Source of the DNA: Nitrospira sp. CG24E
Lineage (GTDB): Bacteria; Nitrospirota; Nitrospiria; Nitrospirales; Nitrospiraceae
NCBI GenBank assembly: GCA_002869895.2
Contig: NEWP02000027.1
Coordinates: forward strand, 252,347 to 285,159
Length of the DNA: 32,813 nt
Direction of reading: 5' to 3'
Made by a program: the position numbers and the translations under genes. Shown here piece by piece: positions 1 through 32,813 of the stretch; within the stretch, counting starts at the first letter, position 1, and every line of letters begins with the position of its first letter. The notes under the pieces were generated by a model. The model saw nothing but the letters and a program-made list of their open reading frames with translations, was not told the origin of the DNA and searched no databases.

Positions 1-104
1 ATCGTGCCCTGTGGGGCCATGATTCTGAGAATTTCCCCCAGCACGCCACCCAATAGACCACCGATGAGCACAAAAATGAGAAGGACCCCGTATGATTTTC
101 TCAC
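1..104 (-). CDS. DUF4321-type small membrane protein (N-terminal part, runs off window)
   Basis: Reading leftwards from a GTG at 104, about 34 codons are open to the window edge. They give a short basic start (RKSYG), a hydrophobic Gly/Leu/Ile/Val membrane segment with the pattern LIGGLLGGVLGE, and then LRIMAPQG. This matches what I know of DUF4321 proteins, short bacterial membrane proteins of unknown function with a Gly-rich helix followed by GE. A purine-rich stretch (aaggca on the coding strand) lies about 8 nt before the GTG. The gene diverges from ffh. Its C-terminus is outside the window, so length cannot be judged. The family call rests on pattern memory, not on alignment. Confidence 0.5.
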   Translation of the reverse strand, partial: MRKSYGVLLIFVLIGGLLGGVLGEILRIMAPQGT

Positions 105-203
105 GTCATCTGCCTTATGATGTTTTGCACGACCCCACGCACATCTCGATGGACCATAGCGAAAGGTCTAGGACATGTCAACGAAATGTATGTTCCGGTT
201 CCC

Positions 204-233
204 TTGACTTCAACCTTCAGCATCCACTAGACT
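204..233 (+). promoter_or_regulatory. Candidate sigma70-type promoter for the ffh operon
   Basis: TTGACT (204-209) and TAGACT (228-233) are separated by 18 nt. The first matches the -35 consensus at 5 of 6 positions and the second matches the -10 at 4 of 6. Transcription would start near 240, about 75 nt upstream of the ffh ATG. The divergent DUF4321 gene starts at 104. Confidence 0.35.
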
Positions 234-262
234 CCCCAGTGGTCTTTTGCTAGATTTTTCGA

Positions 263-307
263 GGCGATCGGAGAATTTGGATTAAGGCTTCGATCGCCTT
301 TTTCTTT
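263..307 (+). terminator. Terminator-like hairpin in the ffh leader
   Basis: GGCGATCG (263-270) pairs perfectly with CGATCGCC (291-298), with a 20-nt loop. The stem is followed at once by TTTTTCTTT (299-307), the form of an intrinsic terminator. It ends 8 nt before the ffh start codon and lies downstream of the candidate promoter at 204-233. It could act as an attenuator of the ffh operon or end a short upstream transcript. No upstream + strand gene is visible that would need it. Confidence 0.5.
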
Positions 308-315
308 GGGGCTCT

Positions 316-1665
316 ATGCTGGATTCTCTTAGCGAAAAATTCGAAAATATTTTCAAAAAGCTACGCGGCACTGGCGTTCTCACCGAACAGAACATTGCCG
401 AAGCCTTGAAAGAAGTTCGCCTTGCGCTGCTCGAAGCAGATGTGAACTTCAAGATCGTCAAGGATTTCATCGAGCGGGTTCGTGAGAAGGCTATCGGTCA
501 AGAAGTCCTCAAGAGTTTGACCCCTGGCCATCAGGTCGTGAAGGTTGTGTGGGAAGAACTGCGGGAGATGATGGGCCGTGAACGAGCCGGCCTGGCTCTG
601 GCTTCGAATCCCCCTACCGTCGTCATGATGGTAGGGCTTCAAGGCGCTGGAAAGACGACGACATGCGGCAAGCTTGGACGGTATTTCAAGGCGCAGGGCA
701 AACGGGTTCTTCTCGTTGCGGCGGATCCCCGCCGGCCCGCAGCAGGCGATCAGTTGTCGAGCCTCGGACATGATCTTGAGATCGATGTGCATCGGGCCGA
801 TCAGGCACAGGCTGCTCAAGCGGATGTCGTTCGGATCTGTCAGGCGGGTGTGGAACGGGGACGAGATCAAGGGTACGACCTGATCGTATTGGATACCGGC
901 GGACGTCTTCACATCGACGATGAGTTGATGGGGGAACTGGTGGCGGTGAAAGCCGCCGTACAACCGCAGGAAGTGCTCTTGGTGGCAGATGCCATGACCG
1001 GCCAGGATGCGGTCACGATGGCAAGCCAGTTCGAACAGCGTATCGGACTGACAGGCGTCGTGCTCACCAAGGTTGAAGGCGATGCCCGAGGCGGCGCGGT
1101 GCTGTCTATACGGGCGGTGACCGGCAAGCCGATCAAGTTCCTGGGCGTGGGCGAAAAGCTCGATGCGCTTGAACTATTTCATCCCGATCGGATGGCTTCA
1201 CGGATCCTCGGAATGGGCGATGTGCTCTCGCTGATCGAAAAGGCCCAGGAGACCTTTACCCGCGATCAGATGGAGGATGCGCAGAAGCGGCTGGCCGGCA
1301 ATACGCTCACGTTGGAGGATTTTCGTGCTCAGTTAGGCCAGGTCAATCGCCTGGGTTCGCTGGATCAGATTTTAGGGATGTTGCCAGGCGGTCAGAAGCT
1401 CAAGGGAGCGATGGAAGGGCAGGTGGCGGAACGGGAGATGAAACGGGTCGCGGCGATCATCGACTCGATGACGTTGCGAGAACGGCGAGACCATACCATC
1501 ATCAATGGAAACCGGAAGAAGCGGATCGCCCGTGGAAGCGGAACGAACGTGCAAGAGGTGAATCGGTTGATTAAACAGTTCCTCTCGGCGAGAAAAATCG
1601 CCAAGGTTATGGCGGGAGGGTCTGGAGGCCGCCGGCAGTTCGCGCAATTGATGCGCTCCAGATAA
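316..1665 (+). CDS. ffh: Signal recognition particle protein Ffh
   Basis: GTPase that binds 4.5S RNA and signal sequences and delivers ribosome-nascent chains to the FtsY receptor at the membrane. The 449 aa have the usual order: N domain helices (1-95), G domain with P-loop GLQGAGKTTT (107-116) and DPRRPAAGDQL, then the Met-rich M domain with the RNA-binding stretch RIARGSGTNVQEVNRLIKQF and a basic C-terminus. Length is normal for the family. Two motif changes are visible: DTAGR is DTGGR, and the guanine-specificity motif TKxD is TKVE (TKVEGDARGG). The start at 316 agrees with the family N-terminus (LDSLSEKF). It heads a run of ribosome and RNA-modification genes, a common bacterial order. 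Confidence 0.97.
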   Translation: MLDSLSEKFENIFKKLRGTGVLTEQNIAEALKEVRLALLEADVNFKIVKDFIERVREKAIGQEVLKSLTPGHQVVKVVWEELREMMGRERAGLALASNPPTVVMMVGLQGAGKTTTCGKLGRYFKAQGKRVLLVAADPRRPAAGDQLSSLGHDLEIDVHRADQAQAAQADVVRICQAGVERGRDQGYDLIVLDTGGRLHIDDELMGELVAVKAAVQPQEVLLVADAMTGQDAVTMASQFEQRIGLTGVVLTKVEGDARGGAVLSIRAVTGKPIKFLGVGEKLDALELFHPDRMASRILGMGDVLSLIEKAQETFTRDQMEDAQKRLAGNTLTLEDFRAQLGQVNRLGSLDQILGMLPGGQKLKGAMEGQVAEREMKRVAAIIDSMTLRERRDHTIINGNRKKRIARGSGTNVQEVNRLIKQFLSARKIAKVMAGGSGGRRQFAQLMRSR

Positions 1666-1712
1666 GGGTGTAGGACCATCATTATGGGTGTTTTTATAGG
1701 AGGAGGAATCTA

Positions 1713-1997
1713 GTGGCTGTTCATTTGAGATTGACGAGAACAGGACGACACAAGCGACCGCTCTATCGTGTCGTGGCAGCGGACTCTCGGAAGCCGCGCG
1801 ACGGAAAGTTTCTGGAAATTCTTGGGATTTTCGATCCCTTGATAGAGGCGGGTCTGCCGGAGCTCAAGCAAGAGCGGGTATTAAGCTGGTTGCGCCAGGG
1901 AGCTCAGCCGACGGTCACGGTCCGGACGTTGCTTCGCCGGTGTGGCGTATGGAAGCAGTTCGAGGCGGAAAAAGCGGTAAAAAAGAAGGGCGCCTAG
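1713..1997 (+). CDS. rpsP: 30S ribosomal protein S16
   Basis: Small-subunit assembly protein. The 94 aa begin with the typical VHLRLTRTGRHKRPLYRVVAADSR-like N-terminus and continue with GKFLEILGIFDP, then the conserved helix around VLSWLRQGAQPT, ending in a basic KKKG tail. The start is a GTG at 1713 preceded by a strong AGGAGG (1699-1706 region). It lies 47 bp after ffh and 3 bp before rimM. The KH-domain gene khpA, often found between rpsP and rimM, is absent here. Confidence 0.96.
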   Translation: MAVHLRLTRTGRHKRPLYRVVAADSRKPRDGKFLEILGIFDPLIEAGLPELKQERVLSWLRQGAQPTVTVRTLLRRCGVWKQFEAEKAVKKKGA

Positions 1998-2000
1998 TAC

Positions 2001-2537
2001 GTGACGACAGCTAAGGCGGATCTGGTAACGATCGGCAAGATCGAGCGCCCCTTTGGTGTGCGCGGCGAGTTCAAGGTACGCTCGTTGAGCGATGTGCCTG
2101 GCCGGTTTGAGCATCTCAAGCAGATTCGCGTCTTGGAGCCGACGGGGCAAACGGTCGACAAAACTGTGACACATGTTCGGCGCGCCGGATCGACTTTTAT
2201 CATGGGTCTTGCCGGTGTGACGACGCCGGAGGAAGCCGGGATGCTGCGCGGAGGATTGATCCAAGTGCCACGCAGTCCGGCGGCAACATTGTCGGCGGAT
2301 GTCTACTTTGAATGCGATCTCATTGGGATGACGGTTGAAAATGAGCGGGGCGAAGAGGTCGGTCTCGTTGAGGCGATTCTGGAGATTCCGGACAATCGCC
2401 TGTTCGTCGTTCGCAGGGGGACTGAGGAAGTTCTCATTCCAGCGGCAAAAAGCTTTGTCACTTCGGTGGATCTTGTGCGCCGCCGGATGATGGTTCGCGG
2501 GATTGAGGATCTGGCTGAGGGTTGCCATGCGGTGTGA
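2001..2537 (+). CDS. rimM: Ribosome maturation factor RimM
   Basis: Binds ribosomal protein S19 and helps mature the 30S head. The 178 aa show the N-terminal RimM domain (IGKIERPFGVRGEFKVRSL, about residues 11-30) and the C-terminal PRC-barrel (VYFECDLIGMTV, then GLVEAILEIPDNRLFVV). It starts with GTG at 2001, 3 bp after the rpsP stop, with a purine-rich sequence at the end of rpsP as ribosome-binding site. Its last 11 bp overlap trmD, which suggests translational coupling. Length is typical. Confidence 0.95.
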   Translation: MTTAKADLVTIGKIERPFGVRGEFKVRSLSDVPGRFEHLKQIRVLEPTGQTVDKTVTHVRRAGSTFIMGLAGVTTPEEAGMLRGGLIQVPRSPAATLSADVYFECDLIGMTVENERGEEVGLVEAILEIPDNRLFVVRRGTEEVLIPAAKSFVTSVDLVRRRMMVRGIEDLAEGCHAV

Positions 2538-3309
2538 TATTCTCACCCTGTTTCCCGACATGGTGGCGCCGGTGTTCGGCCAGAGCATTCTCAAGCGAGC
2601 ACAGGAAAAAGGCCTCCTCCATGTACAGGTGCGCAACTTGCGCGACTATACGCTCGATCGCCACAAGGTCGCCGATGATGTGCCCTATGGCGGCGGAGCC
2701 GGAATGGTGATGAAGGCCGAGCCCATTTTGCGCGCAGTGGAACAGATTCAGGCCGACTATGCAGAGGCAGGCGAACAGATTCGGTTGTTGTATCCGTCTC
2801 CGCATGGGCGCCCGTTCACACAGGTCTATGCAAAGAATTTGGCGGACGACGCTCGTCGAATCGTCATTCTCTGCGGCCACTATGAGGGCGTAGATGAGCG
2901 GGTGCGGCTGGCCTTGCATCCGGAAGAAATTTCCATCGGCGATTATGTGGTTACCGGAGGGGAATTGCCGGCGTTGGTGCTGATCGACGCCGCGGCCCGT
3001 TTGATTCCCGGTGTCTTGGGCGATCCGGAGTCGATCGTGGAAGAGTCGTTTTCAGATGCCCTGCTTGAATATCCGCACTATACGAGACCGGCGGAGGTTC
3101 GGGGGATGCCGGTGCCGGAAGTCTTGCTGTCAGGGCACCATGAAGTTATTCGTCTATGGCGCCGAAAGGAAGCGCTGCGAAGCACCTATGAGAGACGTCC
3201 GGATCTTTTGCAGGATCGGGTCTTGAGTCTCGAAGATCAACAATTACTAGAAGAACTTACTCGTGAAGGTGTGCCTGGCACACCTGTTCGATGTGGGGAG
3301 GAGGGGTAG
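2527..3309 (+). CDS. trmD: tRNA (guanine-N1)-methyltransferase TrmD
   Basis: Makes m1G37 in tRNAs from S-adenosylmethionine and so prevents +1 frameshifting. The 260 aa carry the family marks: [10 protein letters not shown] at the N-terminus, [14 protein letters not shown], the trefoil-knot segments [14 protein letters not shown] and [21 protein letters not shown], and a C-terminal helical domain with [21 protein letters not shown]. An in-frame GTG lies at 2503, but ATG 2527 matches the family start ([12 protein letters not shown]) and has a GAGGG sequence about 5 nt upstream. It overlaps rimM by 11 bp and is followed after 4 bp by rplS. Confidence 0.96.
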
Positions 3310-3313
3310 TCGG

Positions 3314-3736
3314 ATGAATCGTTTGGAGCGGATACAACAGTCTTTTACCAAGAAGTCAGTGCCCAATTTTGAAATTGGGGACACCGTTCGTGTGCATGTG
3401 AAGGTCGTCGAAGGGGAAAAGGAACGTATCCAAGTGTTCGAAGGTGCGGTGATCGCTCGGAAAGGATTGCTGAACACGGAGACCTTCACGGTACGCAAAG
3501 TGTCTTACGGTGTCGGTGTGGAAAGAATCTTTCCGCTCCATTCACCGATCGTGACGCGTGTCGAGGTGATGCGTCAGGGCAAAGTGCGTCGGGCCAAGCT
3601 CTATTATCTCCGGGGGAAGAAGGGCAAGTTTGCCAAAGTCGAAGATCGGGAGTTTGTCGCGAGTGCAAAGGGACAGGCCGGCGTCGCTCGTAAGACTGAA
3701 GAGCCGACCGGAGCCGCCTCGGCCGAGAAGTCGTAA
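3314..3736 (+). CDS. rplS: 50S ribosomal protein L19
   Basis: Large-subunit protein at the 30S-50S interface. The 140 aa begin [20 protein letters not shown] and include [30 protein letters not shown], and [14 protein letters not shown] followed by [12 protein letters not shown]. The C-terminus has a roughly 25-residue extension rich in Ala, Lys and Glu beyond the usual core. ATG 3314 is chosen because it matches the family start and lies close behind a GGGGAGGAGGGG run; an upstream in-frame start at 3263 would fall inside trmD and add 17 unrelated residues. Confidence 0.96.
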
Positions 3737-3806
3737 TCTCATTTCTTGGCTCCATCGACCGCGAGTGTCAGGTGCCCTTCCAAAGAATGCATCGGGGGGC
3801 CGCGCC

Positions 3807-4478
3807 ATGGGACCTACCGACGAATTTGAGTTGGAAGCTCGGCGGCGCGGGTATCGCCGTATTGCCGGTCTGGATGAAGCAGGACGGGGTCCTTTGGCCG
3901 GTCCTGTCGTCGCGGCGGCGGTCATCCTGCCCACTCGTTTCCGCCTGGACGGTGTCGACGACTCCAAACAGGTTTCCGAGTCCGAGCGGGCCAGGCTCTA
4001 CGATATAATTGTCCGGCGGGCGCATGGTGTGGCTGTCGGGGTCGCCACAGAAGAGGAGATCGATCGCCTCAATATTTTAGAAGCAACGCGCCTTGCGATG
4101 CACCGGGCGCTGGCCTCGCTGATACCTCCGGCGGACTGCCTCTTGATCGATGCCGTGACCCTGTCGAATCTCGCCATTCCCTCACGTTCAATCATAAAGG
4201 GTGATACGTTATCGATGTCGATTGCTGCTGCGTCGATTGTGGCCAAAGTCACGCGCGATCGTATGATGGCAACATGCCATCTCACCTATCCTGAGTATAA
4301 TTTTCTGTCCCATAAGGGGTATGGGACGGAGGAGCATTTGCAACGGCTCGCGCAATATGGGCCCTGCGCGATTCATCGGCGTACCTTCGCTCCGGTCGCG
4401 CGACTCTTGAGTGGAGGGAACGGCAGGCGGCCTCTTTCGCCGCTTGCTCTGGATGAATCTTCACGGATGAATCGGTGA
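3807..4478 (+). CDS. rnhB: Ribonuclease HII
   Basis: Removes ribonucleotides from DNA and RNA primers by cutting the RNA strand of RNA-DNA hybrids. The 223 aa contain the family motif GLDEAGRGPLAGPVVAAAVI (first catalytic Asp-Glu), DDSK, the segment SIIKGDTLSMSIAAASIVAK followed by VTRD with catalytic residues, and GYGTEEH. The family start suggests ATG 3807; an open frame extends upstream to 3630 but that part overlaps rplS and has no homology. The last 4 bp overlap yraN (GTGA), so the two are probably coupled. Confidence 0.94.
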   Translation: MGPTDEFELEARRRGYRRIAGLDEAGRGPLAGPVVAAAVILPTRFRLDGVDDSKQVSESERARLYDIIVRRAHGVAVGVATEEEIDRLNILEATRLAMHRALASLIPPADCLLIDAVTLSNLAIPSRSIIKGDTLSMSIAAASIVAKVTRDRMMATCHLTYPEYNFLSHKGYGTEEHLQRLAQYGPCAIHRRTFAPVARLLSGGNGRRPLSPLALDESSRMNR

Positions 4479-4867
4479 CGACCCTTGATCCTCGGAGAAT
4501 GTTTGGGCAGGAAGGGGAATCGGCGGCGGAGCAATATTTACGGCGCAAGGGGTATCGGATTCTGGCACGCAATCTTCGCTCATCGGTAGGGGAGCTGGAC
4601 TTAGTCGCTGAAGAGGGTCAGGTGCTGGTTTTTGTCGAGGTTAAGGCGCGTCGGACCGATGCATTTGGTGGAGCGATTTATGCTGTCCATCAGCGGAAGC
4701 AGGAGAAGGTGATCCAGTTAGCGGCTCAGTATCTGGCCCGCCACCACATCAAAGATCGGCTCTGCAGATTCGACGTTGTTTTGCTGCAAGGCGACGAAAC
4801 CGCTCCGACGCAGGTCGAGCATATTCAGAATGCGTTCGAAGTATCCGGAGACGATCTCCGATGGTAA
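4475..4867 (+). CDS. yraN: UPF0102 / YraN family endonuclease-like protein
   Basis: A 130-aa member of the YraN family, which has a restriction-endonuclease-like fold; the cellular role is not settled. Seen are GQEGESAAEQYLRRKGYRIL at the N-terminus and the PD-(D/E)xK-type core GELDLVAEEGQVLVFVEVKAR, with the acidic residues and Lys expected for metal binding. It starts at a GTG that overlaps the rnhB stop by 4 bp. The rnhB-yraN pairing is common in bacteria. Confidence 0.9.
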   Translation: MTTLDPRRMFGQEGESAAEQYLRRKGYRILARNLRSSVGELDLVAEEGQVLVFVEVKARRTDAFGGAIYAVHQRKQEKVIQLAAQYLARHHIKDRLCRFDVVLLQGDETAPTQVEHIQNAFEVSGDDLRW

Positions 4868-4870
4868 GGC

Positions 4871-4965
4871 TAGGAGCCTGTCCGGGTAATCCTTCGTGGC
4901 GAGGCGAAGGGGATGTCGGCAGATCGTGCGCTGCAGTAGAATGTCATTACTCGAACAGGCTCCTA
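4871..4965. mobile_element. 95-bp MITE-like palindromic element between yraN and ftsE
   Basis: The first 20 bp (4871-4890) and the reverse complement of the last 20 bp (4946-4965) agree at 18 positions, including a perfect 11-bp end TAGGAGCCTGT. The interior has no coding sequence. The element fills almost all the yraN-ftsE gap (3 bp after the yraN stop, 2 bp before the ftsE ATG). Size and terminal inverted repeats fit a miniature non-autonomous transposon or REP-like unit. No target duplication beyond the TA at each end is clear. Confidence 0.55.
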
Positions 4966-4967
4966 AG

Positions 4968-5636
4968 ATGATTCAACTCATTCACGTTTCAAAACAGTAC
5001 GATCAGCGGTTGGCGCTTTCGGACGTCACGTTCGAGATCGGCAAGGGAGAATTTGTCCTACTCATGGGACCCAGTGGAGCGGGCAAATCGACATTGTTGC
5101 GGATGCTCATCGGAGCAGAACGGCCCGATGAGGGACAGATTTTCGTCCATCAAAAAAACGTGACGACGATCAGACCGTCAGAGGTTCCGTATCTGCGCCG
5201 GAAGGTGGGAACGGTATTTCAAGACTTTCGGCTGTTGCCGAAGAAGTCCGTCTTCGACAATGTGGCGCTGCCATTGCTGGTCCAAGGGGTTTCTTCTGCC
5301 GACATTCGCCGGAAAGTCACGGAGGCGTTACGAGCGGTCGGTGTTGAGCACAAGCGAGATCAGCTTCCTGCCGGTCTCTCGACCGGAGAACAGCAGCGGG
5401 TGTGTATCGCCCGTGCGATTGTGAACGGTCCGGTCGTCTTATTGGCCGATGAGCCGACTGGGAATTTAGACCCTGCCCTGACGTCCGAGATCATCGAACT
5501 ATTTAAACTCATTAACGCGCGCGGCACCACTGTCGTGGTGGCGACGCATGACCCTCTGGTTATGATGCAAGTCAACCGGCGGGTCCTCACATTGTCACAG
5601 GGCCGGCTGCTGCCTGAACAACGGGTGATGGGGTGA
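4968..5636 (+). CDS. ftsE: Cell-division ABC transporter ATPase FtsE
   Basis: ATP-binding partner of FtsX; the complex sits at the septum and, by ATP hydrolysis, activates periplasmic wall hydrolases through EnvC-type proteins. The 222 aa have Walker A GPSGAGKST, the Q-loop VFQDFRLLPKKSVFDNVALP (typical of FtsE), the signature LSTGEQQR (Thr in place of the usual second Gly) and Walker B VVLLADEPTGNLD followed by the switch His (ATHD). ATG 4968 gives the normal start MIQLIHVSKQYD. An in-frame ATG at 4941 would add nine residues encoded by the palindromic element. A 4-bp overlap links it to ftsX. Confidence 0.95.
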   Translation: MIQLIHVSKQYDQRLALSDVTFEIGKGEFVLLMGPSGAGKSTLLRMLIGAERPDEGQIFVHQKNVTTIRPSEVPYLRRKVGTVFQDFRLLPKKSVFDNVALPLLVQGVSSADIRRKVTEALRAVGVEHKRDQLPAGLSTGEQQRVCIARAIVNGPVVLLADEPTGNLDPALTSEIIELFKLINARGTTVVVATHDPLVMMQVNRRVLTLSQGRLLPEQRVMG

Positions 5637-6532
5637 GAACTCTTTCCTATCTCCTCAGAGAATCCTGGGTCAATATGCGGACGAACCGAACCACGACGAT
5701 GGTCGCCATCTTGACCACGGCCTTTACCTTGGCTTGCGTCGGTGTCTTCTTATTGCTCTACGTCAATTTGCGGACGGCGGCTGGGTGGCTCCAAGACGAT
5801 GTCAAGATCATGGTCTATCTGGATGACCGGCTTGCCCCCGATTCGGTGGTGGAGGTGGAGCAGCGATTGCGGGGCGACCGTGCGGTTGCTTCTCTGCTAT
5901 TTTTCTCCAAAGAGCAGGCGCTGGGAGAGTTCAAGGCGCAATTCCCGTCGGAGTCGCACCTACTCGAGGGGCTGGGCCAGAATCCTTTACCGGCCTCTTT
6001 TGTCGTGGCGCTCAGTCCGTCGTTTCGTTCGCCGGACGCAATTAAGCGATGGGCGGAACGGGTCCGGCAGGATTCGGGTGTTTCGAAGGTTGACTACAAT
6101 CAAGATTGGATCGACGCCCTCGCGACGGTGATTCGATCGATCGAGTTGGTGGCGATCGGCATCGGTGTCATTCTCTCGGCTGCTGCCGTGACCATTATTG
6201 CCAATACCATTCGTCTTACATTATTTGCGCGTCGGGATGAGATTGCCATTTTACGTCTTATCGGGGCTACGACCAGCTTTATCCGTGTCCCCTATCTGTT
6301 AGAGGGCGCGGTGCTTGGGGCGTTAGGGAGCGCACTCTCGCTGGCCATGCTCAAGTTCATGTATGAATTGTTTCGGCAGCAAATGCGCACGATGGGGCGA
6401 TTTGCCGGGCTCGACAACCTCATCGCATTTTTCCCTCCGTCGGTTTGCCTGGCTTTGGTCGCGGTCGGGATGGGGCTCGGGGTTGCAGGCAGCTTCGTGT
6501 CCATGCGTCGTTTCGGCGAGGCCAAGGCATGA
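5633..6532 (+). CDS. ftsX: Cell-division permease-like protein FtsX
   Basis: Integral membrane partner of FtsE. The 299 aa show a cytoplasmic start (LRESWVNMRTNRTTT), a first membrane helix (about 24-45), a periplasmic loop (about 46-165) that would contact the wall-hydrolase activator, and three more helices (about 170-195, 220-245 and 262-288) in the FtsX/MacB-like domain with the conserved RRDEIAILRLIGAT between them. It starts with GTG overlapping the ftsE stop by 4 bp and its own stop overlaps the next gene (ATGA). Confidence 0.95.
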   Translation: MRTLSYLLRESWVNMRTNRTTTMVAILTTAFTLACVGVFLLLYVNLRTAAGWLQDDVKIMVYLDDRLAPDSVVEVEQRLRGDRAVASLLFFSKEQALGEFKAQFPSESHLLEGLGQNPLPASFVVALSPSFRSPDAIKRWAERVRQDSGVSKVDYNQDWIDALATVIRSIELVAIGIGVILSAAAVTIIANTIRLTLFARRDEIAILRLIGATTSFIRVPYLLEGAVLGALGSALSLAMLKFMYELFRQQMRTMGRFAGLDNLIAFFPPSVCLALVAVGMGLGVAGSFVSMRRFGEAKA

Positions 6533-7716
6533 GGTGTTGGCCGGGACTCAGGGTCGGAGTCATGGTCTGGGGGCTTGTGGGTCTCTCCTGGCAGCCGGTT
6601 GTGGCTGCCGATCCGATCATCGACAAGATTGAAAAAGAACGCAAAGCCCTCGACCAACTCAAAGGTCAGATCGAAGAGACGCGCAAACAGGCAGATGCGG
6701 CAGGGAAAAAACGAGAGTCCCTCTTGCAGGGGATTCAGACGCTCGACGAACGCCTGGTGCGGTATCGACAAGCGCACCAAGAGATCAGCCGGAAGTTGCA
6801 CGTAAAAGATCAAGAGATCGAGGCCATCAATACGGGACTGGCAAGTTTGCGTGTGAGTATGCGCGAACGACGCGACGCCATTCTGGCGCGATTGCGGGTA
6901 CAGTACATGGAGGGCCGGTTTGGCTATTGGAAAACCTTGCTGGCCTCGGACTCCTATGGCGACTTTCAGCGCCGGTTCCAGTATCTCTCGGCTGTCTCCG
7001 AACGGGAGTATGCCCTGATGGGCACGTTCCGAGCCGATATGACCCGCATGGAGCAGGCAGAGCGGCAGCGGGAAGAAGCGCGGGTCGGGATGCTGTCGTA
7101 TAAGCAGAGTACTGAAAAGCAGCTGGCCGAAATGAAATCGGTTAAGAAAGAAAAGAAGGTCTATCTCGCCAAGATCACGTATGAGAAAGAGTCCTACGAG
7201 CATGCGCTTCAAGAATTGGAACGGTCCGCCTCGCGCATCGACAGTCTCTTGCGCGAGTTGGAGCAGCGCCGCCGCGCGGCTGCAGCCAGACCTCCGACCG
7301 GAGGGATTGCCCCTCGTGGGGTCAAGGGCGCACTGCCCTGGCCGGCAGACGGGAACATTATCTCCTTCTTTGGACGCCAGAAACACCCGACCTTCAATAC
7401 CTATGTGCATCGCAGAGGCATCGAGATCAAGACGGCCGAGGGGAGTTCCATTCACGCAGTGATGCCGGGCTCCGTTGTCTATGCAGACTGGCTGAAAGGG
7501 TATGGACTCGTTATAATCCTTGACCATGCGAATGGATTCTTTTCGCTCTATGCTCACGCGTCGAAGATACTGGCGGCTGTGGGATCGCAGGTGGGAGCTG
7601 GGCAAGCGATCGGCGAAACGGGGGATACGGGGATGACGGGTGAAAATACTCTATACTTTGAGTTACGCGAAGGGGCGGAGCCGATCGATCCTCTCCAATG
7701 GTTGGCGAGGCGTTAG
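6529..7716 (+). CDS. envC: EnvC-like murein hydrolase activator (degenerate LytM domain)
   Basis: A 395-aa exported protein with an N-terminal signal segment (VMVWGLVGLSWQPVVA, ending about residue 27), long coiled coil (about 30-260, rich in Lys, Glu, Arg, Gln) and a C-terminal LytM/M23 fold. The zinc-ligand positions of active M23 enzymes are changed: HRRGIEI instead of HxGxDI, and TLYFELR where active enzymes have HLHFEIR. Loss of these ligands is characteristic of EnvC, which activates amidases rather than cutting peptidoglycan. Position directly after ftsEX, with an ATGA overlap, supports this role. ATG 6529 is preferred over an upstream in-frame start that lies inside ftsX. Confidence 0.88.
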   Translation: MRCWPGLRVGVMVWGLVGLSWQPVVAADPIIDKIEKERKALDQLKGQIEETRKQADAAGKKRESLLQGIQTLDERLVRYRQAHQEISRKLHVKDQEIEAINTGLASLRVSMRERRDAILARLRVQYMEGRFGYWKTLLASDSYGDFQRRFQYLSAVSEREYALMGTFRADMTRMEQAERQREEARVGMLSYKQSTEKQLAEMKSVKKEKKVYLAKITYEKESYEHALQELERSASRIDSLLRELEQRRRAAAARPPTGGIAPRGVKGALPWPADGNIISFFGRQKHPTFNTYVHRRGIEIKTAEGSSIHAVMPGSVVYADWLKGYGLVIILDHANGFFSLYAHASKILAAVGSQVGAGQAIGETGDTGMTGENTLYFELREGAEPIDPLQWLARR

Positions 7717-7796
7717 CAGGTTGCGGAAAAACTATTTCGACGTCGCAGAGCTATGTATGATAGCTAGGATGTTTGGACAGGCAGAGAACACACCGG

Positions 7797-7948
7797 TAGG
7801 ATGCTCAAAAAGGCTGTCCAGCAAGGCCGCAGGCAAACGAAGGAGGCTAGGTCGAGGTTAAGGTTAAGCATCGAACAAGTTTTTGTTTGCTCAACCTCGG
7901 CCTCAACCTTAACCTTCCCCTAATGCGGCGGACTTTTTCAGCATCCTA
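7797..7948. repeat. Nested palindromic repeat upstream of ctpA
   Basis: The outer ends TAGGATGCTCAAAAAG (7797-7812) and the reverse complement of 7933-7948 agree at 15 of 16 positions. Inside is a second imperfect palindrome made of GGTTAA-type units (gaggttaaggtt at 7854-7865 against aaccttaacctt at 7904-7915). There is no coding sequence. It fills most of the 265-bp envC-ctpA gap, with the ctpA ribosome-binding site just downstream. It could be a MITE-like element carrying a low-complexity core. Confidence 0.55.
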
Positions 7949-7981
7949 GTAGAGAATGGGAAGAGGAAAGGATATTAACTT

Positions 7982-9343
7982 ATGGAACAGGATCCCCAAC
8001 GGCGGTTCTGGATGTTAGGCCCGATGGTGGTGGTGGCATTGATCGTGGGCGTGCTGCTCGGCAAGGGCTGGGAACGAACGGGGCATGCCACGGAGACGTA
8101 CGAAGAGTTGAAGACGTTCTCCGAGGTATTGACCCAAGTCCAGAAGAGTTACGTCGATGAGACGAAGGTCAAGGACCTTGTTCAAGGGGCCATACGAGGC
8201 ATGCTCTCAACCCTCGATCCCCATTCGGCCTACATGACTGCGGATATGTATAAGGAGATGCAGGTTGAAACGAAGGGTGAGTTCGGAGGTGTCGGCATCC
8301 AGATTGGGGTGAAGGAAAACCGGTTGGCGGTGATCGCGCCAATCGAGGGTACGCCGGCCCACAGGGCGGGGGTCAAGGCAGGCGATTTCATCACCAAGGT
8401 CAATGACGAGACGACCAAAGACCTCACGTTGATGGATGCGGTTCAAAAGATGCGCGGTCCCAAGGGTTCGAAGGTCAATTTGACGATTCAGCGGGAAGGG
8501 GTTGCCGATCCCCTCCAATTTACGCTGGTCCGCGATACCATTAAGATTGAGAGTGTGAAGTCGAAGGTATTGGACAACATCGGGTACGTTCGCCTGACGC
8601 AATTCCAAGAATCGACGGGGCGGGATTTAGGCAAGGTGCTCAAACAGTTCAAAGAACAGAAGCTCCAATCCACGATTCTCGACCTCCGCAACAATCCTGG
8701 TGGACTGCTGACATCGGCGGTTGAGGTCTCTGAACAGTTTCTCCCTGGCGGCAAGCTGGTGGTCTATACCAAAGGACGTGAAAGCAAGAAGGACGAGTGG
8801 CTTTCCAAGGGGAAGGATCAGATGGACGACTCGCCCATGATCATTTTGGTCAATGAAGGGTCGGCCAGCGCGTCTGAGATCGTAGCCGGCGCACTACAAG
8901 ATTATGGGCGGGCGGTGATTGTCGGCACGACCTCGTTCGGGAAGGGGTCGGTGCAAACGATCCTTCCGCTGGGGGATGGGTCAGGACTCCGTCTCACAAC
9001 GGCGAAGTACTACACGCCAAAGGGACGCTCGATCCAATCGACCGGCATTACGCCCGACATTGTGGTAAAGGCGCAAACGGCGACCACCGTTGCCAAGGCG
9101 GGCGAGACGAAGCCCGGTGAGGAACCGAAGCAGGCCAAGCCTGCGGTTGCGCCGGGGAAAGAACAGCCGGCTCAGAATGGCAAAGCACCGGAAGAGGGCG
9201 CTCAGAAGAATGGCACAACGCCGCAACCTTCTCCTGCCGATGTCTCGGGCGATCCCTCGCTTGAGCAGGATGTTCAACTTCAAAAGGCGGTTGAGATGCT
9301 GAAGACCTGGAAGATCTTTAAGGAGCTTCCTCGGGCTTCCTGA
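7982..9343 (+). CDS. ctpA: C-terminal processing peptidase (S41 family, CtpA/Prc-like)
   Basis: Periplasmic serine protease that trims C-termini of exported proteins. The 453 aa have an N-terminal membrane anchor (about 10-27), the S41 N-terminal helices with GAIRGMLSTLDPHSAYM, a PDZ domain (about 95-185, starting near FGGVGIQIG), and the catalytic core. The Ser-Lys dyad is seen as GSASASEI (Ser about 296) and SFGKGSVQT (Lys about 321), the usual 25-residue spacing. A Lys/Pro/Gln/Ala-rich low-complexity tail (about 360-425) precedes a short conserved-looking C-terminus. ATG 7982 has a GAGGAAAGG region about 10 nt upstream. Its 3' end overlaps the convergent HhH gene by 26 bp. Confidence 0.93.
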   Translation: MEQDPQRRFWMLGPMVVVALIVGVLLGKGWERTGHATETYEELKTFSEVLTQVQKSYVDETKVKDLVQGAIRGMLSTLDPHSAYMTADMYKEMQVETKGEFGGVGIQIGVKENRLAVIAPIEGTPAHRAGVKAGDFITKVNDETTKDLTLMDAVQKMRGPKGSKVNLTIQREGVADPLQFTLVRDTIKIESVKSKVLDNIGYVRLTQFQESTGRDLGKVLKQFKEQKLQSTILDLRNNPGGLLTSAVEVSEQFLPGGKLVVYTKGRESKKDEWLSKGKDQMDDSPMIILVNEGSASASEIVAGALQDYGRAVIVGTTSFGKGSVQTILPLGDGSGLRLTTAKYYTPKGRSIQSTGITPDIVVKAQTATTVAKAGETKPGEEPKQAKPAVAPGKEQPAQNGKAPEEGAQKNGTTPQPSPADVSGDPSLEQDVQLQKAVEMLKTWKIFKELPRAS

Positions 9344-9815
9344 TAGGGAGCTGCTGTTGTGCGGCGATTGCTTCCAGCAGCAGCTCTTCCGATCCTGAAA
9401 ACCCCGGTACCGTGCGTAGCATGTGCGATCGCACCAGCTGTTCCAGATCGGCTAACGTGGTGATGCCTAGGCGAGTATAGATGTAGGCCACAAGCGATTC
9501 GGACAGTCCGGGAAACTGTGTCCAGGCCTTCACCGCTTCCGGAAGAGGTGTTCTCAGGGCTTCGTAGGCCTGGATCGTGCCGGTTCGGAGAAATTCTTCA
9601 ATCTTGTCCGCTAGGTCACGGCCGACTCCATCGATATCTTCCAGCGCCTGCCGTGCGGCAACCTGTGCGATATCTTCTGCCAAGCCTTCGATGGTATCCG
9701 CTGCCTTGCGATAGGCTCTGACCCGGTAGGGGTTTGCCCTCTGGGTGGCCAACCGTTCTGCGATCGACCGAAAGAGGATTGCGACTTGCCGGTTGTGTGT
9801 TGGTGTGGGTATCAT
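9318..9815 (-). CDS. Helix-hairpin-helix protein resembling the N-terminal domain of PolX
   Basis: A 165-aa protein on the opposite strand to its neighbours. The first part (VAILFRSIAERLATQRANPYRVRAYRKAAD, about 10-40, then DIDGVGRDLADKIEEFLRTG, about 60-80) is the 8-kDa HhH domain seen at the N-terminus of PolX and DNA polymerase beta. A second HhH-like stretch (FPGLSESLVAYIYTRLGITTLADLEQLV) follows. No nucleotidyltransferase or PHP domain is present, so it is a stand-alone DNA-binding module of unknown role. The start at 9815 matches the start of domain homology; the open frame runs further upstream into the thiS region without homology. It converges on ctpA with a 26-bp overlap. Confidence 0.8.
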   Translation of the reverse strand: MIPTPTHNRQVAILFRSIAERLATQRANPYRVRAYRKAADTIEGLAEDIAQVAARQALEDIDGVGRDLADKIEEFLRTGTIQAYEALRTPLPEAVKAWTQFPGLSESLVAYIYTRLGITTLADLEQLVRSHMLRTVPGFSGSEELLLEAIAAQQQLPIRKPEEAP

Positions 9816-9905
9816 AGGCCGTGGTGACGCTATTCTGACGCGATCGGGGATGTGGGGCAAGCGGCCGGGACGATCAGGTTTATAAATTTTGCGCTCCCAG
9901 GATGA

Positions 9906-10172
9906 ATGACCGTGGCAGAGTCGATTCAGATTCACGTGAACGGTGAACAACGTGCCTGCCGATCCGATGCCACGGTGGGGGATTTGCTGCGCGAGCTGGC
10001 CATTCAGACCGAGCGTGTGGCGGTGGAGTTGAATTTGGAAATCATGGATCGCAAGGACTTTGATCGTCAAAGTTTGAAACCAGGAGATCGAGTAGAAATC
10101 TTGGGCTTCATCGGCGGCGGTGCGCCAGTAGATGCTCAGGGCTTAGGAAGGGGTGTGGTCTATGCAGACTGA
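9906..10172 (+). CDS. thiS: Sulfur carrier protein ThiS with C-terminal extension
   Basis: Ubiquitin-fold carrier whose C-terminal Gly-Gly is turned into a thiocarboxylate that gives sulfur to the thiazole of thiamine. The 88 aa include [36 protein letters not shown] and [14 protein letters not shown]. The family normally ends at or just after this Gly-Gly, but here 16 more residues ([16 protein letters not shown]) follow before the stop, which lies 11 bp inside thiG. The tail must be cut off for activity, or a frameshift has removed the real stop. A TATAAA (9881-9886) lies upstream. No TPP riboswitch is recognisable in 9816-9905. Confidence 0.85.
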
Positions 10173-10773
10173 TCGTTTGATCATTGCCGGTCGTGAGTTT
10201 ACCTCGCGGCTGTTGGTTGGAACTGGGAAGTATAAGGACTTTGCCGAAACCAAGAAGGCCATCGATGCGTCGGGCGCCGACGTGGTGACGGTGGCGGTAC
10301 GGCGCGTGAATATTACCGATCGCTCCAAGGAGAACCTGCTCGACTATCTCGATCCGAAGAAGTACACCATACTCCCCAACACTGCCGGTTGTTACAACGT
10401 GGAAGATGCGGTGCGCTACGCGCGTTTGGCCCGGGCTGCCGGTGTGTCCGATTTGATCAAGCTCGAAGTGCTCGGCGACGAGAGGACCCTCTTCCCCGAC
10501 ACGGCAGGCCTGATCGAAGCGGCGAAGATTCTCGTCAAAGAAGGTTTCATCGTGCTGCCCTATACGAATGACGATCCCATCGTAGCTCAGAAGCTTGTCG
10601 ATATCGGGTGCCCGGCCGTCATGCCGCTGGCGGCGCCGATTGGGTCGGGACTCGGCATTCGCAATCCGTACAATTTGAAGATCATCATGGAGATGATCAA
10701 CGATGTTTCAGACCAACAGATCCGCAACATCTATGACGGGTTGATTGCGACTCGCCGCTCCAAGGAGAACTAA
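10162..10773 (+). pseudogene. thiG: Truncated thiazole synthase ThiG joined to a PrcB-like C-terminal tail
   Basis: From ATG 10162 the protein follows ThiG ([20 protein letters not shown], the Schiff-base Lys in [10 protein letters not shown] at about residue 100, LPYTNDDP, and [21 protein letters not shown]) up to about residue 177. ThiG should then continue for about 75 residues with the last strands of the barrel and the phosphate-binding VDAGIG and LNTAIA segments. Instead it reads [26 protein letters not shown] and stops at 203 aa. That tail is unlike ThiG but resembles the end of proteasome beta subunits (an Asp-Val-x-x-x-x-Ile helix then a Lys/Arg-rich end), and prcA follows 2 bp later, where prcB normally ends. 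I read it as a fusion left by deletion or misassembly; it is unlikely to make thiazole. Confidence 0.7.
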
Positions 10774-10775
10774 GC

Positions 10776-11462
10776 ATGCCGATGCCCTATTACGTCTCGC
10801 CCGAGCAGATGATGCAGGACAAGGCGGAGTATGCCAAGAAAGGCATCGCCAAGGGGCGCTCCATCATCGCCATCGAATATGTGAGCGGGATTCTTCTGGT
10901 TGCGGAAAACCCCAGCGCGTCGCTGTATAAAATCTCCGAGATCTACGACAATATCGCCTTTGCGGGAGCCGGCAAGTACAGCGAGTTTGAGAATCTCCGG
11001 AAGGCCGGCATCAGACATGCGGACCTTAAGGGATTCATGTACAGCAGGGAGGATGTGACGGCCCGCTCTCTTGCAAACGGCTACTCTCAAAGCCTCGGCA
11101 CGATTTTCAGCCAGGAGATGAAGCCGCTGGAGGTGGAGATCCTGGTGGTGCAGGTTGGACACAATGGCCAGGCTAATGAGATGTATCGCATCTCGTTTGA
11201 CGGGAGCATTATCGATGAGCGAACCTTTGCCGTGATCGGAGGCAAATCCGAAGCCCTGCAGACCTTGTTAAAGGAGAAGGGGTTCACACAGCCTCCGGAA
11301 CTCCAAGCTGCTCTCGCGCTCTGTATCGCCTCCCTCGACCACATCGGGAACCAGAAGCTCTCGCTGGAGAGTTTGGAAGCGGCGGTGCTGGACCGCAACC
11401 GAGATGGACGGCGATTTCGGCGGCTTTCACCGGCGGATACCAAACAGCTCCTCGCAACCTAA
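10776..11462 (+). CDS. prcA: 20S proteasome alpha subunit PrcA
   Basis: Forms the outer gating rings of the bacterial 20S proteasome. The 228 aa start PMPYYVSPEQMMQDKAEYAK with the typical alpha H0 region (KAEYAKKGIAKGRSIIAIEY), followed by GILLVAENP, KISEIYDNIAFAGAGKYSEFENLRKAGI and a C-terminal helical part. There is no processed N-terminal Thr, as expected for a non-catalytic alpha subunit. ATG 10776 has a good AAGGAGA 8 nt upstream, inside the end of the preceding frame. The usual partner prcB is missing directly upstream, where the ThiG fusion sits. pafA follows after the E1 palindrome. Confidence 0.92.
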   Translation: MPMPYYVSPEQMMQDKAEYAKKGIAKGRSIIAIEYVSGILLVAENPSASLYKISEIYDNIAFAGAGKYSEFENLRKAGIRHADLKGFMYSREDVTARSLANGYSQSLGTIFSQEMKPLEVEILVVQVGHNGQANEMYRISFDGSIIDERTFAVIGGKSEALQTLLKEKGFTQPPELQAALALCIASLDHIGNQKLSLESLEAAVLDRNRDGRRFRRLSPADTKQLLAT

Positions 11463-11557
11463 CTGGTTCATTTGGTCTATTTGGTTTGTTTTGTTGAACC
11501 GGACGAACTAAGCCGACCAAACCACCAGATAAACCAAATCAACCAAACAAACCAGTC
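11463..11557. repeat. Palindromic 9-bp-unit element E1
   Basis: Left arm 11463-11500 is a run of TYTGGTYYR-type 9-mers (TTTGGTCTA, TTTGGTTTG); right arm 11516-11557 is a run of the complement (ATAAACCAA, ATCAACCAA, ACAAACCAG). The arms can pair over about 35 bp with mismatches. It begins directly after the prcA stop codon and lies in the prcA-pafA gap. No T-run follows, so it is not a standard terminator. Confidence 0.85.
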
Positions 11558-11617
11558 AAACGGATCCTGTCCTTCTGTTGAAGAAGCCTGAGTTGGCTGC
11601 TATTCTGTGCCGACTAC

Positions 11618-13012
11618 ATGCTGCAACCCAGTCCCCTAAAAAGAAGAATTTTCGGTTTGGAGAATGAGTACGGGCTCATCTTTTCTCCGAACGGCCGTGT
11701 CTATCTGCCGATGGAGAAGGTGCTGGGGTATATTTTCGAAGGCCTCATTCCGAACAGCTGGCCCTCCAACGCGTTTCTGGTGAACGGGGCCAGGTTTTAT
11801 CAGGACACGGGCTGTCATCCTGAATATTCCACTCCAGAGTGCGACAATATCCTGGATCTCGTCATCCACGACAAAGCCGGCGAGCGATTGCTTGAAGCCT
11901 GCCTGCCGGCGGCGGAGGAACGATTGCGGGAAGAGGGTCTGTCCGGGGAGATCTACATTTTCAAGAACAATACGGACTCGCTCGGCAATACCTACGGGTG
12001 CCACGAAAACTTTCTCATGCGCCGCGACGTCGATTTCTGGAAAGTCACGGAACAGCTCATTCCCTTCTTTGTCACGCGGCAGATCTATAGCGGAGCGGGA
12101 AAGGTCCTGAAAGTATCGGGCAAGCCCCAGTACTTCATCTCACAACGGGCGCAACACATTCACGAGAAGACCTCCTCCTCGACCACGTCGTCGCGCAGCA
12201 TCATCAATACCAGAGATGAGCCGCATGCGGATGCGGAACGTTACCGTCGCCTCCATATCATCGTCGGGGATTCCAATATGTCGGAGTTCGTGACATTTTT
12301 GAAGGTCGGTACGGCGACATTGGTGCTGTCCATGATCGAAGAGGGGTATTCAGTCCAGGGGATGGAATTCGAGGATCCGGTCAAAGCCATTCGGGAGATT
12401 TCACGCGATCCCACTCTCAAGCGCAAGATCAAGCTGGATGACGGCCGCCAAATGACGGCGATCGAAGTGCAGCGGGTCTACCTGGATCGGGCGCAGGAGT
12501 ATTTAGCCCAACAGGCGCACGATCCGGTTCTCGACGATGTGTGGCAACGATGGGCTACGGTGCTGGATAAGCTCGATGAGGATCCCATGCAGCTCGTGCG
12601 TGAAATCGATTGGGTCACCAAGCGCCATCTCATCCAGTCCTATATCGACAAAAAGGGATGCGGCTGGGACGATCCACGGGTGTTCCTCCTCGACCTCCAA
12701 TTTCACGATGTCAAACGGACGCGCGGGTTATACTATCTGATGGAGTCTCGGGGGCTGATCGAACGGGTGGTGGAGGAGGAATCGGTGCAACGGGCCATGT
12801 CGATTCCGCCACAGACCACAAGGGCGAAGGTACGCGGGGATTTTATCCGGTTTGCCCGCGCGAAGAATCGTTCCTATACGGTCGACTGGACCTATCTGAA
12901 GCTCAATGGCTACTGGGAAGAAACGATACTCTGCATGGATCCCTTCAGCGCCGTGAATCGGCGTGTGGATGAGTTACTTTCGCAGGTCTCGGGATTACGG
13001 TTCTATCGATGA
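11618..13012 (+). CDS. pafA: Pup-type ligase PafA
   Basis: ATP-dependent ligase of the glutamine-synthetase-like carboxylate-amine superfamily that attaches the ubiquitin-like modifier Pup (the related modifier of Gram-negative phyla is called UBact) to substrate lysines, sending them to the proteasome. The 464 aa show the N-terminal nucleotide and metal motif KRRIFGLENEYGL (Glu residues), the region INTRDEPHADAERYRRLHII with VGDSNMSE, and the C-terminal YTVDWTYLKLNGYW-type domain. Sequence after INTRDEPHAD favours PafA over the related depupylase Dop, as does location after prcA. Length is close to actinobacterial PafA. The stop overlaps the following gene's ATG by 4 bp. Confidence 0.9.
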   Translation: MLQPSPLKRRIFGLENEYGLIFSPNGRVYLPMEKVLGYIFEGLIPNSWPSNAFLVNGARFYQDTGCHPEYSTPECDNILDLVIHDKAGERLLEACLPAAEERLREEGLSGEIYIFKNNTDSLGNTYGCHENFLMRRDVDFWKVTEQLIPFFVTRQIYSGAGKVLKVSGKPQYFISQRAQHIHEKTSSSTTSSRSIINTRDEPHADAERYRRLHIIVGDSNMSEFVTFLKVGTATLVLSMIEEGYSVQGMEFEDPVKAIREISRDPTLKRKIKLDDGRQMTAIEVQRVYLDRAQEYLAQQAHDPVLDDVWQRWATVLDKLDEDPMQLVREIDWVTKRHLIQSYIDKKGCGWDDPRVFLLDLQFHDVKRTRGLYYLMESRGLIERVVEEESVQRAMSIPPQTTRAKVRGDFIRFARAKNRSYTVDWTYLKLNGYWEETILCMDPFSAVNRRVDELLSQVSGLRFYR

Positions 13013-13995
13013 TGACCGCGCTCAAACAGACGTCTATGAAGATCTCACGGCTGGATCGGATGCTGATTACAGCTGTCGTATTATTGTCCAGTGTCTTTCC
13101 CGTCGAACTATTTTCTAACACGCCTCCAGCCCCGATGGGCTTCGATGGACAATACAGCGGCAAGCAGGGTCAGGTGTTGCTAATCAAGGTGAAGGGTGAA
13201 GAGCAGGCGACAGAGGTGAAGGGAAGGTTTCTGAGCCGCACGATTCCATTTTTCAGGGAATTCAGACCAGGGGAGCCGGTCGGCCATATCGGGTTGCTCG
13301 GAATCGACATGCAGGACGAACCGGGGGCCTATGAACTTGCCGTGGAAGTGAAGCGGGGCGAACAGGCGAAACAGTTGAGTTTTAATGTCCTGGTAACTAA
13401 AGAGAAGTTTGCTGTCGAGCACTTGACGTTGCCGAAAGAGAAGGTCGACCTGGATGAGAAAGCCACGGCACGTTGGAAAGCCGAGCAGGAACAAGTCAGG
13501 GAGGCGCTCGCAGAGAACTCACGCCTCAAATTATGGCATAGCGACTTTCTGGAGCCGGTGACCGGTAAGCGCACCGGCATTTTCGGCAGCGTGCGGATCA
13601 TGAACGGGAAACCGCGCAATCCACACAATGGAGAGGATATCGGCGCGCCGATGGGAACGGACGTGGCAGCGACGAACGACGGAGTCGTGCGCCTTACAGT
13701 CGATCATATTTTCTCGGGCAGGGGAGTGTTTGTCGATCATGGGATGGGTTTTTACAGCATGTATTTTCACCTGTCGGAAATTCTGGTGAAGGATGGGGAT
13801 TTGGTGAAGGCGGGGCAAATCATCGGCAAGGTGGGGGCGACCGGCCGCGCCACCGGCCCGCATCTCCATTGGGGTGTGAAACTCAACGGCGCCCGCGTGA
13901 ATCCCTATTCGCTGCTCGATCTGCCGCTCAAGAACGGTGCGACACCGTCTTCGGAAGCCACGTCGAACCCACAATTCGTTCCAGTTAGAGAATAG
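13009..13995 (+). CDS. M23 family peptidoglycan metallopeptidase
   Basis: A 328-aa exported peptidase. After a signal or anchor segment (about residues 18-36) comes a beta-rich domain (about 40-145, with APMGFDGQYSGKQGQVLLIK) and a helical linker, then an M23/LytM catalytic domain (about 185-310). The zinc ligands look complete: PHNGEDIGAP (His and Asp), MYFHLSE and HLHWGVKLNG. It is therefore likely an active endopeptidase, unlike the EnvC protein at 6529-7716. The C-terminal stretch LLDLPLKNGATP recurs in the remnant at 14897-15013. Its ATG overlaps the pafA stop, so it may be co-translated with pafA. Confidence 0.88.
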   Translation: MMTALKQTSMKISRLDRMLITAVVLLSSVFPVELFSNTPPAPMGFDGQYSGKQGQVLLIKVKGEEQATEVKGRFLSRTIPFFREFRPGEPVGHIGLLGIDMQDEPGAYELAVEVKRGEQAKQLSFNVLVTKEKFAVEHLTLPKEKVDLDEKATARWKAEQEQVREALAENSRLKLWHSDFLEPVTGKRTGIFGSVRIMNGKPRNPHNGEDIGAPMGTDVAATNDGVVRLTVDHIFSGRGVFVDHGMGFYSMYFHLSEILVKDGDLVKAGQIIGKVGATGRATGPHLHWGVKLNGARVNPYSLLDLPLKNGATPSSEATSNPQFVPVRE

Positions 13996-14040
13996 TCTAG
14001 CGCTAAGTGTGCGAGGACTTATCCGTTCCACGGCCACATG

Positions 14041-14328
14041 TTAGCTCTTTGTGCGAAGCTTGGTGGTGAGATCCTCATAGATCGATTGGCGATGGCCGAC
14101 GGCAACGAGACGAATGATTCGCCCCTTGCGGTCGATCGCGTAGATGATCCGAAAGCGGCGGACGCGGTACTTCCACAAGCCGTCGAGTTCGCGGATGAGC
14201 GGCTCCCCGCATTCCGGGTCGGTTGCAACTGCACGAATAGCCGCTTTGACAGAACGTTTCAGATCTGGATGGAGAGAGCGGATCACCTCGGCCACATGCG
14301 GAGGAATATCGGGACGGAAGGGAATCAC
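14041..14328 (-). CDS. RelE/ParE-superfamily toxin
   Basis: A 95-aa basic protein with the RelE-fold pattern: helices at the N-terminus (VAEVIRSLHPDLKRSVKAAI), then LIRELDGLWKYRVRRFRIIY and RLVAVGHRQSIYED, as in many ribosome-dependent mRNA interferase toxins. The start overlaps the antitoxin stop by 4 bp, the usual arrangement of type II modules. The exact subfamily (RelE or ParE) and hence target cannot be fixed by eye. Confidence 0.88.
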   Translation of the reverse strand: MIPFRPDIPPHVAEVIRSLHPDLKRSVKAAIRAVATDPECGEPLIRELDGLWKYRVRRFRIIYAIDRKGRIIRLVAVGHRQSIYEDLTTKLRTKS

Positions 14329-14621
14329 GCAGTGCGACGCTTCTTGGCTGGGATGAATGGCTCACCGAACACATCTTCAAAGGAAAGACCCTTCTTCCCG
14401 GCCTTATAGAATGCCTGGCTCTTGCCGATCTGTTTCATCAGGGCCTGATCGCTCAGCACATCCAGAGTCTCTTTCAGGCGGGTATACTCATCGATGTTGA
14501 TCAGAATTGCAGCAGGACGACCGTTTTTTGTGACCACAACCTCTTCCTCACGTTCCTGCACGCCCGCCACCAGCTCAGGCAATCGTGTCTTTACTTCTGA
14601 CAAGGATAATGTTTTTGGCAC
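14325..14621 (-). CDS. Phd/YefM-family antitoxin
   Basis: A 98-aa protein with the Phd/YefM N-terminal DNA-binding domain (TLSLSEVKTRLPELVAGVQE, then VVVTKNGRPAAILINIDEYTRLKETL) and a variable, charged C-terminal part (SFEDVFGEPFIPAKKRR) that would wrap the toxin. It starts with GTG at 14621, with GAGGTGAG about 3 nt upstream on the coding strand. It is first in the operon and should repress its own promoter (14642-14692). Confidence 0.9.
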   Translation of the reverse strand: MPKTLSLSEVKTRLPELVAGVQEREEEVVVTKNGRPAAILINIDEYTRLKETLDVLSDQALMKQIGKSQAFYKAGKKGLSFEDVFGEPFIPAKKRRTA

Positions 14622-14641
14622 AGCTCACCTCACAATCCATC

Positions 14642-14692
14642 ATGACCACAATTCTGGTCATCAGAATACAGCAACAGGCGTGGCGCCGTCAA
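14642..14692 (-). promoter_or_regulatory. Promoter and operator of the toxin-antitoxin operon
   Basis: On the minus strand TTGACG (14692-14687) and TATTCT (14668-14663) are 18 nt apart, a good sigma70-type pair. Just downstream, at about 14643-14660, lies the 18-bp near-perfect palindrome TGACCACAATTCTGGTCA (only one symmetrical pair fails), overlapping the expected transcription start and ending about 20 bp before the antitoxin GTG. This is the expected place for autoregulation by the antitoxin. Confidence 0.6.
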
Positions 14693-14896
14693 ATGGACGG
14701 GCTAGTGGTCGCTGTGCGCCGTGAACGGAGGAGGGCGAATGTCAGGCATACGAGCTGAGGCGCAAGAGGCAGGCTGTCGAATACCGGGATCTCAGATTGG
14801 TGGTGAGTTCATCACGCTGCACAATCAGAAAAGACTCCCACTCACTGCTGTCCAATATCCAATGCTCAGAAAGTTATTTTGGACAGGAGTGATCCC

Positions 14897-15013
14897 GATC
14901 CCTTGTTTCTCCTCGACTTACCGTTCAAGAACGGGGCAACGTCAGCAGCGACAGTTGCTACGCCGACTCCTGAATCCACGCCAGCTTCGCAGGCCGTACC
15001 CATCAAAGAATAG
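14897..15013 (+). pseudogene. 3' remnant of a second M23 peptidase gene
   Basis: The frame from 14897 to the TAG at 15011-15013 reads DPLFLLDLPFKNGATSAATV and then a Pro/Thr/Ala-rich tail ending QAVPIKE. It parallels the C-terminus of the intact gene at 13009-13995 (NPYSLLDLPLKNGATP ending FVPVRE), and both are followed by a stop within GAATAG. The first part of this copy is absent. It lies about 1 kb after the intact copy with the toxin-antitoxin module between them. Confidence 0.7.
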
Positions 15014-15388
15014 CCTAAAAGACAGGTGTGCCAGGGCTCAGCCGCTCACGCGACATCCGTAGTACACCTTCCAGACGCGGCGGGGCGGAATCCTTCTGGA
15101 ATTCCTTCGGCCACGGTATTCGACCGTGGCACCTCAGTCAGTTCCAGGACCACATTCTGGATTGTATGAACCTTCGAGCCCTTATCTGGACAAAGAATTC
15201 AGAATGTCCCCGTTCCGTCCGCCTCGGATCGGCGATTGCAGCAGAAGCGCTCATGAATAATGCGGGCTAAGACGAGGGGCACTTATTGTTTTCACGGTGT
15301 CAAGTCAAGCAACGACCCCATCGGAACCCGTTGATGCTATACTTTCCCAAGAAAAGCGTTGGATTCAGGCTGGGCAGGAGGTCTCTCC
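15014..15388. other. Intergenic stretch with no recognised gene
   Basis: No convincing coding sequence or RNA gene seen. A short perfect hairpin CCACGGT-ATTCG-ACCGTGG lies at 15111-15129 without a T-run. A TATACT (15338-15343) about 45 bp before the Sel1 gene could be its -10 box, but no good -35 is visible at the right distance. Confidence 0.5.
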
Positions 15389-16426
15389 ATGACTTTTCGC
15401 ATTCTGCTTCACGCACTCATGGTCATTGGTGCCCTGATCTCAGCAGGGATGAATCCTACTGAAGCTGCAGAAGACACCCCACAACAAAGGAAAGCCGAAT
15501 GTGAGCGAGGCTCTACACTACAATGTGTCATCCTCGGAGTTTTGTATTGGAATGGGAAAGAGGTGAAGCAAGACTACTTGCAAGCCGAAACCCTGTTCCG
15601 GAAAGCCTGCGACAGCGGAGATGTGTTTGGATGCTCCGCTCTCGGAGACATGTATTTGACGGGTACCGGTGTCAAGCTAACCTCTGATGAAGCGGTGAAA
15701 TCGTCCAGAAAGGCCTGTAATGGGAGATGGGCGGACGGGTGTTTCAACCTTGGCGTGATGTATGAACAGGGGCGCGGCGTCAACCAAGATGCCGTTCAAG
15801 CCGTGGTATTCTACGGGAAAGCGTGTTACGGAGGACATGCGGCAGGCTGTTTCAATATTGGCAGAATGCATGAGATGGGTACCGGTGTCAAACAAGACGC
15901 CGTTCAAGCCGTGACATTTTTCAGAAAAGCCTGTGACGGCAGCCATGCGGCAGGTTGCTCCAATCTCGGCGTGATGTATGCGCAGGGGCGCGGTGTCGAA
16001 CAAGACGCCGTTCAAGCCGTAGCATTTTACAGGGAAGGCTGTGACACCGGGGATGCGCTAGGTTGCTCCAATCTCGGTCAGATGTATGCGAAAGGTACTG
16101 GTGTCAAACAAGACAACGTTCAAGCCGTGGAATTCTATAGAAAGTCCTGTGACGGCAGGGAACTGATCGGTTGCTTCAATCTCGGCAATAGGTATAGGGA
16201 TGGGATAGGTGTGAAACAAGACAGCATTCAAGCCATAAAACTTTTTAGGCAAGCCTGTGAAGGTGGGGTGGCACGAGGCTGCGTCAACGTTGGCGTGATG
16301 TATGAGCGAGGGACCGTTGTCAAACAGGACAACAATGAGGCACTCAAGTATTACGGGAAGGGGTGCGATCTCAAAGAACAAAAAGGGTGTGAGCATTACG
16401 CAGGGTTGAAGACGGGCAAACGGTGA
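15389..16426 (+). CDS. Secreted Sel1-repeat (Hcp-like, cysteine-rich) protein
   Basis: A 345-aa exported protein: signal peptide (about 1-27, ending near TEAA) then about eight Sel1/TPR-like repeats of 36 residues with the pattern GCxNLGxMYxxGxGVKQDxxQAVxFYRKAC. Nine Cys-x7-Cys pairs occur, one per repeat, which is the arrangement of Helicobacter Hcp proteins where each pair forms a disulfide. It is probably a periplasmic or surface scaffold for protein binding; no enzyme motif is visible. ATG 15389 has AGGAGGT 5 nt upstream, so the longer frame from 15359 is not used. It stands alone between accessory sequences. Confidence 0.87.
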   Translation: MTFRILLHALMVIGALISAGMNPTEAAEDTPQQRKAECERGSTLQCVILGVLYWNGKEVKQDYLQAETLFRKACDSGDVFGCSALGDMYLTGTGVKLTSDEAVKSSRKACNGRWADGCFNLGVMYEQGRGVNQDAVQAVVFYGKACYGGHAAGCFNIGRMHEMGTGVKQDAVQAVTFFRKACDGSHAAGCSNLGVMYAQGRGVEQDAVQAVAFYREGCDTGDALGCSNLGQMYAKGTGVKQDNVQAVEFYRKSCDGRELIGCFNLGNRYRDGIGVKQDSIQAIKLFRQACEGGVARGCVNVGVMYERGTVVKQDNNEALKYYGKGCDLKEQKGCEHYAGLKTGKR

Positions 16427-16704
16427 GGTCATCTGTCGCAAGCACGTTTACAAACTCATAAGTTCTGGGCTGAGAACAGGGATATGCTACTTTTCGTAAT
16501 GAGCGCAGTCTAGCTACCTTCTGAGTGGGCGTTCACGTACTGCTCACTCCAAGCTCGCTCGCCCCTCTTCAGGGGTGGGATCTGATGATCTTCCACTGCA
16601 CGCGACTTTCCCACCTGCCCACCATCTGGCACGCCGAGACGTGCCCTCAGCCCGGGCGGGCACCTTCTGAATCTTCGACTTCTCTATAGGGGGCAGGCAA
16701 GCCG

Positions 16705-16876
16705 TCCTTCACTGCGCGCATCGAGCGACCACCGTTTTATCGTGGGGGCTCTGCGAGCAAGAAGGATGGTTGGCTGCCCCCTCGTACCCATCTGATCGTG
16801 CGCGTTCTGCGAGCAAGAATGGCACCTGGTCGCTCCCTCTCATACTTCTGAAGATTCGCGTTGGGCGAGCGCGAGG
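16705..16876. repeat. Degenerate tandem repeat (about 57-bp units)
   Basis: Two adjacent units (about 16740-16795 and 16796-16854) share TCGTG, then TCTGCGAGCAAGAA and a CTCCCTCT-like block; a partial earlier unit (16705-16739) and later unit (16855-16876) keep only pieces such as GCGAGC. The surrounding stretch 16427-16934 holds no gene I can support. Confidence 0.4.
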
Positions 16877-16934
16877 GAAGAGAAGGTGCCCCGGAGTCTT
16901 TTACGGCTGCGGGGAATGCGGCTGGGCCTCATTC

Positions 16935-17114
16935 CTATTTTTCCTGTTTGAGACCAAACAACAATCCAGCGACTCCGACCACTCCGCCAAGGAACAGGAG
17001 AAAGGATCTGGTGTCCGGAAGCGAAGGGTCAGTCTTTGGGGGCCAGTCAACTCCGAGTCCCAGTGCGATGAGTACCATCCCAAAACCGACAAGCAGTTTC
17101 CAGCGCAGCGCCAT
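16935..17114 (-). CDS. Small two-helix membrane protein, unknown function
   Basis: From ATG 17114 this reads 59 aa: MALRWKLLVGFGMVLIALGL, a short polar loop (VDWPPKTDPSLPDTR), then a second hydrophobic helix (SFLLFLGGVVGVAGLLFGL) and a KQEK end. The pattern of two membrane helices joined by a Pro/Asp loop with positive ends is what a real small membrane protein looks like. An in-frame GTG at 17141 would add nine residues. I do not recognise a family. Confidence 0.5.
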   Translation of the reverse strand: MALRWKLLVGFGMVLIALGLGVDWPPKTDPSLPDTRSFLLFLGGVVGVAGLLFGLKQEK

Positions 17115-17182
17115 GCCGTATGGTACTCTTTCGTGCGGCACTGGTCGACTGGCAGCTGAAGCGAGGAGAGGCGACGTGATCG

Positions 17183-17225
17183 GGAGGGGCTGACAATGTG
17201 ACCAGAGAAAGTGTCCCGCCCCTCC
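17183..17225. repeat. GC-rich hairpin
   Basis: GGAGGGGC (17183-17190) pairs with GCCCCTCC (17218-17225); the inner TGACA and TGTCC can extend the stem partly. No T-run follows. It lies between the small membrane gene and the acyltransferase remnant. Confidence 0.4.
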
Positions 17226-17268
17226 GTGTCAAGATGAGTGAGACAGTCAGCTGACTAGAGTTTACAGA

Positions 17269-17492
17269 GCAGGGCCGCTGGCCTTTAGCTGCTCAAAAAA
17301 AAACTCTTTGCGAGCTGGGATCGGTTCATGGTCCCGTACCCATGGTCCCGAGGTCTCTATCTGTGGGGCGCCCCCATCTGGGTACCGCGAGATTCCGATG
17401 AACAGGCGTTGGAGGCGGTATGTGTAGAGCTGGAGACGACACTGAATCGATTGACGGATCAGGCGGATGAAGCCGTGAGGCGTGAAACGTGA
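17269..17492 (+). pseudogene. 3' remnant of a DUF374 lysophospholipid acyltransferase gene, frameshifted
   Basis: Two frames together spell the C-terminal third of a DUF374 acyltransferase. The first reads AGPLAFSCSKK up to a run of nine A (17295-17303). The second, from 17304, reads LFASWDRFMVPYPWSRGLYL, then WGAPIWVPRDSDEQALEAV and ends LTDQADEAVRRET with TGA at 17490-17492. One extra A would join them. The first about 140 residues, including the HxxxxD acyltransferase motif, are absent. Genes of this type often precede waaA in LPS clusters, which fits its place here. The missing 5' part makes it a pseudogene whether or not the A-run is correct. Confidence 0.7.
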
Positions 17493-17566
17493 AACGTGAC
17501 GCGTTAAACGTAAGGGGTCCAGGGGCTTCGTTTCACCTTTCACCTTTCACGTCTCACGTTTAACGC
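17475..17566. repeat. Palindrome of CGTGAAA-type units upstream of waaA
   Basis: Left arm (17475-17511) repeats CGTGAAA and ends GCGTTAAACG; right arm (17527-17566) is CTTTCAC-type repeats ending in CGTTTAACGC. The arms form an imperfect inverted repeat. It covers the end of the acyltransferase remnant and stops 6 bp before the waaA ATG, so waaA has no clear Shine-Dalgarno sequence of its own. Confidence 0.6.
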
Positions 17567-17572
17567 ACAGCC

Positions 17573-18994
17573 ATGTGGCGGTTCTTCTACAATATTCTGT
17601 TGCTGGCCGTTTCGCCGGTCATCGTGGCGGTGCTACTGGCCAAACGACGGTGCCGTCGCGGGTTGCCGCAACGGTTGGGGTTACAAGAAGGTTCATCTGG
17701 TTTGTTTCGTTTATTTGGTTTGTTTAGTTTCCTCGAACAAAAGAATCCAAATAAACCAGATGAACAAAATAAACTAAATCAACCAGACAAACCAGTCATC
17801 TGGGTTCACGCCGTCTCTCTGGGTGAAGTGGTGGCGGTAACACCGCTCGTCATCGAACTGCATCGCCGTCACCCTGAGTGCCGTTTGGTGGTCTCGACGG
17901 TAACCGAGACTGGACGGGAAGCTGTGGAGCAACGGTTGGCCGGCGTGGCAGAACACTGTTATGCGCCGCTCGATTTTCCCTGTGTCGTGTCTCGTTTCAT
18001 CGAACGATTGCAACCCTGCCTCTATCTTTTCATTGAAACGGAGCTCTGGCCCAATCTCTTGTGGCACCTGCGTCGGCGCGGAGTGCCCACTGTGCTCGTA
18101 AACGGTCGACTATCGAGCAGGTCTTTTGCTCGGCAGCAGTGGGGGCCAGTGCGATCGTTTTATCGGACGATGTTGCAGACCATGAGCCTCTGTTTGATGC
18201 AATCGGATCGGGACGTCGACCGAATCGTTGCCCTTGGAGCAGAGGCCTCGCGAGTCAGGCGCACAGGAAATATTAAGTTCGATCAGCCGATACCGGCCAT
18301 TGCGGGCGAGAGAACGACGAGAGCCCATCTTGGACTTCAGGAATCGGAACAGCTGTTTGTGGCTGGCAGCACCCATCCCGGTGAAGAAGAAATGCTCGTG
18401 GGATGTTATCAGGCATTGGTGAAGCAATGTCCCACAGCGGTGTTGCTGTTGGCCCCTCGACACATTGAACGGGTGGAATCGGTGGAGGCGATGATTCGAG
18501 CACAGGGACTTGCCGTGCAGAGACGAAGTCACATTGGGCAGATCGGCGCGTTGCAGCCTGCCGGCCCCCGTGTGTTGTTGCTCGATTCCCGAGGCGAATT
18601 GGCGACGATCTACCGGGAAGCTGTGGTTTCGTTCGTCGGAGGCACGATGGTTCCAATCGGCGGACATAACTTGTTGGAGCCGGCTCAGTGGGCCAAGCCT
18701 GTCTTGTTCGGTCCCCACACTGACCATTGCGCCGAGATTGCCGATCTCTTGATGCAAGCTGGAGGTGGCCGGCGAGTTCTCCACGCCGAGGATCTTATCA
18801 GACAGGTGTTGGCTTTGTTTCCTGACAGTGAGGACCGGGAGCGGATGGGCCGGTCAGCTCGTCAAGTGGTCGAACAAAATCAGGGGGCCATGCAACAGAC
18901 GCTGGAGGCCATCGATAGGTTATTGAGGCCTCAGCAGGGCAGCAGTAGATCGTCCCTCGCGGACCGGTCGCTCCCCCTCGCCGTTAGGCGATAA
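17573..18994 (+). CDS. waaA: 3-deoxy-D-manno-octulosonic acid transferase WaaA (KdtA) with repeat-encoded insert
   Basis: Transfers Kdo from CMP-Kdo to the lipid A precursor at the inner membrane. The 473 aa have an N-terminal anchor (1-25), then VIWVHAVSLGEVVA with the catalytic-base Glu (about 85), FIETELWPNLL, NGRLSSRS, GSTHPGEE and FVGGTMVPIGGHNLLEPAQW, as in GT30 enzymes. The family is nearer 425 aa. The excess is mostly residues about 41-74, encoded by the palindrome E2 (17690-17795), which reads in frame as Leu-Phe-Gly-rich then Asn-Lys-Pro-rich sequence. The insert falls in the linker between anchor and catalytic fold, so the enzyme may still work. A short Ser/Arg-rich tail ends the protein. 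Confidence 0.92.
   Translation: MWRFFYNILLLAVSPVIVAVLLAKRRCRRGLPQRLGLQEGSSGLFRLFGLFSFLEQKNPNKPDEQNKLNQPDKPVIWVHAVSLGEVVAVTPLVIELHRRHPECRLVVSTVTETGREAVEQRLAGVAEHCYAPLDFPCVVSRFIERLQPCLYLFIETELWPNLLWHLRRRGVPTVLVNGRLSSRSFARQQWGPVRSFYRTMLQTMSLCLMQSDRDVDRIVALGAEASRVRRTGNIKFDQPIPAIAGERTTRAHLGLQESEQLFVAGSTHPGEEEMLVGCYQALVKQCPTAVLLLAPRHIERVESVEAMIRAQGLAVQRRSHIGQIGALQPAGPRVLLLDSRGELATIYREAVVSFVGGTMVPIGGHNLLEPAQWAKPVLFGPHTDHCAEIADLLMQAGGGRRVLHAEDLIRQVLALFPDSEDRERMGRSARQVVEQNQGAMQQTLEAIDRLLRPQQGSSRSSLADRSLPLAVRR
17690..17795. repeat. Palindromic 9-bp-unit element E2, inside waaA
   Basis: Left arm (17690-17738) has TCTGGTTTG, TTTCGTTTA, TTTGGTTTG; right arm (17739-17795) has the complementary AATAAACCA, AATCAACCA and GACAAACCA units. 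The whole element stays open in the waaA frame and adds about 34 residues. The first 18 nt are identical to the start of E5. Confidence 0.85.
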
Positions 18995-19056
18995 TATGAA
19001 AAGCAGACAATTATTCAGGTAGATAGGTGGATAGGCTGAAGGTTATTAGACTGAAG

Positions 19057-19215
19057 GCAGGTCTGTCTGGTCATCTGGTCTGTCTTGTCTATCTGGTTAT
19101 TCTGGATTATCCGGTTAGTCTGGGTCAACAAGCGCACGAGACGGATTAGACAGACCGAATAGACCAGATAAACGAGACAGACCAGATAGACCAAATGAAC
19201 AAGATCAGCCTTCAG
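19057..19215. repeat. Palindromic 9-bp-unit element E3
   Basis: A longer, C-rich variant. The left arm (19057-19130) is a run of TCTGGTCTG, TCTTGTCTA, TCTGGTTAT and related 9-mers; the right arm (19138-19215) is the complement. It lies in the 247-bp waaA-lpxK gap. The end 19172-19215 is identical over 44 nt, in reverse orientation, to 31615-31658 in E9. Confidence 0.85.
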
Positions 19216-19241
19216 TCTGAACCCCTGAGCCAGCGCGAACC

Positions 19242-20321
19242 GTGTTGAACCCTGGAACAACCGTGAGGTGGTGGCTGATCTGGGCTGCAATCCCCTATGG
19301 GGCGGTTACACGGCTGCGCGCATTACTGTACGACTGGGGTTGGATTGCTCAACGGCGATTGCCTGTCCCTGTGCTGAGTGTTGGAAATCTCACGTTGGGC
19401 GGGACAGGGAAAACGCCGGTGGTGATTGCGCTGACCGGTTGGCTTCTCGCAGAGGGGAAGCGAGTGGCGATTCTCAGCCGGGGCTATCGAAGGACCAGCA
19501 CGGATCCATATCTGTTGGTGTCGGATGGCGAGCGCTTGCTGGTCGGTCCGAGCGAGGCAGGTGATGAGCCATTCTTGATGGCGCAACGATGTCCCAAGGC
19601 GATCGTGGCGGTCGGCGCCGATCGGTATCGACTCGGCGCCTGGGTCTTGGATCGATTTCCAGTCGATTGTGTGGTGCTGGACGATGGATTTCAACACCTG
19701 GGTCTCTATCGCGACGTCAATCTCCTGCTGATCGATGCCACGGATGTCGAAGGACTTGCGGCGCTGGTGCCGGCCGGTCGCCTCAGGGAACCGCTCCACG
19801 CTGCGGTGCGCGCGACGGCGATCGTCGTCACGAGAGCGGAGATCCCTGCACAGGTGGCAGAGGTTGGTCGTAGGCTCCAGGCGTCGCTTGGCACGATGCC
19901 GGATCCGATTCACGCAGTTTTTCGTCCGGAGAATTTTGTGTCGGTGGTGACCGGAGCATTGCAGCCGCTCTCCTGGTCCAAGGAAAAGACCGCGTTGCTC
20001 TGCAGCGGTGTCGGACATGCCGGGTCGTTTCGCTCCCTCATGGAGGGCATAGGAATCAAGATTCTCGATGAAGTGGTCTACGCCGATCACCATGCCTACA
20101 CGAGCCAGGACGTCGAGCGATTGAGCGCCAGGGCGACGGAACTTCATGCCGACCTGGTCGTGACGACTGAGAAGGATGCTTGCAAGTTGGCTGCGTTGCT
20201 CCAACCTGCTGATAACTGGTGGGCAGTCCGGCTGACCACCAGCGTGATCGTGGGCGAAGATCGGCTGCGGGGGCTGGTGCTGGGGATGAGGCTGAAGGCT
20301 GATCCCCAGGGGACTGGTTGA
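19242..20321 (+). CDS. lpxK: Tetraacyldisaccharide 4'-kinase LpxK
   Basis: Phosphorylates the 4' position of the lipid A disaccharide at the inner membrane. The 359 aa have a hydrophobic N-terminal segment (about 10-24), the P-loop region PVLSVGNLTLGGTGKTPVVI (about 43-62), LSRGYRR, the GDEP motif, VDCVVLDDGFQHLGLYRD and the C-terminal TTEKDACKL. These are diagnostic. The start is a GTG at 19242; a GTG at 19263 is an alternative that would shorten the protein by seven residues. The stop codon lies in the first bases of element E4. Confidence 0.93.
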   Translation: MLNPGTTVRWWLIWAAIPYGAVTRLRALLYDWGWIAQRRLPVPVLSVGNLTLGGTGKTPVVIALTGWLLAEGKRVAILSRGYRRTSTDPYLLVSDGERLLVGPSEAGDEPFLMAQRCPKAIVAVGADRYRLGAWVLDRFPVDCVVLDDGFQHLGLYRDVNLLLIDATDVEGLAALVPAGRLREPLHAAVRATAIVVTRAEIPAQVAEVGRRLQASLGTMPDPIHAVFRPENFVSVVTGALQPLSWSKEKTALLCSGVGHAGSFRSLMEGIGIKILDEVVYADHHAYTSQDVERLSARATELHADLVVTTEKDACKLAALLQPADNWWAVRLTTSVIVGEDRLRGLVLGMRLKADPQGTG

Positions 20322-20412
20322 TCTGGTCAATTTAGTTTATTTGGTTCATTTGGTTTGTCTGGTGCGAAATAACCAACCAAACGAAACAAACAAAATAAAC
20401 CAAACGAACCTG
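20313..20412. repeat. Palindromic 9-bp-unit element E4
   Basis: Left arm (20313-20370) includes TCTGGTCAA, TTTAGTTTA, TTTGGTTCA, TTTGGTTTG and TCTGGTGCG; right arm (20371-20412) has AACCAACCA, ACAAACAAA and AATAAACCA-like units. It overlaps the last codons of lpxK and fills the gap to the waaF-gmhB gene. Confidence 0.85.
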
Positions 20413-20429
20413 CCCGGTTGCGGAGGGTT

Positions 20430-22151
20430 GTGAATAAGAGCGCCGTCAAAAGAATTCTTGTGCGTGGACCCAACTGGCTTGGCGATGCAGTGATGTGCGA
20501 GCCTGCGCTAGGAGGATTACAGAGACTATTTCCAGAGGCTCAGATCACTCTGCTGGTCAAACCGGCCGTGGCCGATTTGTTTGCCGGACATCCGGCGTTG
20601 ACGCGTGTGCTGACCTACGACAGCAAGGGGCGGCATATGGGGCTTTCCGGCAAGTGGGCGTTGGCTGGGGAGTTGCGGCAGCAAGGCTTCGATCTCGCGA
20701 TTTTGTTTCAGAATGCGTTCGAGGCGGCGTTCTTGACGTTCCTGGCCTCGGTCCCCCGGCGCTATGGGTATGCGACCGACGGACGAAGTCTGCTGTTATC
20801 AGATCCAGTCGCTCCGCCGGATCACCGCACGCTCGTCCATCAAGTCCATTACTATTGGGATCTGCTGAAACCGTTGGGCCTCACCGGCGATCCCACTGCG
20901 CCAACACTCGTCGTGTCCCCTGAGGAGGAACAGGCGATGGCTGGTCGATTTACCAAGGGCGGATTGACGGAATCAGATATTGTCGTCGGAATCAATCCCG
21001 GTTCGACCTACGGAGCGGCCAAACGCTGGCTGCCGGAACGGTTTGCCGAGGCCACGGAACGGCTGTGCCGCACGGTTTGCGACTCGGGCGATCGACAAGT
21101 CGGCGTGGTTATTTTCGGAGCCAAGGGAGAAGAACGTTTGGGCCGTGAAATTGCCGCCCGTCTGACGTCACGATCCCTGGTCTTATCCGGGGCAACAACG
21201 ATTCGAGAACTTATGGCGGCGGTAAAACGCTGTGCCCTGCTTCTTACGAACGATACAGGTCCCATGCACATTGCCGCTGCTTTCAAGGTGCCGGTTGTGG
21301 CGATTTTCGGACCGACCGATTGGCGGACCACGTCGCCGTTTGGCGACGCCCATGCCGTTGTGCGGCAGCCGGTCGATTGCGCCCCCTGCCTATTACGTGA
21401 ATGCCCCATCGACCATCGATGTATGACGAGGGTGACGGTTGACCAGGTCTATGAGGCGGCGACCGAACGGTTATCTGGTTCATCTGGTTTGTTTGGTTCA
21501 TTTGGTTCGAACCAAACAAATCCAACCAACCAAATAAACCAAAAGAACCAAACAAACCAAACAAACGCCCTTGAGGGTGTCACCGTCTTTCTGGATCGCG
21601 ATGGGACGTTGAATTACGATCCAGGCTATCTGAAAATCGCTGCCGATCTGAAGTTGTTGACCGGAGTCGGGCCTGCCCTGGCGCGATTGAGAAGAGCCGG
21701 CGCAAGATTAGTGGTGGTCACGAACCAATCCGGCGTTGGTCGTGGCATCATTACTCTCAAGGATCTGGAAGCGATTCATGCCAGATTGCAAGGTCTTTTA
21801 GAACAGCAGGATGCGGCGCTGGATGCCATCTATTTTTGCCCGCATCATCCTAACGATGGCTGCCACTGCCGCAAACCGAATATCGGCATGGTGGAGCGAG
21901 CTGTGTCGGAGTTGCAAGTGGATCTCCGGCGCTCCTATTTGATCGGCGACCACGCTCGCGACATACAATTAGCCCATAGAGTGGGCGCCAAGGCCATTCT
22001 TATTACAAGCGAGCCGGTGGACTCACAGAGGTTGGGTAGGCTCGAGGCTGAACAGGCTCTGCCGAGTATGGTGGCGAAGTCTATGACCGAGGCAGTCGAG
22101 TGGATTTTGGAGGATGCGTCTTCGCGTCCTCCGTTAACCGTGAATCGTTAA
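20430..22151 (+). CDS. waaF-gmhB: Fused heptosyltransferase II (WaaF) and heptose-bisphosphate phosphatase (GmhB)
   Basis: A bifunctional protein of 573 aa. Residues about 1-347 are a GT9 ADP-heptose:LPS heptosyltransferase: RILVRGPNWLGDAVMCEPAL, GINPGSTYGAAKRWLPERFA, TNDTGPMHIAAAFKVPVVAI and FGPTDWRTTSP. Residues about 380-560 are a HAD-IIIA phosphatase like GmhB: FLDRDGTLNYDPGYL (Asp 389 and 391), VVTNQSGVGRG, the zinc-loop CPHHPNDGCHCRKP and LIGDHARDI. GmhB makes heptose-1-phosphate on the way to ADP-heptose, so the fusion joins donor synthesis and transfer. Residues about 348-379 are encoded by palindrome E5. GTG 20430 has GGAGG 3 nt upstream; TTG 20418 is possible. The last residues (LTVNR) are encoded by the next palindrome. 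Confidence 0.92.
   Translation: MNKSAVKRILVRGPNWLGDAVMCEPALGGLQRLFPEAQITLLVKPAVADLFAGHPALTRVLTYDSKGRHMGLSGKWALAGELRQQGFDLAILFQNAFEAAFLTFLASVPRRYGYATDGRSLLLSDPVAPPDHRTLVHQVHYYWDLLKPLGLTGDPTAPTLVVSPEEEQAMAGRFTKGGLTESDIVVGINPGSTYGAAKRWLPERFAEATERLCRTVCDSGDRQVGVVIFGAKGEERLGREIAARLTSRSLVLSGATTIRELMAAVKRCALLLTNDTGPMHIAAAFKVPVVAIFGPTDWRTTSPFGDAHAVVRQPVDCAPCLLRECPIDHRCMTRVTVDQVYEAATERLSGSSGLFGSFGSNQTNPTNQINQKNQTNQTNALEGVTVFLDRDGTLNYDPGYLKIAADLKLLTGVGPALARLRRAGARLVVVTNQSGVGRGIITLKDLEAIHARLQGLLEQQDAALDAIYFCPHHPNDGCHCRKPNIGMVERAVSELQVDLRRSYLIGDHARDIQLAHRVGAKAILITSEPVDSQRLGRLEAEQALPSMVAKSMTEAVEWILEDASSRPPLTVNR
21471..21566. repeat. Palindromic 9-bp-unit element E5, forms the WaaF-GmhB linker
   Basis: Left arm 21471-21509 (TCTGGTTCA, TCTGGTTTG, TTTGGTTCA), right arm 21511-21566 (ACCAAACAA, CAAATAAAC and CAAACAAAC units). 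Read in frame it gives a Gly-Ser-Phe-rich stretch and then tripeptides of the Asn-Gln-Thr type. It sits exactly between two complete enzyme domains. Confidence 0.87.
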
Positions 22152-22219
22152 CCGTGAATCGGGCACAATACAGGCGCGGCATGGTCTTGCGATTCACGGT
22201 TAACGAATAACGATTAACG
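22132..22219. repeat. Palindrome of GTTAACCGTGAATC units
   Basis: The left arm (22132-22160) holds two copies of the 14-mer GTTAACCGTGAATC. The right arm (22190-22219) is the complement with a few changes. It covers the 3' end of waaF-gmhB, including its stop codon (22149-22151), and ends 3 bp before the next ATG. A related copy, GGTTAACGATTCACG, is at 30560-30574. Confidence 0.7.
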
Positions 22220-22222
22220 CAT

Positions 22223-23257
22223 ATGGAAGCCTATCGCCACATCTTGTTGATCAAACCGAGTTCGCTGGGTGACATCGTGCATGCGATGCCGACCTGTGCG
22301 GCGATTCGCCGAGCCTATCCTAAGGCACAACTGACCTGGCTGGTCAAGCGTGAGTGGGCCGGGATTGTCGAACGCATCGATGGGGTGGATCGGGTCTGGC
22401 AGGTGGAATCGACGCTTACGGGGTGGCTCTCACAGGTATCTCTTCTACGCGCAGAGCAGTTCGATCTCGTGGTGGATCTTCAAGGTCTGTTTCGGAGCGC
22501 TGCCATCGGTTCTCTCAGCGGGGCTCCCCTGCGTGTGGGGTTTGCCAATGGGCGGGAGGGGAGTCCCTGGTTCTATTCGAGGCGCGTGCCGGTTCCACAA
22601 TTAGAGATGCATGCGGTCGATCGCTATCTCCTTGTGGCCGAGGCCGTGGGAGCTGCGAAGGCCAGTGAGCCGGAGTTTCATTTTCGCATTCCAAAGACCG
22701 ATCATGACGATGTCGATCGTCTGTTGAGCCGATGCGGTGTCGCGCCTGGGATGGGTTGGGTGGCGATGAATGTCTCTGCCAGGTGGCAGACCAAGCGGTG
22801 GCCTGCCGAATCGTTTGCCGAAGTCGCAGATCGGTTGCAACAAGAAGAATCTCGTACAGTCGTGATGGTTGGTGGTCCCGATGAACGGGCGGATGTTGCA
22901 GCAGTGATCGCCATGATGAAAATTCCTGCTGTCGATCTGACTGGAGCGACGACAGTAGGGTTGTTGCCGGCGCTCCTGAGCAAGGCGTCGATGCTGATCA
23001 CGAACGATTCAGGTCCGATGCATATCGCGGCAGCGGTCGGTACACCGGTTGTGGCGCTCTTCGGCCCGACGAGCGCGGTGCGGACCGGCCCCTATGGGGT
23101 GGGTCATACTGTTTTGTCGGGGAAGGTACCCTGCAGCCCCTGTTTCAGTCGAGCCTGCCACAATACCGTACCGTTGGAGTGTTTAAGATTGGTGTCGCCA
23201 CAACAAGTACTCGCGGCGGTTCGAGCGCAGCAATCCCAAAAGGCGGTTTCCCGATGA
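22223..23257 (+). CDS. waaC: GT9 heptosyltransferase, WaaC-like (heptosyltransferase I)
   Basis: Likely adds the first heptose to Kdo in the LPS inner core. The 344 aa have the GT9 N-terminus HILLIKPSSLGDIVHAMPT (the SSLGDIVH form is typical of WaaC), DLVVDLQGLFRSA, RVGFANGREGSPWFYSRRV, and the ADP-heptose-binding C-domain NVSARWQTKRWPAESFAEVA, NDSGPMHIAAAVGTPVVALF and GPTSAVRTGPYG. Length fits. The ATG at 22223 lies 3 bp after a palindrome with no obvious Shine-Dalgarno sequence. The stop overlaps the next ATG (ATGA), indicating coupling. Confidence 0.88.
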   Translation: MEAYRHILLIKPSSLGDIVHAMPTCAAIRRAYPKAQLTWLVKREWAGIVERIDGVDRVWQVESTLTGWLSQVSLLRAEQFDLVVDLQGLFRSAAIGSLSGAPLRVGFANGREGSPWFYSRRVPVPQLEMHAVDRYLLVAEAVGAAKASEPEFHFRIPKTDHDDVDRLLSRCGVAPGMGWVAMNVSARWQTKRWPAESFAEVADRLQQEESRTVVMVGGPDERADVAAVIAMMKIPAVDLTGATTVGLLPALLSKASMLITNDSGPMHIAAAVGTPVVALFGPTSAVRTGPYGVGHTVLSGKVPCSPCFSRACHNTVPLECLRLVSPQQVLAAVRAQQSQKAVSR

Positions 23258-24273
23258 ATGTCCTCTTAGTCCGGCCTGACGGGATCGGCGATGAAATCCT
23301 CTGTCTGCCGGTTGCTTCTGAGCTGCGCCAGCTCCTGCCGGAAGTTCGGATCACTTTCTTGTCCAGCGAATATGCGGCCCCGCTCTTGGCTCACCACCCG
23401 GATCTGGACGAGGTCTGGACGGTCACGGGCCGTGAATCTTTGAGTGATCTGATATCGTTGTTTGGCCGGGCGGTTGATGCGGTGGTGTTTCTCAAGCCGT
23501 TCAAGAGGCTGATGTGGGCCGCGTTTTTAGCCCGAGTACCGATTCGAGTCGCGACAGGCTACCGTTGGTACAGTCTATTGGCGAATCGGCGGATCTATGA
23601 ACACCGGAAAGATTTTTCCAAGCATGAAGCTTCGTATAACGTGGCCATGCTCGCAGGGCTGGGATTGCATCCAAGTACTGTGGCCCCACCGAGTCTCGTG
23701 CTGACTGATGCAGAGCGAACGTGGGGAGAGGAATGCTTGCGCGCTGTGCCGACACCCAGGGTTGTGCTTCATCCAGGCGGCTTTGCTGCCCGGCGCTGGC
23801 GAGTTGAGCACTATCGTTCGCTCGCGCATGTGTTACACCGTAAGGGAGTAGGGGTCGTTCTGACTGGCAGCCAGGCCGAAGCAGACATGTTCAAGCAAGA
23901 GGCGATGAGTGACGCGCCCTTTCCCGCTTCAGTTTTGAATCTCATGGGACAGTTATCGGTGCGTGAGCTGATGGCCATCATTGCAGGGAGTCATACAGTG
24001 GTCTCCGGAGCCACTGGTCCGGCTCATATTGCGGCGGCTTGTGCTGTGCCGAATGTCAGCCTGTTCGATCCGCGGCGCAACAATCTTCCGACCCGTTGGC
24101 AGCCGCTCGGCAAAGGAGTGGTTCTCCGTCCCGATGTGCCAACTTGTGAGAAATGTATTTATGAAGCTTGTCCCTATTGGGACTGCCTCGACCGGCTGAC
24201 GGTGGAAACGGTTGCCCAGCAGGTTCTTCAAGTCGCGGCAGCTCCTTCGCCATTGAGGGTAGTCCATGTCTGA
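23254..24273 (+). CDS. GT9 heptosyltransferase family protein
   Basis: A 339-aa GT9 protein: NVLLVRPDGIGDEILCLPVA at the start, then a central domain and VVLHPGGFAARRWRVEHYRSLA, GSQAEADMF, and SGATGPAHIAAACAVPNVSLF followed by DPRRNNLPTRW. The C-terminal CEKCIYEACPYWDCLDRLTV has several Cys, as in other LPS heptosyltransferases. The exact acceptor is unknown. ATG 23254 overlaps the waaC stop by 4 bp; the open frame upstream (from 23179) lies inside waaC and is not used. Four GT9 genes occur in this cluster. Confidence 0.88.
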   Translation: MNVLLVRPDGIGDEILCLPVASELRQLLPEVRITFLSSEYAAPLLAHHPDLDEVWTVTGRESLSDLISLFGRAVDAVVFLKPFKRLMWAAFLARVPIRVATGYRWYSLLANRRIYEHRKDFSKHEASYNVAMLAGLGLHPSTVAPPSLVLTDAERTWGEECLRAVPTPRVVLHPGGFAARRWRVEHYRSLAHVLHRKGVGVVLTGSQAEADMFKQEAMSDAPFPASVLNLMGQLSVRELMAIIAGSHTVVSGATGPAHIAAACAVPNVSLFDPRRNNLPTRWQPLGKGVVLRPDVPTCEKCIYEACPYWDCLDRLTVETVAQQVLQVAAAPSPLRVVHV

Positions 24274-24282
24274 CAGCGGTGC

Positions 24283-24390
24283 GTTATTTGGTCTGTTTCG
24301 TTTATTTGGTTTATCTTGTTCGTTTGTACTCAACTAAAAACCAAACAAACCAAACAAACCAAACAAACCAAATGAACCAAATAAACCAGA
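24283..24390. repeat. Palindromic 9-bp-unit element E6
   Basis: Left arm 24283-24327 (TTTGGTCTG, TTTCGTTTA, TTTGGTTTA), right arm 24336-24390, the most regular of the set with repeated ACCAAACAA units. It occupies the gap between the GT9 and GT2 genes. Confidence 0.87.
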
Positions 24391-24399
24391 GGGTCGTGC

Positions 24400-25152
24400 A
24401 TGTCTAAGCTCTCGGTCTACGTGATCGCCTACAATGATGAACCGAACATGCGGGCTTGTCTTGAGTCTGTGGCTGGTTGGGGCGATGAGTTGATCGTTGT
24501 GGACTCGCATAGTACGGATCGGACCGCAGCGATCAGCCGGGAATTTACCGACAAGGTGTACCAACTCGACTTTCATGGATTCGGACGATTGCGCAACGAG
24601 GCAGTCGCGCTCACGACCCATGACTGGGTGTTCAGCCTGGACAGCGATGAGAGGATGACGCCTGAGTTAGGGAAAGAAATTCAGCTGCTGCTCGACCGCG
24701 AGCCGGACGTGGATGCCTACTTTGTGCCACGGAAAAATTACTTTTTGGGCCGGTGGATCGAACATTGCGGTTGGTATCCCGATTATCGGCAACCGCAATT
24801 GTTTCGCAAAGGCCGGTTTCGCTACCGTCAAGAACTGGTCCATGAAGGTTTCGATTGCGATGGACCGGTCGGGCACCTCAAGAGTCCCGCATTGCAGTAT
24901 CCCTTTCGCGACATCGATCACTACATTACAAAACAGGATCGTTACTCAGATCTGATGGCCAAGCGTATGGTGGAGCAGGGCCGTCAGTTCTCCTCCCATC
25001 AACTCATTACCCATCCGCTCGGCGCTTTTCTGAAAATGTATGTGCAACGGGCCGGTTTTCTCGATGGGATGCCGGGCTTGATTCTTTCCGGCCTCTATGG
25101 CTATTACACCTTCATGAAGTACGCAAAATTCTGGGAACTCACAAAACGGTGA
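24400..25152 (+). CDS. GT2 family glycosyltransferase, WaaE/KdtX-like
   Basis: A 250-aa GT-A enzyme. It has the nucleotide-sugar binding start LSVYVIAYNDEPNMRACLES, then WGDELIVVDSHSTDRTAAIS, the metal-binding region WVFSLDSDERM (DxD-like) and the conserved acceptor part YFLGRWIEHCGWYPDYRQPQ with LFRKG. This pattern is typical of LPS core beta-1,4-glucosyltransferases such as WaaE. The C-terminus has amphipathic or hydrophobic segments (GLILSGLYGYYTFMKYAKFW) likely to rest on the membrane. A paralogue lies at 26076-26870. It starts 9 bp after E6 with a weak AGAGGG upstream. Confidence 0.88.
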   Translation: MSKLSVYVIAYNDEPNMRACLESVAGWGDELIVVDSHSTDRTAAISREFTDKVYQLDFHGFGRLRNEAVALTTHDWVFSLDSDERMTPELGKEIQLLLDREPDVDAYFVPRKNYFLGRWIEHCGWYPDYRQPQLFRKGRFRYRQELVHEGFDCDGPVGHLKSPALQYPFRDIDHYITKQDRYSDLMAKRMVEQGRQFSSHQLITHPLGAFLKMYVQRAGFLDGMPGLILSGLYGYYTFMKYAKFWELTKR

Positions 25153-25156
25153 ACCC

Positions 25157-25229
25157 CGTTTATTTGGTTTATTTTGTTAGTGACCGGAGTAACGAAACAA
25201 ACTAAACAAACCAAATAACCAGACAAACC
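25157..25229. repeat. Palindromic 9-bp-unit element E7
   Basis: A short copy. The left arm (25157-25180) has TTTGGTTTA; the right arm (25190-25229) has ACTAAACAA, ACCAAATAA and CCAGACAAACC. It fills the 85-bp gap between two GT2 genes. Confidence 0.8.
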
Positions 25230-25237
25230 ATTCAATT

Positions 25238-26083
25238 ATGAAAGTCAGCGGGTTTACGTTTGTTCGCAATGCGGTGAAGTACGACTATCCAGCGATAGAG
25301 TCGATCCGTTCCATTTTGCCGCTCGTCGATGAGTTCATTGTGAATGTCGGGCGCTGCGACGATGGCACGCTCGAAGTGATTCGCTCGATCGGCGATCCGA
25401 AGATCAGAATTGTGGAGTCGGTCTGGGATGAGACGCTGCGAAAAGATGGTTTGATCTATGCCCAGCAGACCAATATCGCCTTGTCTCACTGTACCGGGGA
25501 TTGGGCATTCTATATTCAAGCCGACGAGGTCGTGCACGAAGACGATTTGCCGATCATTCAGGAGGCGATGCGGAGGAATCTCGGCAACCCTGAGGTGAAA
25601 GGGCTGCTGTTCCGGTATCTGCATTTTATCGCGGATTATTGGTCGACGAATCCCTGGTTCTATCACAAAGCCGTGCGGATCATTCGAAACAACGGTGAAG
25701 TCGAATCCTGCGGGGATGCCGTAGGGTTCCACTTGAAGGCGACACAGCAGTATCTTCAGAGCGGACCGAAGGAATGGATTGCTCCATCGGACGGGCATGT
25801 CTTTCACTACGGGTGGGTGAAGGATCCAAAAACGATGCTGGAGAAAAAACGGGAACAGGTGACGGTCTATCATGGAGGCCATGTGCCTGCCGCTGAGGCC
25901 AAGCAACTGGCTCATGACAGCTTTCAATTTGAAGACTATGCAGTGTTGAAAGAATTCAGTGGCTCGCATCCACGTGTCATGCAGGCACGACTCGGGTCAG
26001 CGCAACGGTGGGCATCACGGCGGAACCGGTGGCTCAACGGGAACTTCTATCGCGAAATCGCTCGCCGAGGATTTCGTGGGTGA
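25238..26083 (+). CDS. Glycosyltransferase family 2-like protein
   Basis: A 281-aa protein with a GT-A-type start (KVSGFTFVRNAVKYDYPAIE, then LPLVDEFIVNVGRCDDGTLE) and a DxD-like site changed to FYIQADEVVHEDDL. The rest (LFRYLHFIADYWSTNPWFYH, AVRIIRNNGEVESCGDAVGF, HVFHYGWVKDPKTMLEKK) is a pattern I know from predicted glycosyltransferases in LPS and capsule clusters, with no assigned donor or acceptor. It overlaps the next gene by 8 bp. Its ATG lies 8 bp after E7, with no strong Shine-Dalgarno sequence. Confidence 0.8.
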   Translation: MKVSGFTFVRNAVKYDYPAIESIRSILPLVDEFIVNVGRCDDGTLEVIRSIGDPKIRIVESVWDETLRKDGLIYAQQTNIALSHCTGDWAFYIQADEVVHEDDLPIIQEAMRRNLGNPEVKGLLFRYLHFIADYWSTNPWFYHKAVRIIRNNGEVESCGDAVGFHLKATQQYLQSGPKEWIAPSDGHVFHYGWVKDPKTMLEKKREQVTVYHGGHVPAAEAKQLAHDSFQFEDYAVLKEFSGSHPRVMQARLGSAQRWASRRNRWLNGNFYREIARRGFRG

Positions 26084-26870
26084 GCCGGCCTGTAAACCCA
26101 CCGTAGCCTGCCTTGTCATCACAAAAAACGAAGAGCGGAATATTGTCGATTGTCTTGAGTCGGCTCAGTGGGCCAATGAGCTGATCGTAATCGATGCTGA
26201 AAGCGGTGACAAGACTGTGGAATTAGCCCGTGCCTGCGGGGCAAACGTGTTTGTGCGTCCCTGGCCCGGTTTCGGCCTGCAGAAGAATTTCGGGATGGCA
26301 CAGACGTCGGCTGACTGGATTCTGATCCTCGATGCCGATGAACGGGTCACCGAGGAACTTCGGGGAGAGGTGCGGGGCTGCATCGAGGGATGGAGACCCG
26401 GCGCTTCCGTGGCTTATCGGATTCCCAGGCGGAATTTTTTTTATGGCGCCTGGGTGCGGGGGGGAGGGGTCTACCCCGATTATCAAGTGCGCCTGTTTCG
26501 GCGGGGGATCGCTCAGTACAACGATGTCGCCGTGCATGAAAATCTTATCGTCGATGGAGAGATTGGGACATTGGTTGGACACCTCGATCACTACACGGAG
26601 CGGCGCATAAAGGATCATTTCAAGAAGTTTGGACACTACACGACGCTAGCGGCACAGGAAAAGGCTAAGAAGGTCCGGACGGTCGGCTGGAGCGATCTGG
26701 TTTTCCGTCCGTTGGTGGTCTGGGCTAAGACGTATCTCTTGAAGCAGGGGTATCGCGACGGGGTGAACGGGCTCATCGTCTGTTTGTTCGCCAGCATGTA
26801 CACCTTTGTGAAGTATGCCAAGCTGTGGGATACAACGAGGCAGGATGCCTCTCACCAGGATGCCAGGTAG
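26076..26870 (+). CDS. GT2 family glycosyltransferase, WaaE/KdtX-like (second copy)
   Basis: A 264-aa enzyme similar to the protein at 24400-25152: VACLVITKNEERNIVDCLES, WANELIVIDAESGDKTVELA, WILILDADERV (DxD), FFYGAWVRGGGVYPDYQVRL with FRRG, and VGHLDHYTERRIKDHFKKFG. The C-terminal hydrophobic stretch GLIVCLFASMYTFVKYAKLW matches the paralogue. GTG 26076 is chosen because homology starts just after it and GAGG lies about 6 nt upstream; the frame extends back to 25959 but that part lies inside the previous gene and is compositionally unlike a protein of this family. Confidence 0.86.
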   Translation: MGEPACKPTVACLVITKNEERNIVDCLESAQWANELIVIDAESGDKTVELARACGANVFVRPWPGFGLQKNFGMAQTSADWILILDADERVTEELRGEVRGCIEGWRPGASVAYRIPRRNFFYGAWVRGGGVYPDYQVRLFRRGIAQYNDVAVHENLIVDGEIGTLVGHLDHYTERRIKDHFKKFGHYTTLAAQEKAKKVRTVGWSDLVFRPLVVWAKTYLLKQGYRDGVNGLIVCLFASMYTFVKYAKLWDTTRQDASHQDAR

Positions 26871-28006
26871 TGGCCACGCGCATTCTGTACGTGCATGGGA
26901 TTGAAGCCATCGGTGGGGCGGAACGCGATCTGATCGCACTGTTGAAGACACTCGGTCGGCACAAGTGGGAGCCGCATGTGGTCTGTCCTGGAACGGGCCC
27001 CTTCCAAGAGCAACTTCACGCGATCGCTGTGGCCACTCATGCTCTGAGCCTCCCCCCCTGGAGAAAACCCCTCGCACTCTTTCAGCGCCGATCGGCGGTC
27101 AGCCGTCTGAACGCTATCGTGGATCAAATCAATCCGGCGATGATCCATGTGAACGACATCTGGTGGGTGCCTCATACACTGCAGGCAGTCGCAAGTCGTA
27201 AGCAGAATCCCGTACCGATCATGGCCCATGTGAGACAGGAAATCGAACCGGTGAAGGTGCGTCGCTATCAGCTGGATCGTGTAGAGGCTGTTATTGCCAT
27301 CTCTCGGCAGATTGAACAATCGCTGATTGCCGGCGGAGTTTCAGACAACCATGTCCGCACTGTTTACAGCGGCATCGAGCTTTCCGAGAGACAGCTCTCT
27401 CACGATGATCAAGCGATTCGCCGGATGATCGGGGTCACGAACGAAGCGGTCTTGGTCGGGACTGTCGCCAACCTGTTCTCACGCAAAGGCTATGAGGTCA
27501 TGTTGCGGGCCCTCCCTGCCATCGTCAATGCGGTACCGACAGTGCAGTACGTGATTGTGGGCAGCGACGATCGCGGCTATGCCGATCGATTGAGGAGGCT
27601 CGCTGATGAACTGAAGATCGCCGATCGCGTGCATATGGTCGGCTTTCAGGATCCGGTCCAGCCTGTTTTGGCCTCTCTCGACCTGTATGTGCATCCGGCA
27701 CTTATGGAGGGGTTCGGGATCGCAGTGGTCGAAGCGATGGCCATGGGGAAAGCCGTGGTTGCGACGACGACAGGAGGACTTCCTGAAGTCGTGGCGCAGG
27801 GAGAAACAGGCTTGCTCGTACCTCCGGGAGATGCCGAATCATTGGCCGAAACCGTCGTGTCCCTGCTACTGGATAGAGTCAGGCGAGAGCAGATGGGCAG
27901 CAAGGGGAGGGCGCGCGCGCAGGAGCGATTTAGCCTCGGTGCGTCCGTCATGCAGATGGAACGGCTTTATGGTGAAGTGTTGAAGGCACACAAAGAAGGA
28001 AGATGA
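26870..28006 (+). CDS. GT4 family glycosyltransferase
   Basis: A 378-aa GT-B retaining enzyme: ILYVHGIEAIGGAERDLIAL (GGAE motif), VIAISRQIEQSLIAGGV, VYSGIELSE, VGTVANLFSRKGYEVMLRAL and the donor site HPALMEGFGIAVVEAMAMGK with the E-x7-E motif, then TTTGGLPEVV and GETGLLVPPGD. It would extend the LPS outer part or a related glycan in the cytoplasm. GTG 26870 shares one base with the previous stop (TAGTG). The stop (28004-28006) overlaps the ATG of the 14-codon stub at 28003. Confidence 0.9.
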   Translation: MATRILYVHGIEAIGGAERDLIALLKTLGRHKWEPHVVCPGTGPFQEQLHAIAVATHALSLPPWRKPLALFQRRSAVSRLNAIVDQINPAMIHVNDIWWVPHTLQAVASRKQNPVPIMAHVRQEIEPVKVRRYQLDRVEAVIAISRQIEQSLIAGGVSDNHVRTVYSGIELSERQLSHDDQAIRRMIGVTNEAVLVGTVANLFSRKGYEVMLRALPAIVNAVPTVQYVIVGSDDRGYADRLRRLADELKIADRVHMVGFQDPVQPVLASLDLYVHPALMEGFGIAVVEAMAMGKAVVATTTGGLPEVVAQGETGLLVPPGDAESLAETVVSLLLDRVRREQMGSKGRARAQERFSLGASVMQMERLYGEVLKAHKEGR

Positions 28007-28047
28007 GAATCGGCTTTGACGTCATTTCCGTGGTGACCGGCATCTGA
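28003..28047 (+). pseudogene. 14-codon stub resembling the start of a GT4 gene
   Basis: ATG 28003 overlaps the previous stop (ATGA) and reads MRIGFDVISVVTGI before TGA. The MRIGFD start is the same as the GT4 gene at 29322 (MRIGFDANPMVG), and the DNA 28002-28021 matches 29321-29340 at 19 of 20 positions. It looks like the beginning of a coupled glycosyltransferase gene that was cut off when the gmd segment arrived. Confidence 0.5.
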
Positions 28048-28059
28048 AGCTGCAGAAGC

Positions 28060-28088
28060 TTAGCGGCGCCGGGCATTTCTGCTATAGT
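28060..28088 (+). promoter_or_regulatory. Candidate promoter for gmd
   Basis: TATAGT (28083-28088) matches the -10 consensus at 5 of 6 positions. TTAGCG 17 nt upstream is a poor -35 (3 of 6). It lies just before E8, so the palindrome would be in the 5' leader of gmd. Confidence 0.3.
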
Positions 28089-28093
28089 GCTGC

Positions 28094-28201
28094 CTGGTCT
28101 ATCTGGTTTATTTGGTCTATTTCGTTCATTTGGTTTGTCTCGTTCCTCGGATCGGAGCCAGCCAGATGAATCAAACAAACCAAATAAACAAAAGACACCA
28201 G
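28094..28201. repeat. Palindromic 9-bp-unit element E8
   Basis: Left arm 28094-28146 (TCTGGTTTA, TTTGGTCTA, TTTCGTTCA, TTTGGTTTG, TCTCGTTCC); right arm 28161-28201 (ATGAATCAA, ACAAACCAA, ATAAACAAA). It lies between the stub and gmd. Confidence 0.85.
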
Positions 28202-28229
28202 CTGATCCCATCAGCGCAGGGAGGTTGAA

Positions 28230-29204
28230 GTGAAACGGGCATTAATCACAGGGATCACCGGGCAGGATGGTTCCTATTTATCGGAACTGCTTCTCAGCAA
28301 GGGTTACGAGGTGCATGGAGTAGTCCGGCGTGTCGCCATTGAAGATCCGGTTCACCGGCTTCACCGCATCCTGCATCTGAAAGATCAGATCCAGTTCCAT
28401 GCCGCGTCGCTGGAAAGCTTTCCGAGTATTTATCGTGTGTTTGAGATGGTGAAGCCGGACGAATGTTATCACCTGGCTGCTCAAAGTTTTGTCGCCTACT
28501 CATTCGAGGATGAATTTTCGACGCTCAACGCCAATATCAACGGCACGCATCATGTGCTGGCCGCGTTGCGGGACTCTGCTCCTCACTGCCGCTTCTACTT
28601 TGCCGCATCGAGCGAGATGTTCGGAAAAGTGGCACAGGTGCCTCAGAACGAACAGACGCCGTTCCATCCCCGTTCAGCCTATGGCATTTCCAAAGTAGCC
28701 GGTTTTCACCTGACGAGAAACTATCGAGAGGCAAATGGGATCAAGGCCTCCTCGGGAATTCTGTACAATCATGAATCGCCCCGTCGCGGATTCGAGTTCG
28801 TGACCCGTAAAATAACCTCGCATGTCGCCCGCATCAAGATGGGCCTGGCAAAAGAGCTACGACTCGGGAATCTGGAGGCGCGCCGTGACTGGGGGCATGC
28901 GCGTGAATATGTAAAAGCCATGTGGTTGATGCTGCAAGAGGACAAACCGGACGACTATGTCATTGCGACGGGAGAACAACACACGGTACGGGAGTTTGCC
29001 GAGGTCGCGTTCGCACATGCCGGCCTCGATTACCATGACTATGTCAAAGTCGACCAGCAGTTTATGAGGCCGTCCGAAGTAGAAACCCTGCTGGGTGATG
29101 CCTCAAAGGCCAGGCAGAAACTCGGCTGGTCGTACGACGGCAAATTCACGGACTTGGTTCACGAAATGGTTGAGGAAGATCTGCGGCTCGTTCAACATCG
29201 GTAA
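28230..29204 (+). CDS. gmd: GDP-mannose 4,6-dehydratase
   Basis: Converts GDP-D-mannose to GDP-4-keto-6-deoxymannose, the precursor of fucose, rhamnose and perosamine donors for LPS. The 324 aa are an extended SDR enzyme with the NAD site TGITGQDGSYL (7-17), HLAAQSFVAYSF, SSEMFG (127-132), catalytic Tyr and Lys in YGISK (151-155), and the Gmd signature YNHESPRRG followed by VTRKIT. It is slightly shorter than many Gmd proteins. The start is GTG 28230 with GGGAGG 6 nt upstream. No reductase or epimerase that would finish the sugar (Rmd, Fcl, Per) is in the window. Confidence 0.92.
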   Translation: MKRALITGITGQDGSYLSELLLSKGYEVHGVVRRVAIEDPVHRLHRILHLKDQIQFHAASLESFPSIYRVFEMVKPDECYHLAAQSFVAYSFEDEFSTLNANINGTHHVLAALRDSAPHCRFYFAASSEMFGKVAQVPQNEQTPFHPRSAYGISKVAGFHLTRNYREANGIKASSGILYNHESPRRGFEFVTRKITSHVARIKMGLAKELRLGNLEARRDWGHAREYVKAMWLMLQEDKPDDYVIATGEQHTVREFAEVAFAHAGLDYHDYVKVDQQFMRPSEVETLLGDASKARQKLGWSYDGKFTDLVHEMVEEDLRLVQHR

Positions 29205-29321
29205 TAAGTAAGCGGCTTTTAACCGGTCACTCATGTCTTTCTTACATCGACCCGCCCCATGAAAAGATCAAGTTTAAGCAAATAAAATACAAACATGAAT
29301 GAGACTCATCACGGGACAGAG
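29205..29321. other. Gap between gmd and the GT4 gene
   Basis: An AT-rich end (aaataaaatac near 29280-29290) could hold a -10 box, but no paired -35 is convincing. The last base starts the 20-bp direct repeat (29321-29340) that also occurs at 28002-28021. No gene seen. Confidence 0.4.
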
Positions 29322-30434
29322 ATGAGAATCGGTTTTGACGCGAATCCGATGGTCGGCGATAAGGGCGGGGTGGGATGGCACAGCTACGAGCTCCTTCGCA
29401 CCATGCTGGCTCGGCAAGAGGAGATCGACTTTGTGGCCTATGCGAGGCCCGGCGCTGAGCAGCCTGACTCTGTGAGGGGGTGGCAAGGCGTTGAGCGGCT
29501 CCAGTGGATAAACTCAAGCAAATGGGGAATGGGGAAGCGGGGTTCATCCGATCAGTTGGATCTGTATCACGGAACCAATTTCAAGATGCAGACAGTCGGA
29601 CGCTATGGCGGGCTCGTGACCATTCACGATCTTTGGCTGGATCGTCATCCCGAATACTCGAAGAAGATGCTGGGCCAATGGTCATCCTCGTTCAAGACGA
29701 GACAGACTGCGCTTCGAGCCAGAAAAGCCATCACAGTTTCCGAGTTTTCGGCGAGAGAACTTGTGGAACTCTATGGGCTGAAACGTGAGCACATCAGGGT
29801 GATCCCCAATGGGGTGTCGGGCGGCTTTGCGCTACGCCGGGACGACCAGGCGATGGCGGAGTTGCGGAAACGGATCGGTCTGACGGCCGATCACTATATC
29901 CTCTTTATTGGAGGGGCAGATCCGCGCAAGAATCATCAGATCTTTCTTGAAGCGGCTGAGATCGTACGGAAGAAATTGGGACCACGCATGTTGGTCCTGG
30001 TCGGCTCGCCCGTCCATCCGTTCGGGAACTATGAGGAATCGGCGCGAAGGCGCAGTTTAACCGAGAAAGTACTCTGCCCTGGGCGGCTGTCCACGAACGA
30101 TTTGCAGCTGTTGTATTCTTCTACCGATCTGTTTGTCTTCCCTTCGTTGTACGAAGGGTTCGGAATGCCGGTATTGGAAGCGATGGCCTGTGGAGCGCCG
30201 GTGTTGACGTCCAATTCGACCGCGTTGGCGGAAGTGGCGGGTGATGCGGCGGTATTGGCAGATCCTCAGGATGCTCGAGCGCTCGGAGAAGCGATGGTCC
30301 GTGTGCTTGAGGATGAGCCGCTTCGAGCTGCCTTGAAGATCAAAGGATTCGCTCGTGCCAAGCAGTTCTCCTGGGACAACGCCGCAGCGAAGACCATGGC
30401 GTTGTACAGGGAATTGTGCGGTGAAACACCGTAA
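29322..30434 (+). CDS. GT4 family glycosyltransferase
   Basis: A 370-aa GT-B enzyme of the mannosyltransferase-like GT4 type: MRIGFDANPMVGDKGGVGWH, LVTIHDLWLDRHPEYSKK, AITVSEFSARELVELYGL, VIPNGVSGGF, ILFIGGADPRKNHQIFLEAA and the donor site VFPSLYEGFGMPVLEAMACG. The presence of gmd next to it suggests, but does not show, a GDP-sugar donor. ATG 29322 starts the homology; an in-frame ATG at 29295 has no Shine-Dalgarno sequence and adds nine unmatched residues. Confidence 0.88.
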   Translation: MRIGFDANPMVGDKGGVGWHSYELLRTMLARQEEIDFVAYARPGAEQPDSVRGWQGVERLQWINSSKWGMGKRGSSDQLDLYHGTNFKMQTVGRYGGLVTIHDLWLDRHPEYSKKMLGQWSSSFKTRQTALRARKAITVSEFSARELVELYGLKREHIRVIPNGVSGGFALRRDDQAMAELRKRIGLTADHYILFIGGADPRKNHQIFLEAAEIVRKKLGPRMLVLVGSPVHPFGNYEESARRRSLTEKVLCPGRLSTNDLQLLYSSTDLFVFPSLYEGFGMPVLEAMACGAPVLTSNSTALAEVAGDAAVLADPQDARALGEAMVRVLEDEPLRAALKIKGFARAKQFSWDNAAAKTMALYRELCGETP

Positions 30435-30574
30435 GTGGTAAGTAGTGAGTAGTAAGTGGTCAGGGGTTGTCGGGTCTACGGACATGCATCTTTGTCGCCT
30501 GACGCCTACCGTGAAACGCTCAACGAGAAGAAAGTAGCCAGCTGGTTCTTGCGGTTAACGGTTAACGATTCACG
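30433..30574. repeat. Low-complexity repeats before the last GT9 gene
   Basis: GTAAGTGG and GTAGTGAGTAGTAAGTGG direct repeats lie at 30433-30460. A tandem GGTTAAC unit and GATTCACG follow at 30553-30574, related to the palindrome at 22132-22219; the segment ACCGTGAAACGCTCAACG (30509-30526) can pair with it only imperfectly. Confidence 0.45.
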
Positions 30575-30584
30575 ACTACCGATC

Positions 30585-31625
30585 ATGCGAAACGTCCTCA
30601 TCATCAAACTTCGCTACATCGGTGACGTCTTATTGGCGACGCCGACCGTTCGAGCCATTAAAGCGGTTCGACCGGATGTCCGGGTGACGATGATGGTGAA
30701 TCGTGGGACGGAAGATCTGCTGTCCGGAAACCCGGACCTGGACGAGATCATGGTCCTCGACAAGGGGTCTCTGGCGGCACAATCGAGGCTGATCGCCGGA
30801 CTGCGCAGTCGGCAATTCGATACGGTGATCGATCTGACCGATGGAGACCGGTCTGCATTTCTGACCCGGGTCAGTGGAGCACCGGTTCGGATTGGATTCA
30901 ATGACGAGCATCGTTGGCGAGGGCGGTACTACACAGAGGTGATCCAGCCTGCGTCTGATGTGCGGCATAGGATTGACCGGGATCTGGGAACCCTCAAGCC
31001 CATGAGCATCCAAGCCAGCTCAAGGGATCCTCAACTGTGGCTGACGCAGGAGGAGATAAAGAGTGCGGATCAACTGTTGGATGAACTCGGCGTTCAGCGA
31101 TCGAAGTCGATGGTGATACTGCAGCCAGGCGCCCGGTACTGGTTTAAGGCCTGGCCTCTGGAACGGTTTGCGGAGCTGGCTAATCAACTTATGTCCCAGT
31201 ACGGCTGTCAGGTGTTGATCGGAGGCAGCGATCAAGACATCGACATTGCGCAACAGATTCAACGTATGGCGCAGAAAACTCCCACCATCATGGCAGGCCG
31301 GACTACGATTAAACAGTTCGCGGCCATTGCAGAAAAATCAGCGCTCTTTGTGGGAAGCGATAGTGGCGCGATGCACATTGCCTCTGCAGTCGGTACTCCC
31401 GTCGTAGCCTTGTTCGGCCCGTCGAATCCCCGTGAATGGGGTCCTCGAGGCGGTCCTGTGGAGGTGCTCTATAAGGAGATCGATTGCCGCAGTTGTTTTC
31501 ACCCGACCTGTTCGAGAGGCGAGGAGAATTGCATGAAGTTAATTGCGGTTCATGAGGTGGTCGCTGCCGCCCACCGCCTTCTCCTTGCCAGAAGTCGAGT
31601 TGCAGGGGGTAAGGCTGAAGGCTGA
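30585..31625 (+). CDS. GT9 heptosyltransferase family protein
   Basis: A 346-aa GT9 enzyme: NVLIIKLRYIGDVLLATPTV, FDTVIDLTDGDRSAFLTRVS, RIGFNDEHRWRGRYYTEV, LQPGARYWFKAWPLERFAEL, SDSGAMHIASAVGTPVVALF and GPSNPREWGPRG, with a C-terminal CRSCFHPTCSRGEENCMK that resembles the Cys-rich end of the other heptosyltransferases here. ATG 30585 matches the family start; the open frame reaches back to 30456 through the repeats but without homology. The last codons lie at the edge of E9. Its acceptor is unknown. Confidence 0.89.
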   Translation: MRNVLIIKLRYIGDVLLATPTVRAIKAVRPDVRVTMMVNRGTEDLLSGNPDLDEIMVLDKGSLAAQSRLIAGLRSRQFDTVIDLTDGDRSAFLTRVSGAPVRIGFNDEHRWRGRYYTEVIQPASDVRHRIDRDLGTLKPMSIQASSRDPQLWLTQEEIKSADQLLDELGVQRSKSMVILQPGARYWFKAWPLERFAELANQLMSQYGCQVLIGGSDQDIDIAQQIQRMAQKTPTIMAGRTTIKQFAAIAEKSALFVGSDSGAMHIASAVGTPVVALFGPSNPREWGPRGGPVEVLYKEIDCRSCFHPTCSRGEENCMKLIAVHEVVAAAHRLLLARSRVAGGKAEG

Positions 31626-31722
31626 TCTTGTTCATTTGGTCTATCTGGTCTGTCTCGTCTGTCTGGTCGAAGAGATCCATTCGGTCTTTCCAGTTAACTA
31701 ACCAGATAGACCAGACAGACCA
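31615..31722. repeat. Palindromic 9-bp-unit element E9
   Basis: C-rich variant like E3. The left arm (to 31669) has TTTGGTCTA, TCTGGTCTG, TCTCGTCTG and TCTGGTCGA; the right arm (31695-31722) has the complement. Bases 31615-31658 are identical to the reverse complement of 19172-19215. It overlaps the last codons of the GT9 gene. Confidence 0.85.
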
Positions 31723-31790
31723 TTTTCTCGCGAGTCCCGCAAGTCCCACTTGTCGCGCGCCATTCCAAGGGCGGTCTACGTATTTTTCGC

Positions 31791-31824
31791 TTGACAGAAA
31801 GGGATTTTCTGTTCATCTTATGAA
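31791..31824 (+). promoter_or_regulatory. Candidate promoter and paired dyads upstream of the winged-helix gene
   Basis: A perfect -35 TTGACA (31791-31796) has no good -10 at 16-18 nt (CATCTT at 31814). Two adjacent dyads overlap it: CAGAAA-gggat-TTTCTG (31795-31811) and TTCAT-ctt-ATGAA (31812-31824). They lie 28-57 bp before the regulator ATG and could be its own binding sites. Confidence 0.35.
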
Positions 31825-31851
31825 CTACTCTCAAATTTATCCGTATAATTC

Positions 31852-32439
31852 ATGGATTTACAAGGACAACGGGACCTTCTCCTCCTCACCGAGCTCGAAC
31901 GAGATGGCGGAGCCACTCAGCGTACCCTCGCCCTTAAACTTGGCGTGGCGCTCGGTCTGACCAATCTCTATCTCAAGCGTCTCGCCCAGAAGGGCTCCAT
32001 CAAGATCACAGCTATTCCGCGCAATAGAACCCGCTATGCGCTGACCCCACAGGGATTGACTGAAAAATCGCGCCTCACCAAGCAGTACATGCAGTATTCG
32101 CTGTCGTACTATCGTGAGATGCGTGGACGGTTGAAACAAATGTTGACTTGCCTCGATGGGGCAAACGGCCACCGGGTGGCGATTTATGGCACAAATGAAC
32201 TTGCAGAATTGGCCTATCTCTCGCTTCGGGAAATGAATATCGACTGTGTGGGATTTATCGATGAAAGCTCGCGCGAGTCATTTCTTTCTTGCCCGGTTTC
32301 TTCGCCGGAAAGGATCGCCGGCTGGCATTTTGATCAAGTGTTGATCACTGATCTTGATCATGCGGCAGCCTGTGAAGAACAGTTGGTACAGTCGGGAGTG
32401 CCACGGGAAAAAGTTCTGAGACTCGGCCTGCCCGGATAA
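31852..32439 (+). CDS. MarR-like winged-helix regulator with Rossmann-like C-terminal domain
   Basis: A 195-aa protein. Residues about 5-70 form a winged helix-turn-helix (LLLLTELERDGGATQRTLAL, LGVALGLTNLYLKRLAQKGS, then the wing ITAIPRNRTRYALTPQG), followed by a helical linker and a C-terminal domain (about 105-195: HRVAIYGTNELAELAYLSLR, CVGFIDES, FDQVLITDL) with the look of a nucleotide- or sugar-sensing Rossmann fold. Similar regulators accompany polysaccharide clusters. It may control the LPS genes or the cluster's next part outside the window. The ATG has no clear Shine-Dalgarno; a TATAAT at 31844-31849 directly before it is too close to be its promoter. Confidence 0.75.
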   Translation: MDLQGQRDLLLLTELERDGGATQRTLALKLGVALGLTNLYLKRLAQKGSIKITAIPRNRTRYALTPQGLTEKSRLTKQYMQYSLSYYREMRGRLKQMLTCLDGANGHRVAIYGTNELAELAYLSLREMNIDCVGFIDESSRESFLSCPVSSPERIAGWHFDQVLITDLDHAAACEEQLVQSGVPREKVLRLGLPG

Positions 32440-32520
32440 GGCTCAGCGCTTCCGTGTGAGACTGGTATTGAGGGAGGAGCTGTAAGGATCTGTAAGTGAA
32501 AGGGCGGAGCTGTGCCAAAA

Positions 32521-32622
32521 CGGTTTATTTGGTCGAAGAGATTTGTTTGGTTTGTCTAGTTGGAAGAATCGGTGTGATTGATCACGAAACAAACCAGATG
32601 AGCTAAACAAACGAGATAAACC
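32521..32622. repeat. Palindromic 9-bp-unit element E10
   Basis: Left arm 32521-32563 (TTTATTTGG, TTTGTTTGG, TTTGTCTAG), right arm 32586-32622 (AACAAACCA, GCTAAACAA, GATAAACCA). It ends at the ATG of the four-helix-bundle gene. The upstream stretch 32440-32520 has no gene; it repeats GGAGCTGT and CTGTAAG. Confidence 0.8.
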
Positions 32623-32813
32623 ATGAAATTGACTCGTTTTGAAGATCTAGACTGCTGGAAAGAAGCTCGACAGTTGACGCGGCAAGTCTAGGAAGCCATC
32701 GAACAGAACTCTGCATGGAAACGAGATGCACGCCTCTGTGGTCAGATCCAGAGCGCTGCAGGCTCGGTGATGGCCAATATTGCCGAAGGATTTGTTCGCC
32801 GCTCGAACAAGGA
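32623..32813 (+). pseudogene. Four-helix-bundle protein gene (S23/IVP-like) with an early stop, cut by the window end
   Basis: From ATG 32623 the frame reads MKLTRFEDLDCWKEARQLTR QV and then TAG (32689-32691, codon 23), continuing EAIEQNSAWKRDARLCGQIQ and SAAGSVMANIAEGFVRRSNK to the window edge. The full line is a clear match to the family of about 120-aa four-helix proteins (FEDLxxWxxAR ... NIAEGFxRRS) related to the intervening-sequence protein of some 23S rRNA genes. The stop replaces the usual Tyr codon (TAC or TAT), so one base change would explain it. The function is unknown. Confidence 0.75.

Follow-up and report, generated by a model that had tools for sequence, protein, structure and literature searches.

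The fused waaF–gmhB gene and its repeat linker

The window (the whole 32,813-nt stretch of the Nitrospira sp. CG24E genome that we analysed) includes a fused waaF–linker–gmhB gene on the forward strand (20418..22151) in which WaaF (heptosyltransferase II) is followed by GmhB (heptose-bisphosphate 7-phosphatase), an assignment based on profile matches and on orthologous fusions. The open reading frame runs uninterrupted from 20418 to 22151 (+) with no internal stop, and the GTG at 20430 is probably the true start of the gene. Within the fusion protein, the heptosyltransferase II model TIGR02195 matches residues 12–350 and models of the GmhB-type HAD phosphatases match residues 389–565, and the protein shares with the WaaF–GmhB fusions of the phylum the presence of both domains in one frame with WaaF first. 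Between the two enzymes lies an in-frame inverted array of 9-bp units (21469..21567, + strand) which reads about SGSSGLFGSFGSNQTNPTNQINQKNQTNQTN and provides linker residues ~351–383. The initial annotation, made from the DNA alone, had described the repeat as the translated linker between two complete enzymes, and this description was borne out.

The 5' arm of the array (21474..21509, + strand) consists of TYTGGTYYR units in phase 0 which read S-G-x, and the 3' arm (21508..21566, – strand) consists of reverse-complement units which read N-Q-T. Across the whole window there are 59 TYTGGTYYR unit pairs where 0.19 would be expected (allowing ≤2 mismatches, with the expectation taken from dinucleotide shuffles). 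The repeat had also been called palindromic, and in part this is correct, as the arrays are inverted and the linker stretch folds well as RNA (z = –5.45). However, a test for exact inverted copying of one linker arm by the other gave no signal above shuffled arms, with the arms matching at 0.648 of degenerate positions compared with 0.658 for order-shuffled arms. Agreement at these positions being no higher than after shuffling, the linker 'palindrome' is two arrays in opposite orientations that share one degenerate consensus, and neither arm is an exact inverted copy of the other.

Both enzymes are under purifying selection, with dN/dS values mostly of ~0.1 for the WaaF and for the GmhB parts and of 0.15–0.33 for the linker, and the only GmhB-like match in the genome is the fusion gene's own domain (n = 1). 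AlphaFold models the WaaF and GmhB domains with confidence and gives pLDDT values below 50 to residues 355–380 between them, so that the linker is predicted to be disordered. Selection on both enzymes, the single GmhB-like match and the two-domain model together make translation through the repeat linker very likely, a view that rests on sequence conservation.

The same repeat is found between genes elsewhere in this cluster, as the initial annotation had noted. The intergenic 9-bp arrays of the window, to which we have assigned no strand, include an inverted array at 11456..11563, one at the waaA / lpxK junction (19060..19215), one at the junction between lpxK and the fusion gene which overlaps the lpxK stop (20314..20411), and one which fills the space from the end of a gene at 24273 to the start of another at 24400 (24281..24390). 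Others are at 25157..25230 (flanking genes end at 25152 and start at 25238), 28087..28208 (flanking genes end at 28006 and start at 28230) and 31620..31724 (after a gene ending at 31625), and there is a degenerate array at 32522..32632. A pattern search of the genome found 44 runs of three strict 9-bp units, and nearly all of the ~51 elements that we sampled lie between genes; these figures for the genome as a whole derive from pattern searches and from stretches that we sampled, and a reversed pattern is an unfair control for a periodic 9-bp pattern.

The fusion linker is not the only in-frame copy of the repeat, and on this point the annotation needs to be corrected, as the WaaA/KdtA (KDO transferase) gene (17573..18994, + strand) has a second in-frame inverted array of 9-bp units at residues ~39–77 (17690..17803, + strand). 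Its 3' arm reads N-K-P / D-Q-P, and in 12 of 12 units it uses the other open phase (N-K-P), unlike the fusion linker. The WaaA array is also present in relatives, amongst which its length varies. The fusion linker and WaaA are the only convincing in-frame cases among the ~51 sampled elements: the long open reading frames scanned across other 9-bp elements have no known domain, and a STAS-domain reading frame was set aside because its start probably lies after the repeat.

Other short-unit repeats and features were seen in the window. Just upstream of waaA, at 17481–17565, there are arrays of the 7-bp unit CGTGAAA and then of TTTCACC, which represent a further family of short-unit inverted arrays. 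The spacer 3' of the fusion gene (22132–22219) carries another inverted short-unit repeat, CGTTAACCGTGAAT / ATTCACGGTTAACG, where relatives have different families, and in two of these (L144/L145 of genome G009 and L146/L147 of G003) this spacer is ~440 nt long, with repeats of the GGCTGAAGG type coming first and surrounding a conserved inner sequence that is possibly a small gene or element. The reading frame at 15359–16426 includes a 108-bp coding tandem repeat in 3–4 copies (15775–16234) and possibly encodes a Sel1-like repeat protein, and a gmd-like gene (28230–29204) is 97% identical in G019, which is above the level of its neighbours, and is absent from this position in most other relatives, perhaps reflecting a recent transfer.

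Distribution of the fusion in the phylum

We found the complete WaaF–GmhB fusion in 22 genomes of the genus, this one included; the other matches within the genus are partial and several are cut by contig ends or runs of N, most relatives being represented by draft metagenome assemblies. In one such case (L099 of G002), an apparent loss of GmhB after WaaF was rejected, the break being due to a stretch of N in the assembled sequence. In our search of the phylum, nearly all of the genomes from the same family had matches spanning both enzymes in one frame, with a shorter match in G283. The fusion is also present in 12 other families (f3, f4, f5, f6, f7, f9, f13, f15, f21, f30, f32 and f35), where the linkers are repeat-free and of 21–45 aa, and repeat-free linkers are found within the Nitrospiraceae as well (L041, L042, L072, L076, L077, L080, L084, L085 and L088). 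Separate genes were seen in family f2 and a few others; in f2, six of the seven genomes examined have neighbouring waaF and gmhB genes and the seventh has no gmhB in the stretch analysed. These separate genes are mostly adjacent with a short gap, and there is no such repeat between them.

The initial annotation had proposed that the repeat fused the two genes, and had suggested comparing their arrangement in related genomes, looking for separate genes with the repeat between them on the one hand and for the same fusion with a non-repeat linker on the other. It was the second of these, which the annotation itself had named as counting against its proposal, that we found, both in the Nitrospiraceae and in the 12 other families. 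Because this fusion can be found without a repeat in its linker both within and outside of the family, it very probably predates the repeat, which would have entered an existing linker. The fusions across the phylum are probably homologous, and we go no further than this because waaF and gmhB are separate in the sister family f2; nothing that we found in the sequences would support an independent fusion in the Nitrospiraceae that began with a repeat.

Unrelated repeat families in the linker and their probable exchange

The linker of Nitrospira relatives is occupied by at least four unrelated families of inverted arrays. The 9-bp family is found in 13 genus rows of the set used for our tree, a 7-bp GGGGTRA family in G003 and G016, a GGGGCRA family in G022, G026, G027 and G010 (with a similar one in G028), a AGCTGACAGG family in G007 and G014, and a AAGTCTGA family in G030. 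The 9-bp, 7-bp GGGGYRA and AGCTGACAGG families also occur elsewhere in such genomes, where several sites fold as hairpins. The one pattern tried for the AAGTCTGA family found no copy outside of the linker in G030, and in G027 the linker was the only place where the GGGGCRA family turned up. Three genomes (G007, G010 and G014) have a linker of a different family although they are rich in the 9-bp repeat. Folding is much stronger than in shuffled sequences for many linkers, of unrelated families, and not for others; there is no hairpin signal (z ~0 or above) in L022, L041, L042, L072, L076, L077 and L080.

A tree of 70 fusions was computed from the two enzyme parts, with the linker left out, and on this the repeat class changes at least nine times among five classes. 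In some sister pairs the flanking enzymes are very similar and the linkers are not: identities upstream of, within and downstream of the linker are 98 / 41 / 95% for L019/L023, 93 / 36 / 91% for L021/L024, 91 / 42 / 95% for L045/L060 and 86 / 38 / 91% for L011/L020. The linkers of such pairs are unrelated, have sharp edges and are always in frame, and 77–88% of their third codon positions differ compared with ~9–26% in the flanks (p from 3e-9 to 1e-17). The opposite was found in three distant pairs (L020/L023, L025/L026 and L059/L079), in which the third-position difference is 0.08–0.12 in the linker and 0.37–0.45 in the flanks (p from 3e-4 to 1.5e-5). Linkers do not show this slow-down in general, since it is absent from ordinary 9-bp pairs such as L009/L012. 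The intergenic spacers of the same cluster likewise switch repeat family between species and, given this and the block differences between sister linkers, the linker behaves like a translated spacer. None of these sequences is an intermediate with a new repeat lying within an old linker, so that the replacement step itself goes unseen.

Within the 9-bp family the linkers also vary by whole units. The 13 genus 9-bp linkers are of 132–159 nt and all have lengths of 6 modulo 9, where the reading frame alone needs only multiples of three, and the 110 strict units counted in 33 linkers keep to one phase per arm, with 50 of 50 units of the 5' arm in phase 0 (S-G-x) and 60 of 60 units of the 3' arm in a single phase (N/D-Q-T); the rows behind these length and phase counts are not phylogenetically independent. 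The earlier statement that the repeat has no stop codon in the coding frames used is upheld by this count. From reading the codons, the 5' unit has no stop in any of the three phases, of which the unused two give more hydrophobic peptides, and the 3' unit is stop-free in two.

Origin of the repeat linker and comparison with known repeats

We have considerable confidence in an explanation in which the fusion is a bifunctional protein of long standing in the phylum whose tolerant linker was later filled by repeats; the repeat would then be a passenger put to use as a linker and would not have made the fusion. In the Nitrospiraceae, the tolerant and disordered linker of the old fusion would have been filled in frame by short-unit inverted arrays, and these elements would be of the same kind as those in the intergenic spacers of these genomes. 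Turnover would take two modes, one in which the whole block is exchanged for another repeat family between close species and one in which the 9-bp arrays gain or lose whole units of three codons. Replacement blocks may derive either from the genome's own intergenic copies or from another species, through an insertion or a recombination event, whilst selection would retain both enzymes, the reading frame and roughly the length of the linker (38–80 aa), leaving its sequence free to change and perhaps favouring the hydrophilic phases. More tentatively, and with rather less than even expectation of being right, we suggest that an active process in the Nitrospiraceae replaces blocks of inverted arrays in spacers and coding linkers equally, so that the linker is periodically exchanged in frame within and between species.

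The suggestion that the repeat itself joined separate waaF and gmhB genes, through insertion or recombination between repeats, is attractive in that the repeat spans the entire linker and is also found between genes at other places in the cluster, its units are stop-free in the phases used, and adjacent but separate genes exist in the sister family f2. We find it scarcely credible all the same, given the repeat-free linkers that the same fusion has across the phylum and in some of the family, the lack of any such repeat between the genes in species that have them separate, and the fusion without a repeat in L088, a row basal on the Nitrospiraceae side (though on a long branch which makes its placement less sure). 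Drift in place, by which an array would change into a different one through slippage and point mutation, without blocks being brought in, fits the differences of whole 9-bp units between arrays and the L022 and L055–L058 linkers which resemble decayed 9-bp arrays; it is nonetheless highly unlikely when sister linkers differ at most third positions within conserved flanks and have an unrelated unit of another length, and when near-identical linkers recur in distant species.

Such recurrence could also arise if whole linkers passed between species by short homologous recombination of the fusion gene and not by insertion of elements, as the linkers of the three distant pairs are more alike than their flanks. 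We are somewhat doubtful of this, as in the alignment the similarity falls at the edges of the linker and does not run into the flanks, and the same families are present elsewhere in some of these genomes; such recombination is not exclusive of the passenger explanation and may act within it. The good folding of many linkers from unrelated families could instead mean that the arrays are functional sites, such as an RNA hairpin or a transcription or regulator-binding element, with the hairpin needed in the linker, and paired tandem repeats in Geobacter metallireducens have been proposed as global regulator sites (PMC2700814). This is unlikely, however, as a hairpin signal is missing from several of the family's linkers and the arms match no further than the unit consensus.

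The closest known case is that of the Rickettsia palindromic elements (RPE; Ogata 2000, 2002; reviewed in PMC10969869), which are, like the Nitrospira arrays, dispersed palindromic repeats found in frame in protein genes and tolerated as an extra peptide. RPEs form families of ~150 bp with a conserved peptide, whereas the Nitrospira element is an inverted array of 7–9 bp units which varies by whole units, is mostly intergenic, and alternates with unrelated families at one linker; the peptides it encodes also vary, and the phase of the 3' arm differs between WaaA and the fusion linker. The paired tandem hepta- and octanucleotide repeats of G. metallireducens, the proposed regulator-binding sites mentioned above, resemble the 9-bp and 7-bp arrays in being multicopy short tandem units in inverted pairs, and another heptanucleotide family in that species is found both between and inside genes, as here; the unit sequences are different, and the part of that paper considered here describes no protein linker or swapping of families (PMC2700814).

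PARCELs are likewise protein-coding palindromic repeats that appear to spread (PMC2996958), but these are 25-residue amphipathic units in surface proteins and not the filler of a linker. The REP / BIME sequences, defined as short palindromic repeats of intergenic spacers (PMC12306157), are palindromic, repeated and mostly extragenic like the arrays, but a REP is a single stem-loop of ~14–40 nt with a common motif where the Nitrospira array is ~100 nt of 9-bp units in two orientations, and overlap of REPs with coding regions is rare, nor are REPs made of tandem units of 7–9 bp. In the open-licence papers that we searched, neither this linker nor such arrays have been reported in Nitrospira, and a limited search found no description of unrelated repeat families alternating in one protein linker.

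The fusion gene provides a lesson in that a repeat found exactly at the joint of a fusion need not have made it, which corrects an attractive but wrong inference. It also offers a natural series in which one enzyme pair is joined by many unrelated linkers drawn from repeats that are elsewhere non-coding, and hence a direct means of studying how much change a linker tolerates and how proteins recruit non-coding repeats. Beyond this, it draws attention to short-unit inverted arrays, a class that has been little studied and that turns over quickly in Nitrospira genomes.
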